From Eubacteriaceae bacterium (lineage in GTDB: Bacteria; Bacillota; Clostridia; Eubacteriales; Anaerofustaceae), in contig JAFXKY010000035.1 in the NCBI GenBank assembly GCA_017531485.1, forward strand, positions 1 through 50,005: a stretch of DNA of 50,005 nt. The letters run 5' to 3'. The notes beneath the pieces were generated by a model. That model searched no databases. It had not been told where the DNA came from and saw nothing but the letters and a program-made list of their open reading frames with translations. Positions 1 to 50,005 of the stretch are shown here, in pieces; the first letter of the stretch is position 1, and every line of letters begins with the position of its first letter. Both the position numbers and the translations under genes were made by a program.

Positions 1-2
1 AT

Positions 3-512
3 TTATCTTTTCTTATATGTCGCTACAATTCCAACTACAGAAGCCAAAAAAGTAATCGGTGCAATTCTTACAAACAAGAACTCAAACCCATGCATTATTG
101 TTCCCGCCACCGCCAACTCAGGATCATTGTAATTCCAATCCAGATAAGAACTACTCATTGATGCAAGCACGATAAATATTATCACTATAACCGCACACAA
201 TGAAATAAGAATCCATCGAATCGTTTTGACCGTTGTTATACTTCTTTTTGCAAGCTGCAAATTAATAACTTCCAACTTTTTAGAAAGGGGCTTTAAATCA
301 TCGGTAGTCGGTTCTGCTATGGGTTCTCCAAGTAATTCACTTACAGTAGTATCCAATTCATCCGCCAACACAATCAGCATACTGGAGTCAGGAACTGACA
401 CACCATTCTCCCATTTTGATACAGTCTGTCTTACTACATTCAGTTTAATTGCAAGTTCTTCTTGCGATAGCCCTTTTGACTTTCTAATTCTTTTGATGTT
501 TTCATTAAGCAT
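3..512 (-). CDS. XRE-family regulator with C-terminal membrane anchor
   Basis: A 169-residue protein with an N-terminal helix-turn-helix of the XRE/Cro type (about residues 5-60; the stretch GLSQEELA...VRQTVSKWENG is typical of Firmicute XRE repressors). A linker rich in Pro, Glu and Lys follows, then two predicted membrane segments (about 98-118 and 143-165). Such proteins are usually DNA-binding regulators tethered to the membrane; the signal sensed here is unknown. The start is backed by an AAGGAGG ribosome site. The stop lies three bases from the window edge, so nothing is known of what follows it. The upstream region holds a 12-base direct repeat and an inverted repeat over the likely -10 box. 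Confidence 0.85.
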   Translation of the reverse strand: MLNENIKRIRKSKGLSQEELAIKLNVVRQTVSKWENGVSVPDSSMLIVLADELDTTVSELLGEPIAEPTTDDLKPLSKKLEVINLQLAKRSITTVKTIRWILISLCAVIVIIFIVLASMSSSYLDWNYNDPELAVAGTIMHGFEFLFVRIAPITFLASVVGIVATYKKR

Positions 513-591
513 AATCTATGCCTCCTTGTTTTGATGGCTCAATTATATATTCAAAAGAGCCGTTGCCACAAGCAACGCATATTAACATCCG

Positions 592-632
592 CTTATTTAT
601 CGGCTTTTCACAGACGAATTCTTATTTATCGG
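592..632. repeat. 12-base direct repeat upstream of the XRE gene
   Basis: CTTATTTATCGG occurs at 592-603 and again at 621-632, 29 bases apart, between the XRE start codon and its likely promoter. It could be a tandem regulator site; this is an inference from position only. Confidence 0.4.
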
Positions 633-662
633 TTAGTTGTATTATAGCACAACTTGACTAAC
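632..662 (-). promoter_or_regulatory. Inverted repeat over the probable XRE promoter
   Basis: GTTAGTTGT (632-640) and ACAACTTGACTAAC (649-662) form an inverted repeat with a 2-base interruption. They bracket a minus-strand TATAAT (around 641-646). The -35 is weak. The arrangement suits autoregulation by the XRE protein. Confidence 0.4.
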
Positions 663-678
663 AAAGAAAGAGAATATT

Positions 679-717
679 AAAAACACCCACAGTTTTTAAA
701 AAACTACGGGTGTTTTT
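679..717 (-). terminator. Terminator after the TPR-protein gene
   Basis: AAAAACACCC (679-688) pairs with GGGTGTTTTT (708-717), and the interior AGTTTTT/AAAAACT also pairs. The T-run lies on the minus-strand side, 82 bases after the stop at 799. The 286-base gap 513-798 holds only this hairpin and the XRE promoter region. Confidence 0.75.
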
Positions 718-798
718 GTGTCGTGTTGTACTGTCCTTAACTGTACGACTCTTATCCCGGCGATCTTTTGTATATTGTCGGTTGATATATTTCGGAGA

Positions 799-1854
799 TT
801 ATCTGTCAATACTGAAACTCCATCTGTCTTTCAGACCCTCGGGGCATCTCGCAATAAGCTTTTCGTATCCTGCGTTCAGACCTACGGCATAAAAATCCGC
901 AAGGATTATGTGATAAGAACCTTCAAGCGGTTCGATTCCGAATTCGAAAGTGGCTTTCATGAACGGGAATACTTCGAGCATCCTGTCATTCATCGTTGCG
1001 AAGAATTCATCATAACTTTCGTTTTCGATCATATCCCTGAATCCGTCTTCATTTTCTTCAAACCACTTCCAGAAACTGTCGAGCGCGCTTTCGTCGACAG
1101 CCACTTCAAAGAAACTCGCACTTCTCTTGTTTAAGATGTCATCCACCATTCGGCTTGTTTCTTCTGCAAACTGCGGCGCTTCATCTTTCAGGATCTCAAT
1201 GCATTCAAATGCTTCTTCTTTTCTTCCCATTGCCGCCATAAGGATTGCTTTTGTTGAGCTTCTGCCTGACTGAGAGGGGACGGTCTGTTCCGAAAGCTCC
1301 ATAAAGCCCTCAGCCTCTTCGTAACGGTGCATTGATGTGAGGACTGACGCGAGATGCGTATAAGCGGATGCGAGCATTACGGGCGCTGTGGCGTCATTGG
1401 GAAAACCGCTCTGAGTAATGCTGTAAATCGCTCTTTTGAAATAATCTTCCGCCGCATCAAACGCTCTGTCTGCGTAAGCATTTTTGGCGATCTTCATGTA
1501 GGGCATGTAAAATAAGTGATTGTATTCGCATGATGCCATGTAATACTGCATCATATTGTCCTTTATTTCTGCCAGATCAAACACAAGCCCCATAAAGAAG
1601 AGCCATGCCGCATCGTCTTCATCTGTCTTTATGTTTTCGTGGATCTTGTCAAGAAGCTTTATTCCGTCTTTCAGCTCACCTCTTGAGATGTTACTGAGCG
1701 CATTCACAAGATGCAGCCTTGACTGCGGATCGTCTTTGAATGCAGGCTCTAAAATAGGGCCGAAAGCCAGCATGTGAGTGTCCCAGTGTTCTTTGAATTT
1801 CTGACTGCCGAGAAATTTCTCAGCCATTTTGTCTGCCAAATTTTTCTTTTTCAT
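799..1854 (-). CDS. TPR-like repeat protein of unknown function
   Basis: A 351-residue soluble protein without signal peptide. The middle (about residues 55-240) is helical and TPR-like: alternating Ala/Leu/Tyr patterns such as AFDAAEDYFKRAI and RYEEAEGFMELSEQ fit tetratricopeptide helices, which normally mediate protein-protein contacts. The acidic C-terminal third (WKWFEENEDGF...) does not resemble a family I can name. The start is supported by AAGGAG nine bases upstream. It is the last of several minus-strand genes, with its own promoter-like sequence and terminator. I do not recognise a specific function. Confidence 0.75.
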   Translation of the reverse strand: MKKKNLADKMAEKFLGSQKFKEHWDTHMLAFGPILEPAFKDDPQSRLHLVNALSNISRGELKDGIKLLDKIHENIKTDEDDAAWLFFMGLVFDLAEIKDNMMQYYMASCEYNHLFYMPYMKIAKNAYADRAFDAAEDYFKRAIYSITQSGFPNDATAPVMLASAYTHLASVLTSMHRYEEAEGFMELSEQTVPSQSGRSSTKAILMAAMGRKEEAFECIEILKDEAPQFAEETSRMVDDILNKRSASFFEVAVDESALDSFWKWFEENEDGFRDMIENESYDEFFATMNDRMLEVFPFMKATFEFGIEPLEGSYHIILADFYAVGLNAGYEKLIARCPEGLKDRWSFSIDR

Positions 1855-1909
1855 CTTCTTCTCCTTGATTGGGTGTGGGTATAATTATTCTATCATAAAT
1901 ATTTTCAGG

Positions 1910-2485
1910 TTAAAACCACTCTTCACTCATCTTTCTGAGGAATTCTTTCGTTATGGGAACGCCGCTTGATTCTCCGATGACAGAGTCTATGCCGCAGAAC
2001 GGACACAGGGCGGTGTTGCCATTATCTATCCACCGAGTGATCATTTGTGAACTGAATATTTTCAGACAATAAAAGCATCCGCATTTTTGCATATTCCTGA
2101 GCATTTTTTTATGGTTCATACTGTGCCTGTGCGCAGAGATCGGGGTTTCGTAACGGCTTGTCCTGTAATTTCGGTATATTATGCTTTGCAATTCATACGC
2201 AAGCATTGATTTTTCGCTGACTTCAATGATTTCCCGTGGCTCATTCCATGCTTCACCGGAATCATCTTTAACGGCTGTAATATAATACATTTTGTTTTTT
2301 GCAATATACCCGACATCTATCATCGAACCGTCCGGATAATTTATTTCCAGCATGTCCTCATCATCGTCAAGTATTGCCGTCAGTTCCCCTCCGCAGAGAT
2401 CAAGATCTTCATATTCCTGATACCATGAAGAGTCTTTCAGTTTCGGAGATTCATCTGACATTCCCGGAATAGTGTATTCATCCAT
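1910..2485 (-). CDS. Uncharacterised cytoplasmic protein with C-terminal zinc-ribbon motif
   Basis: A 191-residue soluble protein. The C-terminal third carries two Cys pairs, CGCFYC and later CPFC, the arrangement of a four-Cys zinc ribbon, with basic residues nearby. The N-terminal half is acidic and probably beta-rich. No catalytic motif is visible. The ribosome site AAAGGAAC lies upstream of the chosen ATG. It stands 55 bases upstream of the TPR gene on the same strand. Zinc binding is inferred from Cys spacing alone; the biological role is unknown. Confidence 0.65.
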   Translation of the reverse strand: MDEYTIPGMSDESPKLKDSSWYQEYEDLDLCGGELTAILDDDEDMLEINYPDGSMIDVGYIAKNKMYYITAVKDDSGEAWNEPREIIEVSEKSMLAYELQSIIYRNYRTSRYETPISAHRHSMNHKKMLRNMQKCGCFYCLKIFSSQMITRWIDNGNTALCPFCGIDSVIGESSGVPITKEFLRKMSEEWF

Positions 2486-2550
2486 AAATACTGTTCCTTT
2501 CCTGAAATCAATATCATATTACCATATTTTTCATGATTTATAAAGAAAAA

Positions 2551-2569
2551 GAGCAAGGATCGATTGCTC
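2551..2569 (-). terminator. Terminator after the 2585-3493 gene
   Basis: GAGCAA (2551-2556) and TTGCTC (2564-2569) form a stem. On the minus strand it is followed by CTTTTTCTTTATAA. Confidence 0.6.
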
Positions 2570-2584
2570 CGGCGTATTATTCAA

Positions 2585-3493
2585 TCAGATTCCTCGCATC
2601 TTACTGAAATTTTCTGCCCAATATTCTTTGATAGTATCAAAAGCTTTCCTATGTTCTTCGGTCAGGTCGGCATAAGATATTATTTCTATATTTCCCGGAG
2701 AAATATGTTCATGATATCTGAAACAGTATTCCTGCATATCGTCATATGTTTCGAATGACGGATTAAGTATTATAGTATAATACTCCTGCACAGTATCTTT
2801 GTTTTTATCGATCGGAATGACGATGCCGTATTCACCTGAACACCAGTCGCTTTCTCCGTGAATTTTTATTGGTGCAAAATCTCTTATGAAATTCGGATAT
2901 TCTACATCAGTATCATAAATACAGTCGATTGTGCAGTTAACGCATATTCCGTCGCAGTTCTCTGAATATTTAACGGATTCGTTTTCTATGCTTCTGAGAA
3001 TTTTCCCTTGGCCGAAGACTGCTTTTCCGGGAATATTATCCGGTAAGACATCGTCTTGCCCGAAATACATATGATGCTTGAGGATGGTATAAACGGTATC
3101 TTTGCATTCTTCCGCAATACCCTCATACTCTTTATAAAACGCATCTATTGCTTTGATTGCGGAATCAAAACTTGAGCAGAAATATATTTCATCCTGATTA
3201 TCGCGTTTATCTCTTATACGAAGTTCATATACAGAATTTTCTTCGTGTTCTTTGAATTTTTCCAATGACGTTCTTTTCCATAAAATATTCTGTCTTGTGA
3301 AATTTTCGGTTTCGGGGAAAGTATTCCCGAGTTCCTCCCAAAGAGATAACATATCATCATATGTCGGAGAATAAAGATATATCAACTCCGCGAGTTCCTT
3401 TGGTGAGAATTTGTGGCCGGATTTTCTTATAGTATCTGTCAGTTCCGTAGAATGTAAGAAAGATATGATCTTGTCATGAATAGTATTGGCCAT
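2585..3493 (-). CDS. Uncharacterised cytoplasmic protein
   Basis: About 302 residues, acidic, with no signal peptide or membrane segment. Cys residues cluster in the middle (CDGICVNCTIDC), possibly a metal or disulphide site; otherwise no known motif is seen. Two in-frame ATGs lie close together. The second (MANTIH) is placed nine bases after AAAGGAG and is preferred over the first, which is only three bases from it. A promoter-like sequence almost identical to one upstream of the TPR gene lies at 3523-3545. I do not recognise the family. Confidence 0.65.
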   Translation of the reverse strand: MANTIHDKIISFLHSTELTDTIRKSGHKFSPKELAELIYLYSPTYDDMLSLWEELGNTFPETENFTRQNILWKRTSLEKFKEHEENSVYELRIRDKRDNQDEIYFCSSFDSAIKAIDAFYKEYEGIAEECKDTVYTILKHHMYFGQDDVLPDNIPGKAVFGQGKILRSIENESVKYSENCDGICVNCTIDCIYDTDVEYPNFIRDFAPIKIHGESDWCSGEYGIVIPIDKNKDTVQEYYTIILNPSFETYDDMQEYCFRYHEHISPGNIEIISYADLTEEHRKAFDTIKEYWAENFSKMRGI

Positions 3494-3561
3494 CACCATG
3501 ATCTCCTTTCAGATGGATTATAGGTATGATTATTCTATCATGTATGTCAGCCTTATAAAAG

Positions 3562-3587
3562 AAAAAGAGCAGGTATCTGCTCTTTTT
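3562..3587 (-). terminator. Terminator after hydF
   Basis: AAAAAGAGCAG (3562-3572), loop GTAT, then CTGCTCTTTTT (3577-3587). The hairpin starts immediately after the hydF stop codon and its minus-strand tail is CTCTTTTTCTTTTATAAG. Confidence 0.85.
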
Positions 3588-3589
3588 TC

Positions 3590-4786
3590 TTAATCTATCA
3601 GATCCCTCACATCGTCAAAAGGCATGATCGTACGTTTGAGGATTCCGTTGAGGTATGCGATGAGGATTCCGTAGTTTGTTACGGGGATATTCTGATCTTT
3701 ACAGCAACGCATGCGGTAGAGGACTTCTCTTTCCGTAAGCATGCATCCGCCGCAGTGGATGACCATTTTGTATTCGCTGACATCATCGGGGAACTGTGTG
3801 CCTGAAGTGAAGACGAATTCCGGATTCTGTCCCGTACGTTTTCTGATGAGGTTCGGGATCTTGACCGTTCCGATATCTTCGCACTGACGGTGATGAGTGC
3901 ATCCTTCGGAAATGAGGACTTTGTCGCCGTCTTTTAAGTCGTTGACTGCATTTACTCCGTCAACAACAAGCTTCAGATCGCTCTTGTATCTCGCCATAAG
4001 GATGGAGAATGAAGTAAGGGGAATGTCCTGAGGTACCATCTTGCTGACGACTCCGAATACCTGAGAGTCCGTAATGACCATTCTCGGCGGATTTTTCAGC
4101 TTTGAAAGTGTTGCCACAAGCTCTGTTTCACGGCACACGAGCGCTGATGCGGCTCCATCCAGAATGTCTCGGATAGTCTGCTGCTGGGGAAGGATAAGTC
4201 TGCCTTTCGGGGCGGATTTGTCGATGGGAACGACTAATATGACTACATCTTCCGGGGAAAGAAGATCTTTCACGATCTGCTTTTTGTTTTCTTCAAGAAC
4301 GCCTTTTTTTGCCGCGAGCTCTTTGAGTTCGTGGATGTTGTGCTTTGTGACGGCGCTTACGTATATCTTTTCTTCATCACTTTCGGGAATGCTCTCAAGA
4401 AGATCGCACTTGTTGTATGCGATGATGTAAGGAATGTCTTTTGCCCTCACGAGGGAAATGAGATCGTCTTCAACTTCCGTCATTCCTGCCGTAGCATCAA
4501 TTACTATAATTGCGAGGTCTGTCTTGTTGAGGGTCTGCTTTGCTTTTCTTACTCTCAGCTCCCCTAACTTTCCTTCGTCATCAATTCCCGGTGTGTCGAT
4601 TATTACCACCGGACCAAGCGGCAACAGTTCCATCGCCTTTGATACGGGGTCTGTTGTCGTGCCTTTGACGTCGGATACGATTGCGATGTCCTGATCTGTG
4701 AACGCATTCAGAAGACTTGATTTGCCCGCGTTTCTCTTTCCGAAAAATGAAATATGTACTCTTTCGCTGTTAGGAGTCTTGTTCAT
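3590..4786 (-). CDS. hydF: [FeFe]-hydrogenase H-cluster maturation GTPase HydF
   Basis: A 398-residue protein of normal length for HydF, the GTPase scaffold on which the 2Fe subcluster of [FeFe]-hydrogenase is built by HydE and HydG before transfer to HydA. The GTPase domain shows the P-loop (about 16-24, ending GKSS), DTPG (64-67) and NKCD (125-128). The C-terminal metal site has H298/H299 and, 45-46 residues on, HCGGC (H344, C345, C348), matching the HydF iron-sulphur ligand pattern. The ribosome site is GGAGG. hydE, hydG and a hydrogenase gene are not in this window, so hydF is separated from its partners. It shows the organism makes an [FeFe]-hydrogenase. Confidence 0.95.
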   Translation of the reverse strand: MNKTPNSERVHISFFGKRNAGKSSLLNAFTDQDIAIVSDVKGTTTDPVSKAMELLPLGPVVIIDTPGIDDEGKLGELRVRKAKQTLNKTDLAIIVIDATAGMTEVEDDLISLVRAKDIPYIIAYNKCDLLESIPESDEEKIYVSAVTKHNIHELKELAAKKGVLEENKKQIVKDLLSPEDVVILVVPIDKSAPKGRLILPQQQTIRDILDGAASALVCRETELVATLSKLKNPPRMVITDSQVFGVVSKMVPQDIPLTSFSILMARYKSDLKLVVDGVNAVNDLKDGDKVLISEGCTHHRQCEDIGTVKIPNLIRKRTGQNPEFVFTSGTQFPDDVSEYKMVIHCGGCMLTEREVLYRMRCCKDQNIPVTNYGILIAYLNGILKRTIMPFDDVRDLID

Positions 4787-4817
4787 GTTGTGCCTCCGTA
4801 GGTATCATTATATATAA

Positions 4818-4846
4818 AGCTTATCACATCATAATTTTTATGTAAA
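4818..4846 (-). promoter_or_regulatory. hydF promoter
   Basis: On the minus strand: TTTACA (4841-4846), 17-base spacer, extended TGTGA then TAAGCT (4818-4823). Confidence 0.6.
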
Positions 4847-4961
4847 GCATATTTTATTTGTTTTGCATCAATATCGAAAGATTCCGAGCATGAGAAAACT
4901 ATTGCACTCAGTTTGTGGGATGAGGAAAGTGATCATATTTTTAGCAACTAAATAACATAAT

Positions 4962-4977
4962 GTTAAGACGACTTAAC
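4962..4977. promoter_or_regulatory. Palindrome GTTAAG-N4-CTTAAC
   Basis: A perfect 6-base inverted repeat with a 4-base spacer, 100 bases upstream of the OhrR-like promoter. A regulator site is possible but unproven. Confidence 0.3.
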
Positions 4978-5075
4978 TATGCAATGATTTAAGTGTATTT
5001 TTCTGATTACGTGAAAGAAAAATGGCTTTTATATAAAAAAAATCAAATAAAAGAATAAAAAAAAAGATAATTGCC

Positions 5076-5104
5076 TTGCAAAATCGGAAAAGTGAGCATA
5101 TAAT
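5076..5104 (+). promoter_or_regulatory. Promoter of the OhrR-like gene
   Basis: TTGCAA (5076-5081), 17-base spacer, TATAAT (5099-5104), 27 bases upstream of the start codon. Confidence 0.7.
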
Positions 5105-5131
5105 ATACTTATCACAGAGTGAGGAAGAAAT

Positions 5132-5566
5132 ATGGAAAAATTCGATGCATTAAAACTTGAAAACCAAATCTGTTTCCCCCTTTATGCCGCATCAAGAGAA
5201 GTTGTAAAAAGATACAGACCTTTCCTTGATGAAATCAACCTTACTTATACTCAGTATATTGTAATGATGGTACTTTGGGAGGACAAGAAGATCAGCGTCA
5301 AAGAATTGGGTAAAAAGCTTTATCTCGATTCAGGCACTCTCAGCCCTGTACTCAAGAGCCTTGAAGCAAAAGGCTTCGTGACTCGTGAACGCTGCATGCA
5401 GGATGAAAGAATCCTCATTGCAGAAATTACAGAAGCAGGCATGGCTGTCAAGGCAAAAGCAGAAGGTGTTCCTGATGAGGTTGCAAGATGTGTTTGCCTC
5501 AGCGCTGATGAAACAAAACAGCTCTATGAACTTTTGTACAAAGTTCTCGGCGGCTTAGACAACTAA
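5132..5566 (+). CDS. MarR-family regulator, OhrR type
   Basis: A 144-residue winged-helix MarR protein. The N-terminus LENQICFPLYAASRE places a Cys at residue 14, the position of the peroxide-sensing Cys of OhrR repressors. The wing segment GTLSPVLKSLEAKG...R is typical too. OhrR normally represses an organic hydroperoxide reductase (ohr) and is released when this Cys is oxidised. No ohr gene is next to it, so its target must lie elsewhere or differ. The ribosome site is GAGGAAG. A strong terminator follows the stop, so the gene is monocistronic. Confidence 0.88.
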   Translation: MEKFDALKLENQICFPLYAASREVVKRYRPFLDEINLTYTQYIVMMVLWEDKKISVKELGKKLYLDSGTLSPVLKSLEAKGFVTRERCMQDERILIAEITEAGMAVKAKAEGVPDEVARCVCLSADETKQLYELLYKVLGGLDN

Positions 5567-5595
5567 GCGTGATTTTTTTGGAGGATTAAAATTAC

Positions 5596-5620
5596 AAAGG
5601 ACGGGGAACCGTCCTTTTTT
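5596..5620 (+). terminator. Terminator after the OhrR-like gene
   Basis: AAAGGACGG (5596-5604), loop GGAA, CCGTCCTTT (5609-5617), then a T-run. Confidence 0.9.
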
Positions 5621-5640
5621 ATGCGAAATTTTATAAAGAG

Positions 5641-5666
5641 AAAGAGGAGTATCCCTACTCCTCTTT
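5641..5666 (-). terminator. Terminator overlapping the end of the MaoC pseudogene
   Basis: AAAGAGGAGTA (5641-5651), TCCC, TACTCCTCTTT (5656-5666). The minus-strand tail is CTCTTTCTCTTTATAA, resembling the tails of the two terminators at 2.55 and 3.57 kb. Confidence 0.6.
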
Positions 5667-6088
5667 TCTGCATTTAACTACAGTCTTTGTGATGTTTGAC
5701 AACACAAGGTCATCATACTGATTGAATATATCTATCCTCAGAGCGATCTCTCCGTTGTATTTATTGCGTCTGGTTTTTTCTTCGAGGCTGACTCTGCCTG
5801 TCAGCACATCGTCGGCATAAACCGGCCTGAGCCATTCTATTTCGGTCATTTTTCCCGCAATCAGCTCTTCGCCAAAAATCCCGTTTCCACGAATTTCGCC
5901 CATATGCTCATAAACGTAAGAACTCCCGGAGCGATGATGTCCCCGAAGCGGGTATTTTTGGCATACTCCGGATCGTTATGAATCTTAAGCGGGTCGAGTT
6001 CGTTTGAAAAGTTAAGCATATTCTCTTTTTTCATTACGACGGGTGGTGTAGTTATACTTAAATCGTCACTGACATCTTCGAAATACAC
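5655..6088 (-). pseudogene. MaoC-like hydratase/dehydratase gene, frameshifted
   Basis: Two overlapping reading frames together make one MaoC/hot-dog-fold protein of about 143 residues. The upstream frame (5861-6088) gives the N-terminal half with the typical D-x-N/H-P-like segment KIHNDPEYAKNTRFGDIIAPG, the active-site loop of (R)-hydratases. The downstream frame (5655 to about 5900) gives the second half (IEWLRPVYADDVLTG...). Adding one base to the A5 run at 5874-5878 (T5 on the coding strand) joins them without loss as ...VETGFFGEELIAG. It is therefore either a real single-base deletion, a phase-variable homopolymer, or a sequence error. MaoC proteins hydrate trans-2-enoyl-CoA or relatives. 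The gene directly follows the LUD gene (2-base gap). Confidence 0.8.
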
Positions 6089-6089
6089 T

Positions 6090-6698
6090 TTAATACCCCA
6101 GATCTTCCTTTACGAGAATTATCTCATATTCACAACCCATAGGCTTTGTCCACAATACGCTCAGCGCGCGGCATATCCTCTCGGGACTGTTGCAGTCATA
6201 ACATTTGTTTCCGTCCTTTGCGCAGGGAGTCTTTCTGTTCATTCTCTGTGCGTTTTTTGGAGAAGCAACGTTTCTTGCGCGGTAAAGCGCGGAATCATAA
6301 TCTTCGGCGATCTTGTTCTGTCCGATGACGAAGAATACTTTCTCATGCCCGTAAAGACATTCGCTGAGTCTGTTTCCCGTTCCGTCGATGTTTATGATCT
6401 CACCGTTTTCCGAAAGGGCATTTGCGGATGAAATATATACTTTTGCGTTTCCGGCAAGGGCCCTGGTTTCATTCTGGGTGCGGCCGTCCTGCGGTTTCCA
6501 GTGCCAGAATACTTCACATCCCTGATCGCAAAGCTTTTCGTAAAGCCCCATTTCCGTAAGTGTCATGGAGCCTCCGAAGCCGACGGATTCTCCCTTTAAT
6601 GTATATGTAAGATATTCAGTGGCATCTTTTTTTGTATCAAATACTTTTACCGTATATCCCATTGATAAAAGTTTTTCTTTTAGTTTTTCCGTAATCAT
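6090..6698 (-). CDS. LUD-domain protein (LutC/DUF162 relative)
   Basis: A 202-residue protein of the LUD (lactate utilisation) superfamily. Diagnostic parts are the N-terminal helix followed by GESVGFGGSMTLTEMGL and the later segment VFFVIGQNKIAEDYDSAL. The C-terminal region has CAKDGNKCYDCNSPERIC, a Cys cluster common in the anaerobe version of this family and possibly metal-binding. The start is the ATG eight bases after AAAGGAGAA; an upstream in-frame ATG has no such signal. Function within the family is not settled for this type; LutC proper takes part in L-lactate oxidation. It is transcribed with the MaoC-like gene from an operator-bearing promoter. Confidence 0.85.
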   Translation of the reverse strand: MITEKLKEKLLSMGYTVKVFDTKKDATEYLTYTLKGESVGFGGSMTLTEMGLYEKLCDQGCEVFWHWKPQDGRTQNETRALAGNAKVYISSANALSENGEIINIDGTGNRLSECLYGHEKVFFVIGQNKIAEDYDSALYRARNVASPKNAQRMNRKTPCAKDGNKCYDCNSPERICRALSVLWTKPMGCEYEIILVKEDLGY

Positions 6699-6727
6699 GC
6701 GCGTTCTCCTTTCGGTATTATGAATAA

Positions 6728-6756
6728 ATGATAACACACCTGGTTATCAAAATCAA
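6728..6756 (-). promoter_or_regulatory. Promoter of the LUD-maoC operon
   Basis: Minus strand TTGATT (6751-6756), 17-base spacer, TATCAT (6728-6733), 30 bases before the LUD start codon. Confidence 0.55.
6729..6749. promoter_or_regulatory. Operator-like palindrome TGATAAC-N7-GTTATCA
   Basis: Perfect 7-base arms (6729-6735 and 6743-6749) fill the spacer and -10 of the LUD-maoC promoter. This suggests repression by a dimeric regulator not identified here. Confidence 0.55.
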
Positions 6757-6849
6757 ATAATAGAAAATTTTTAATATTCTAAAGAAAGAGATCCTTCTGT
6801 AAAATGTAATATATATAGGATTTGTGTAATAAAAATACACAATAAAAAA

Positions 6850-6877
6850 AGACCGTCAAAAAATATTCTGACAGTCT
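6850..6877 (-). terminator. Terminator of the marR-degV operon
   Basis: AGACCGTCA (6850-6858) pairs with TGACAGTCT (6869-6877) with one mismatch. The minus-strand tail is a T7 run. Confidence 0.75.
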
Positions 6878-6899
6878 GACAAAATTATCCGGTGTGAAA

Positions 6900-7748
6900 T
6901 TATTTTTCAAAGAACGCAACGGCGACAGCTCCCGGACCGACATGTGTTCCGATGGTACATCCGACAGTGGTTATAGGGAGTGTATCGGTGTGGCTCTTCC
7001 ATATTTCGCCGCTGTCTTCTATATATTTGTTAAGAAGACTGTCTGTAAGTCCGCTGTAAGCAAGGGCATAAGGTTTGTCGAAATCAATTCCTCCGCATTG
7101 TCCGATGAGTTCCCTGAGGAGATTGTTGCCTTTTTTTGATCCTCTCGCCTTGCCTACGAGCTCAACTTTCCCGTCTTTTACGGTGATCACCGGCTTTATG
7201 GAAAGAATTCCTCCGGCAACCGCCGTTGCAGCGGAGATCCTGCCGCCTTTTTTGAGATATTCAAGTGTATCCAGAAGAGCGAGTACTTTCACTTTTTCCT
7301 TCTCCGCTTCGATGATGTCTGCGATCTCCTTTGCTGATAAGCCATTCTTTGCAAGCTCAAGGGCTCTCTGAACAAGGATTCTTTCTCCGACACATACGCT
7401 GCGGCTGTCAACGACGAAGATATTATCTTTATAATCTTCTGAAGCGATGAGTGCGCTCTGATATGTTCCCGAAAGGCCGCCCGAAAGCGTGATGACGACC
7501 GCTTCGTCACCATTTTCGGTTACTTTTCTGAATACTTCCGAATATGTCGCCGGTGAGATCTGGCTCGTTGACGGAAGCTCGTCGCTTTCAATGAGCTTCT
7601 CATAAAATTCTCTGTGTGTCAGATCCACCGCGTCACGGTATTCTGTTTTTCCGAATGTAATGGTAAGTGGGATGTGGATAAGCCCCAGTTTTTTCGCTTC
7701 TGACGGAAGAATGTCAGAGGCGGAGTCTATAATAAATCTTACAGCCAT
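6900..7748 (-). CDS. DegV-family fatty-acid-binding protein (FakB type)
   Basis: A 282-residue DegV protein. N-terminal IIDSASDILPSEA, the ELPSTSQISP motif, the Gly-rich LSGGLSGTYQSA loop and the C-terminal IGTHVGPGAVAVAF are all hallmarks. DegV proteins bind a fatty acid deep in a two-domain fold; some (FakB) present it to the kinase FakA for phospholipid synthesis. No FakA is in the window. The start is the ATG after AAAGGAAC; a longer frame has no ribosome site and would reach back into the preceding MarR gene. It lies 16 bases after that MarR gene, in one operon. Confidence 0.92.
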   Translation of the reverse strand: MAVRFIIDSASDILPSEAKKLGLIHIPLTITFGKTEYRDAVDLTHREFYEKLIESDELPSTSQISPATYSEVFRKVTENGDEAVVITLSGGLSGTYQSALIASEDYKDNIFVVDSRSVCVGERILVQRALELAKNGLSAKEIADIIEAEKEKVKVLALLDTLEYLKKGGRISAATAVAGGILSIKPVITVKDGKVELVGKARGSKKGNNLLRELIGQCGGIDFDKPYALAYSGLTDSLLNKYIEDSGEIWKSHTDTLPITTVGCTIGTHVGPGAVAVAFFEK

Positions 7749-7764
7749 TTTGTTCCTTTCTTTA

Positions 7765-8202
7765 TCATAAATCATTTTGCGTTTTCAGGTTATCGGATAT
7801 CTTCTTAAGACATCTGTAGAATATTTCACGCTCTTCTTCCGTAAGACTTTCGCCTCCGGATATGACCCAGCCTGAAATAAGAACATTTATCTTCTCCGCA
7901 AGAGATATACCTTCTTCTGTCAGGTGCAGTATATCGCGGTATTTCTTTTCTGTGGGATGGATGAATCCTTTTTCCTGAAGAGTGCTGACTGCTCTTGATA
8001 TTGCGGCTTTATCTTCGGAGCAAAGTTTTGAAAGATGACTTGCCGTAAGTCCGTCGGGATTCATGTAAAGAAAAAATATACACATTACATGCGTTCCCTT
8101 TAATCCGAGTCCGAACTTGTCCATTTCGGCTGATTTTATTTTTTGTATTGATTTGTAACAGGTGGTGATTCCCGTGACAAAGCTTTCAAACCTCTTTAAC
8201 AT
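7765..8202 (-). CDS. MarR-family regulator (paralogue of the one at 10848)
   Basis: A 145-residue winged-helix protein. The segment LTASHLSKLCSEDKAAISRAVSTLQEKG is the DNA-binding part. It is clearly related to the 10848 regulator: both share the opening RFE.F...., MDKFGL/MERFGL, a LMC or VMC motif and EDKAAIS. It heads the operon with the DegV gene and has a very strong AAGGAGGAG ribosome site. Its promoter is an exact TTGACA-N17-TATAAT overlapped by a 10-base-arm palindrome, so autorepression is likely. By analogy with FabT, a MarR repressor of fatty-acid genes, a lipid ligand is plausible; that is inference. Confidence 0.88.
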   Translation of the reverse strand: MLKRFESFVTGITTCYKSIQKIKSAEMDKFGLGLKGTHVMCIFFLYMNPDGLTASHLSKLCSEDKAAISRAVSTLQEKGFIHPTEKKYRDILHLTEEGISLAEKINVLISGWVISGGESLTEEEREIFYRCLKKISDNLKTQNDL

Positions 8203-8228
8203 ATTTCTCCTCCTTGAGTTTGAGGTCG

Positions 8229-8257
8229 ATTATAACATTAAGATGTTGATTTGTCAA
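8229..8257 (-). promoter_or_regulatory. Consensus promoter of the marR-degV operon
   Basis: Minus strand TTGACA (8252-8257), 17 bases, TATAAT (8229-8234): a perfect sigma-A promoter. Confidence 0.85.
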
Positions 8258-8263
8258 CATCTT
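8240..8263. promoter_or_regulatory. MarR operator, 10-base arms
   Basis: AAGATGTTGA (8240-8249), TTTG, TCAACATCTT (8254-8263). It covers the -35 of the marR-degV promoter. The core TGTTGA-N4-TCAACA resembles the two operators at 10.8 kb (GTTGA-N4-TCAAC common to all). Confidence 0.8.
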
Positions 8264-8318
8264 TAAAGTTTCTTTAAGTTTGAGCATGGGAGTATACAAA
8301 AAAGGAGAAATCTGTTCT

Positions 8319-8346
8319 TTGAAAAAAAACTGCTACGTGGTATAAT
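8319..8346 (+). promoter_or_regulatory. Promoter of the YitT gene
   Basis: TTGAAA (8319-8324), 16 bases, TATAAT (8341-8346), 27 bases before the start codon. Confidence 0.65.
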
Positions 8347-8373
8347 GACGAATATTTTTATCCGGAGGCTGAA

Positions 8374-9327
8374 ATGAAACGCGTTATAAGTAAAAAGGTA
8401 ATAATAAATAAGATGAAATGCTTTCTGAAGAAAATAAAAGACAAAGCGACGGTTTTATCCGGAACGCTTCACATGAAAAATTTTATTGCCATAACCATCG
8501 CCGGTATTATAAACGCAACAGGCGTTACATTATTTCTCGCACCCGTCAGGCTTTACGACAGCGGCATCTCCGGAACGTCCATGCTCCTTTCTCAGATTTC
8601 GCCGCTGAGTCTGTCAGTATTTCTCATTATTCTCAATGTGCCGCTGTTTTTGTATGGGTATAAAAAGCAGGGTTTTGCGTTCACTGCATATTCCGTATAC
8701 GCCGTCGGGGTGTATTCATTTGCTGCATGGATAATTACTGATGTTCTCCCGATAAATGTCATCGGATCGTCCCCGCTTGCGGGAGGTGATCTTTTGCTTT
8801 GTGCCATATTCGGTGGCCTCATCTCAGGAACGGGAAGCGGGCTGACAATACGTTATGGCGGTGCTATCGACGGGATCGAAGTAATGGCAGTAATCTTTGC
8901 AAAGGCACTGAATTTAAGTGTCGGGACGTTTGTGATGGTTTATAACGTCATTTTATACATAATCAGCGCATTTGTGACGGGGAGCTGGATCCTTCCGCTT
9001 TACCCTGTAATTACATATTATGCCGCCCTCAAGACCGTGGATTTCATCGTCGAAGGTATTGACAGAAGCAAAGGTGTGATGATCGTGACGTCCTTCGGGG
9101 ATGAGGTCTCCGATGCCCTTATGGCGGAGTTTGACTGCGGGACAACAAAGATCGCAGCCCTCGGCGGATATTCCAATCAGGACAAGACGCTTATATATTT
9201 CGTCGTGAACCGTTTCCAGATCGCGAAGATGAGAAATATAGTAACGGGGATAGATCCGCTTGCGTTCGTTACCATAAACGAAGTTGCGGATGTGTTCAAG
9301 AGCTCCCAGAGCAATATTTCAAAATAA
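8374..9327 (+). CDS. YitT-family membrane protein with DUF2179 domain
   Basis: A 317-residue protein. After a basic N-terminus it has five or so hydrophobic helices (about residues 35-225), including SGTGSGLTIRYGGAIDGIEV, the signature of YitT. A soluble C-terminal DUF2179 domain follows (about 235-312; RSKGVMIVTSF...). YitT proteins are common in Firmicutes; transport of an unknown substrate is assumed. The ribosome site is GGAGG. The gene is divergent from the marR-degV operon, and the shared 171-base region includes the MarR operator about 85 bases upstream of its own promoter. Confidence 0.9.
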   Translation: MKRVISKKVIINKMKCFLKKIKDKATVLSGTLHMKNFIAITIAGIINATGVTLFLAPVRLYDSGISGTSMLLSQISPLSLSVFLIILNVPLFLYGYKKQGFAFTAYSVYAVGVYSFAAWIITDVLPINVIGSSPLAGGDLLLCAIFGGLISGTGSGLTIRYGGAIDGIEVMAVIFAKALNLSVGTFVMVYNVILYIISAFVTGSWILPLYPVITYYAALKTVDFIVEGIDRSKGVMIVTSFGDEVSDALMAEFDCGTTKIAALGGYSNQDKTLIYFVVNRFQIAKMRNIVTGIDPLAFVTINEVADVFKSSQSNISK

Positions 9328-9337
9328 TTCAGGCTAA

Positions 9338-9370
9338 AAAACAGACTTCCTTTGGTGGAAAGTCTGTTTT
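9338..9370. terminator. Bidirectional terminator between convergent genes
   Basis: AAAACAGACTT (9338-9348) pairs with AAGTCTGTTTT (9360-9370), with CC/GG inside. A-run and T-run flank it, serving yitT on + and the acyltransferase on -. Confidence 0.8.
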
Positions 9371-9374
9371 TTAT

Positions 9375-10613
9375 TTATAAATTACATTGAAGGATCTCGA
9401 AAAATATCTCGGCGAGATCGTTTTCGATACAGATGCGGCTGAAAGTAATGCTCATCATTCCGCAGAAAGAAACCACTCCGCAGTTATACGGGGATTTTCT
9501 TCTCGGAGTAAGGATAAGATGCATATTTTCAACATATTCATCAAGTTCCGAAGAAAGAGATATATTTCCGAGATTTGAAAGGCTGATGCAGGAGTTGCAT
9601 TCACCGAATTTGTCGTTGATGAATCTCAGGGCCATGCATTTTATCCACAGCGGCACGAGAGAGATATTCTTTTCGGCTTTTGTGTGGGTAGTGATAGTCT
9701 TTTCGATGGTTTCGCGCGAGAACTCTTTCTTCATCTGATTTTTTATGTCAGCAAGCATTTCGGAAAACGGTTTTTTGTTATCGCTTTCAGATATGTGTGG
9801 CAGCGCATAAAGTGAGAAGTTTCTGAGAGTCTTGCTCGGGAATAATTTTCTGAGATTGATCGGTACCATGACCTGAACGGGCTTTTGGATACTTTCGCCT
9901 GTTCTTCTTCTGTGGGATTCCATTACGGCCTTCATGAGTATGCCGCAGAGGAATGTGGTGACGCTCACGTTATGTTTATGTGCGGCAGAGAGAATTGTAT
10001 CCGCATTATATATCGTAGTGTCCGTTGCGATCTTGTGTCCGGTGATTATTGTGCCGGGAATCTGGTAAACACTGTGATGTCTGAGCGGCGCAGATGTTTC
10101 TCCCGCATACGTGAAGAAATCGTCCTGCTGTTCTTTCTCCTGAGCATCTTCGTCGCATCTGAGGATCATGTCATTGGTGTGGATGTCCATGCTGTAACGG
10201 ATACGGAAATACTCACCGAGGAGAGTATTCATCAGGACCGTTCCGCCGTAACCATCTGTCATGGAATGGAAAAATTCGGCGATTATTCTGTTTTCTTTAT
10301 AAAAGAATCTGACAGCACATTCCCGGACTTCCCTGCGGCTCATCGTTTTCAGACATTCATCCTCAAATTTTGCAGTGGGCGGAATCTCGGAGGGAACGAC
10401 CTTGTGGCGGAAAAATCCGTTTTTTACTCCCGCAATTATTGTCGGGAATCTCGGAGTAATGTTGTTTATTGCTTCCTGAAGGATCTCCGGACGCACGGCT
10501 TCTTTTAAGGTATATACGATTCTGAAAGAATTTGCATGGTCCTTGCGAAGAGTTGCCATGTGCATAATTGCTGAGTTGTCGAGATTATATGTTCTTTTTA
10601 TTCTTTCTTTCAT
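9375..10613 (-). CDS. Condensation-fold acyltransferase (alcohol-acetyltransferase-like)
   Basis: A 412-residue soluble protein of the chloramphenicol-acetyltransferase/NRPS-condensation superfamily. The catalytic H-x3-D-G appears as FFHSMTDGYGG near residue 115. The typical NLR-like segment VMVPINLRKLFPS and later SNLGN lie in the second half. These enzymes transfer an acyl group to an amine or alcohol. No carrier protein or NRPS module is adjacent, so a free-standing ester- or amide-forming role is more likely. It is divergent from the MarR-acyl-CoA ligase operon, which could supply its acyl donor. The ribosome site is GAGGAAC. Confidence 0.82.
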   Translation of the reverse strand: MKERIKRTYNLDNSAIMHMATLRKDHANSFRIVYTLKEAVRPEILQEAINNITPRFPTIIAGVKNGFFRHKVVPSEIPPTAKFEDECLKTMSRREVRECAVRFFYKENRIIAEFFHSMTDGYGGTVLMNTLLGEYFRIRYSMDIHTNDMILRCDEDAQEKEQQDDFFTYAGETSAPLRHHSVYQIPGTIITGHKIATDTTIYNADTILSAAHKHNVSVTTFLCGILMKAVMESHRRRTGESIQKPVQVMVPINLRKLFPSKTLRNFSLYALPHISESDNKKPFSEMLADIKNQMKKEFSRETIEKTITTHTKAEKNISLVPLWIKCMALRFINDKFGECNSCISLSNLGNISLSSELDEYVENMHLILTPRRKSPYNCGVVSFCGMMSITFSRICIENDLAEIFFEILQCNL

Positions 10614-10645
10614 TGTTCCTCATGTCTTTACGGAAATTCAGATTC

Positions 10646-10673
10646 ATTGTAACACAAATTTGTATTTTTTCAA
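10646..10673 (-). promoter_or_regulatory. Promoter of the acyltransferase gene
   Basis: Minus strand TTGAAA (10668-10673), 16 bases, TACAAT (10646-10651). The spacer contains the palindrome ACAAATTTGT. Confidence 0.6.
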
Positions 10674-10773
10674 TAGTATTCGTAAGTTTTCGTTTATATT
10701 TTTCATGGCAGGGGTAAGAATGCTATTCAAATTTTCTCGTAAAATAAGGAAAAATAAGGTTTTTGCAACAAAA

Positions 10774-10791
10774 TTGTTGACAGCTCAACAA
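10774..10791. promoter_or_regulatory. MarR operator 1 of the marR-ligase promoter
   Basis: TTGTTGA (10774-10780), CAGC, TCAACAA (10785-10791). It overlaps the -35 TTGACA. Confidence 0.8.
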
Positions 10792-10805
10792 ATGTGTGAT
10801 ATAGT
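10777..10805 (+). promoter_or_regulatory. Promoter of the marR-acyl-CoA ligase operon
   Basis: TTGACA (10777-10782), 17 bases, extended TGTGA then TATAGT (10800-10805). Operators sit on the -35 and just after the -10. Confidence 0.85.
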
Positions 10806-10807
10806 CG

Positions 10808-10831
10808 TTTTTGTTGAGAGGTCAACAAAAA
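10808..10831. promoter_or_regulatory. MarR operator 2 of the marR-ligase promoter
   Basis: TTTTTGTTGA (10808-10817), GAGG, TCAACAAAAA (10822-10831). Perfect 10-base arms at the expected transcription start. Confidence 0.85.
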
Positions 10832-10847
10832 TTTAAGAGGGATACCA

Positions 10848-11309
10848 ATGATAGATCGTTTTGAAAACTTTGCGGCATATATCGCGCAGGCAAACAAATA
10901 CATATTAAAGATCAAGGCAGCGGGGATGGAGCGCTTCGGACTCAAAGCCGCGCACCTTATGTGTCTTTATTTTCTGGGTAAGCATGAAGAAGGCCTTACT
11001 GCAGGAGAGCTTGCGGAATATTGCATGGAAGATAAGGCAGCCATCTCAAAATCATTGTCTGAACTCAGACACAAGGACTTTGTGAGGACTGACAACGAAA
11101 ACGGTACAAAAGTTTACAGGGCAAAATATTTCCTCAGCCCCACAGGAAAAGATGCCTTTGCAGAAATCAAAGATACTATCCTGCATATTACAGAGCTCGT
11201 TGCTGACGGACTGTCGCTTGAAGAAGGTGCAATACTTTACAGAAGCCTGGAGAAAGTTGTCAGCAATCTGAAGGATTATTATCTTGAAATGGACAAACCG
11301 GAAAGGTAA
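10848..11309 (+). CDS. MarR-family regulator (paralogue of the one at 7765)
   Basis: A 153-residue winged-helix regulator. LTAGELAEYCMEDKAAISKSLSELRHKDF is the recognition region, nearly matching the same stretch of the 7765 protein. Its promoter carries two copies of the TTGTTGA-N4-TCAACAA palindrome, so tight autoregulation together with the downstream ligase is expected. The gap to the ligase start is 28 bases with no terminator. The likely effector is an acyl-CoA or fatty acid, inferred from the neighbouring genes. The ribosome site is GAGGGAT. Confidence 0.88.
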   Translation: MIDRFENFAAYIAQANKYILKIKAAGMERFGLKAAHLMCLYFLGKHEEGLTAGELAEYCMEDKAAISKSLSELRHKDFVRTDNENGTKVYRAKYFLSPTGKDAFAEIKDTILHITELVADGLSLEEGAILYRSLEKVVSNLKDYYLEMDKPER

Positions 11310-11337
11310 AACTCAGCATAACAGGAGAAATAAAAAC

Positions 11338-13080
11338 ATGAGTGAAAACAAAAGAAAGATCTCTGAAGAAAAAGTATGGATGAATATATATTCCGACGAA
11401 GCTAAAAGTGTCACTTTGCCGAAACTTACCATCTATAATTATCTCAAAGAATACAACAAAGACCAGCTTGACAAATCGGCAGTTCATTATTACGGCACTG
11501 ATATTTCATTCCGTGAACTTTTCGCAAGGGTTGATGAGTGTGCCGATGCATTCGCCGCTCAGGGAGTAAAGAAAGGTGATATCGTATCATTCGTTTCCGT
11601 TGCGACTCCGGAAAGCATCTACGCAGTTTATGCCCTCAACAAGATCGGTGCTGTTGCTAACACCATTGACCCGAGAATGGACATTGCGAGCATCAGAAGA
11701 ATGATCCTTGAAGCAGGTTCAAAAGTTCTTATCGTCCTTGATATCGCATTCCCGAAGATCAAAAAGATCATGGATGACATCAATCAGGACAGGATCATCG
11801 TCCAGTCTGCTTATACATCACTTTCCCTCGTAAAGAGAACAGTAATGCAGGCGAAGACAAAGACAGACGTTCCTTACAGCGATGTGGTCATCAAATGGAA
11901 AGAATTCATCAAAGGTGCAAAGAACGCCCGCGCTGTTGAAGCTCCTTATGTCGGAGATGCACTTGTTGCCATTACATACACAGGCGGCACAACAGGGTTC
12001 CCAAAAGGCGTTATGCTGACAAACGACTCTATGAACGCCGTAGTAATCAACTTCCAGTATTGCGGTATCAAATATGAAAAATCACACCGCTTCCTCGGCA
12101 TTATTCCTATCTTCTCCGCTTACGGAATGGTGTGCGGAATGCATATGCCTCTTGGTCTCGGCGTAACACTCGTTCCAATTCCGAACTTCGTTCCGGCTAC
12201 CCTCGGAAAACTCGTTAAACAGTTCAGGCCGAACCATATGATCAGCACTCCTGCATTCATCGAAATGCTCATTGACAGCCCCGATATCAAGGGAATGGAC
12301 CTTTCATTCCTCTATACTCTCGGTTCAGGCGGAGATACCATGAATGAAGGACTCGAAAAGAAGCTGTGGAAATTCATGGAAGAACACAATATGAAATACC
12401 CTCTCGCGCAGGGATACGGCATGAGCGAACTTTCTGCTGCCGCTTCGTTCTGCGTAGGAGATATGTATAAGCCGTCAAGCGTCGGTATTCCTTCGCTCAC
12501 GACAACCGTTTCCGTATTCGATCCGGAAACAGGGGAAGAACTCGGATACAACGAGATCGGTGAAGTCTGCGTTACGGGTCCGTCAATGATGAAGGGATAT
12601 TTCAACCGTCCGGAAGAAACAGCTCATGTAATGCGTAAGCATGACGACGGTCTTGTATGGATCCATTCAGGCGATCTGGGATATGTTGACGAAGAAGGAT
12701 TTGTTTTCATCAAAGGCAGGATCAAGAGAATGATCACCCGTTTCGACGGACATAAAGTATTCCCCATCAACCTTGAGAGCATGATCTCAGAACATAAGGA
12801 AGTCATCAACTGCGCAGTTATCGGCGTTGATGACCGCGGACACGGTCAGGGACAGTATCCGGTAGTATTCATCGAACTCCGTCCGGGCGTTGACAAGAAG
12901 CAGTTCTGTAAGTATATGTTTGAATTATGCGACAGGGATGTTGAAGAAAGGGGTAAACCCGTTGCGGTCGTTGCGATCGACAAGATCCCCCTTACAGCAT
13001 TCGGAAAGAACGACTATGTAACCCTCGAAAAGGAATATAAAGAATTCGACTACACGAAGTGGGAAGAAATTACATATTAA
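11338..13080 (+). CDS. AMP-forming acyl-CoA ligase (class I adenylate-forming)
   Basis: A 580-residue enzyme that activates a carboxylic acid as acyl-AMP and then thioesterifies it, normally to CoA. Visible core motifs: TYTGGTTGFPKG (about 213-224), YGMSE, HSGDLGYVDEEGF with GRIKRMI, and the C-terminal FGK that supplies the catalytic lysine. No carrier or other domain is fused. The substrate is probably a medium or long fatty acid, an inference from the linked MarR, DegV and acyltransferase genes. The start is the ATG after AGGAGA; a longer frame would overlap the regulator. Codon choice is strongly biased (ATC, AAC, TTC, CTC), which suggests high expression. Confidence 0.93.
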   Translation: MSENKRKISEEKVWMNIYSDEAKSVTLPKLTIYNYLKEYNKDQLDKSAVHYYGTDISFRELFARVDECADAFAAQGVKKGDIVSFVSVATPESIYAVYALNKIGAVANTIDPRMDIASIRRMILEAGSKVLIVLDIAFPKIKKIMDDINQDRIIVQSAYTSLSLVKRTVMQAKTKTDVPYSDVVIKWKEFIKGAKNARAVEAPYVGDALVAITYTGGTTGFPKGVMLTNDSMNAVVINFQYCGIKYEKSHRFLGIIPIFSAYGMVCGMHMPLGLGVTLVPIPNFVPATLGKLVKQFRPNHMISTPAFIEMLIDSPDIKGMDLSFLYTLGSGGDTMNEGLEKKLWKFMEEHNMKYPLAQGYGMSELSAAASFCVGDMYKPSSVGIPSLTTTVSVFDPETGEELGYNEIGEVCVTGPSMMKGYFNRPEETAHVMRKHDDGLVWIHSGDLGYVDEEGFVFIKGRIKRMITRFDGHKVFPINLESMISEHKEVINCAVIGVDDRGHGQGQYPVVFIELRPGVDKKQFCKYMFELCDRDVEERGKPVAVVAIDKIPLTAFGKNDYVTLEKEYKEFDYTKWEEITY

Positions 13081-13087
13081 AATTTTA

Positions 13088-13112
13088 AAGGCACTTGCAT
13101 TGCAAGTGCCTT
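13088..13112. terminator. Bidirectional terminator
   Basis: AAGGCACTTGCA (13088-13099) and TGCAAGTGCCTT (13101-13112), then TGTTTTATT. It lies between the convergent ligase and GNAT genes. Confidence 0.85.
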
Positions 13113-13115
13113 GTT

Positions 13116-13556
13116 TTATTTATCTTCCCACAGCATCTCGATATGCGGGATGCCGTCTTCGAGAAATTCATCGGATACCTGACGGAATCCTGCTTTTTCA
13201 TAAAGTTCTCTCGCATAAACCTGCGCTTCGATGCGGATCTTTTCAGCTTTGAAGTGTTCCTTTGCGAGATTTATTCCTGTTTTTACTATCCCGAGACCGT
13301 ATCCCATCCTTCTTTTTGTGGATATTACCCTGCCGACAGAGGCCTCCTCATAAGACACTCCCTGCGGAATTACCCTGCAATATGCGACGATCTTTCCGTC
13401 TTCCTCAAGCCATGCATGAAGACTGACCTTATCCTTGTCATCAAGCTCCGAATAGGGGCAGCTCTGCTCAACGACAAAGATATTCACTCTTTCTTTCATT
13501 ATGTCATAAAGCTCATTTACCGTAAGCTCATCAAACTTCTTTACTTTTAATTCCAT
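13116..13556 (-). CDS. GNAT acetyltransferase, ElaA-like
   Basis: A 146-residue GNAT-fold protein. The N-terminus FDELTVNELYDIMKERVNIFVVEQSCPY is the ElaA signature. VGRVISTKRRMGYGLGIVKTG is the acetyl-CoA pyrophosphate loop (motif A) with an unusual RRMGYGLG in place of R-x-x-G-x-G/A. Substrate unknown. The start is the ATG following AAAGGAC, which overlaps the end of the upstream gene by 26 bases and so indicates translational coupling. It is the last gene of the 15800-13116 minus-strand run. Confidence 0.88.
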   Translation of the reverse strand: MELKVKKFDELTVNELYDIMKERVNIFVVEQSCPYSELDDKDKVSLHAWLEEDGKIVAYCRVIPQGVSYEEASVGRVISTKRRMGYGLGIVKTGINLAKEHFKAEKIRIEAQVYARELYEKAGFRQVSDEFLEDGIPHIEMLWEDK

Positions 13557-14124
13557 CTGTCTGTCCTTTCTGTTTTCTGCGGTTGATGCTGAGTAAATTA
13601 AATATAAGCAGCAACATTCCTGCCGAAGAGCCATAAAACAATAATTTTACAATATATGAAAATACTGTTATTTCGTACACTGTTATATCATCATTTTTTA
13701 CTATCTTCGTCCGCCCGAATGTATTTTTTTTGGTGTATATGTCGTTATTTTTAGAGATGAATCCGGATCTGCTTTTTTGTAAATTATTGTATACTCCGGA
13801 AGCTTTATCGTCCCACGATCCTATAACTTTTCCGTCAAGCTCCATTGAGTATACGATGGTTCCCGTAGACAGAAGGATCGTGTCATCTTCCGTAATCGTG
13901 AACATGTACCCGCGTGATGTCTGCGGACTTATTGAAAACACATGAACTCCCTGATCGAAAACGTCGATCCGGCTTTCCGTACCGACATACATACGCTCGG
14001 CGGAATCGACGGCAAATGACTTTATCTGTATATCTGCCGAGCCTGATGCGATAGAAAATATGCAGAAGATCATTATGAGAGCAAGAGGAATGATCAGAAT
14101 CAATCTTTTGATTTTTGTTTCCAT
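13531..14124 (-). CDS. Uncharacterised membrane protein with extracytoplasmic beta-rich domain
   Basis: A 197-residue protein with a hydrophobic segment near the N-terminus (about 8-27) and another near the C-terminus (about 152-175). The intervening 120 residues look like a few beta-propeller-type blades (FAVDSAERMYVGTESRIDVFDQG; ITEDDTILLSTGTIVYSMELDG). The tail is basic. No catalytic motif is seen. It abuts the 14125 gene and overlaps the GNAT start, so it is co-transcribed with both. A sensor or scaffold at the outer membrane face is a guess only. Confidence 0.7.
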   Translation of the reverse strand: METKIKRLILIIPLALIMIFCIFSIASGSADIQIKSFAVDSAERMYVGTESRIDVFDQGVHVFSISPQTSRGYMFTITEDDTILLSTGTIVYSMELDGKVIGSWDDKASGVYNNLQKSRSGFISKNNDIYTKKNTFGRTKIVKNDDITVYEITVFSYIVKLLFYGSSAGMLLLIFNLLSINRRKQKGQTDGIKSKEV

Positions 14125-15408
14125 TTATCTGTCCTTTCTTTCTGCGAATATCAGGTTTTCCGCGAGTCGGAGATAATACTCACTGTACGGAACAGCAACG
14201 CTGTCGGAGTCCTGAAGAATCATTTTCTTTTTAAATTTCCTGAACTCGTCGTCCGTCATATGTTTTTTAGAGTAATAAATGTATTTCATTCCGTGTTTAC
14301 GGAATACGCCGTACTGAACAAAATTGCAGTAGCTCCAAATTCCATCTTTATGCATTCTCTTTCTTTCCGAGTGAAATGTATTGTAGCCTCTGAATACGAA
14401 TCTGTCTTCTTGAACTTCAAGCACAGGGTGGTACATAAGCATGGATGTGGAATGCATAAACAACACCGCACATAAAAGGGCACTTAAAAACATGGAATTA
14501 CTTATAAAAAACTCCATATACGAGAGTGGATACAAACCCAGCAGACTATACCCGAGCAGATAAAGAACCTCATTTAATGGAGAAAGCATAATAATTTTAT
14601 TTCCTCGTACAGATGCTTTTTCCCTCTGCATCATACATATTTCTCTGTACGGTGAATCTTCCCCATATCTTCCTTTGAGAATGTCTCTGCCTTTCGTGTC
14701 CTGCCCGAAAACTACATCGAGCGTGTGGGGAAACGGAATTTTATGAATAATGTTCTTCACTTCGCGGAATTCGCATGTTACGCTTTCCCTTATGGTGTCT
14801 TCGTATGCCGGAGATAGAATTTCTGAATACATATGAATTTTCTTTCCGATTTCAGAACTGAGTATGTCCGCATACAGTTTTTTGAGCTTACTGCTGAGAT
14901 CAAAATAAAAATATTGTTCCTTTAATATTTCACTTATCTCATCAAGATCTCTTCTGACATTTTCATCGTGTGCTATTCGGGATACGATGGACCCTTCATC
15001 AAACGGGGCATTTGCAGCAGGAATGAGAAACAATACGGCGGCGTAATATCTTTCAAATGTCAGGTTAAAATTTGCCATATAATAACGGTACGCTTCTGTC
15101 GGTGGTTCTACACATGTTCTGAAAATCTGAAGTATAATCTCCCGCTCGTTGTCGGGCAGATTGATTTCCGATGCATACACATACATCGGAGGTCTTGCCT
15201 TGCGCATTTTTCCGTAATGATATTCATAAGCGTTTTCACGCATTGCCTTTTCCGCAGGAGAATCTATTTCCTGACTGAGTCGTTTTTCGTATATGTATGC
15301 TCCTGCTTCCTTAATGTCATCAAAGGAATAATCATTTATGTTACAAGATACATTGTCAGTTCTCTCAGCGGATTGTGAACTTAACATATCAAATATTAAT
15401 TTCTCCAT
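14125..15408 (-). CDS. Uncharacterised membrane protein with YcxB-like C-terminus
   Basis: A 427-residue protein. The first 280 residues are soluble and charged, with no recognised domain. Two hydrophobic helices follow (about 285-330), then a C-terminal part (FVFRGYNTFHSERKRMHKDGIWSYCN...IYYSKKHMTDDEFRKFKKKM) that resembles the YcxB/PH-like module of Firmicute membrane proteins. The start is set by GGAGG six bases upstream of ATGGAG, two bases after the stop of the DUF2809 gene; longer in-frame ATGs fall inside that gene. Function unknown. Confidence 0.7.
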   Translation of the reverse strand: MEKLIFDMLSSQSAERTDNVSCNINDYSFDDIKEAGAYIYEKRLSQEIDSPAEKAMRENAYEYHYGKMRKARPPMYVYASEINLPDNEREIILQIFRTCVEPPTEAYRYYMANFNLTFERYYAAVLFLIPAANAPFDEGSIVSRIAHDENVRRDLDEISEILKEQYFYFDLSSKLKKLYADILSSEIGKKIHMYSEILSPAYEDTIRESVTCEFREVKNIIHKIPFPHTLDVVFGQDTKGRDILKGRYGEDSPYREICMMQREKASVRGNKIIMLSPLNEVLYLLGYSLLGLYPLSYMEFFISNSMFLSALLCAVLFMHSTSMLMYHPVLEVQEDRFVFRGYNTFHSERKRMHKDGIWSYCNFVQYGVFRKHGMKYIYYSKKHMTDDEFRKFKKKMILQDSDSVAVPYSEYYLRLAENLIFAERKDR

Positions 15409-15410
15409 CT

Positions 15411-15800
15411 TCATCCTCCAGTTTGCATCAAAAACATCATTTTTTCCGATAATACAAACACCGCGCATCCCACCCCATAGCAGATAATATCTGCCCATGA
15501 AAAGACGCTGCCGATGAGGATCTTAAAAAACGGGATATGGGAAAGACCGAGAAGGGACACTATGTCAAAATATTGCATGGCTTCCACGAATACGGAAAAT
15601 ATAAATACCCACACAGGCAAACTTTTCCCCGAATCCGGAAATACGATTCTTACCACTGCACATAAAAGCATCGTAACGAGAATATCTCCGCCGTAAGGAC
15701 GGATGAAGGAGTCGTTCACGAAAAGTGTGATGAATATTTCCGTCAAAAGGAGTATTGTTGATATGATGATGTAATGCTTTCTTTTGAGTTTGTCTTTCAT
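15411..15800 (-). CDS. DUF2809 (VanZ-like) small membrane protein
   Basis: A 129-residue protein with four hydrophobic helices. FIRPYGGDILVTMLLCAVVR and FSVFVEAMQYFDIVSLLG...GSVFSWADIICYGVG are typical of DUF2809, a small family related to VanZ. No enzyme residues are known for the family. It is the first gene of the minus-strand operon running to 13116 and its stop codon overlaps the ribosome site of the next gene. Confidence 0.8.
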   Translation of the reverse strand: MKDKLKRKHYIIISTILLLTEIFITLFVNDSFIRPYGGDILVTMLLCAVVRIVFPDSGKSLPVWVFIFSVFVEAMQYFDIVSLLGLSHIPFFKILIGSVFSWADIICYGVGCAVFVLSEKMMFLMQTGG

Positions 15801-15884
15801 ATATCCTCCCTAAGATATTATACATTAAAATTATTTGTTTACATACTTTTTTCGGAATATGATATCTATTATAAATTCAAAATA

Positions 15885-15913
15885 TTGATTTTAGGCGGTT
15901 TGTGTGGTATGCT
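15885..15913 (+). promoter_or_regulatory. Promoter of the DegT-ATP-grasp operon
   Basis: TTGATT (15885-15890), 17 bases, TATGCT (15908-15913). Confidence 0.5.
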
Positions 15914-15977
15914 TTGATATAGTATTTGAATTTGAAATATGTTACTGCAATATAATCACCATACGAAAGGATATACC

Positions 15978-17120
15978 ATGCAAAGATCAGAAAAAAGAAT
16001 CCCCCTTGCAACTCCGACAATGCACAGTGAAGAACTGGAATTTATAAAGGAAGCATTTGACCGTAACTGGATCGCTCCGCTCGGATTCAACGTAGACGGA
16101 TTTGAAAATGAAATGATAGCGTATCTCACAAAAGGAGAATATGAATACAGCGCCCTTGCCCTCGATTCAGGCACAAGCGCCCTGCATATGGCAGTAAAGC
16201 TTGCGGGAGTAAAGAGAGAGGACAGAGTATTCTGCTCAGATATGACCTTCGCCGCAAGTGTAAACCCTGCTGTTTATGAAGGTGCGGTTCCCGTATTTAT
16301 CGACTGCGAGAGAGATACATGGAATATGGACCCGAAGGCTCTCGAAAAGGCTTTTGAAAAATATCCCGACACAAAAGTAGTTATCCTCGTTCATCTTTAC
16401 GGCACTCCGTCAAAGATCGATGAAATCATGGAAATCTGCGAAAAATATAATGCGATCCTCATTGAAGACGCCGCAGAAAGCCTTACTGCCACATACAAAG
16501 GCAAACAGACCGGCACATTCGGAAAATATAACGCGATCTCTTTCAACGGAAATAAACTCATCACGACTTCAGGCGGCGGAATGCTCCTGACGGATGATGC
16601 TGACGCGAGAAAAAAAGCATTTTTCTGGGCAACACAGTCAAAAGAACCGTTTGTGTGGTATGAACACAAAGAAGTCGGATACAACTACCGCCTGAGTAAC
16701 GTGACTGCCGGTATCGGACGCGGCCAGCTCATTCACGTAACTGAACACCGCGACATCAAGGAAGCTATCTACAGACGTTATGAAGAAGGATTGAAAGATC
16801 AGCCCGTAACGATGAATCCGTACGATAAGGAAACATCCGTTCCGAACTTCTGGCTCTCATGCATGCTTATGGACGAAAGCGTAAAGATCACACCGATGGA
16901 AATGTATGAAAAGCTCAATGCCCTCAACATCGAAACACGCCCCATCTGGAAGCCTATGCATATGCAGCCGATCTTCGCTGAAAACGACTTCATTTATGTT
17001 GAAGAAACTCCCGTTGACGAAGATATCTTCGCCCGCGGACTCTGCCTTGCGTCAGATATCAAGATGACTGCGGAAGAACAGAACTTCGTCATCGAAGCTA
17101 TCAAGGAATATCTCAAGTAG
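15978..17120 (+). CDS. DegT/DnrJ/EryC1/StrS-family PLP aminotransferase
   Basis: A 380-residue sugar-aminotransferase-type enzyme. Motifs in order: LDSGTSALHMAV (PLP phosphate binding), IEDAAES (D164, pyridine N), SFNGNKLITTSGGGML with the Schiff-base lysine K193, and GYNYRLSNVTAGIGRGQL. The family aminates keto-sugars bound to nucleotides in surface-glycan or antibiotic pathways. The next gene, seven bases on, is an ATP-grasp ligase, and no sugar dehydratase or glycosyltransferase is near. The start follows GAAAGGA. Codon use is biased as in well-expressed genes. Confidence 0.93.
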   Translation: MQRSEKRIPLATPTMHSEELEFIKEAFDRNWIAPLGFNVDGFENEMIAYLTKGEYEYSALALDSGTSALHMAVKLAGVKREDRVFCSDMTFAASVNPAVYEGAVPVFIDCERDTWNMDPKALEKAFEKYPDTKVVILVHLYGTPSKIDEIMEICEKYNAILIEDAAESLTATYKGKQTGTFGKYNAISFNGNKLITTSGGGMLLTDDADARKKAFFWATQSKEPFVWYEHKEVGYNYRLSNVTAGIGRGQLIHVTEHRDIKEAIYRRYEEGLKDQPVTMNPYDKETSVPNFWLSCMLMDESVKITPMEMYEKLNALNIETRPIWKPMHMQPIFAENDFIYVEETPVDEDIFARGLCLASDIKMTAEEQNFVIEAIKEYLK

Positions 17121-17127
17121 GTAACAC

Positions 17128-18369
17128 ATGAAAAAAATAAAAGCCCTCATCGTTGCAGGCGGTCTTCCGCAGATCACCCTCATCGATGAACTCAAAAAAA
17201 GAAATATACACACCGTCCTCGTTGACGGAAGTGAAAAAGCCATCGCAAGAAAATATGCGGATACATTTTACTGCGCACAGATCTTTGATATAGAAGCGGT
17301 GAAAGATATTGCCGAAAAAGAACAAGTGGACTTTCTTATCACCGTATGTGCCGACCAGGTCCTCCTTGTTGTCGCTCAGGTGGCTGAAATGCTCGGTCTT
17401 CCGTGGTATATTGACTACGAAACGGCGAAGAACGTTTCCGACAAAGAGCTCATGAAGGAAGTTTTCGTGAAAAACGGAGTCCCCACATCAAGGCATATGG
17501 TCATGAGTGAGCTTGATACTGATAAGATCAAAGACCTTGAATATCCCCTCGTAGTGAAACCTGTTGATGCATACAGCTCAAAGGGCGTCAGAAAGGTCAC
17601 AAACGAAGATGAATTAAAAGAAGCATTCGTTGATGCCGCAAATATCAGCCGCAACAAGAACGTCATCGTCGAAGAATTCTGCGAAGGCGAAGAATACAGC
17701 GTTGACGTATTCGTATCAGGCGGAAAAGCTCACGTTTTATGCGTTTCAAACAGCGAAAAGGTGAAGGACGAAGGTAAATTCGTCATCTTCCGCGGAAAAT
17801 TCCCGGGAAATGTCGGGGCTGAAGTCATGGATATTATCCGCGACACGGCACAGAAGATCGCAGACGCTTTCGGACTCGTGAATTCCCCTATGCTTATTCA
17901 GCTCATTTCCGACGGAAAGAAGATCTCCGTTCTGGAATTCTGTGCGAGAACAGGCGGAGCGATGAAATTCCTGCTTATAAAGAGAGCATGCGGATTTGAC
18001 GTAATAAATGCAGTCATCGATCTGACTCTCGGAAACGAAGTCAAAGTTGAGCTGAAAGAGCCGGAAAATAAATATATTGTCAATAACTTCATTTACTGTA
18101 ACCGCGGAGAATTCTCCCACATCGAAGGTTTTGATGAACTTATGGCTGAAGGGATAATTACGGATTATCGTCTTCTCCGCGCACCGGGAACTCTTATGTT
18201 CGGAAATGTCAACTCAAGCAGCGACCGTATCGGAGGATTTACCGTTCAGGCGGACAGCGTTGAGGAATTCAATAGAAAGCTCAGAACAGCTGTAGAAAGA
18301 ATGAAGATCATCGACACAGACGGAAACGACATCATGCGTCACGATCTGTTTACGGATCTTTCGGAATAA
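17128..18369 (+). CDS. ATP-grasp ligase
   Basis: A 413-residue ATP-grasp protein. The pre-ATP-grasp domain starts KALIVAGGLPQITLIDELKKR. The ATP-binding part has YPLVVKPVDAYSSKGVRKV and VIVEEFCEGEEYSVDVFV, and the metal site is near ISVLEFCARTGG. The family ligates a carboxylate (via acyl phosphate) to an amine. Together with the preceding aminotransferase, the simplest reading is that one enzyme makes an amine and this one acylates it, perhaps with an amino acid. The product is not predictable. The terminator at 18381 ends the operon. Confidence 0.9.
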   Translation: MKKIKALIVAGGLPQITLIDELKKRNIHTVLVDGSEKAIARKYADTFYCAQIFDIEAVKDIAEKEQVDFLITVCADQVLLVVAQVAEMLGLPWYIDYETAKNVSDKELMKEVFVKNGVPTSRHMVMSELDTDKIKDLEYPLVVKPVDAYSSKGVRKVTNEDELKEAFVDAANISRNKNVIVEEFCEGEEYSVDVFVSGGKAHVLCVSNSEKVKDEGKFVIFRGKFPGNVGAEVMDIIRDTAQKIADAFGLVNSPMLIQLISDGKKISVLEFCARTGGAMKFLLIKRACGFDVINAVIDLTLGNEVKVELKEPENKYIVNNFIYCNRGEFSHIEGFDELMAEGIITDYRLLRAPGTLMFGNVNSSSDRIGGFTVQADSVEEFNRKLRTAVERMKIIDTDGNDIMRHDLFTDLSE

Positions 18370-18380
18370 ACATAAAAATC

Positions 18381-18406
18381 AAAGTGGTACCCGTAAGTAC
18401 CACTTT
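18381..18406. terminator. Bidirectional terminator
   Basis: AAAGTGGTAC (18381-18390), CCGTAA, GTACCACTTT (18397-18406), followed by T5ATTT. It lies between the convergent ATP-grasp and lysR genes. Confidence 0.9.
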
Positions 18407-18407
18407 T

Positions 18408-19310
18408 TTATTTGCCCGTAAGGAGTTCAATTGCGTATTTCGTATATTTGGAGATATGCTGTCCCTTTTTTGTTACCACGACCGGCTGTCTTGTTGTCGT
18501 GACGTTTTTGAGTTCGAAAAAGGTAATGCCTGCATGAAAACGTTCGTCTTCTGCGAATTTTAAAGGAAGGATCGTTGCGCCGACGCCTGCGCTGACCATT
18601 GACCATGCGGTGGTGATGCTGACGACTTCGGTTATGTCGTCAGGAGATATCCCTTCGGATGTGCAGAGGCTGTCAAAGAGCTGGCGGAGCTGTTGTTTTT
18701 TTGTCAGAACCACAAACGGCAGATCTTTGCAATCGGAGAGTGAGACTTTCGACGGTCCGTTTTTTGACGGTTCTGATTTTACGAGATGCACCAGCTCGTC
18801 GCTGACGGCAAGGATGATGCGCTCCTCTTCCATTGGATAGACATCAAGCTGACTTCTGTCGACGGGAAGGTTTGTTACGGCAAAATCAAATTCTCCCGCA
18901 ACGGCAGCATCATGCAGAGGTGCACTTGATAATTCACGGATAATTATCTGAAGCCCGTCGAACTTTTCTTTAAGAACTTTTACTATTCCCGGAAGCTGGT
19001 AAAAACTTCTGAAGGGAGTGATCCCGATTATTATCCTGCCTTTTTCGCCGCTTCCGTATTCCTCCATCTTTCTTTTGAGCTGATCTTCCCTGAAAAGGAT
19101 CTCCCTTGCTTCTTTTACGAAACATTCTCCTGCCGCAGTGAGTGAAACGGGGGAGGTGCTTCTGTCAAAGAGCTTTACTCCCAGCTCCTGCTCAAGCTGT
19201 AGGATCTGCTTGGAGAGAGCCGGTTGTGATATGTTTAATTTATCCGCGACCTGCGAGAAGTTGAGTTCTCCCGCAAGCATGAGGGCATATTGGAGTTGTC
19301 TTGAATTCAT
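18408..19310 (-). CDS. LysR-family transcriptional regulator
   Basis: A 300-residue LysR protein. The N-terminal winged helix (about 1-60; LNFSQVADKLNISQPALSKQILQLEQELG) is followed by a linker helix and the co-inducer-binding domain (about 90-295, opening GRIIIGITPFRSFYQLPGIV). It is transcribed divergently from the TRAP-type permease, the usual layout of a LysR activator and its target, so the ligand is probably the transported organic acid. GATTACC directly upstream of its start and GGTAATC at 19424 form widely spaced inverted copies. Confidence 0.92.
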   Translation of the reverse strand: MNSRQLQYALMLAGELNFSQVADKLNISQPALSKQILQLEQELGVKLFDRSTSPVSLTAAGECFVKEAREILFREDQLKRKMEEYGSGEKGRIIIGITPFRSFYQLPGIVKVLKEKFDGLQIIIRELSSAPLHDAAVAGEFDFAVTNLPVDRSQLDVYPMEEERIILAVSDELVHLVKSEPSKNGPSKVSLSDCKDLPFVVLTKKQQLRQLFDSLCTSEGISPDDITEVVSITTAWSMVSAGVGATILPLKFAEDERFHAGITFFELKNVTTTRQPVVVTKKGQHISKYTKYAIELLTGK

Positions 19311-19313
19311 AAC

Positions 19314-19430
19314 GATTACCTGTTTGTTTAATATTTTTAATCATACAATGCAGAGGAGAAATTTTCAAGCAGAATGAAAAATATGTTGACAAATTTCGAA
19401 TATAGCGTATAATATAACCTGTAGGTAATC
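19314..19430. promoter_or_regulatory. Inverted GATTACC / GGTAATC copies in the lysR-permease gap
   Basis: GATTACC at 19314-19320 and GGTAATC at 19424-19430 flank the divergent promoter region. They are a weak candidate for LysR half-sites, too far apart for a single site. Confidence 0.25.
19386..19413 (+). promoter_or_regulatory. Promoter of the TRAP-type permease
   Basis: TTGACA (19386-19391), 16 bases, TATAAT (19408-19413). Confidence 0.8.
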
Positions 19431-19469
19431 AATATGATAACTAAAAAGATATGAAAGGAAATACTCAAA

Positions 19470-20828
19470 ATGCCTTCAGCACTTATTTATCTCGCAATAA
19501 TGCTTGCCATTATAAGCGTATGGTTCATTCTTCTTAAAAGACCTGTTTATGAAGCTGTCCTTATCAGCTTTGTTTTTCTTCTTACATTAACCGGACATTG
19601 GGGGGATGTCGGCAAATATATTTCAGGCGCCCTTTCAACATCTCTTCTCTATTCAATGACTGCGTTTGTTGCAATGTCAATAATCCTTACCAAGACGAAG
19701 ATCATTGACGGGGCCGTTGCCATCATTCTTTCTATTTTTGGAAAAATCTCCGGTGGTGCAGGATATGCATCCGTGATCGCAAGCTCATTCATGGGCGCGC
19801 TTTCAGGAAGCGGTCCGGGAAACGTAATGGCAACCGGATCGATTACTATCCCTGCCATGAAGAAATCAGGATTCCCTGCTGAACTTGCGGCAAACGTTGA
19901 AAGTAACGCATCTTATCTCGGAAACATGATTCCACCGTCTTCAAATATTGTCGCAGCGCTCGGCGCATATACAGCACTTTATCCCGAATCAAATATGACA
20001 ACGGGACAGTTCTGGGTGCTTTTATGGGGGATTTCATTCTGGTTTATCCTTCAGAAAATACTTATCGTATGGGGCTTCTGTAAGTATTATAAAGTCAAAC
20101 CTATGGCGAAGGAAGATATTCCCGATCTTAAAGTCGTTATTAAGACAGGATGGCAGGGACTTCTCCTTCCAATAATAATCATCTTCCCGTTCATCATGGA
20201 CTATCTTTTCAAGGCAACATTCTTTACGGAACGCCTTGGCGCGGAAGGTGCGAAATATTTCTCAAGCAGCCTTCTTCTGTTCGTAGCCGGCATTGCATCG
20301 CTTTATGCGGTTATGGTATCACCGGATAAAAAGATCGTTACCCCTCACGGCATAGCAAAAATGTTTGCGGGAAGCATCAAGTCCATTTCTCCTGCAATCG
20401 GAGTATGTGTGTTCGGATATATGATCGGTGGACTTTTCACAGATCTCAATGTTGCTGCAGATATGGAAATGTTCATTCTTTCCATGAACTTCGGTAAGTT
20501 AGGTATGGTAGTATTTATCTGCCTGCTCACATGTTTCCTCGGAATGGTAATTCCCGGTTCGTCACTCGTCGTTATCTTCGGGCCGGTGTTCATTTCTTCG
20601 ATGGCAACAGTAGGAGTAAATCCGCTTCTTGCGGCAGGAATGCTTCCGTGTATCTGCGGAGTTATGTGCGGAATCACGCCGCCTCTTGCGTTGGGATTAT
20701 ACGCAGGTATGTCGATCGCTGAAAGTGATTTCGGAAAGACTGTCAAAAACGACCTCTGGTGGGTAGCTTTCCACTTTATCCTCGAAGTGGTCGTCCTTAT
20801 GGGTGTTCTCCCGATTTTAGGATTATAG
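19470..20828 (+). CDS. TRAP-type transporter large permease subunit
   Basis: A 452-residue membrane protein with about 12 hydrophobic helices. The segment GALSGSGPGNVMATGSITIPAMKKSGFP, followed by NMIPPSSN, matches the conserved loop of DctM-type large subunits, closest to the TAXI-linked kind. A second such loop (GMVIPGSSLVVIFGPVF...CGITPPLALGLYAG) occurs in the second half. TRAP systems import organic acids with a Na+ gradient and need a periplasmic or lipid-anchored binding protein, which is absent here. It is divergent from lysR and followed after nine bases by a small membrane protein. Confidence 0.85.
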   Translation: MPSALIYLAIMLAIISVWFILLKRPVYEAVLISFVFLLTLTGHWGDVGKYISGALSTSLLYSMTAFVAMSIILTKTKIIDGAVAIILSIFGKISGGAGYASVIASSFMGALSGSGPGNVMATGSITIPAMKKSGFPAELAANVESNASYLGNMIPPSSNIVAALGAYTALYPESNMTTGQFWVLLWGISFWFILQKILIVWGFCKYYKVKPMAKEDIPDLKVVIKTGWQGLLLPIIIIFPFIMDYLFKATFFTERLGAEGAKYFSSSLLLFVAGIASLYAVMVSPDKKIVTPHGIAKMFAGSIKSISPAIGVCVFGYMIGGLFTDLNVAADMEMFILSMNFGKLGMVVFICLLTCFLGMVIPGSSLVVIFGPVFISSMATVGVNPLLAAGMLPCICGVMCGITPPLALGLYAGMSIAESDFGKTVKNDLWWVAFHFILEVVVLMGVLPILGL

Positions 20829-20837
20829 GAGGCTGAA

Positions 20838-21119
20838 ATGAAAGAATACATAAAAAAAATTGCAGAAATTCTCAGAATGGTTTTCGGATATGGAATAATG
20901 ATCACGCTGTTCGTTGGAGGATTTACATTCTTCGGTTATCTCGTCGCTCTCATCATCGGTGGCGAAACAGCTGCGGCGATCTGCACATTTATATATAAAG
21001 GCGTTGTGCCCGTTATGATAAAAGTGACCACAAGCATGGTTCTTCTCGGCCTTGTGGTGATGTACCTTTCCGGTGAACAGGCCCTTACTACATCTAAAGA
21101 AAAGAAAAAAGACAAATAA
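20838..21119 (+). CDS. Small membrane protein, possible TRAP small subunit
   Basis: A 93-residue protein with two hydrophobic helices (about 18-40 and 48-77) and a lysine-rich tail. GGAGG ribosome site. It is shorter than a normal DctQ subunit (about 160 residues, four helices), but its position directly after the permease suggests it replaces it. I do not recognise a family. Confidence 0.7.
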   Translation: MKEYIKKIAEILRMVFGYGIMITLFVGGFTFFGYLVALIIGGETAAAICTFIYKGVVPVMIKVTTSMVLLGLVVMYLSGEQALTTSKEKKKDK

Positions 21120-21124
21120 TAAAG

Positions 21125-21149
21125 AGGCAAAGCATTTTACGCTTTGCCT
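21125..21149. terminator. Bidirectional terminator
   Basis: AGGCAAAGC (21125-21133) and GCTTTGCCT (21141-21149), then TTTGTTTT. Confidence 0.85.
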
Positions 21150-21163
21150 TTTGTTTTGCCCGG

Positions 21164-21481
21164 TTATTTGTTTATGAATTTCACGGCTGTTCCGTACGCG
21201 ATGACTTCTGCCGCGCCCTGCATGATCGCTGAAGATGCATAACGGATGTTGACTACGGCATCTGCACCGAGTTCTTCGGCTTCCTGAACCATGCGTTTTG
21301 TGGCGATAGCTCTCGCTTCGTTCATCATTTCGTTGTAAGAAGTAAGCTCGCCTCCGACAAGGGTCTTGAAACTCTGTGAAATATCTTTGCCGATATGTTT
21401 TGACTGGATAGTGCTTCCTTTTACAAGTCCGAGCATTTCAAGCTCTTTGCCTGAAATGTAATCAGTATTTACTAAAATCAT
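21164..21481 (-). CDS. YbjQ/UPF0145 family protein
   Basis: A 105-residue protein of the YbjQ family: N-terminal ILVNTDYISGKE, then MMNEARAIATKRMVQEAEELGADAVVNIRY and a C-terminal GTAVKF. It is a small pentameric fold sometimes called heavy-metal binding, but its role is unknown. Start at the ATG eight bases after AAAGG; an upstream GTG is in frame but badly spaced. It overlaps the preceding gene by 20 bases. Confidence 0.88.
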   Translation of the reverse strand: MILVNTDYISGKELEMLGLVKGSTIQSKHIGKDISQSFKTLVGGELTSYNEMMNEARAIATKRMVQEAEELGADAVVNIRYASSAIMQGAAEVIAYGTAVKFINK

Positions 21482-21689
21482 CGTCTTCACCTTTCTTTAT
21501 TTCGTTTATTCTTTCTACGCAGACTCTGAGCATGATGTACGAAAGTATTAACGGCAATATTCCGAACATGAGCTTCCATATGCCTTCAAGTATGGTAACT
21601 AAAATGGCAAAGTAAACAGCGTAGTAAATCATGATGAGCGCAGAGATCAGTATTGTGATCATAATATTCTTTTTCTTTTCAGGATTCAT
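21462..21689 (-). CDS. Small two-helix membrane protein
   Basis: A 75-residue protein, basic at the N-terminus (MNPEKKKN), with two hydrophobic helices and the acidic tail GEDDDFSKY. Start chosen at the ATG after CGGAGAGC. It overlaps ybjQ and is 48 bases downstream of the sensor kinase, so it is probably expressed with them. Function unknown. Confidence 0.65.
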   Translation of the reverse strand: MNPEKKKNIMITILISALIMIYYAVYFAILVTILEGIWKLMFGILPLILSYIMLRVCVERINEIKKGEDDDFSKY

Positions 21690-21737
21690 CTTGCTCTCCG
21701 TAAAATAATAGATTGATTTGATAATCATTCTGTCATA

Positions 21738-23384
21738 TCAGAATGTGATCGTGATCGTCGTTCCTTCTCCCGGCGTGCTCTCAAGGCGTATGGTGCCTTT
21801 ATGGTACATTACCGCATGCTTTACAATGGAAAGGCCAAGTCCTGTTCCTCCGGTTTCCTTTGAGTGGCTTTTGTCGACGCGGTAAAACCTTTCGAAGATC
21901 CTCGGCTGATGTGATGCAGGGATCCCGATTCCCGTATCGCAGACGGAGAGGACAGTATTTTCGGGAGTTGAAGATATTGATATTACGACCTCGCCGTTTT
22001 CCTTATTGTAACGTATGGCATTGTCACAAAGATTGTAAATTATTTCATACAGATATCTTCTGACGCCACTTATGCATGCAGACTGCCCCTTGACTATAAG
22101 TTTTACGCCTTTTTTGTCTGCGGACGGCTGAAGAATGTCCACGACTTCATTTGCGACTTCGTAAAGATCCACTTTCTCAGCGGCGATCTGAGAGTTTTCG
22201 TCGAGCTGGGAAAGACGTATGATGTCATTGATAAGATCAACAAGTCTTGTTGCTTCATTTTTGATGTTTGATATGAACATATCTTCGTCCTCAGCTCGAA
22301 CAAGCCCACTTTGAAGAAGTTCTGCGCTTCCGATAATGGACTGCATAGGAGTCTTCAGTTCGTGGGACACATTTGCGGTGAATTCCCTTCTGTTTCTTTC
22401 GGCATTGGCCATTTCCGTGACATCAAAACATAAGATAAGGCATCCGCTGATTCCGCCGCTGTATGCTATGCTGTTGATGAGAAACTGGAATTCTCTTCCG
22501 TCCCTGTTTTCGCGGAACTCGCTGTGTTTGCCATTTAATGCATCCTCCACCGCCTTTGTCATCGCAAGGCTTCTGTCTACGACTGAAAAATCATACCCAA
22601 CAACCGACCTGTCTGCATCATATATCTTTCTCGCAGCAGGATTCATTCTCTTTACTCTCTTGTCCTTCCCGAGAATAATGAGACCTTCGCTCATTGAATA
22701 AGTAATCTGGTCAAGTTCATCGGCTTTTTCCTTTAACAGATTCATCTGTTCTTCGATGCGGATGTGCTGCTGATTCATTTTCCTGAGGATAGGGGAGAGT
22801 TCGTCATAGATCATATTCTCCGCAGGTTTCTCGAGATCAAGTTCGTTCAGCGGCTTTACTATAGACCTCGCCATCGTACTCGCAAGGATCGCTGAAATGA
22901 GTATCCCGCAAAGTGCTATGTGCATTATAGGGCGCAGAACACTTTTTAACAGAACGAATATGCTTGCCATACTCGCGGAGATTCGGAGAATGCTTCCGTC
23001 ACTTAATTTTTCTGCGCAGTATATCATTCGTTGTTTCAGTGTGTCGGAATAACGGATGCTGCTTCCTTTTCCGAGTGAGATCGCCTGAGATATCTCCTCG
23101 CGGTCCGAATGGTCCGGCATGGTGGATTCATCAGCTATAGAATCGAAAATGATAATTCCTTCAGGAGATAACAGAGTGATACGATTTTTAGTATCGTATA
23201 GCTCCTGAAGATAATCCGTTCCGCTGAGCGCGATGCCTTTTTTTACTATATCGAGCTCACTTCTGAGCTGATTGGTTATGATCTGTGAAAAATGATCGTA
23301 AAGAACTCCGGTCACTATGACGATGGATAAAATAAGAACTGCCGATACTACAAGGAGTGTTGATCGAAAGATCTTTTTCGTCAT
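21738..23384 (-). CDS. Sensor histidine kinase, PhoR type
   Basis: A 548-residue kinase. Membrane helices at about 8-28 and 153-172 enclose an extracytoplasmic sensor. A PAS domain (about 225-325, LIILGKDKRVKRMNPAA) and the HisKA box FTANVSHELKTP with H341 follow. The ATPase part has N455, DTGIGIP (483-489) and GGTGLGLSIV. The PAS plus HisKA order is that of PhoR/WalK-like kinases. No phosphate-uptake or phoU gene is near, so the signal is not given by context. It overlaps the response regulator by four bases (ATGA), i.e. translationally coupled. Confidence 0.93.
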   Translation of the reverse strand: MTKKIFRSTLLVVSAVLILSIVIVTGVLYDHFSQIITNQLRSELDIVKKGIALSGTDYLQELYDTKNRITLLSPEGIIIFDSIADESTMPDHSDREEISQAISLGKGSSIRYSDTLKQRMIYCAEKLSDGSILRISASMASIFVLLKSVLRPIMHIALCGILISAILASTMARSIVKPLNELDLEKPAENMIYDELSPILRKMNQQHIRIEEQMNLLKEKADELDQITYSMSEGLIILGKDKRVKRMNPAARKIYDADRSVVGYDFSVVDRSLAMTKAVEDALNGKHSEFRENRDGREFQFLINSIAYSGGISGCLILCFDVTEMANAERNRREFTANVSHELKTPMQSIIGSAELLQSGLVRAEDEDMFISNIKNEATRLVDLINDIIRLSQLDENSQIAAEKVDLYEVANEVVDILQPSADKKGVKLIVKGQSACISGVRRYLYEIIYNLCDNAIRYNKENGEVVISISSTPENTVLSVCDTGIGIPASHQPRIFERFYRVDKSHSKETGGTGLGLSIVKHAVMYHKGTIRLESTPGEGTTITITF

Positions 23385-24070
23385 TTATCTTCACCCTCCA
23401 GGCGATACCCGACTCCGATGATCGTTTCGATTCGTTTTGCTGAATCTCCGAGCTTTTTGCGCAGAGTCCTGATGTGCATATCTACCGTTCTTGATTCGCC
23501 GAGATAATTAACTCCCCATACTTCCGAAAGGAGCCTGTCGCGGGAAAAGACTTCTCCGGGATTTTTCATAAACAGCTTCAGAATATCGTATTCCTTTAAT
23601 GTGAGAGTGATCTTCTCGCTGTTGATTGCGACCCAATGTTCCGTGTCGTTTATGGTGATCTCTCCGACAGAAATAATATCTTCCGGTTTTATATTGCCGC
23701 ATCGTCTGAGGACCGCTTTTATTCTTGAAACCATTTCCATGACTCCGAAGGGCTTTACGAGATAATCATCAGCCCCTTTGTCAAGGCTTTGTATCTTATC
23801 CATTTCCGTGCCTTTTGCTGTCGCCATTATTACCGGAATATGTTTCGTTTTGTGGTCGCTTCGCAATTTTTCGAGGATCTCAACCCCGTCCATTCCCGGA
23901 AGCATGATATCAAGAACGATAAGTTCAGGGATTTCAGTTTTTAATGCCCGGAAAAGTTCGTCGGCGTCAGAGAGTCCTTTTGCTTCAAATCCCATTGCTT
24001 TGAGAGCATAAACCTCGATCTCCCTTATTGTACTGTCATCGTCAACGCAGAATATCATAGTTTTCTCCAT
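23381..24070 (-). CDS. Response regulator, OmpR/PhoB type
   Basis: A 229-residue two-domain protein. The receiver domain (about 4-118) has D10-D12, the phosphoacceptor D54 in LIVLDIMLPGMDG, and K106 in LVKPF. The winged-helix DNA-binding domain (about 130-226) ends RTLRKKLGDSAKRIETIIGVGYRL. It is the partner of the kinase encoded just downstream. The gene upstream is a small coiled-coil protein, seven bases away. Confidence 0.94.
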   Translation of the reverse strand: MEKTMIFCVDDDSTIREIEVYALKAMGFEAKGLSDADELFRALKTEIPELIVLDIMLPGMDGVEILEKLRSDHKTKHIPVIMATAKGTEMDKIQSLDKGADDYLVKPFGVMEMVSRIKAVLRRCGNIKPEDIISVGEITINDTEHWVAINSEKITLTLKEYDILKLFMKNPGEVFSRDRLLSEVWGVNYLGESRTVDMHIRTLRKKLGDSAKRIETIIGVGYRLEGEDK

Positions 24071-24077
24071 GTGTAAA

Positions 24078-24296
24078 TTACTTGTATTTTTGTGCCATCT
24101 TTTTCAGATAGCTGTTTTTAAGTTCGTTTTCCTGTCGGAGTTTTTCGTTTTCGTTCATAAGGTACTGTAAATATTCCCTGCAGAGCTTTACTCCACCCCT
24201 GACTTCCACATCCTCGTGTTTTTCCATATCCTCAAGCCACTGCATAAGGGAACGGGAGCGGATATCATTGAATGTATTGTCTTTATTTTTAAACAT
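24078..24296 (-). CDS. Small coiled-coil protein at the head of the two-component operon
   Basis: A 72-residue soluble protein. Residues 45-72 (YLMNENEKLRQENELKNSYL) have heptad spacing typical of a coiled coil. AAGGAG ribosome site. Because it precedes the response regulator by seven bases it may modulate the two-component pair; no family is recognised. Confidence 0.65.
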   Translation of the reverse strand: MFKNKDNTFNDIRSRSLMQWLEDMEKHEDVEVRGGVKLCREYLQYLMNENEKLRQENELKNSYLKKMAQKYK

Positions 24297-24325
24297 TTTG
24301 TTTTCTCCTTAGATAGGTTAGGATA

Positions 24326-24354
24326 AGTATAACACAATTTTTATTTGATTTACA
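24326..24354 (-). promoter_or_regulatory. Promoter of the two-component operon
   Basis: Minus strand TGTAAA (24349-24354), 17 bases, extended TGTG then TATACT (24326-24331). Confidence 0.65.
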
Positions 24355-24373
24355 GAAAAAGTCTTTCAATATG

Positions 24374-24583
24374 TCATTCTTTGACATACTGAAGGATATC
24401 GCCGACCTCGCAGTCCAGCGCCTCGCAAATTGCGGCAAGGGTGGAAAAACGCATTGCGGTTACTTTGTTATTTTTTATCTTTGACATATTGACGTTTGAG
24501 ATCCCGACTTTTTCGGAGAGCTCGTTGAGCGACATCTTTCTTTCAACCATCATTCTGTCGAGATGAAGTATTATTTTTCCCAT
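24374..24583 (-). CDS. Short XRE-family regulator (YozG-like)
   Basis: A 69-residue protein that is almost only a helix-turn-helix: MSLNELSEKVGISNVNMSKIKNNK then a dimer-forming second half. YozG-type regulators are regularly encoded with a DUF2975 membrane protein, as here (three bases after its stop), and probably regulate that gene pair. Confidence 0.88.
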   Translation of the reverse strand: MGKIILHLDRMMVERKMSLNELSEKVGISNVNMSKIKNNKVTAMRFSTLAAICEALDCEVGDILQYVKE

Positions 24584-24586
24584 ATA

Positions 24587-25147
24587 TTATAAAAGTCCCT
24601 CCATATCCTTTTCAAGCTCATAACCATGAATGAAGAACCTCGTAAGGCATAATACGACAAGCCCCATGAATACTCCGTCCATATTTACGCTGAGTTCAGC
24701 ATATTCCACTCCTGCGATAAGTCTGATAAAAACGCTCATTATAAGTCCGACTGCGGGAATAGCCATCGACAGAATTCCTGTCTGCCTGAGTCTTTTTATC
24801 GTATCCTCGCTGAAATACGCATGACATTCAGTCTTTTTCATTATAATATACAGGTTGTGGAAGATCATTGCCATTATCAGCATGATTATAACTGCGCCCA
24901 CTGCGAATATTGCGAACACAGAGAAATTGATCCCTTCGGGGCCGATATTGAGTACGGCTTCAAAACCATATATCTCAATTACTTTTTCTTTTGCCAAAGA
25001 ATCGATGTCTATAAAATATTTTGTAAATCCCGGTGCGAATGCTGCACATATTCCTGCAGCAGCCATGAGTATCGCTGCAACAATATGAGAAATTTCTATT
25101 ATTCTTGTAAGGATCACGGTTATTTTGTTGATACTGGAATTTTTCAT
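24587..25147 (-). CDS. DUF2975 membrane protein
   Basis: A 186-residue protein with four hydrophobic helices (about 10-38, 80-105, 118-140 and 150-168 by eye), typical of DUF2975/YoaS. GGAGGTG ribosome site; a longer frame lacks one. First gene of the pair with the XRE regulator. Role unknown; such pairs are thought to form a membrane-protein/regulator module. Confidence 0.82.
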   Translation of the reverse strand: MKNSSINKITVILTRIIEISHIVAAILMAAAGICAAFAPGFTKYFIDIDSLAKEKVIEIYGFEAVLNIGPEGINFSVFAIFAVGAVIIMLIMAMIFHNLYIIMKKTECHAYFSEDTIKRLRQTGILSMAIPAVGLIMSVFIRLIAGVEYAELSVNMDGVFMGLVVLCLTRFFIHGYELEKDMEGLL

Positions 25148-25170
25148 TTTGCACCTCCGTTTATGGCGCA

Positions 25171-25199
25171 AGTATATCATGGGTTTTAATCTGTGTCAA
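25171..25199 (-). promoter_or_regulatory. Promoter of the DUF2975-XRE pair
   Basis: Minus strand TTGACA (25194-25199), 17 bases, TATACT (25171-25176). Confidence 0.8.
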
Positions 25200-25205
25200 T
25201 AATTA

Positions 25206-25224
25206 TTTAATGTTTATCATTAAA
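25206..25224. promoter_or_regulatory. Palindrome TTTAATG-N5-CATTAAA
   Basis: Perfect 7-base arms just upstream of the DUF2975 -35; a candidate site for the XRE protein of the pair. Confidence 0.4.
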
Positions 25225-25263
25225 AAATATATGTTTGCCGATGCGTAAGCGTGCAACGAAACA

Positions 25264-25299
25264 AAAACGGCAGAACTCAAAAATGGATTCTGCCGTTTT
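25264..25299 (-). terminator. Terminator after the DUF2130 gene
   Basis: AAAACGGCAGAA (25264-25275) and TTCTGCCGTTTT (25288-25299), with A/T runs on both sides. Confidence 0.85.
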
Positions 25300-25303
25300 G
25301 AAA

Positions 25304-26530
25304 TTATTCTTTGTTTATCTCATCAAACATCGCCTTTACGCTCGGTGCATTTTTCGTGAGCTTTTTGATCGTCAGATCATCAGCCTTATTATTTGCGATC
25401 CTCAGGTTGTTTTCTGAAGAGAGAAGCGCTTCTTTTGTCTTCTGAAGATGTTCAATGGTCTTGTCGATCTCTTTGATTGCAGTGGCGAATTTTTCGCTTG
25501 CAAGTCGGTAATTTCTTGCAAAACTGTCCTTGAAAGCATTCATGTTCTCTTCGAAATGAAGGATGTCGATCTGCTGGTTGCGGACGATCTGCAGCTCTTT
25601 CTGGTACTGAAGTGAATTCTGTGCGGCATTTCTGAGAAGGGTTATCATCGGAATAAAGAACTGCGGACGGATGACGTACATTTTGTCATATTTGTAAGAT
25701 ACGTCCACGATTCCGTTGTTGTAAAGTTCGTTATCCATTTCAAGGAGCGAAACAAGAATTGCATACTCGCACCCTTTTTCTCTTCTGTCTTTGTCGAGCT
25801 CTTTGAAAAAATGCTCATTTTTATGCTTCGTCGCAGTCGCATCCGCCTCGTTTTTCATTTCAAACATAATGGAGATGAACTCTGTTCCGTCGTCACTGCA
25901 CTCGCGGTAAATAAAATCACCCTTGCTTCCGCTGCTCGCGTCGTTATCCTTTTCGAAGTATGCTTTGGGAAAGGCAGTCATTCTGATCTGGTTGAACTGA
26001 GTAAGACAATGCTGTTCAAGGCTTTCTCCGATCATCTTCGTTGACTGACGGGCTTTGAAGTCTTTGTAATAAGCGATCTGTTCATCCTTCAACTTCAGAG
26101 TATTTTCGTACTGCTCCTTGATATTTTTCTCATTGAGCTTACTTTCGGTCTCTTTGCTTTTCAGTTCACCTTTCAGATCGGCGATCTCTTCGGTCTTCTT
26201 TGTCAGCTCTTCGTTTTTCTTTTCAACAGCGACAGAAACGGCGAGTTTCTTTTCGTTCTCACTCGCTTCAAGCTTCGCGCGGAGCTCAGCAATGATTCTG
26301 TTTTTATCCGCGATCTCCGCATCTTTTTTAGAGATCCCTGCAGTATATTTATTTTCTTCCTGCATACGCAGTATCTGAATTTCCTGCTCGCGTCTTACCT
26401 GAGATTCTTTTTCGCGCCTGTCGAGCTCTTTTTCGAATTCTTTGTCGCGGACCTGACGGGCGATCTGCGCATATCCCGTTTCATCTACCTGAAAAACTTC
26501 TCCGCAATTCGGGCATTTGATTTCCTGCAT
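25304..26530 (-). CDS. DUF2130 coiled-coil protein
   Basis: A 408-residue protein. It opens with a small Cys motif (MQEIKCPNCGEVF). A long charged coiled coil of about 150 residues follows, then a conserved globular part (about 175-330; DFKARQSTKMIGESLEQHC, KGDFIYRE, SIMFEMKNEADATATKHKN) with Asp/Glu/Lys residues reminiscent of a nuclease-type fold. DUF2130 proteins are widespread and their role is not established. The start follows AAAGGAGAA. Confidence 0.88.
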   Translation of the reverse strand: MQEIKCPNCGEVFQVDETGYAQIARQVRDKEFEKELDRREKESQVRREQEIQILRMQEENKYTAGISKKDAEIADKNRIIAELRAKLEASENEKKLAVSVAVEKKNEELTKKTEEIADLKGELKSKETESKLNEKNIKEQYENTLKLKDEQIAYYKDFKARQSTKMIGESLEQHCLTQFNQIRMTAFPKAYFEKDNDASSGSKGDFIYRECSDDGTEFISIMFEMKNEADATATKHKNEHFFKELDKDRREKGCEYAILVSLLEMDNELYNNGIVDVSYKYDKMYVIRPQFFIPMITLLRNAAQNSLQYQKELQIVRNQQIDILHFEENMNAFKDSFARNYRLASEKFATAIKEIDKTIEHLQKTKEALLSSENNLRIANNKADDLTIKKLTKNAPSVKAMFDEINKE

Positions 26531-26574
26531 GATATTCTCCTTTCTCATTATGCTGTATTTTGCCGGATATAAGT

Positions 26575-26602
26575 TTCCCAACATTACGAGTAATGTTGGG
26601 AA
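26575..26602. repeat. Perfect 13-base inverted repeat in the DUF2130 leader
   Basis: TTCCCAACATTAC (26575-26587), GA, GTAATGTTGGGAA (26590-26602). No T-run follows on either side, so it is not a plain terminator. A second small hairpin (GACACC/GGTGTC, 26632-26648) lies between it and the guaA stop. Confidence 0.6.
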
Positions 26603-26657
26603 GATGTGTCAGTATTCTGATTTTGAGTTGCGACACCGGTATGGTGTCAGATTTATC

Positions 26658-27641
26658 CTATTCCCACTCGATCGTTGCCGGGGCTTTCGGGCTGAGGTCG
26701 TACAAAACTCTGCATACTCCGGGAACTTCTTTGAGGATACGGTCTGTGATCTTCTTGAGAACTGCCCAGTCGATTTCCGGAACAGTTGCTGTCATTGCGT
26801 CAACAGTGTTTACGGCACGGATGATTACGGGCCAGTCAAAAGCACGTTTTCCGTCTCTTACGCCTGTTGAACGGAAGTCGGGAACGACTGTGAAGAACTG
26901 CCATACCTGGCTCGTGAGGCCTGCGTTGTCAAATTCTTCGCGAAGGATCGCGTCGCTTTCTCTGAGAGCTTCGAGTCTCTTTCTGTCGATAGCTCCGAGG
27001 CATCTTACGCCGAGACCCGGGCCCGGGAACGGCTGACGGTAAACCATTGTGTCCGGAAGTCCGAGTGCTGAACCAACGACTCTTACTTCATCTTTGTAAA
27101 GAAGTTTTACCGGCTCAACAAGTCCTTCAAACTGCATGTCTTCCGGAAGGCCGCCTACGTTGTGATGTGCTTTTACTCCGTCGCTTTCGAGGATGTCCGG
27201 ATATATTGTACCCTGACCGAGGAATGCGATGCCTTCGAGTTTGCGGGCTTCTTCTTCGAATACTCTTACGAATTCGTTACCGATGATCTTTCTCTTCTTT
27301 TCAGGATCAGCTTCGCCTTCGAGAAGACCGAGGAAACGGTCTGTTGCATCGACATAAACGAGGTTAGCATCGAGCTGATTGCGGAATACTTCCACAACTT
27401 CTTCGCTTTCGCCTTTGCGCATAAGGCCGTGGTTTACGTGAACGCAAACGAGCTGTTTGCCGATTGCCTTGATGAGAAGGGCAGCAACTACGGAACTGTC
27501 TACTCCGCCTGAAAGTGCCAATAATACTTTTTTGTCTCCAACCTGGGCTTTTACTTCTGCGATCTGTTCTGAAATGAATTTTTCAGCTAGTTCCTGAGTC
27601 GTTATGCGCTGCATATCGTCAGGTCTTACGATTTTTTCCAT
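26658..27641 (-). CDS. guaA: GMP synthetase, ATP-pyrophosphatase subunit without glutaminase domain
   Basis: A 327-residue protein covering only the synthetase half of GMP synthase, which adenylylates XMP and aminates it to GMP. The PP-loop SGGVDSS is at 44-50, GTIYPDILES follows, and the C-terminal dimerisation part ends with the family motif APATIEWE. Normal bacterial GuaA is about 510 residues with an N-terminal class I amidotransferase. That domain is absent here and the upstream 287 bases contain no remnant. The enzyme must use free ammonia or a separate glutaminase subunit, as in archaeal GuaAa/GuaAb. The start is firm (AGGAGGA). Confidence 0.93.
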   Translation of the reverse strand: MEKIVRPDDMQRITTQELAEKFISEQIAEVKAQVGDKKVLLALSGGVDSSVVAALLIKAIGKQLVCVHVNHGLMRKGESEEVVEVFRNQLDANLVYVDATDRFLGLLEGEADPEKKRKIIGNEFVRVFEEEARKLEGIAFLGQGTIYPDILESDGVKAHHNVGGLPEDMQFEGLVEPVKLLYKDEVRVVGSALGLPDTMVYRQPFPGPGLGVRCLGAIDRKRLEALRESDAILREEFDNAGLTSQVWQFFTVVPDFRSTGVRDGKRAFDWPVIIRAVNTVDAMTATVPEIDWAVLKKITDRILKEVPGVCRVLYDLSPKAPATIEWE

Positions 27642-27695
27642 CTGTATTCCTCCTGTATGGTCTGTGGGTGGTTGTCAATTTTTCTATGATATTAC

Positions 27696-27724
27696 ATTAT
27701 AATCCTTGTTTTGTATTAAATCAA
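27696..27724 (-). promoter_or_regulatory. guaA promoter
   Basis: Minus strand TTGATT (27719-27724), 17 bases, TATAAT (27696-27701). Confidence 0.7.
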
Positions 27725-27850
27725 TGCTTTTTTACAAGCTGGCGATTATTTTTTCTCCATAGGGAAGAGCGAGGACATTTTTGTTGAATTATATTTTTAT
27801 TATACGCTTTTTCTGTTTATTCCATGCCGCGTTATCTTCTGATGGAATGC

Positions 27851-27879
27851 TTGACAATGAAAATCACAGCGGCTAAAAT
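27851..27879 (+). promoter_or_regulatory. Promoter of the mocR-like gene
   Basis: TTGACA (27851-27856), 17 bases, TAAAAT (27874-27879). Confidence 0.6.
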
Positions 27880-27928
27880 ATAACTGATAATATCAAAAAT
27901 GATGAAAACGAAAGAATGATAAGACCAC

Positions 27929-29014
27929 ATGAGATACAGTATAGATAAGAAATCAAAAAAAAGTGCGTATATGCAGATATATGAACAACTCAGGCGTGAT
28001 ATCGTAGGCGGGATCATTCCGTATAATACAAAACTTCCGTCCAAAAGGCTCCTTGCAGAGGAAACGGGAGTAAGCGTCATAACCGTTGAACACGCATACT
28101 CTATCCTTAAAGATGAAGGGTATGTGGATGCGAAGGAGAGAAGCGGATATTTTGTCATATTCCGGCAAGGGGATCTGATGGCAAGCAGTTCCGATTCGGT
28201 GCAGGAATATACGCCTCATAAGATTCATACTCAGAACAATGGAGAAGTTTTTCCGTATACTGTTCTTGCGAAGACCATGCGCAAAGTCATGCTTGATTAT
28301 TCCGAAGACATTCTCGTCAAATCGCTCAATCACGGCTGTCTTGAACTGAGGGAAGCGATAGGTTCATATCTTGCGAGGAGCAGTGGGATCATCGTAAATC
28401 CCAAACAGATCATCATCGGTTCGGGCGCTGAATATCTTTACAGTCTCATCGCTCAGCTTTTCGGCACCGAAGGTACTTTTGCCATTGAAGATCCGTCTTA
28501 TAATAAGATAAAGCTTGTTTATGAGGCAAACGGCATCACCTGCGATATGCTCAGAATGGGGAATGACGGGATCCGTACGGAAGAACTCGAAAAGACATCC
28601 GCAGGAATCCTTCATATTACGCCGTTTCATTCTTTCCCGAGCGGAATAACCGCAACGGCTTCAAAGCGAACGGAATATCTCAGGTGGGCGGAAAAGAGGG
28701 ACGGGTTCATCATTGAAGACAATTATGACTCTGAGCTTACTGTTTCCATGAAAAATGAAGACACTTTGTTTTCCATGTCTTCGGACGGAAGGGTAATATA
28801 CCTCAATACCTTTTCAAAAACTATTGCTCCGTCAATGCGAGTAGGGTATATGGTGCTTCCCGAAAGACTTCTCGACGAATTTGAAAGTAAACTCGGATTT
28901 TATTCGTGCACTGTTCCTGTTTTTGAGCAGTATGTCCTTTCCGAGCTTATAAAAGGCGGCGATTTCGAAAGGCACATCAACAGGATAAGAAGAGAGAGAA
29001 GACGTAAAAAATAA
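27929..29014 (+). CDS. MocR/PdxR-like GntR-aminotransferase regulator, C-terminally short
   Basis: A 361-residue fusion of a GntR winged helix (about 12-75; KLPSKRLLAEETGVSVITVEHAYSIL) to an aminotransferase-like domain. The PLP-site residues are present: D264/Y266 in IIEDNYDSE and K297 in NTFSKTIAPSMRVGY. Typical members have 450-480 residues; this one stops right after HINRIRRERRRKK, at the start of the small C-terminal domain. About 100 residues are therefore missing and the protein may be inactive or altered. PdxR-type members control vitamin B6 genes, and the next gene is a pyridoxal kinase. Weak ribosome site. Confidence 0.85.
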   Translation: MRYSIDKKSKKSAYMQIYEQLRRDIVGGIIPYNTKLPSKRLLAEETGVSVITVEHAYSILKDEGYVDAKERSGYFVIFRQGDLMASSSDSVQEYTPHKIHTQNNGEVFPYTVLAKTMRKVMLDYSEDILVKSLNHGCLELREAIGSYLARSSGIIVNPKQIIIGSGAEYLYSLIAQLFGTEGTFAIEDPSYNKIKLVYEANGITCDMLRMGNDGIRTEELEKTSAGILHITPFHSFPSGITATASKRTEYLRWAEKRDGFIIEDNYDSELTVSMKNEDTLFSMSSDGRVIYLNTFSKTIAPSMRVGYMVLPERLLDEFESKLGFYSCTVPVFEQYVLSELIKGGDFERHINRIRRERRRKK

Positions 29015-29101
29015 TCTGGTCATATTCTTTTCTTGTGATTTGGATATTTACTTAATACCAAAAATAAGTTATCTTTAACAAAAATGATCAAGGAGTAGAA
29101 A

Positions 29102-29932
29102 ATGACATATAAAAGAATTCTTACTATACAAGACATTTCCTGCGTAGGACAATGCTCTCTTACAGTAGCCCTTCCGATCCTCTCAGCATGCGGGCTTGAA
29201 ACGGCGATCCTTCCGTCAGCAGTGTTATCAACACACACGGCAGGCTTTTCAGGATATACTTTCCGTGACCTTACGGACGACATGCCGTCGATCAAAGATC
29301 ACTGGGTGAAAGAAAACATTAAATTTGACGGCATCTATACGGGATATCTCGGCAGCACACAGCAGATTGATTATGTCATCGACATCGCAAATGCTACAAA
29401 CAAAGAAGGCGCACTCCTCATCGTAGACCCGGCGATGGCTGACCACGGCAATCTCTATCCGGGATTTGACATGGAGTTTGTTGAAGCGATGAAAGGACTT
29501 TGTGTAAAGGCTGATTATGTCATCCCCAACATTACGGAAGCGGCTTTCCTTACGGGAATCGAATATAAGGAAAAGTACGACAGAGAATATATCGACTCTA
29601 TCCTTAATAAATTCTCTGAAATGGGCGTAAAGAACGTAATCTTCACAGGCATTTCTTATGAAGAAGGTAAGACGGGCGTTGTAGTGTATGAAGACGGAAA
29701 CTATTCATACTATCAGCACGATTTCCTCCCCAACAGCTGCCATGGCACGGGAGATATTTATGCATCAGCATTCGTCGGTGCTCTCACAGGAGGAAAGTCA
29801 GCATATGAAGCTGCCAAGATCGCTGCAGACTATACGGTAGAATGTATCAAAGCCACAGCAGAAGAAGAAAATCACTGGTATGGTGCGAAGTTTGAACCGG
29901 TGCTCGGAAAGCTTATCGAAATGCTCAGATAA
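29102..29932 (+). CDS. pdxY: Pyridoxal/pyridoxamine kinase
   Basis: A 276-residue ribokinase-fold kinase of PdxY type. It opens RILTIQDISCVGQCSLTVALPIL and contains LSTHTAGFSGYTFRDLT. The C-terminal catalytic segment is NSCHGTGDIYASAFVGAL, with the GTGD anion hole/base. It phosphorylates pyridoxal, pyridoxamine or pyridoxine with ATP to feed PLP salvage. AAGGAG ribosome site. It follows the MocR-like gene by 87 bases on the same strand and ends at a strong terminator. Confidence 0.92.
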   Translation: MTYKRILTIQDISCVGQCSLTVALPILSACGLETAILPSAVLSTHTAGFSGYTFRDLTDDMPSIKDHWVKENIKFDGIYTGYLGSTQQIDYVIDIANATNKEGALLIVDPAMADHGNLYPGFDMEFVEAMKGLCVKADYVIPNITEAAFLTGIEYKEKYDREYIDSILNKFSEMGVKNVIFTGISYEEGKTGVVVYEDGNYSYYQHDFLPNSCHGTGDIYASAFVGALTGGKSAYEAAKIAADYTVECIKATAEEENHWYGAKFEPVLGKLIEMLR

Positions 29933-29955
29933 TCAATTTCAAATTATTACATATT

Positions 29956-29990
29956 AAAATTCCCCGTATGAAAACCATACGGGGAATTTT
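29956..29990 (+). terminator. Terminator after pdxY
   Basis: A 15-base perfect stem, AAAATTCCCCGTATG (29956-29970) with CATACGGGGAATTTT (29976-29990), loop AAAAC. It can act in both directions. Confidence 0.92.
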
Positions 29991-30028
29991 ATGAGGAAGA
30001 CTTTATGAATGAATTGGAAAAGGTCGGT

Positions 30029-30829
30029 TTATTCAATCAGAAAATTTACGAATACGAATGAGTAGTGAGCTCTTTGTGATCCGGGATCATAAACATTTGT
30101 CAGCTCAATCATGGCATACCCTGTTCGGCTGTCTTCTTTTGTCCACAAAGTCACTTTGTGGATATTTTCATCAAACTTCAATCCGGAAGAATCGTAGATT
30201 GCAAAAACATCCTTGTCAAGAAGCTTCGGGGCGGAACCGTATATGGAAAGCTCATTTTTCAGATATTCATACATAGGGGACTCTATGCCGCTCTCAGAAA
30301 ACTCATAAAGGTCGTTGGAACGGATAAAATCTTTCCTGTAATATTCCGTATATCTTTCATAAAGCTTTTGATTCAATGTCGGATGAGTGATTTTTGAGAA
30401 AATGGAGGTTATGACACCTCTGCCGTCGAATATTGCACTGACCCTTAGCCCGGCTCCCGATTTCAGATCATATAAATGCGGATCATAGTATTCAACCTTC
30501 GATGAATTCCCGATCGTTTCTATGGATATTCCCTCCATATATCTTTCAAACCAACAGCTTTCCTGTAAATGTTCGTCTGCGCTCAAACCGTTCATCCCCG
30601 CTTTTATGTCGCTGAAATATAAATATCTGTCGTGATAGCCTGCATTCCTGATGCCGTGATGATATACTATATTAGGTGTATCACCCGGTTCATGCATGCT
30701 TGAGAAGAATGCAAATATTCCAATGATCACAGCTGCGAAAATAAACAACACAGCACCGGTGCCGGGCGAGATCGTGGGAGCAGGACTATTGCGGTTGTCC
30801 TGATTACGTAAATTATCGTATTCCTGCAT
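30029..30829 (-). CDS. Membrane-anchored extracytoplasmic protein, paralogue of the next gene
   Basis: A 266-residue protein. A Gln/Asn/Pro-rich N-terminus is followed by one membrane helix (about 25-44) and a soluble domain outside the cell. The domain shares its layout and several motifs with the 30845 protein: FSDIKAGM vs FGGINVGM, CWFERY vs GWFDGR, YYRKDFIRSNDLYE vs YVRDFIQKNNLEE, and TGYAMIELTN vs TGYAVLTIEN. It stands 15 bases downstream of that gene. No known family or catalytic motif. Confidence 0.7.
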   Translation of the reverse strand: MQEYDNLRNQDNRNSPAPTISPGTGAVLFIFAAVIIGIFAFFSSMHEPGDTPNIVYHHGIRNAGYHDRYLYFSDIKAGMNGLSADEHLQESCWFERYMEGISIETIGNSSKVEYYDPHLYDLKSGAGLRVSAIFDGRGVITSIFSKITHPTLNQKLYERYTEYYRKDFIRSNDLYEFSESGIESPMYEYLKNELSIYGSAPKLLDKDVFAIYDSSGLKFDENIHKVTLWTKEDSRTGYAMIELTNVYDPGSQRAHYSFVFVNFLIE

Positions 30830-30844
30830 ATTCGTTACCCTTTG

Positions 30845-31501
30845 TCAATATTTAAATTCCAGAAATGCGATCTCATATTTAGGAATGTCCGCTTCGGAAT
30901 TTTCGATGGTAAGAACGGCATATCCGGTCTTAGTTGCCTTATCGAAATAATATTGGTATGTTTTTACATCCTTATCGTAATAAAGCTTCGTTGCAGTTTT
31001 GAAAACGCTTTTTTCGCCGATCTCTTTGACTGGCGCCTTGTCGGATATTACCGGCTTTATCTCCTCAAGATTATTTTTCTGTATGAAGTCCCTTACGTAG
31101 CTTTCAAACGCCCTGTCGCGTACGGACGGATCCGTGACGCCGTTTAAGATAAGGTTCATTCCGATCATTATTACCTCATCGTTATTATCAAATGTCACTC
31201 TCGGCAAAACGCTGTAACCACCCGAAAGGGGAAGTTCTTCCCATAAGAATTCCGCAGATTTTACCTTTGCACGGCCCACACTTCTTGAGAAATTGTCGAG
31301 CCTGCCGTCAAACCACCCTGAGTATCTTACTGCTTTCTGCGCTTCGCTGCTGTCCATGCCGACATTTATCCCGCCGAAGAAAATATGACTGTCGTGACAG
31401 GTTATGCTTTCGATATCATCTTCTTTGCATGAATACAAAACCGTTGCCACGGTCAGAATGATCAGTATTGAAATTATTATTTTGTTTTTATAAATTCTCA
31501 T
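30845..31501 (-). CDS. Putative lipoprotein, paralogue of the downstream gene
   Basis: A 218-residue protein with a lipoprotein signal (hydrophobic 8-23, lipobox VLYSC with C25). The mature domain is related to that of the 30029 protein by shared motifs, so the two arose by tandem duplication; one kept a lipid anchor and the other a membrane helix. The start is the ATG after GGAGGAAAGT. Role unknown. Confidence 0.75.
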   Translation of the reverse strand: MRIYKNKIIISILIILTVATVLYSCKEDDIESITCHDSHIFFGGINVGMDSSEAQKAVRYSGWFDGRLDNFSRSVGRAKVKSAEFLWEELPLSGGYSVLPRVTFDNNDEVIMIGMNLILNGVTDPSVRDRAFESYVRDFIQKNNLEEIKPVISDKAPVKEIGEKSVFKTATKLYYDKDVKTYQYYFDKATKTGYAVLTIENSEADIPKYEIAFLEFKY

Positions 31502-31702
31502 ACTTTCCTCCGCAGGACAATGTAACATCCTTTAATATTATGTTATTGCATTTCGAAAATCCTGTCAATATTTCGCCCCATGGAGAATTATTAATTTTTG
31601 ATGAGAAAACGTTTACATTTGAATGCTGTGTTCAATATTTGCGTAACGAAAAAGTAACAGAAAGGGTAATACGGAGTCAGATATATGTGTTAAAAAAAAT
31701 AA

Positions 31703-31719
31703 GGGTCGCTGAGCGACCC
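31703..31719 (-). terminator. guaB terminator
   Basis: GGGTCGCT (31703-31710) and AGCGACCC (31712-31719); the minus-strand tail TTATTTTTTTTAA follows. Confidence 0.85.
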
Positions 31720-31731
31720 ATTATTTATATA

Positions 31732-33219
<1,488 letters not shown>

Positions 33220-33238
33220 TTATGGTTGTTAATTTGGT

Positions 33239-33267
33239 ATTCTATCACAGAGCTTTTTGTTTTGCAA
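33239..33267 (-). promoter_or_regulatory. guaB promoter
   Basis: Minus strand TTGCAA (33262-33267), 17 bases, extended TGTGA then TAGAAT (33239-33244). Confidence 0.7.
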
Positions 33268-33308
33268 CATATTTTTTCTTTTTTTGTCGCATTTTCATGA
33301 TAAAACAC

Positions 33309-34088
33309 TTAACACTTCAAATTTATTCCAAAGAACTTCACAGCATTCTGTGTGGTAATTTCCGCGATTTCTTCCGTTGTCTTTCCGTAAAGCTCCGCAA
33401 GCTTGTCCGCAACGTAAGTTACGTATGTGGGATTGTTTCTTCTTCCCCTGAAAGGAACGGGGGTGAGATACGGACAGTCTGTTTCCACGAATATCCTGTC
33501 GAGGGGAATATTCGGAACGAGGGTCAGCATATTTTTCGCATTTTTGAATGTTACCGGTCCTGAGATGGAAAAGTGAATATTCATATCAAGATCGAGATAC
33601 TGTTTCAGCATCTCTTCGCTCTGGTTGAACGAATGAAGGACGGCGCCTCGTTTTGTTTTTAAATATTTTTTTACTATGTCGTAAGTATCCTGAGTTGCTT
33701 CGCGTGAATGAATTATTATGGGCTTGTCCAGCTCATTTGCAAGTTCGATCTGACGGATAAAGACGTCCTTCTGAACGGGACGCGGAGAATAGTCATAATG
33801 ATAATCAAGACCGATCTCTCCGATCGCAACGACACGCTCGTCGTTTATGTGTTCAATGATCCATTTTTCGAATTTGTCCGTATAATCCTTGCTGTCGTGA
33901 GGATGCATTCCGAGCGCCGCATAAAAGAAGTCGTATCTTTTGGCGAGGACTGCGGAAAGGTATGATGATTTTTCGTCGCATCCGCAGTTCAGAACCAGCA
34001 TCCCTTCTCTTTTTATTCTGTTTATTACTTCATCCCTGTCTTCATTGAACTGTTCGTCCGTGAGATGTGCATGTGTATCAAAGATCAC
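33309..34088 (-). CDS. tatD: TatD-family metal-dependent hydrolase
   Basis: A 259-residue TIM-barrel hydrolase (DNase/quality-control family). Metal-ligand motifs: DTHAHL near the N-terminus, GEIGLDYHYD, IIHSREA and FVETDCPYL. The start codon is GTG, overlapping the divIC stop (GTGA) with CGGAGG upstream, so it is translationally coupled to divIC. It is the last gene of the yabP-yabQ-divIC-tatD run. Confidence 0.93.
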   Translation of the reverse strand: MIFDTHAHLTDEQFNEDRDEVINRIKREGMLVLNCGCDEKSSYLSAVLAKRYDFFYAALGMHPHDSKDYTDKFEKWIIEHINDERVVAIGEIGLDYHYDYSPRPVQKDVFIRQIELANELDKPIIIHSREATQDTYDIVKKYLKTKRGAVLHSFNQSEEMLKQYLDLDMNIHFSISGPVTFKNAKNMLTLVPNIPLDRIFVETDCPYLTPVPFRGRRNNPTYVTYVADKLAELYGKTTEEIAEITTQNAVKFFGINLKC

Positions 34089-34408
34089 TTGTTGCCTCCG
34101 TTTTTATCTGTTATTACCATTACAGTCTCGCCTTCGTATATGTATCCCAGAAGTTTTCTTGCGAGATACTCGTAATGTTTCGGGGAACCTATCTTTGAGA
34201 TCTCGTCTTCATAAAGCTCCTGCTGAAGGCGTGCCGCCTCGATCTGCTCGATGAGAAGATCCCGCTTTGCCTGAAGTTCCGAACGCTGCATATATACATT
34301 CGCGGTATATACCATAAACGGGATGGTAAGGAATATCAGTATGATGGATATTACCAGTAATTTATTGTTTTCAGCCCGTTTCTGTTTTCTGCTCTTTTTT
34401 TCGCTCAT
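34085..34408 (-). CDS. divIC: Septum formation initiator DivIC/FtsB-like
   Basis: A 107-residue bitopic protein: basic N-terminus, membrane helix (about 17-36), then a coiled coil (SELQAKRDLLIEQIEAARLQQ) and the family-typical ARKLLGYIYEGETVMVI near the end. It works with FtsL/DivIB in the divisome. It overlaps yabQ by 38 bases and tatD by four. Confidence 0.88.
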   Translation of the reverse strand: MSEKKSRKQKRAENNKLLVISIILIFLTIPFMVYTANVYMQRSELQAKRDLLIEQIEAARLQQELYEDEISKIGSPKHYEYLARKLLGYIYEGETVMVITDKNGGNK

Positions 34409-34880
34409 TTCTTTTCTCCGTAATAAAAAGTGACTTGTATTTATTATATACCTTTTTGCTTCTTTGTAAAAGAGTGTATATTTTTTTTCGTACTTTTTTT
34501 GATGTGTTTTGCGCGGAAGAATATATTTCCGACGATGCTTTTATGATGGGAAAAATCAAAAGTGTAAATATTTTCCCGGCAAAACGGAATAACCACACAA
34601 GAATGTCATTTGTAAGGTAATACAAAGAATTTCTGTATACAATATAAGAAAGAATGTATGCAACGACGAAATGCCCGCGGAGTTCGAATGATGATGCGGA
34701 GTATATGCTGTAAGTTCCGGTTATGACAAAAACCGCCGCGCACATCAAAAACGCGGGATTCTGCCTTGAGAGAATTATTGCAAAAATGAAATATATGACG
34801 TGAAGCAGCATAAAGATGAAGATCCCGTCAGTGAATATCTTCACAAATTCCGATATGAGCGTTATGTTATCCTTTGTCAT
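34371..34880 (-). CDS. yabQ: Spore cortex biosynthesis protein YabQ-like
   Basis: A 169-residue protein with three or four hydrophobic helices in the first 110 residues and a very basic tail. Sequence similarity is loose, but gene order (yabP, yabQ, divIC) is the conserved sporulation arrangement. YabQ sits in the forespore outer membrane and is needed for cortex formation. Start overlaps the yabP stop by one base. Confidence 0.82.
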   Translation of the reverse strand: MTKDNITLISEFVKIFTDGIFIFMLLHVIYFIFAIILSRQNPAFLMCAAVFVITGTYSIYSASSFELRGHFVVAYILSYIVYRNSLYYLTNDILVWLFRFAGKIFTLLIFPIIKASSEIYSSAQNTSKKVRKKIYTLLQRSKKVYNKYKSLFITEKRNERKKEQKTETG

Positions 34881-35170
34881 TACTTGAAAAGCCTTGACAT
34901 TATCCCTCCGCTTCTGGAGGATGAAGACAGATCGTCGTTGTATACGAGAGTGCTTATCTCGCCCCGTAAACAGACTTCTCCCTGCTCAAGGTTCAGCTTC
35001 GTTATTCTGAGGTTGTTTCCACCGACGGTCAGAAGCCCCATCGTCGTTTCGAGAAGGATCCCTTCGTCATTGAAGCTGTGGACGTCGCTGACTCCGAAGA
35101 CTCTGAGTTCGTTTCTCGCGATGAGCTCGAAGTGATGATTTGTGATATTGAGATTATGCATATTTTCCAT
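34880..35170 (-). CDS. yabP: Sporulation protein YabP
   Basis: A 96-residue protein of the YabP/YqfC family. LNITNHHFELIARNELRVFGVSDVHSFNDEG and the following MGLLTVGGNNLRI are diagnostic beta-strand segments. It acts in spore coat/cortex assembly with YabQ. The start is the ATG six bases after CGGAG. First gene of the operon, divergent from the YihY gene across 63 bases. Confidence 0.9.
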   Translation of the reverse strand: MENMHNLNITNHHFELIARNELRVFGVSDVHSFNDEGILLETTMGLLTVGGNNLRITKLNLEQGEVCLRGEISTLVYNDDLSSSSRSGGIMSRLFK

Positions 35171-35233
35171 ATATCGCTCCGATATGTTTTTTATTAAATT
35201 TATGCACATAATATATTTTTAGAACGGTGAAAA

Positions 35234-36055
35234 ATGAAACGCAGTTTTGACAGAAAATATTTTTTTTACTACATGTCCCGCATCATAAAAAGCGGTCGTC
35301 TTCCGGCGCAGGCTTCACAGCTTGCATATTCTTTTATTTTATCATTCATTCCGCTTGTGATGATGCTGATAGCGTTTTTAGGCAGATTTGCGATAGTACA
35401 GGATGAGATATATGCAGTTCTGGAATTTATGCTTCCGTATGATGCATATACCCTCGTCGAAGGAATAATAAATGAAATACTCACTTCACGCACTCTCGGA
35501 TTGGTGAGCAGTATCCCTTTTATTTATTTCATCTCCCACGCAACAAGAGGAGTAATCAGAATAACGGACAGTGTTTACTCAGAAACGACAAGGCGCGGTG
35601 GACTGAGGCTTTATATAATGTCGGTAGTTTATGCGGTGATACTTCTTTTGTCTCTGGCTGTGCTGCTTGTGATGGTCGTTTTCGGGGAAATAATACTTTA
35701 TCATATATTTGAACAGCTCAGCCTGTCCAATGAGGATGCATGGATAAATATAACAAATATACTCAGATTTATTTCCGCATTTTTTATTCTGTGGGGATTT
35801 CTCAGCGTCGTTTATGCCGCCTCCCCGAACCTGAAACTACGCTTGAGGGATGTGTATATCGGATCCTTTTTCAGCTCTGTGGCGTGGATATTTATAAGCT
35901 GGATATTTGGAATATACGTCAACAACTTTTCCGGTTACGGAATCCTTTTCGGGTCTTTAGGCGGAATATTTATTCTGCTTGTATGGCTTTATATTAGTTC
36001 GTATATAATGCTTCTCGGAGTATACATCAACAGGGCTCTTAAGGGTAAGGAATGA
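35234..36055 (+). CDS. YihY/BrkB-family membrane protein
   Basis: A 273-residue protein with six hydrophobic helices. Family features include the early QLAYSFILSFIPLVMMLIAF and late YGSLGGIFILLVWLYISSYIMLLG-like segment (here GSLGGIFILLVWLYIS). The family was once called RNase BN, wrongly; its real role is unknown. Weak ribosome site (GGTG). Confidence 0.9.
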   Translation: MKRSFDRKYFFYYMSRIIKSGRLPAQASQLAYSFILSFIPLVMMLIAFLGRFAIVQDEIYAVLEFMLPYDAYTLVEGIINEILTSRTLGLVSSIPFIYFISHATRGVIRITDSVYSETTRRGGLRLYIMSVVYAVILLLSLAVLLVMVVFGEIILYHIFEQLSLSNEDAWINITNILRFISAFFILWGFLSVVYAASPNLKLRLRDVYIGSFFSSVAWIFISWIFGIYVNNFSGYGILFGSLGGIFILLVWLYISSYIMLLGVYINRALKGKE

Positions 36056-36096
36056 AAAATAAAGTCTAAGATTTTATACTTTTTAATTTAAATATA

Positions 36097-36125
36097 TAGA
36101 CAGACGACAAAATTTAATATACAAT
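36097..36125 (+). promoter_or_regulatory. Probable potABCD promoter
   Basis: TAGACA (36097-36102), 17 bases, TACAAT (36120-36125). Transcription from here gives a leader of about 130 bases. Confidence 0.5.
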
Positions 36126-36141
36126 TAAGTACGTTTACTGA

Positions 36142-36228
36142 GTTGCACGAACATCAAGCCGCAGCAACACTTCTTGCGATGCAAAGGCCGGTTACGGCAG
36201 CTCTGACGGAAAGAATTTATTTTTCCGT
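36142..36228 (+). promoter_or_regulatory. Structured leader of potABCD
   Basis: Successive small stems can form: GTTGC/GCAAC (36142-36146 with 36164-36168), TTGC-GAT-GCAA (36174-36184), GCCG-GTTA-CGGC (36187-36198) and ACGGAAA/TTTCCGT (36206-36212 with 36222-36228). The base composition is richer in G+C than the flanks. I cannot match it to a known riboswitch class. A short reading frame (about 60 codons) also runs through it without a ribosome site. Confidence 0.4.
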
Positions 36229-36264
36229 ATCCGGTATTATTTTATGCATCGTGAGAGGAACGAA

Positions 36265-37620
36265 ATGAACGATATTATCATTGAAGCAAGGAATCTTTGC
36301 AAAGAATTTGATGACGAAGTTGTCGTAAATTACATTAACTTTATTATTACGGAAGGTGAGTTCGTCACTCTCCTCGGCCCGTCCGGCTGCGGAAAGACGA
36401 CGATTCTTCGTATGATAGCAGGCTTCGAAGAACCGACAGACGGAGAGATCCTTTTTTACGGTAAAAAACTTAATGATATTCCCGCGTACGAAAGACCTGT
36501 AAATACGGTTTTCCAGAACTACGCGCTTTTTCCGCACATGGATGTATATGACAATATAGCATTTCCCCTTCGCATGAAAAAAATGGACAAACAGACCATT
36601 GATGAGAAGGTGAAGTATTATTTGGGTGTCGTAAACTTAAAAGGCTATGAACACAGAAAAGTTGATCAGCTCTCCGGTGGTCAGCAGCAGCGAGTCGCCA
36701 TCGCGCGAGCTCTTGCAAACGAACCGAAGATGCTTCTTCTTGATGAGCCTCTCAGCGCACTTGATGCAAAGCTCAGAAAAGAAATGCAGAAGGAACTCAA
36801 ACGTATCCAGAAGGATGTTGACATCACTTTCATCTTCGTAACTCATGACCAGGAAGAAGCCCTCAGCCTTTCGGACAAGATCATCGTAATGCGTAAAGGG
36901 GAAATCCAGCAGGTCGGTTCTCCTACGGATATTTACAACGAACCTATCAATGAGTACGTAGCAAACTTCATCGGTGAAAGCAACATCATTGATGCGATAA
37001 TGAAAGAAAATTATAAAGTGGAATTCATGGGTAAGACATTTGACTGTGTTGACGAACGATTCCCCGAATCTACAAAAGTCAAAGTTGTTATCCGCCCGGA
37101 AGATATAGACCTTGTGGAAAAAGGAACGACGCCCATCCGCGCAGACGTCCTTTCCGTAACATTCAAAGGCGTTCATTATGAGATCATCGCGGAACACGAA
37201 GGATATCAGTTCATGATCCACACCACGGAATACCGTGCTGTAGGTGACAGAGTGGGCCTTTCGTTCGGACCGGATGATATTCACGTAATGCGTGCGGAAC
37301 AGAGAAATATCCTTGATGCGAAGATGCCTGAAGATAACGTCATCGAATTCCTCGGAGCGAGATTTGAGTGCCTGCAGGAAAAAGAGGGCGACGGAGATGT
37401 GAAGGCAGTCATCAAACCTGCTGACTGGATCATTTCAAAAAATACCAAAGATGCGAAGCTTACAGCGAAAGTAACGATCGTTTCTTACCACAGCGAAAGA
37501 TACGAATTCCTCGCCGAAGCAAACGGAGTCAAGATAATGCTTGAATCTCCGGATGCGGTGAAGATCGGGGACATTATAAGCCTTGATGTTGACAAAGACG
37601 ACATCGACATTATGAGGTAA
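36265..37620 (+). CDS. potA: Polyamine ABC transporter ATPase PotA with duplicated C-terminal domain
   Basis: A 451-residue ATPase that drives spermidine/putrescine import. Walker A GPSGCGKTT (38-46), signature LSGGQQQR (136-143), Walker B LLLDEP (157-162) and H194 are intact. PotA is normally about 350-370 residues. Here the regulatory TOBE part occurs twice: repeat 1 at about 250-343 and repeat 2 at about 357-451, each running VEFMGKTFDC / IEFLGARFEC ... KVVIRPEDIDLV / KAVIKPADWIIS ... DDIHVMR / DDIDIMR. The start is the ATG after GAGAGGAA. Confidence 0.95.
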   Translation: MNDIIIEARNLCKEFDDEVVVNYINFIITEGEFVTLLGPSGCGKTTILRMIAGFEEPTDGEILFYGKKLNDIPAYERPVNTVFQNYALFPHMDVYDNIAFPLRMKKMDKQTIDEKVKYYLGVVNLKGYEHRKVDQLSGGQQQRVAIARALANEPKMLLLDEPLSALDAKLRKEMQKELKRIQKDVDITFIFVTHDQEEALSLSDKIIVMRKGEIQQVGSPTDIYNEPINEYVANFIGESNIIDAIMKENYKVEFMGKTFDCVDERFPESTKVKVVIRPEDIDLVEKGTTPIRADVLSVTFKGVHYEIIAEHEGYQFMIHTTEYRAVGDRVGLSFGPDDIHVMRAEQRNILDAKMPEDNVIEFLGARFECLQEKEGDGDVKAVIKPADWIISKNTKDAKLTAKVTIVSYHSERYEFLAEANGVKIMLESPDAVKIGDIISLDVDKDDIDIMR

Positions 37621-37625
37621 TAAAA

Positions 37626-38438
37626 TTGAAAAAGACAAAGATTCTTGGACTCCCCTATGGGGTATGGATGATCGTATTTATCGTATTTCCCATATTTCTC
37701 ATGTTTTTATACGCAGTGAGAAATTCTGCCGGAAATTACACGATAAAAAACTTCAGTGACTTCTTTTCGCCCATTTACATACGCATCCTCTGGGATTCTG
37801 TGTATATGGCAGGCATTTCGACGGTAATCTGTCTTGTTCTGGGTTATCCGGTAGCGATGATAATATCAAAGATGCCTGAGAAGAAAAGGAATATATTCCT
37901 CGTTCTCATTATCATGCCCACGTGGATGAACTTCCTTCTGAGAACGTATTCATGGATGAATATTCTCGGAAAAAACGGCCTTATCAATAAATTCCTGAGC
38001 CTTCTCGGAATGGCGCCGATGGACCTTCTTTATAACGACGGAGCGGTGCTTCTCGGGATGGTGTACAACTTCCTGCCGTTTATGATCTACCCCATTTATT
38101 CCGTTCTCATCAAGATCAGCCCGAGCTATCTTGAGGCTGCAAAAGACCTTGGAGCAAATGCGGTAAAGGCTTTCATTAAAGTCACCCTTCCGCTTTCCGT
38201 TCCGGGAATTATTACGGGAATAACTATGGTATTCATGCCTGCGGTCAGCACATTCGTAATTTCAGACCTTCTCGGAGGCGGAACGCATATGTATATGGGT
38301 AACCTTATCTCGCATCAGTTCCTTCAGAAGGGCGACTGGAACTTCGGTTCAGCTGTGTCATTTATTATGATGATCGTCATCCTGGTCGTAATGTGCATTA
38401 CAAATAAATTCTCCAAGACGGATAAGGAGAGCGTATGA
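37626..38438 (+). CDS. potB: Polyamine ABC transporter permease PotB
   Basis: A 270-residue permease with six membrane helices. The EAA loop appears as SYLEAAKDLGANAVKAFIKVTLPLS, the contact site for PotA. The start codon is TTG, five bases after the potA stop, with GAGGTAA upstream. It overlaps potC by four bases. Confidence 0.95.
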   Translation: MKKTKILGLPYGVWMIVFIVFPIFLMFLYAVRNSAGNYTIKNFSDFFSPIYIRILWDSVYMAGISTVICLVLGYPVAMIISKMPEKKRNIFLVLIIMPTWMNFLLRTYSWMNILGKNGLINKFLSLLGMAPMDLLYNDGAVLLGMVYNFLPFMIYPIYSVLIKISPSYLEAAKDLGANAVKAFIKVTLPLSVPGIITGITMVFMPAVSTFVISDLLGGGTHMYMGNLISHQFLQKGDWNFGSAVSFIMMIVILVVMCITNKFSKTDKESV

Positions 38439-39220
38439 TGAAGTTTTTGAAAAAGACATATACATATCTCGTGCTGATATTTTTATACGCTCCCGTAGTT
38501 GTAATGGCGGTTTATTCATTCAACGAAAACCGTTCAAGCAAGAACTGGGGAGGATTTTCCCTCCGCTGGTATGAGAGCCTGTTTCAGAATGACGAGATCC
38601 TCACAGCCCTCTATTACACCCTCATCGTTGCTGCGCTTGCATGCGTGATATCCACGATCGTCGGAACGGTCTCCGCTATCGGAATATATTTCCTCAGCGG
38701 CAAGGTAAAGAGTGTGATGCTGAATGTAAACTACCTTCCCGTTATCAACCCCGATATCGTAACGGGGATCTCAATGATGCTTTTATTCGGATATTTCCAC
38801 ATAAAGCAGGGCTTTGTCACTATGCTTATCGCCCACATCACTTTCTGCATACCGTATGTCATACTTTCGGTTCTTCCGAAACTGAACCAGATGGACAAAC
38901 ATATGCTTGAAGCGGCTATGGACCTTGGCGCAACACCGCTGCAGACGCTGACGAAGATCGTTCTTCCGGAAGTCCTTCCGGGGATCGTATCCGGTGCGCT
39001 CATGGCATTCACGCTTTCCATTGATGACTTCGTCATCAGCTTTTTCTCAACCGGAAGCGGAGTAACGAATCTTTCCATTTACGTTTATTCCGCAGCAAAG
39101 AGGGGTATCAGCCCTGAGATCAACGCACTTTCGACGTTGATGATCCTTACGGTTAGCATCCTGTTGGCTGTTGTCAATCTGGGTTCTAATAAAAAATCAA
39201 ATGTGAAAGGGGATAGATAG
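38435..39220 (+). CDS. potC: Polyamine ABC transporter permease PotC
   Basis: A 261-residue permease with six helices and an EAA loop (HMLEAAMDLGATPLQTLTKIVLPE). It pairs with PotB. Start overlaps the potB stop (ATGA) and its stop abuts the potD start. Confidence 0.95.
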   Translation: MMKFLKKTYTYLVLIFLYAPVVVMAVYSFNENRSSKNWGGFSLRWYESLFQNDEILTALYYTLIVAALACVISTIVGTVSAIGIYFLSGKVKSVMLNVNYLPVINPDIVTGISMMLLFGYFHIKQGFVTMLIAHITFCIPYVILSVLPKLNQMDKHMLEAAMDLGATPLQTLTKIVLPEVLPGIVSGALMAFTLSIDDFVISFFSTGSGVTNLSIYVYSAAKRGISPEINALSTLMILTVSILLAVVNLGSNKKSNVKGDR

Positions 39221-40267
39221 TTGAAAAAAATATCCTTGTTGTTGGTAGTTGTTATACTGCTTTCGACTATGCTTGTGGGATGCTCAGATGATTCTGACAA
39301 GCAGACGCTTTATGTTTACAATGTCGGTACATACATCGACAAGAGCGTCAACAAAATGTTTGAAGAAGAATATGATTGTAAAGTGGTTTACGAAACGTAC
39401 GATTCAAACGAATCAATGTACTACAAAGTCGTTAATGCCACATCAAATTATGATGTTATCTTCCCGTCGGATTATATGCTGGAAAAGATGATCAAAGAAG
39501 AACTCGTCCTTCCGCTTAATTACGACAACATCCCGAACTTCTCAAACATCCGAGACGAGCTCAAAGGTGGCTCATTTGATAAAAACAACACATACGGTGT
39601 GCCGTATTTTTACGGTACTGTAGGTATCCTTTACAATACCGAAATGGTGACGGATCCTGTTGACAGCTGGGGAATATTGTGGAATAAAAAATATGCAGAC
39701 AATATACTCATGTATGACTCACAGAGAGACTCTCTCGGTATTGCTCTTAAATATCTCGGATACTCTATGAACACCAGAAGTGAAAAAGAAGTGCTTGAAG
39801 CCGAAAAGGTTCTTATTGAACAGAAGCCCATTATCGTAGGATACTTCACAGACCGCATCATGGATATGATGATCGGTGAAGAAGGTGCGCTTGCGGTCGT
39901 ATATTCCGGAGATGCGGTTTACTGCATGAGCGAAAATGAAAACCTCGCATATTCAGTACCGAAAGAAGGAAGCAACGTGTGGATCGACTGCATGGCGATT
40001 CCCACAACGAGCAAAAATAAGGAACTGGCTGAAGCATATATAAACTTTATGTGCCGCGATGACATTTCTATGCTCAATACGCAGGAAGTTATGTATTCAA
40101 GTGCAAACAAGAACATTGAACCGGATCTCCGCGCTGAAGACTGGGCAAATAACGACACATATTTTGTTCCCGAAGACGTCCTTGCAAGATGCGAATTCTT
40201 TAATGACCTCGGAGATTTTCTCCCCACATTCGCACAGAGCTGGGAAAATGTAAAATCAGCAAAATAA
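39221..40267 (+). CDS. potD: Polyamine-binding lipoprotein PotD
   Basis: A 348-residue binding protein with a lipoprotein signal (lipobox LVGC, C21). Family segments: TLYVYNVGTYIDKSV, NYDVIFPSDYMLEKMIKE, YGVPYFYGTVGILYNTE and AVVYSGDA. It captures spermidine or putrescine outside the membrane. The start codon is TTG, immediately after the potC stop, with AAAGGGG upstream. Last gene of the operon. Confidence 0.95.
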   Translation: MKKISLLLVVVILLSTMLVGCSDDSDKQTLYVYNVGTYIDKSVNKMFEEEYDCKVVYETYDSNESMYYKVVNATSNYDVIFPSDYMLEKMIKEELVLPLNYDNIPNFSNIRDELKGGSFDKNNTYGVPYFYGTVGILYNTEMVTDPVDSWGILWNKKYADNILMYDSQRDSLGIALKYLGYSMNTRSEKEVLEAEKVLIEQKPIIVGYFTDRIMDMMIGEEGALAVVYSGDAVYCMSENENLAYSVPKEGSNVWIDCMAIPTTSKNKELAEAYINFMCRDDISMLNTQEVMYSSANKNIEPDLRAEDWANNDTYFVPEDVLARCEFFNDLGDFLPTFAQSWENVKSAK

Positions 40268-40272
40268 TTTAC

Positions 40273-40298
40273 AAGCCGCCGTATGGCGGCTTTTTTAT
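40273..40298 (+). terminator. potABCD terminator
   Basis: AAGCCGCC (40273-40280), GTAT, GGCGGCTT (40285-40292), then a T-run. Confidence 0.92.
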
Positions 40299-40336
40299 GT
40301 ATTCCCGTAAGGAATGATACCCGAATTTCTTTCGCT

Positions 40337-40364
40337 TTTCAAATCCGTTTGAATAATATAAAAT
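40337..40364 (+). promoter_or_regulatory. Promoter region of the first URO-D-like gene
   Basis: TTTCAA (40337-40342), 16 bases, TAAAAT (40359-40364). A palindrome TTCAAA-TCCG-TTTGAA (40338-40353) covers the -35 and spacer. Confidence 0.45.
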
Positions 40365-40398
40365 ATTGTCAAGATAAAAACTCAAAGGAGAAAACATC

Positions 40399-41382
40399 AT
40401 GTCAATGAACAGAAGAGAAAATATGCTTGCGTTTTTAAATCACGAAAAGCATGACCACGTTCCCAACTTTATTACAGACGTATGCGGTGTCGGCGGAGAT
40501 AACGAACTTTTTGAAAACGGTCCGAAAGAAGGCGGATATGACGGATTCGGATGCCTCTGGCACAAAACTGCATCAGCAAACGGAGCAGGTGTTCCCGCTG
40601 CAAATCATATCGTGCTGACAGACGTAACAGAATGGAAGAAGCAGGTGAAATTCCCGAAATTCGAAGAATTTGACTGGGAAGGCGCTGCAAAAGCACAGCT
40701 TGCAAGAGCTGACAGAAATAATCAGATCGTTGAATACGGTTTCTGGAACGGACAGTTCCTCAGACTCATGCACCTTATGGGATTTGAAGAAGGCCTCATC
40801 GCTATGTATGAAGAACCGGAAGCTTGCGCAGAACTTCTCGATGCGATTACTGATTACAGAATCAAAACTCTCGAATACGCTGTAAAATACTTCAAGCCGG
40901 ATGTTGTTACAATTTATGACGACGTTGCAACGGAAAGAGGACTCTTCATGTCTCTCGATACATACAAAAAACTCATCGCTCCCACACACAAGAAATTTTT
41001 TGATGCAGCAAAATCACTCGGTGTCATACCGAACCTCCACGTTTGCGGAAAATGCGAAGATATGGTTCCGACTATCGTTGAAGAAGGCGCTCACGCATGG
41101 GAGATCTGCCAGCCGGAAAACGACCTCGTCCGTCTCGGCAAAGAACTCGGCGATAAGCTCGCTTTCATCGGCGGATACGATATGATCGGCGAATTTGCGT
41201 ATAAAGATGCTACGGAAGAAGAACTCAGAAAATCCGTAAGAGATACTATCGATGCATATGCCCCGCAGGGCAACTTCGGTATCATGGCTATGATCATGAT
41301 GAGCGATATGGAAAAATTCGGAAGATATGTCGGTATCCTCACAGACGAAGCGATGAAATACGGTACAAATTACTATCTCTAA
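40399..41382 (+). CDS. URO-D-fold methyltransferase-like protein (MtaA type), copy 1
   Basis: A 327-residue TIM-barrel protein of the uroporphyrinogen decarboxylase superfamily. The anaerobe branch (MtaA/MtbA) moves methyl groups from a corrinoid protein to a thiol, using zinc held by an H-x-C motif; here LHVCGKC gives H214, C216 and C219. True heme-pathway HemE motifs are not seen, and no other heme genes are near. No corrinoid protein or activase is adjacent, so the substrate is open. AAAGGAG ribosome site; biased codons suggest high expression. Confidence 0.85.
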   Translation: MSMNRRENMLAFLNHEKHDHVPNFITDVCGVGGDNELFENGPKEGGYDGFGCLWHKTASANGAGVPAANHIVLTDVTEWKKQVKFPKFEEFDWEGAAKAQLARADRNNQIVEYGFWNGQFLRLMHLMGFEEGLIAMYEEPEACAELLDAITDYRIKTLEYAVKYFKPDVVTIYDDVATERGLFMSLDTYKKLIAPTHKKFFDAAKSLGVIPNLHVCGKCEDMVPTIVEEGAHAWEICQPENDLVRLGKELGDKLAFIGGYDMIGEFAYKDATEEELRKSVRDTIDAYAPQGNFGIMAMIMMSDMEKFGRYVGILTDEAMKYGTNYYL

Positions 41383-41419
41383 AAATCATTCTTTCCATAT
41401 TGGATTCCTAAAAATAAAG

Positions 41420-41447
41420 CAAGACCATCAATGAGTTGATGGTCTTG
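41420..41447. terminator. Bidirectional terminator
   Basis: CAAGACCATCAA (41420-41431), TGAG, TTGATGGTCTTG (41436-41447), then TTGTTTT; convergent genes on both sides. Confidence 0.92.
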
Positions 41448-41472
41448 TTGTTTTATGAATCTGAAAAGATTA

Positions 41473-41727
41473 TTACCATTCACGTCCACAATTATCACAG
41501 TGATACATTTTTCCTATTTTGCTGGATGCTGCGCCCCAGAATGCAATGCTTTTATACTTGTCATCATAATTCATTCTGTATACATTTGTTGATCCACAGT
41601 GGTAGCACCTCGCAACTTTGCCGTACTGGCTTCGATGTCTTTCCCTGTTGTCAGCTTCTATTGATGCGTTTATTGATCCAATCAATACAATACCGCCGAA
41701 AAATAATAAGTAACCCAATAATGACAT
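41473..41727 (-). CDS. Small membrane protein with C-terminal zinc ribbon
   Basis: An 84-residue protein with one N-terminal hydrophobic helix, a basic linker and a C-terminal ribbon with CYHC and CDNC pairs (30 or so residues apart). Start at the ATG following AAGGAGTT. Its promoter is near-consensus. Function unknown. Confidence 0.7.
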   Translation of the reverse strand: MSLLGYLLFFGGIVLIGSINASIEADNRERHRSQYGKVARCYHCGSTNVYRMNYDDKYKSIAFWGAASSKIGKMYHCDNCGREW

Positions 41728-41750
41728 TGTTAGAACTCCTTTTTTTGATG

Positions 41751-41779
41751 ATAATAACACATAAGTATTTATTTGTCAA
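41751..41779 (-). promoter_or_regulatory. Promoter of the zinc-ribbon gene
   Basis: Minus strand TTGACA (41774-41779), 17 bases, TATTAT (41751-41756). Confidence 0.75.
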
Positions 41780-41805
41780 CATATGTAGTCAATAAAGCAT
41801 CGGAT

Positions 41806-41825
41806 TATGCATAGAATCATGCATA
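41806..41825. promoter_or_regulatory. Palindrome TATGCAT-N6-ATGCATA
   Basis: Perfect 7-base arms (41806-41812, 41819-41825) just upstream of the XRE start at 41840; a probable autoregulatory site. Confidence 0.55.
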
Positions 41826-41839
41826 TAGAGGTGATTGTT

Positions 41840-42088
41840 ATGTTTGTACCAATGCTTGATCCGGTGCTTGTCGGGAAGGTTATCGCTGATTTCAGAAAGA
41901 AAAGTGGTTTGTCGCAGGAAGTTGTCAGTGGACTTGCCGGGATTGGCAGAAGCCATCTGAGCGCCATTGAACGAGGCGAGAGAAAACCTACCCTCGAGAC
42001 ATTTTACCGTTTGTGTGAAGCGATGAATGTGAAAATGAGTGTAGTTATTAAAGAAATAGAAAATGAAATGGAAAAGTTAAACAGTTGA
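41840..42088 (+). CDS. Small XRE-family regulator
   Basis: An 82-residue protein dominated by a helix-turn-helix (KVIADFRKKSGLSQEVVSGLAG...HLSAIERGERKPTLETFYRLCEA). Start at the ATG six bases after GAGGTG; an upstream in-frame ATG would place translation inside the palindrome. Not part of a visible toxin-antitoxin pair. The divergent zinc-ribbon gene may be its target. Confidence 0.85.
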   Translation: MFVPMLDPVLVGKVIADFRKKSGLSQEVVSGLAGIGRSHLSAIERGERKPTLETFYRLCEAMNVKMSVVIKEIENEMEKLNS

Positions 42089-42093
42089 AAGTG

Positions 42094-42125
42094 AAAAGAC
42101 AGATAGACTGATCTATCTGTCTTTT
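42094..42125. terminator. Bidirectional terminator
   Basis: AAAAGACAGATAGA (42094-42107), CTGA, TCTATCTGTCTTTT (42112-42125); between the XRE gene and the oxidoreductase operon. Confidence 0.9.
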
Positions 42126-42128
42126 ATA

Positions 42129-42665
42129 TTATTTCACCAGTGCCATACCTTCTTTAATGGCTTCGATGTTGATGGGAACGAATCTTGCCTTTGAGCCCGT
42201 CATTGTCTTTTCGAGAACTTTCCTGATCGTTTCGATATCGACGATGGGGTGTCTTCCGAGATATGCTCCGAGGATTACCATATTTGCGCCCTTCGGGTTA
42301 CCGAGTTTTTCGGCGATGTCGTTTGCGGGGATCTTGAAGATGTTAATGTCTTCTCTTGTGGGTTCGAGATCAACGAGAGAAGAGTTGATGTAAAGGTCTC
42401 CTCCTGCTTCAACCTGCGGTTCGAATTTTTCGAGGGAAGGGTTATTCATGATGATGGCACTTGTAGCTTTTGTGATGATAGGAGATGAGATGGCTTTGTC
42501 GGATACTACTACTGAACAGTTTGCCGTACCTCCACGCATTTCGGGACCGTAAGAGGGAAGCCAGCTTACTTCCTTGTCTTCATACATTCCTGCATATGTG
42601 ATGAGCTGACCGATGAGCATGATGCCCTGACCGCCGAAGCCTGCCATAATGATCTTTTCGTTCAT
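42129..42665 (-). CDS. 2-oxoacid:ferredoxin oxidoreductase, gamma subunit
   Basis: A 178-residue subunit with the family start IIMAGFGGQGIMLIGQLITYAG and GPEMRGGTANCSVVVSD. It is the last gene of a delta-alpha-beta-gamma operon of the VorABCD/KorABCD type, which oxidatively decarboxylates a 2-oxoacid to its acyl-CoA while reducing ferredoxin. Its ATG directly follows the beta-subunit stop. Confidence 0.94.
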   Translation of the reverse strand: MNEKIIMAGFGGQGIMLIGQLITYAGMYEDKEVSWLPSYGPEMRGGTANCSVVVSDKAISSPIITKATSAIIMNNPSLEKFEPQVEAGGDLYINSSLVDLEPTREDINIFKIPANDIAEKLGNPKGANMVILGAYLGRHPIVDIETIRKVLEKTMTGSKARFVPINIEAIKEGMALVK

Positions 42666-43409
42666 TTATTCTTCCTCCCAATCCTTGAATGTTCCGAGCG
42701 GATAATACGGGATCATGTTGTCGCGGAGCCACTGAAGAGCTTCGTTCGGTGCGAGACCCCAGTTTGTCGGGCAAGCGGAAAGAACTTCAACGATAGCAAA
42801 TCCTTTACCTTCGAGCTGTGTCTGGAAAGCTTTCTTGATAGCTTTCTTAGCCTTTGCGATGTTTGCGGGCTTGTCAACAGTAACTCTGGCTACATATTTT
42901 GCGCCGTCGATTGTTGCGAGCATTTCAGAAATTCTGATAGGTTTGCCTGAATGTTCTTCTGTTCTTCCGAGCGGTGAAGTTGTCGTTTTCTGACCGATGA
43001 GTGTTGTCGGAGCCATCTGTCCGCCTGTCATGCCGTAGATAGCGTTGTTAACGAAGATCGTTGTGATCTTTTCGCCGCGGTGTGCTGCGTGAACGATCTC
43101 GTTTGTTCCGATTGAAGCGAGGTCGCCGTCGCCCTGATATGTAAATACCACTTTGTCGGGCTGAACTCTCTTGATTCCCGTCGCAACTGCGGGAGCTCTT
43201 CCGTGAGCTGCCTGCTGCATGTCGCAGTTGAAGAAGTTATAACACATAACACTGCAACCTACCGGAGCTACGCCGATAGCATCTCCGAGGATGCCGAGCT
43301 CTACCATAACTTCCGCAACGAGCTTCGTGATGATGCCGTGTGTGCAGCCGGGACAGTAGTTGGTGATTGCATCTGTAAGGCCTTCTGAACGTTTATATAC
43401 GATACTCAT
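42666..43409 (-). CDS. 2-oxoacid:ferredoxin oxidoreductase, beta (TPP) subunit
   Basis: A 247-residue subunit that binds thiamine diphosphate: NYCPGCTHG at the N-terminus and [15 protein letters not shown] (GDG metal/TPP motif). [16 protein letters not shown] is also conserved. Overlaps the alpha subunit stop by one base. Confidence 0.95.
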
Positions 43410-44467
43410 TACTTTTCACCTCTTAATATCTTCATAATTTCAGCTTTGATGTCGTCCGGCTGCGGAACCATTCCGCCTGTTCTGCCGTAGAAGTGTGTTT
43501 TCCATCTGCCGTTGGCTGCGATTCTTACATCGTCGATCATCTGTCCGAGGCTCATTTCCGTGCAAAGGATTCCCTTACATTCCGGATTGATCTTGTCAAA
43601 TGCTTCGAACGGATACGGCCAGAGTGTGATCGGTCTGATAAGACCGACTTTGAGACCTTCTTTGTCGCATTCTTCGAGAACGCTCTTTACGATACGTGAA
43701 GTTGTTCCGTATGCTACAACAACCACATCTGCATCTTCTACATTTACCGCCTCATAGCGGACTTCATTCTTTTCGATTTCTTTGTAGATTTTGTCAAGAG
43801 CAAGGTTGTTGTTTTCGAGTTCCTGCGGATCAAGATAAAGTGAGTTTACGATATTCGGCTTTCTTTCGCCTTTTGTTCCTGTCGTTGCCCAGGGTTTGTC
43901 CTGGAAGTTCGGCTGACGGTCTTTGAATTCGATAGGTTCCATCATCTGTCCGATCATTCCGTCACCAACGAGCATTACGGGAACTCGGTAATATTCTGAA
44001 ACGTCGAATGCTTCCTGCATGATGTCGACTGTTTCCTGAAGGTTTGCCGGAGCGTATACAATAAGGCGATAATCTCCGTTGCCGCCGCCGCGTGTTACCT
44101 GGTAGTAGTCACTCTGTGCCGGCTGGATTCCGCCGAGACCGGGGCCGCCGCGAACGATATTTACGATTACGCAGGGAAGCATAGCCCCGCAGATGTATGA
44201 AATACCTTCCTGTTTGAGTGCGATACCCGGTGAGGAGGATGATGTCATTACTCTTACTCCGCTGCCTGCTGCGCCGTATACCATGTTGATTGCGGCGATC
44301 TCACTTTCAGCCTGTAAGAATACTCCTCCTTCCTCCGGAAGTCTTCTTGACATATATTCGGGAAGTTCTGTCTGCGGAGTGATGGGATAACCGAAAAAGT
44401 AACGGCATCCTGCCTTGATCGCAGCTTCACCGATGGCTTCGTTGCCCTTCATAAGTATTTTTGCCAT
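43409..44467 (-). CDS. 2-oxoacid:ferredoxin oxidoreductase, alpha subunit (VorB/KorA type)
   Basis: A 352-residue subunit. N-terminal [27 protein letters not shown], then [18 protein letters not shown] and [15 protein letters not shown], close to enzymes annotated as 3-methyl-2-oxobutanoate dehydrogenase VorB. Branched-chain or 2-oxoglutarate substrates cannot be told apart by eye. Ten bases after the ferredoxin subunit. Confidence 0.94.
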
Positions 44468-44477
44468 ATTCTGCCCC

Positions 44478-44696
44478 CTAATCGATTTTTTCTACTGTGA
44501 TCGCTGAGTCAGGACACATTACCGCGCAGTTCGCGCATGCAATGCACTGTTCGGGATCAGTGATTGTTGCAGGGTGATAACCCTTTTGTGTAAGTCTTGT
44601 GTTGTCAAGTGCCACAATGCCCTTTTTGCACGCTTCAACGCACAGTCCGCAGCCTTTGCAGTACTTTTCGTCAAATGTAACGATTCCTTTTGCCAT
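44478..44696 (-). CDS. 2-oxoacid:ferredoxin oxidoreductase, delta (2[4Fe-4S]) subunit
   Basis: A 72-residue ferredoxin with two complete cluster motifs, CKGCGLCVEAC and CIACANCAVMC. It carries electrons from the TPP subunit to soluble ferredoxin. Lies between the P-loop ATPase gene and the alpha subunit. Confidence 0.95.
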   Translation of the reverse strand: MAKGIVTFDEKYCKGCGLCVEACKKGIVALDNTRLTQKGYHPATITDPEQCIACANCAVMCPDSAITVEKID

Positions 44697-44716
44697 ATTT
44701 TCACCTCTAATATTTA

Positions 44717-45388
44717 TTACAGCCAGTCAGGTCGCATATAAAGCTCTTCAAGGACGAAGAATTTGTCCAGTCCCGCATTTTTGCACTCTTCTTCAAGCCG
44801 CTCGGGAATGACGTTGAACATCATGGGGATTCCCGTTTTTTCGGAAACCTCGTTTGCGAGCCTGTCTCCTCTTATGATGTCATCGAGGGATGTTTCTCTG
44901 AGAAGATGCGTGTTGTTGATGATGCCGTTTATTTTAAGACGGCTCTGGGTGTTTATATCGGATATGTACTGTATTGCACTGTCCGCATCCCTTGTAAACG
45001 GGCGGTTCGCGTTAAGGACGAGATACATATCATAATCCCTCTTTTCGATCATATGCGCAAAGCGGGAAAGTACCCTTGATCCGTTTCCGTCTCCGCCCAC
45101 ATCGAAGATTATCCTGTCTTCATGATTGTCGATGAGTCCGTAAAGCTCGGAGGAGAGCGCGGGGATCTCCGCCGTCATGTTAGGCATATTCAGGTTGTTG
45201 GCAACAAGGCGGACGTTATTCTTTAAAAACAGCTCGTCTTTCTCACGGCTTCTGAAATACGGATTTACAATATCAAGGTCGGCGATTATGCATCCGCCGT
45301 TATGTTTTGCGTATTTCATTGCAAGATTCACACAGACTTCCGTCTTGCCGCTTCCGTAATGACCGGTAATAATTTTTAAATTACTCAA
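44717..45388 (-). CDS. P-loop ATPase of the ParA/MinD/CobQ class, linked to the oxidoreductase
   Basis: A 223-residue protein with a Walker A GHYGSGKTEV at residues 8-17, DLDIVNPYFRSREK (switch/Walker-like, DLDxxNPYF) and IIFDVGGDGNGSRVL (Walker B). The fold is that of SIMIBI NTPases, which load cofactors or mature enzymes. It heads the oxidoreductase operon, 21 bases before the ferredoxin subunit. A role in assembling or positioning the complex is inferred from context only. Confidence 0.85.
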   Translation of the reverse strand: MSNLKIITGHYGSGKTEVCVNLAMKYAKHNGGCIIADLDIVNPYFRSREKDELFLKNNVRLVANNLNMPNMTAEIPALSSELYGLIDNHEDRIIFDVGGDGNGSRVLSRFAHMIEKRDYDMYLVLNANRPFTRDADSAIQYISDINTQSRLKINGIINNTHLLRETSLDDIIRGDRLANEVSEKTGIPMMFNVIPERLEEECKNAGLDKFFVLEELYMRPDWL

Positions 45389-45416
45389 TATACACCTCCG
45401 TGCAGAGTATTTGTCT

Positions 45417-45437
45417 AATTTTACACCTTGTAAAATT
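45417..45437. promoter_or_regulatory. Operator-like palindrome in the oxidoreductase promoter
   Basis: AATTTTACA (45417-45425), CCT, TGTAAAATT (45429-45437): perfect 9-base arms over the -10 and spacer. It does not match the CodY or Rex consensus well. Confidence 0.6.
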
Positions 45438-45446
45438 GAATGTCAA
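45418..45446 (-). promoter_or_regulatory. Promoter of the oxidoreductase operon
   Basis: Minus strand TTGACA (45441-45446), 17 bases, TAAAAT (45418-45423). Confidence 0.8.
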
Positions 45447-45532
45447 TAGAGATTCGTTTCATTTTGAATACCTATTTAAACTTTTCTGAATGTTCCGAAC
45501 AATAATTGCCGGGCAGATTATTTTCGTTGAAC

Positions 45533-45561
45533 TTGTATTGATGGCCGGATTGTGATATAAT
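45533..45561 (+). promoter_or_regulatory. Promoter of the hydrolase-like gene
   Basis: TTGTAT (45533-45538), 17 bases, extended TGTGA then TATAAT (45556-45561). Confidence 0.7.
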
Positions 45562-45603
45562 CAATATGTTACAAAATTGATACATCTTACTTCGGAGCAG
45601 TTT

Positions 45604-47211
45604 ATGAAAAAAGACCTGAGTAAAAATAAAATAAGACTGATAATTTTCTCAGTGGCACTCTGTGCTCTGTTGATATTCAACTACGTTTTCTCATATTCAC
45701 TATTCTCAATGAGCGACGTACAGTTTCAGAATCTCGATAACCAGATGCTGAGCGCTGCGTATTCGCAGAGCTCAAACACAAAGGGTGTCATAATCGCAAG
45801 CGACCTTTCTCACGACAAAGGAGAGCTTTCAAATCTTGTGCACGAACTTACAAAGCTGGGTTACGGGGTATACGTCTTTGATTACCCGTCAAACGGACTT
45901 TCTGGCGGAAATATACCCTTTGGTATCAGGGAGAGTGATTATCTCGCAGAACAGTTTTACTGTGCCCTCGTATCATTCTCTCAGCTTTCGGGTCTTTCGG
46001 AAAAGGATATCCATCTTGTTGGTTACGGTATGGGTGCGAGAGGTATCCTGCACTGCGCAGCGCTCGGACTCATTCATCCTGCCAGCATCAGTCTTGTGGG
46101 AACAGACCTTAACCTTTCGGACAGCCTTCAGTATGATATTCTGAACTTCACCGTGGACAGCGAGCTTTCGTGGGTCAATGAGCTGACATCAACAACACCG
46201 GGATGTGATATTCATATTGTATATTCTCCCGTTGATGAGGTGTCTTCTGCGGAAGATAACGAGCTTCTTAAAAACAAGCTCACGGGCGGGATCTCGAGTG
46301 TTGCCAGACTGAATGACGTGACCACCTCTTCCGTATTTGCGATTCACAGTCTTCTGATGTATTCGCCTTCCGTTGCGGGAAAAGTTGCTTCATACATTGC
46401 AGATCTCGACGGAATGGAATATTCCCGTCAGTTTTTGCTTGCCATCAGGCCTGTCAGCATAGTAATAATGCTTGGATTATATATGCTTCTCCTTATCTGC
46501 GTCGCAAGGGCATTTCCTGCGAGAAGATTCGGTTATACAAAAATTAAAATGCCTGAAAACTTCTTCCGCGACAAGATACTCATGGTGTTTGCAAGCGTGG
46601 TGGTAATGGCAGCGCTTGCGTTCGGACTCTATCTTGTGCCGATCAGATATCCGTATAACGACATTGTAAGCCTCGTTCTTATGTGTGGATATGGTGTTAC
46701 CATGTATGTACTTTACCGATACTCGTCATTTGCCGGCGGAATGGGAAAATATATGTTCACCGGTGACAGAACGGGTAAATATCGTTTCAGCCTGCTGGCG
46801 ATGGTCGCAATATCCATTGGTGTCGGAATAATTTCAGTATGCGGATTTTACAATCCGTTGTCCATTTTTATAAAATGGGATTGGTGCATTATCTTTTCTG
46901 TATTGTGTTCATTCACGTTTTATATTGACCAAATGGAAAGACAGGTACTTCGTCTTGATGCAAAACAGAAAAAGATACTCGTGCTGATAAATTATCTGCC
47001 TATAATTATCGGATTTGCAGTAATGCTTCTTCTGGGAGTTCTCTCAAGCGCATATAAGATGGTGGTCATGATGCTCGTTATACTGCTTTGCCTCTCTACA
47101 GAAGGCATCATGCGCAAGGTAGGATGCTCCACGAGAATGACAGCGCTTTACAAAGGATTTTTGTTCAGCATGGTCATATTCTCTCAGGCGAGTATGTTCT
47201 TTTATGTATAG
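45604..47211 (+). CDS. Membrane protein with alpha/beta-hydrolase-like domain lacking the nucleophile
   Basis: A 535-residue protein. One N-terminal membrane helix (about 12-32) is followed by an alpha/beta-hydrolase-like domain (about 55-275): VIIASDLSHDKGE..., VYVFDYPSNGLSGG and the nucleophile elbow HLVGYGMGARG. In active enzymes the elbow is G-x-S-x-G; here the Ser position is Gly (residue 142). The late His segment VFAIHSLLMYS is present. The second half has about eight membrane helices. It is probably a non-catalytic binding or transport protein. The start is the ATG after CGGAGC, not an upstream TTG. Confidence 0.8.
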   Translation: MKKDLSKNKIRLIIFSVALCALLIFNYVFSYSLFSMSDVQFQNLDNQMLSAAYSQSSNTKGVIIASDLSHDKGELSNLVHELTKLGYGVYVFDYPSNGLSGGNIPFGIRESDYLAEQFYCALVSFSQLSGLSEKDIHLVGYGMGARGILHCAALGLIHPASISLVGTDLNLSDSLQYDILNFTVDSELSWVNELTSTTPGCDIHIVYSPVDEVSSAEDNELLKNKLTGGISSVARLNDVTTSSVFAIHSLLMYSPSVAGKVASYIADLDGMEYSRQFLLAIRPVSIVIMLGLYMLLLICVARAFPARRFGYTKIKMPENFFRDKILMVFASVVVMAALAFGLYLVPIRYPYNDIVSLVLMCGYGVTMYVLYRYSSFAGGMGKYMFTGDRTGKYRFSLLAMVAISIGVGIISVCGFYNPLSIFIKWDWCIIFSVLCSFTFYIDQMERQVLRLDAKQKKILVLINYLPIIIGFAVMLLLGVLSSAYKMVVMMLVILLCLSTEGIMRKVGCSTRMTALYKGFLFSMVIFSQASMFFYV

Positions 47212-47219
47212 TGTACTCA

Positions 47220-47246
47220 GGACTCCCTTCAGGGAGTTCTTTTTTA
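47220..47246 (+). terminator. Terminator after the hydrolase-like gene
   Basis: ACTCCC (47222-47227), TTCA, GGGAGT (47232-47237), then TCTTTTTTATT. Confidence 0.85.
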
Positions 47247-47334
47247 TTGGGATACGGGAAATTGTCTGAATATTCTTGTCTGTTCTCTTTGCCGATGGTA
47301 TAATTTGGGTAAGACGCATGAAAGGAGAATGAAA

Positions 47335-48342
47335 ATGAAGCGGTTTATTGCGCTGTTGCTCACAGTTTTACTGTGTGTATCCATGTGTTCCTGTAATGCA
47401 CGGGCAGGGAAGAAGACCATAGAAAACCAAAATGAAATGTCTGAATTTCTCGCAGGCAAGCAGATCATGGCGTTCCTCAACGATGGAAGTATTCTCTGCT
47501 GTTCGTCTTCCCGTACGGAAACTGTCCCCGGAAGAACGGAAAACACTTATTACAGATATTACCCCGATGATGATACATCTGTCCTCATTGAAGAAAGCGG
47601 TGCGATTGACAATCTCTTTTCCGTAAACGACATAAAAACCGGTGAAGACGATAATCTGTATTTTATGGGCCGGATGAAGGATGACGGCGGATACGGATGT
47701 GTGAAATTCGATGTCGCAACCGATTCTTTCGTGACTGCGGGTGAAAATGAAAAAATCAACAGTGATTATATCACCGCAAAATCCCTTGTGACGGATTTCG
47801 ATGTGAATTACACTGACGGTGAAAAATATTATTACATCGTCGATGAATCTGAGCAAAAATCATACTTTTATACATACGATAAAGACGGAAATATGCTCCT
47901 TTCCCTCGACCTGCCCGGAAAATTCAACGATGTAAGGGAAAAATACGGCTCTTTTACTCATATGTATGTTTCAGATAAATATCTCATCCTCGGTATAAGC
48001 AATATGTCATACAGCGCAGTGCTTGAAATAAAGGACAAATCCCTCAAAGTCATCTCTGAAGGCTCTGACGGAAGAATATCCCTCGGATATGATCCCCATT
48101 ACGGTGCAAACCCCGTAATGCACGGAAAAAACCGTCTTTCCGTCTTTGATATGCAGACGGGAAAACTTTCCGTGTCCGGGTCCGTAAGCAGGGAAGGATG
48201 CGACATACAGACCGTATGGCAGAACGCCGACAGCGTTCTTATACAGACTTCAGACGAAGAAGGCGGAAGTGCATATTTTGTCGTTCCCGTAAAAGACCTT
48301 CCGGATGCCGGACTTGGTGATGAAGATACTGTTTATTATTAA
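47335..48342 (+). CDS. Putative lipoprotein, beta-rich
   Basis: A 335-residue protein with a lipoprotein signal (hydrophobic 4-17; Cys at 14, 18 and 20, with C20 the probable lipidated residue in MCSC). The mature part is rich in beta-type repeats ending in Asp/Gly turns (FVVPVK, YYYIVDES, SYFYTYDKDGN), suggesting a propeller-like fold. The start is the ATG seven bases after AAAGGAG. No family recognised. Confidence 0.75.
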   Translation: MKRFIALLLTVLLCVSMCSCNARAGKKTIENQNEMSEFLAGKQIMAFLNDGSILCCSSSRTETVPGRTENTYYRYYPDDDTSVLIEESGAIDNLFSVNDIKTGEDDNLYFMGRMKDDGGYGCVKFDVATDSFVTAGENEKINSDYITAKSLVTDFDVNYTDGEKYYYIVDESEQKSYFYTYDKDGNMLLSLDLPGKFNDVREKYGSFTHMYVSDKYLILGISNMSYSAVLEIKDKSLKVISEGSDGRISLGYDPHYGANPVMHGKNRLSVFDMQTGKLSVSGSVSREGCDIQTVWQNADSVLIQTSDEEGGSAYFVVPVKDLPDAGLGDEDTVYY

Positions 48343-48363
48343 AAAACATGAATTATGCACAGC

Positions 48364-48377
48364 CACCTTTCGAGGTG
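48364..48377 (+). terminator. Small UUCG hairpin after the lipoprotein gene
   Basis: CACCT-TTCG-AGGTG (48364-48377), followed by TCTATTG. Weak as a terminator. Confidence 0.35.
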
Positions 48378-48484
48378 TCTATTGTTTATTGATGGATTTT
48401 TATTGAATATAAGGATTGTGGCATAGTACTGATAATGAATCGTTGCAGTTTGAAATTACGGAAGTAAATGTATAGAAAATTCGC

Positions 48485-48511
48485 AAAAATCCCCTTAAAC
48501 AAGGGATTTTT
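48485..48511 (+). terminator. Terminator between the lipoprotein and second URO-D-like gene
   Basis: AAAAATCCC (48485-48493) pairs with GGGATTTTT (48503-48511), extended inside by CTT/AAG with a bulged C; T-run follows. Confidence 0.75.
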
Positions 48512-48536
48512 TTGCATTATTTTGTCGCATAATCCC

Positions 48537-48564
48537 TTGCAAAGAGATAAATGTGTGATATAAT
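48537..48564 (+). promoter_or_regulatory. Promoter of the second URO-D-like gene
   Basis: TTGCAA (48537-48542), 16 bases, extended TGTGA then TATAAT (48559-48564). Confidence 0.7.
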
Positions 48565-48598
48565 ATGCTCATGTAAAAACAAGGAGGACTATTAAGTC

Positions 48599-49579
48599 AT
48601 GCTTACAATCAGACAGAACTTCATGGAAACAATCAAAGGCGGAAACCCGGACAGATTCGTTAACCAGTACGAACCGTTCCAGATGGTATTTGCTCCGTCA
48701 AGAGGCGCAAGCGCTAAATACGGCGAAGGTCCCATCGTTGACGCTTGGGGCGTAACAAGAGAATGGCCGATCGGCACACCGGGCGGATTCCCTGTTCATA
48801 CACCGGACAAAGTTGTTATCAAAGACATCGAAAACTGGAAAGAATACGTTAAAGCTCCGTCAACAGACTTCACAGATGAAGAATGGGCACCGATGGTTGC
48901 AAGAGCTAACTCAATCGACAGAAACGAATATTTCGTAACAGCATTCGTAGCACCGGGTCTCTTCGAAAACTGCCATCACCTCGGCGAAATCCAGCAGACA
49001 CTCATCAACTTCTATGAATATCCGGATGAAATGCACGAACTCATCGACTACCTCGTAGAATACGAACTCAGACTCGCTGAACAGATCTGCAAACACATCA
49101 AACCGGACGCTCTCTTCCACCACGATGACTGGGGTTCACAGATCTCTACATTCATCTCACCGGCTATGTTCGAAGAATTCTTCGTACCGGGTTACAAGAA
49201 GATCTATGGCTACTACAAAGAACATGGTGTAGAAGTAATCGTTCACCACTCTGACTCTTACGCTGCAACACTCGTTCCGTACATGATCGAAATGGGTATC
49301 GACGTATGGCAGGGCGTTATGACATCAAACAACATCCCCGAACTCATCAAAAAGTACGGCGGACAGATTTCATTCATGGGCGGTATCGACAGTGCTCAGA
49401 TCGACTATGAAGGATGGACAGAAGAAGTTGTTAAAGCACAGGTTAAACGTGCTTGCGACGAATGCGGTAAACTTTACTTCATTCCGGGCGCTTCACAGGG
49501 TCTTGCTATGTCAACATTCCCGGGCGTTTACGAAGCAACATCCAAATACATCGCTGAATACAGCAAAGAAGTATTCTAA
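48599..49579 (+). CDS. URO-D-fold methyltransferase-like protein, copy 2
   Basis: A 326-residue TIM-barrel protein of the same superfamily as the 40399 protein but distant from it. The zinc-site position reads VIVHHSDSYAA, so the Cys of the H-x-C motif is absent and the chemistry must differ from MtaA. FHHDDWGSQ and FMGGIDSAQIDYEGWT are typical of the subfamily found in gut Clostridia, in which members act in anaerobic demethylation; that link is by family only. GGAGGAC ribosome site. Codon choice is extremely biased, so it is probably one of the most highly expressed genes here. Strong terminator. Confidence 0.85.
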   Translation: MLTIRQNFMETIKGGNPDRFVNQYEPFQMVFAPSRGASAKYGEGPIVDAWGVTREWPIGTPGGFPVHTPDKVVIKDIENWKEYVKAPSTDFTDEEWAPMVARANSIDRNEYFVTAFVAPGLFENCHHLGEIQQTLINFYEYPDEMHELIDYLVEYELRLAEQICKHIKPDALFHHDDWGSQISTFISPAMFEEFFVPGYKKIYGYYKEHGVEVIVHHSDSYAATLVPYMIEMGIDVWQGVMTSNNIPELIKKYGGQISFMGGIDSAQIDYEGWTEEVVKAQVKRACDECGKLYFIPGASQGLAMSTFPGVYEATSKYIAEYSKEVF

Positions 49580-49595
49580 GTTATACTTATTACAG

Positions 49596-49629
49596 ACAAA
49601 AGCGTGCATCTGCACGCTTTTGTTTTATA
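49596..49629 (+). terminator. Terminator after URO-D-like copy 2
   Basis: ACAAAAGCGTGCA (49596-49608) pairs with TGCACGCTTTTGT (49611-49623), then TTTATAA. Confidence 0.9.
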
Positions 49630-49634
49630 ATGTG

Positions 49635-49665
49635 GAAAAGTTTTCAACTTTTCTTTTTTATTTTA
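49635..49665 (+). terminator. Second hairpin with T-run
   Basis: GAAAAGTT (49635-49642), TTC, AACTTTTC (49646-49653), then a long T/A-rich tail. Confidence 0.55.
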
Positions 49666-49670
49666 TCCCC

Positions 49671-49850
49671 GCCCACCTCCCCCGCGCCGCAGGCGATGCA
49701 GGCATCGCCTGCCCTAAGCTTTGCTTCGGGCCAATGATTGCAGGGCAATCATTGCGGCGCGGCCGCCGCCGCGCGAAAGCGGAGCTTTCGCGGCAAAAGG
49801 CAGAGCCTTTTGCGCTCCGTGGTCAGCGGAGCACGGCGGCGGGGGTGGGT
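49671..49850. other. Nested multi-hairpin G+C-rich element (two three-leaf clovers)
   Basis: An outer stem (49671-49680 with 49841-49850, with G.U pairs) encloses two modules. Module A is closed by GCGCCGC/GCGGCGC (49684-49690, 49754-49760) and holds three abutting hairpins: 49691-49710 (9 base pairs), 49711-49731 (8 pairs, one mismatch) and 49732-49754 (9-10 pairs). Module B is closed by GCCGCCG/CGGCGGC (49765-49771, 49834-49840) and holds hairpins 49772-49792 (9 pairs), 49793-49813 (9 pairs) and 49814-49832 (6 pairs). The helices follow each other with no or one unpaired base. Composition is far above the rest of the window in G+C. Confidence 0.8.
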
Positions 49851-49912
49851 CGGACAACTCATCCACCCGTGATCGGCCTTTGATGACGAATTATTAAATT
49901 TTCATTAAATTA

Positions 49913-49940
49913 TTGGCAAAAATAAGATGTCTTTTATAAT
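49913..49940 (+). promoter_or_regulatory. Promoter of the last gene
   Basis: TTGGCA (49913-49918), 16 bases, TATAAT (49935-49940). Confidence 0.65.
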
Positions 49941-49972
49941 AGACTTAATTATCGGCAATCAAGAGGAAAATT

Positions 49973-50005
49973 ATGAAAAAGATCATTTGTCTTATGCTGG
50001 CTCTG
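49973..50005 (+). CDS. Start of a secreted or lipid-anchored protein (cut by window edge)
   Basis: Eleven codons, MKKIICLMLAL, following AAGAGGAAA; they read as the basic and hydrophobic start of a signal peptide. Nothing more can be said. Confidence 0.6.
   Translation, partial: MKKIICLMLAL

Follow-up and report, generated by a model that had tools for sequence, protein, structure and literature searches.

Several described families of dispersed hairpins share traits with the element analysed here. REPINs and BIMEs are intergenic and palindromic, form inverted doublets, occur as singlets too, and have been noted for compensatory changes (PMC3116915). Bacterial MITEs and small repeats (RUP, BOX, ERIC, SPRITE) have a non-autonomous size, terminal inverted arms, strong secondary structure and tens of copies, and BOX is built of modules (PMC3049150). 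In mitochondria, the RHE/DHE elements are abutting intergenic hairpins, some of them G+C-rich, which proliferate without a known enzyme (PMC2800124), and the LIMP palindromes of Lobosphaera are DNA palindromes for which cruciform extrusion and a role as rearrangement sites were proposed (PMC4524435). Template switching between the arms of a palindrome alters both sides at once and can invert the loop, as in a published GC-closed three-base loop in which tcc became gga (PMC8604942, PMC8794818).

In this work, we focused on an element located at positions 49671-49850 of a window of 50,005 nucleotides, i.e. the whole stretch of DNA analysed. RNA folding gave an outer stem around two closing stems, each with three abutting hairpins (MFE -125.2 kcal/mol, z -8.97), and none of 200 shuffles folded equally well. 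The complementary strand adopted the same architecture (z -8.3), and DNA parameters yielded z values of -11.0 and -10.8 on the two strands. The nested double three-leaf fold of the initial annotation was thereby upheld on both strands with RNA and DNA folding, except that, in the left module, hairpin 2 contains mismatches and, in the right one, hairpin 3 has a loop of 7 bases. Its G+C-rich extent needed adjustment, the left arm starting at 49667. The complete terminator reported upstream is present as the gene's own (49600-49626), whereas the hairpin nearest to the element is of a type also seen at other copies. The repeated unit, referred to below as a clover, consists of a closing stem and three hairpins that abut one another, each with about 9 bp and a loop of three bases; in a complete doublet, two such modules face each other as mirror images, enclosed by G+C-rich outer arms (Table 1). 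The double three-leaf element is real and far from chance, and in our view it is probably one copy of a dispersed DNA repeat of non-autonomous, REPIN/MITE-like type, in which template switching at replication keeps the arms perfect.

Table 1. Positions of the element, its neighbours and the only Y1_Tnp-like gene of the genome
Feature	Coordinates	Strand	Details
Upstream gene, ORF of 326 aa	48599..49579	+	element behind the 3' end of the gene
Intrinsic terminator of the gene	49600..49626	+	AAGCGTGC-atct-GCACGCTT + TTGTTTT
Flanking terminator-like hairpin	49627..49666 (hairpin 49627-49659)	+	ATAATGTG-GAAAAGTT-ttc-AACTTTTC-TTTTTT, T-run pointing into the element
Left outer arm	49667..49683		CCCCGCCCACCTCCCCC
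Left three-leaf module	49684..49760		closing stem GCGCCGC (49684-49690) with GCGGCGC (49754-49760)
Hairpins of the left module	49691-49710, 49711-49731, 49733-49753		
Right three-leaf module	49766..49839		closing stem CCGCCG (49766-49771) with CGGCGG (49834-49839)
Hairpins of the right module	49772-49792, 49793-49813, 49814-49832		
Right outer arm	49840..49850		CGGGGGTGGGT, pairs with the left outer arm
Y1_Tnp/RAYT-like protein, 301 aa	L035 1090-1995 (G000:C73 about 12445-13350)	minus	C-terminal extension

Copies were searched for in the assembly that holds the window (G000; 2.17 Mb, 81 contigs). BLASTN with the element gave 36 matches, and a covariance model built on the left module yielded 86 when both strands were counted. 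Once parsed, the loci amounted to 69 three-hairpin modules at 47 places, with 22 complete doublets, i.e. about 50 intergenic copies. The search for other copies that the initial annotation had proposed was thus successful, and since the element belongs to a family dispersed in its own genome, a chance origin, which that annotation already thought unlikely, is ruled out. Single modules also occurred (e.g. L060, L061, L065), as did a combination of two plus three hairpins (L041). The outer arms are terminal inverted repeats (CCCCGCCCGCC...GGCGGGCGGGG), and the copies are short, multi-copy and non-coding as MITEs are; the 22 doublets, with their opposite loop sense, form the inverted pairs of subunits typical of a REPIN. 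More hairpin clusters were seen just outside clovers, at the right end of L061 (G000:C5 about 14127-14195) and in the right flank of L050, which suggests that larger nested hairpin arrays exist.

By hand count, about 27 of the 162 contig ends lay in or adjoining clovers; the true copy number is therefore probably above our count, and clover repeats are likely one cause of assembly breaks. Locus L031, at a contig end (G000:C3), is a near-perfect palindrome of 140 bases, probably an assembly fold-back within a clover. These contig ends and this fold-back are what one would cite for clovers being an assembly artefact, an explanation with practically no chance of being right: many copies lie mid-contig where the genes on either side are intact, and assemblies made independently from other species show the same architecture. 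As an account of the entire family, the artefact is refuted.

Outside this genome, BLASTN against 40 related genomes returned no match. A second covariance model, built from all module types, was run on a set of 67 genomes from the order. It hit about ten places in one congener (G001) and gave three weaker, well-formed matches in a different genus of the same bacterial family (G007), and none in the remaining genomes of this set. Among 391 genomes of the class, searched with a stricter limit and fewer candidates scored per genome, none was found outside G000 and G001; G007 was perhaps absent from this draw, and its matches lie below the stricter limit anyway. The closing stems of the congener (GCCGCAGGC/GCCTGCGGC) and of G007 (GGGCGGGCGCGGC/GCCGCGCCCGCCC) enclose three abutting short-loop hairpins with unrelated arms, and these clovers are convincing by eye. 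One congener locus (L092) is a full doublet whose right arm is of the same type (GGGGGAGGTGGGTGGG) and whose hairpins are different.

No Rfam family matched the window at gathering score. A pattern of the element's own type had only two matches in 84,980 genomes, both of them unrelated hairpins, and none in viral contigs, where the outer arm gave only scattered 16-base matches; plasmid and phage records contained no match to the element. In the literature, which was covered through openly searchable papers so that a description elsewhere is possible, no described system had the doubled three-leaf architecture. In Bacterium UASB270, two abutting hairpins with GC-closed three-base loops stand inside an outer stem (L070, about 955-1005); the bacterium is unrelated, and the structure resembles a smaller cousin of the clover or a case of convergence.

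Every examined copy was intergenic, at a median distance of about 100 nt from the neighbouring stop codon and about 220 nt from the neighbouring start codon. Among 72 uncut flanks, a terminator-like hairpin within 60 nt pointed inward at 34 and outward at 17. About one third of the flanks carried ATAATGTTG or AATAAGGT, then a hairpin and a T-run, with the inverted sense on the other side. Other copies have the ATAATGTTG type on one side or on both, and none of the other terminators found within the window has it; this terminator piece is either carried along with the element or marks a preferred site of insertion. As the hairpin at 49627-49659 is of this recurring type, the repeat unit may begin near 49627. 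Some terminator hairpins were identical to clover hairpins (GCTTTGTGC/GCACAAAGC), as if hairpins had been exchanged between the two. Another structured repeat, about 100 bp in length (GGACGTCAnnnCACCGTATATCCG...GGTGCCTCTCCGTCC TTTTCCGCGGAAATGGGATTTCCGCGG), also adjoins clovers (L010, L016, L017, L032, L034, L048, L064) and, in L017, L032 and L034, is placed between duplicated copies of terminator and clover arm.

A location downstream of genes, flanked on at least one side by terminators pointing inward, is what a chromosomal feature useful to the host and under selection might show, be it a bidirectional terminator or insulator, or a nucleoid or gyrase site. We regard this explanation as very unlikely: the distribution is patchy (this genus and one other, with none found in the rest of the family), at least one copy occupies a site that is empty in the congener, and terminators insulate without a clover. 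A benefit to the host is not indicated.

Covariation was assessed on an alignment of the left module (20 distinct copies) and by counts per hairpin, because MAFFT misaligned two subfamilies of right modules. In the alignment, 97.1 % of the cells were paired, versus 83.7 % in shuffles; only 2 cells were G-T wobbles, and 86 were changed on both sides relative to the commonest pair, these being the compensatory changes with pairing kept that the initial annotation had suggested looking for. Of all parsed hairpins with equal arms, 201 out of 217 were perfect. The 1945 cells of the parsed hairpins included two G-T and two A-C, a count in which mismatches may be understated since folding of single hairpins forbade G-T pairs, a limit that does not affect the count from the left-module alignment. 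Many stem pairs never varied among copies, so part of the arm perfection may stem from recent common descent.

The loops were also far from random. GNA or TNC accounted for 112 of the 172 three-base loops (65 %, a few spurious clusters included), versus 12.5 % expected if random. Read in a fixed orientation, purine-type loops stood at 37:2 in the right module and at 12:31 in the left one; as these senses are opposite, the modules are mirror images and each strand holds the GNA loops of one module. Seven stems were found with loops in both senses. The d(GC-GNA-GC) sequence is an unusually stable DNA mini-hairpin. The stable loops of RNA strongly favour one sense: in rRNA, GNRA is 36-fold commoner than its own reverse complement (PMC8794818).

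When paired bases co-vary, a functional RNA is usually regarded as proven. The stems of RNAs are commonly thought to change via G-U intermediates, and structured RNAs normally retain some G-U pairs. Such tolerance was not observed in the left module, where two wobble cells stand against the doubly changed ones. Because G-U intermediates and one-sided loops are both missing in clovers, the pattern suggests that one DNA arm has been copied onto its partner, which would explain the co-variation better than a functional RNA. Copies and compensatory changes having both been found, the element itself stands, but compensation is no proof of selection here, since template switching makes such changes too. 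That clovers are a structured non-coding RNA family, transcribed and acting as RNA, is one of the two readings the initial annotation offered; we give it little credit, despite the very stable fold, the strong covariation and the architecture conserved in the congener. It has no Rfam match, hardly any G-U pairs and dozens of copies per genome; the GNA loops are on opposite strands in the two modules, so that no single transcript has all of them; the loops invert; and inward-facing terminators exclude read-through at many copies. The other reading, a mobile or cruciform DNA repeat of REP/MITE style, was supported by the dispersed intergenic copies, an empty site, the lack of G-T intermediates and the inward terminators.

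The empty site concerns the copy at C47:55516-55678. In the congener, the matches to its flanks are adjacent and collinear, with about 70 bases between them versus about 520 and no clover, so that one lineage has gained the copy or the other has lost it. Divergence at the junction is too great for a target duplication to be read. One genome per species was compared, and active movement was not seen. Since another palindromic repeat (GATCCCCCTG...CCCCCTTA) replaces the usual outer arm in three copies (L027, L028, L056), the outer arms are exchangeable too. A third palindromic repeat, of type GATCCCCCTGcgggnnnncccgCTTTCCCCCTTATCCTGAGGGGGAT (L027, L028, L056, L035 at about 1960-2080, and L072), replaces some outer arms and also adjoins the degenerate Y1 gene. 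For old single modules, segmental duplication is a possible means of spread in place of transposition.

A RAYT was considered as mover. The genome, which is 95 % complete so that a gene may have been missed, has only one Y1_Tnp-like gene (Table 1). Its product carries ILPDRANFLI (DRANF) at the position of the HUH motif and scored 32 bits with the RAYT equivalog model, for a cut-off of 80, and no clover was found at its locus; it is perhaps a domesticated or dead transposase. This candidate was rejected for want of HUH, for its score below cut-off and for its clover-free locus, which left the family with no transposase linked to it. The GTAG/CTAC foot was present in 1 of 81 flanks, and CGTC/GACG, counted regardless of position, in 14 of 81. 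By the tests made on foot motif and transposase, the family is not a REP. A strict REPIN/REP system mobilised in trans by a RAYT (Y1 HUH transposase) would account for mirror-image, palindromic, intergenic doublets and for the Y1_Tnp-like gene, but given how rare the foot is and what the gene has become, we judge such a system quite unlikely.

With regard to REARRANGEMENT, the block between two clovers of C15 (43227-47340) lies at the same place in the congener but in opposite orientation, and of the five copies tested, four lay at synteny breaks. We do not claim clovers as inversion endpoints, as 20 kb of the window, almost clover-free with its sole clover at the end, was also broken three or four times. 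SbcD above cut-off was missing in all three clover genomes and present in 5 of 10 others (in 4 of the 5 by a strong single match). This absence fits palindromes needing a permissive host, which is suggestive and, with numbers too small, not significant. Another explanation is that clovers arise passively from replication errors: as palindromes, they would grow and multiply through template switching without a transposase, and would be tolerated as the genome lacks SbcCD. Arm homogenisation, loop inversion, the lack of SbcD above cut-off in the three clover genomes and the hairpins apparently common to flanking terminators and clovers (of the GCTTTGTGC type) speak for this account. We nevertheless find it unlikely, because several clover-free relatives are also without SbcD above cut-off, which leaves the association short of significance, and because template switching alone would not readily move a unit of 180 bp to distant loci.

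For the dispersed DNA repeat that we favour, the following course of events can be proposed. The hairpins would function at the DNA level, being extruded where the DNA is single-stranded or supercoiled. Replication template switching would copy an arm onto its partner and sometimes invert the loop, so that the shape could persist while the sequence turns over. Copies would spread by some transposition or template-switch-copying activity, and would persist mainly in untranscribed DNA behind terminators. A bolder version, which we put forward as rather doubtful, is that clovers represent a new class of propagating DNA element in which the shape is inherited and not the sequence, the arms being rewritten pairwise by template switching and the doubled three-leaf form spreading behind terminators as a single-stranded DNA structure on which some enzyme lands or primes.

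A large, strongly co-varying family that looks like a DNA product would produce false positives in RNA discovery. The clovers also provide a natural system, with dozens of independent hairpins per genome, for reading and timing template switching, loop inversion and arm homogenisation, and the family may reveal an undescribed route by which palindromic repeats multiply.

Compared with REPINs, whose subunit is a hairpin of 20-40 bp, the clover is a three-hairpin unit of about 80 bp; it has no GTAG/CGTC foot and no intact RAYT, and its arms turn over. GT pairs, which are reported to be frequent in the stems of GTAG REPs (PMC3733652), are nearly absent in clovers. MITEs are described as AT-rich, whereas clovers are G+C-rich and made of two nested three-hairpin modules. 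LIMP elements are single palindromes of repeated units with an invariant loop and no clover. In the sponge RHE/DHE elements, stems are conserved and loops vary, whereas in clovers the stems also turn over, pair by pair, and the three-leaf modules are doubled, in a bacterial genome.
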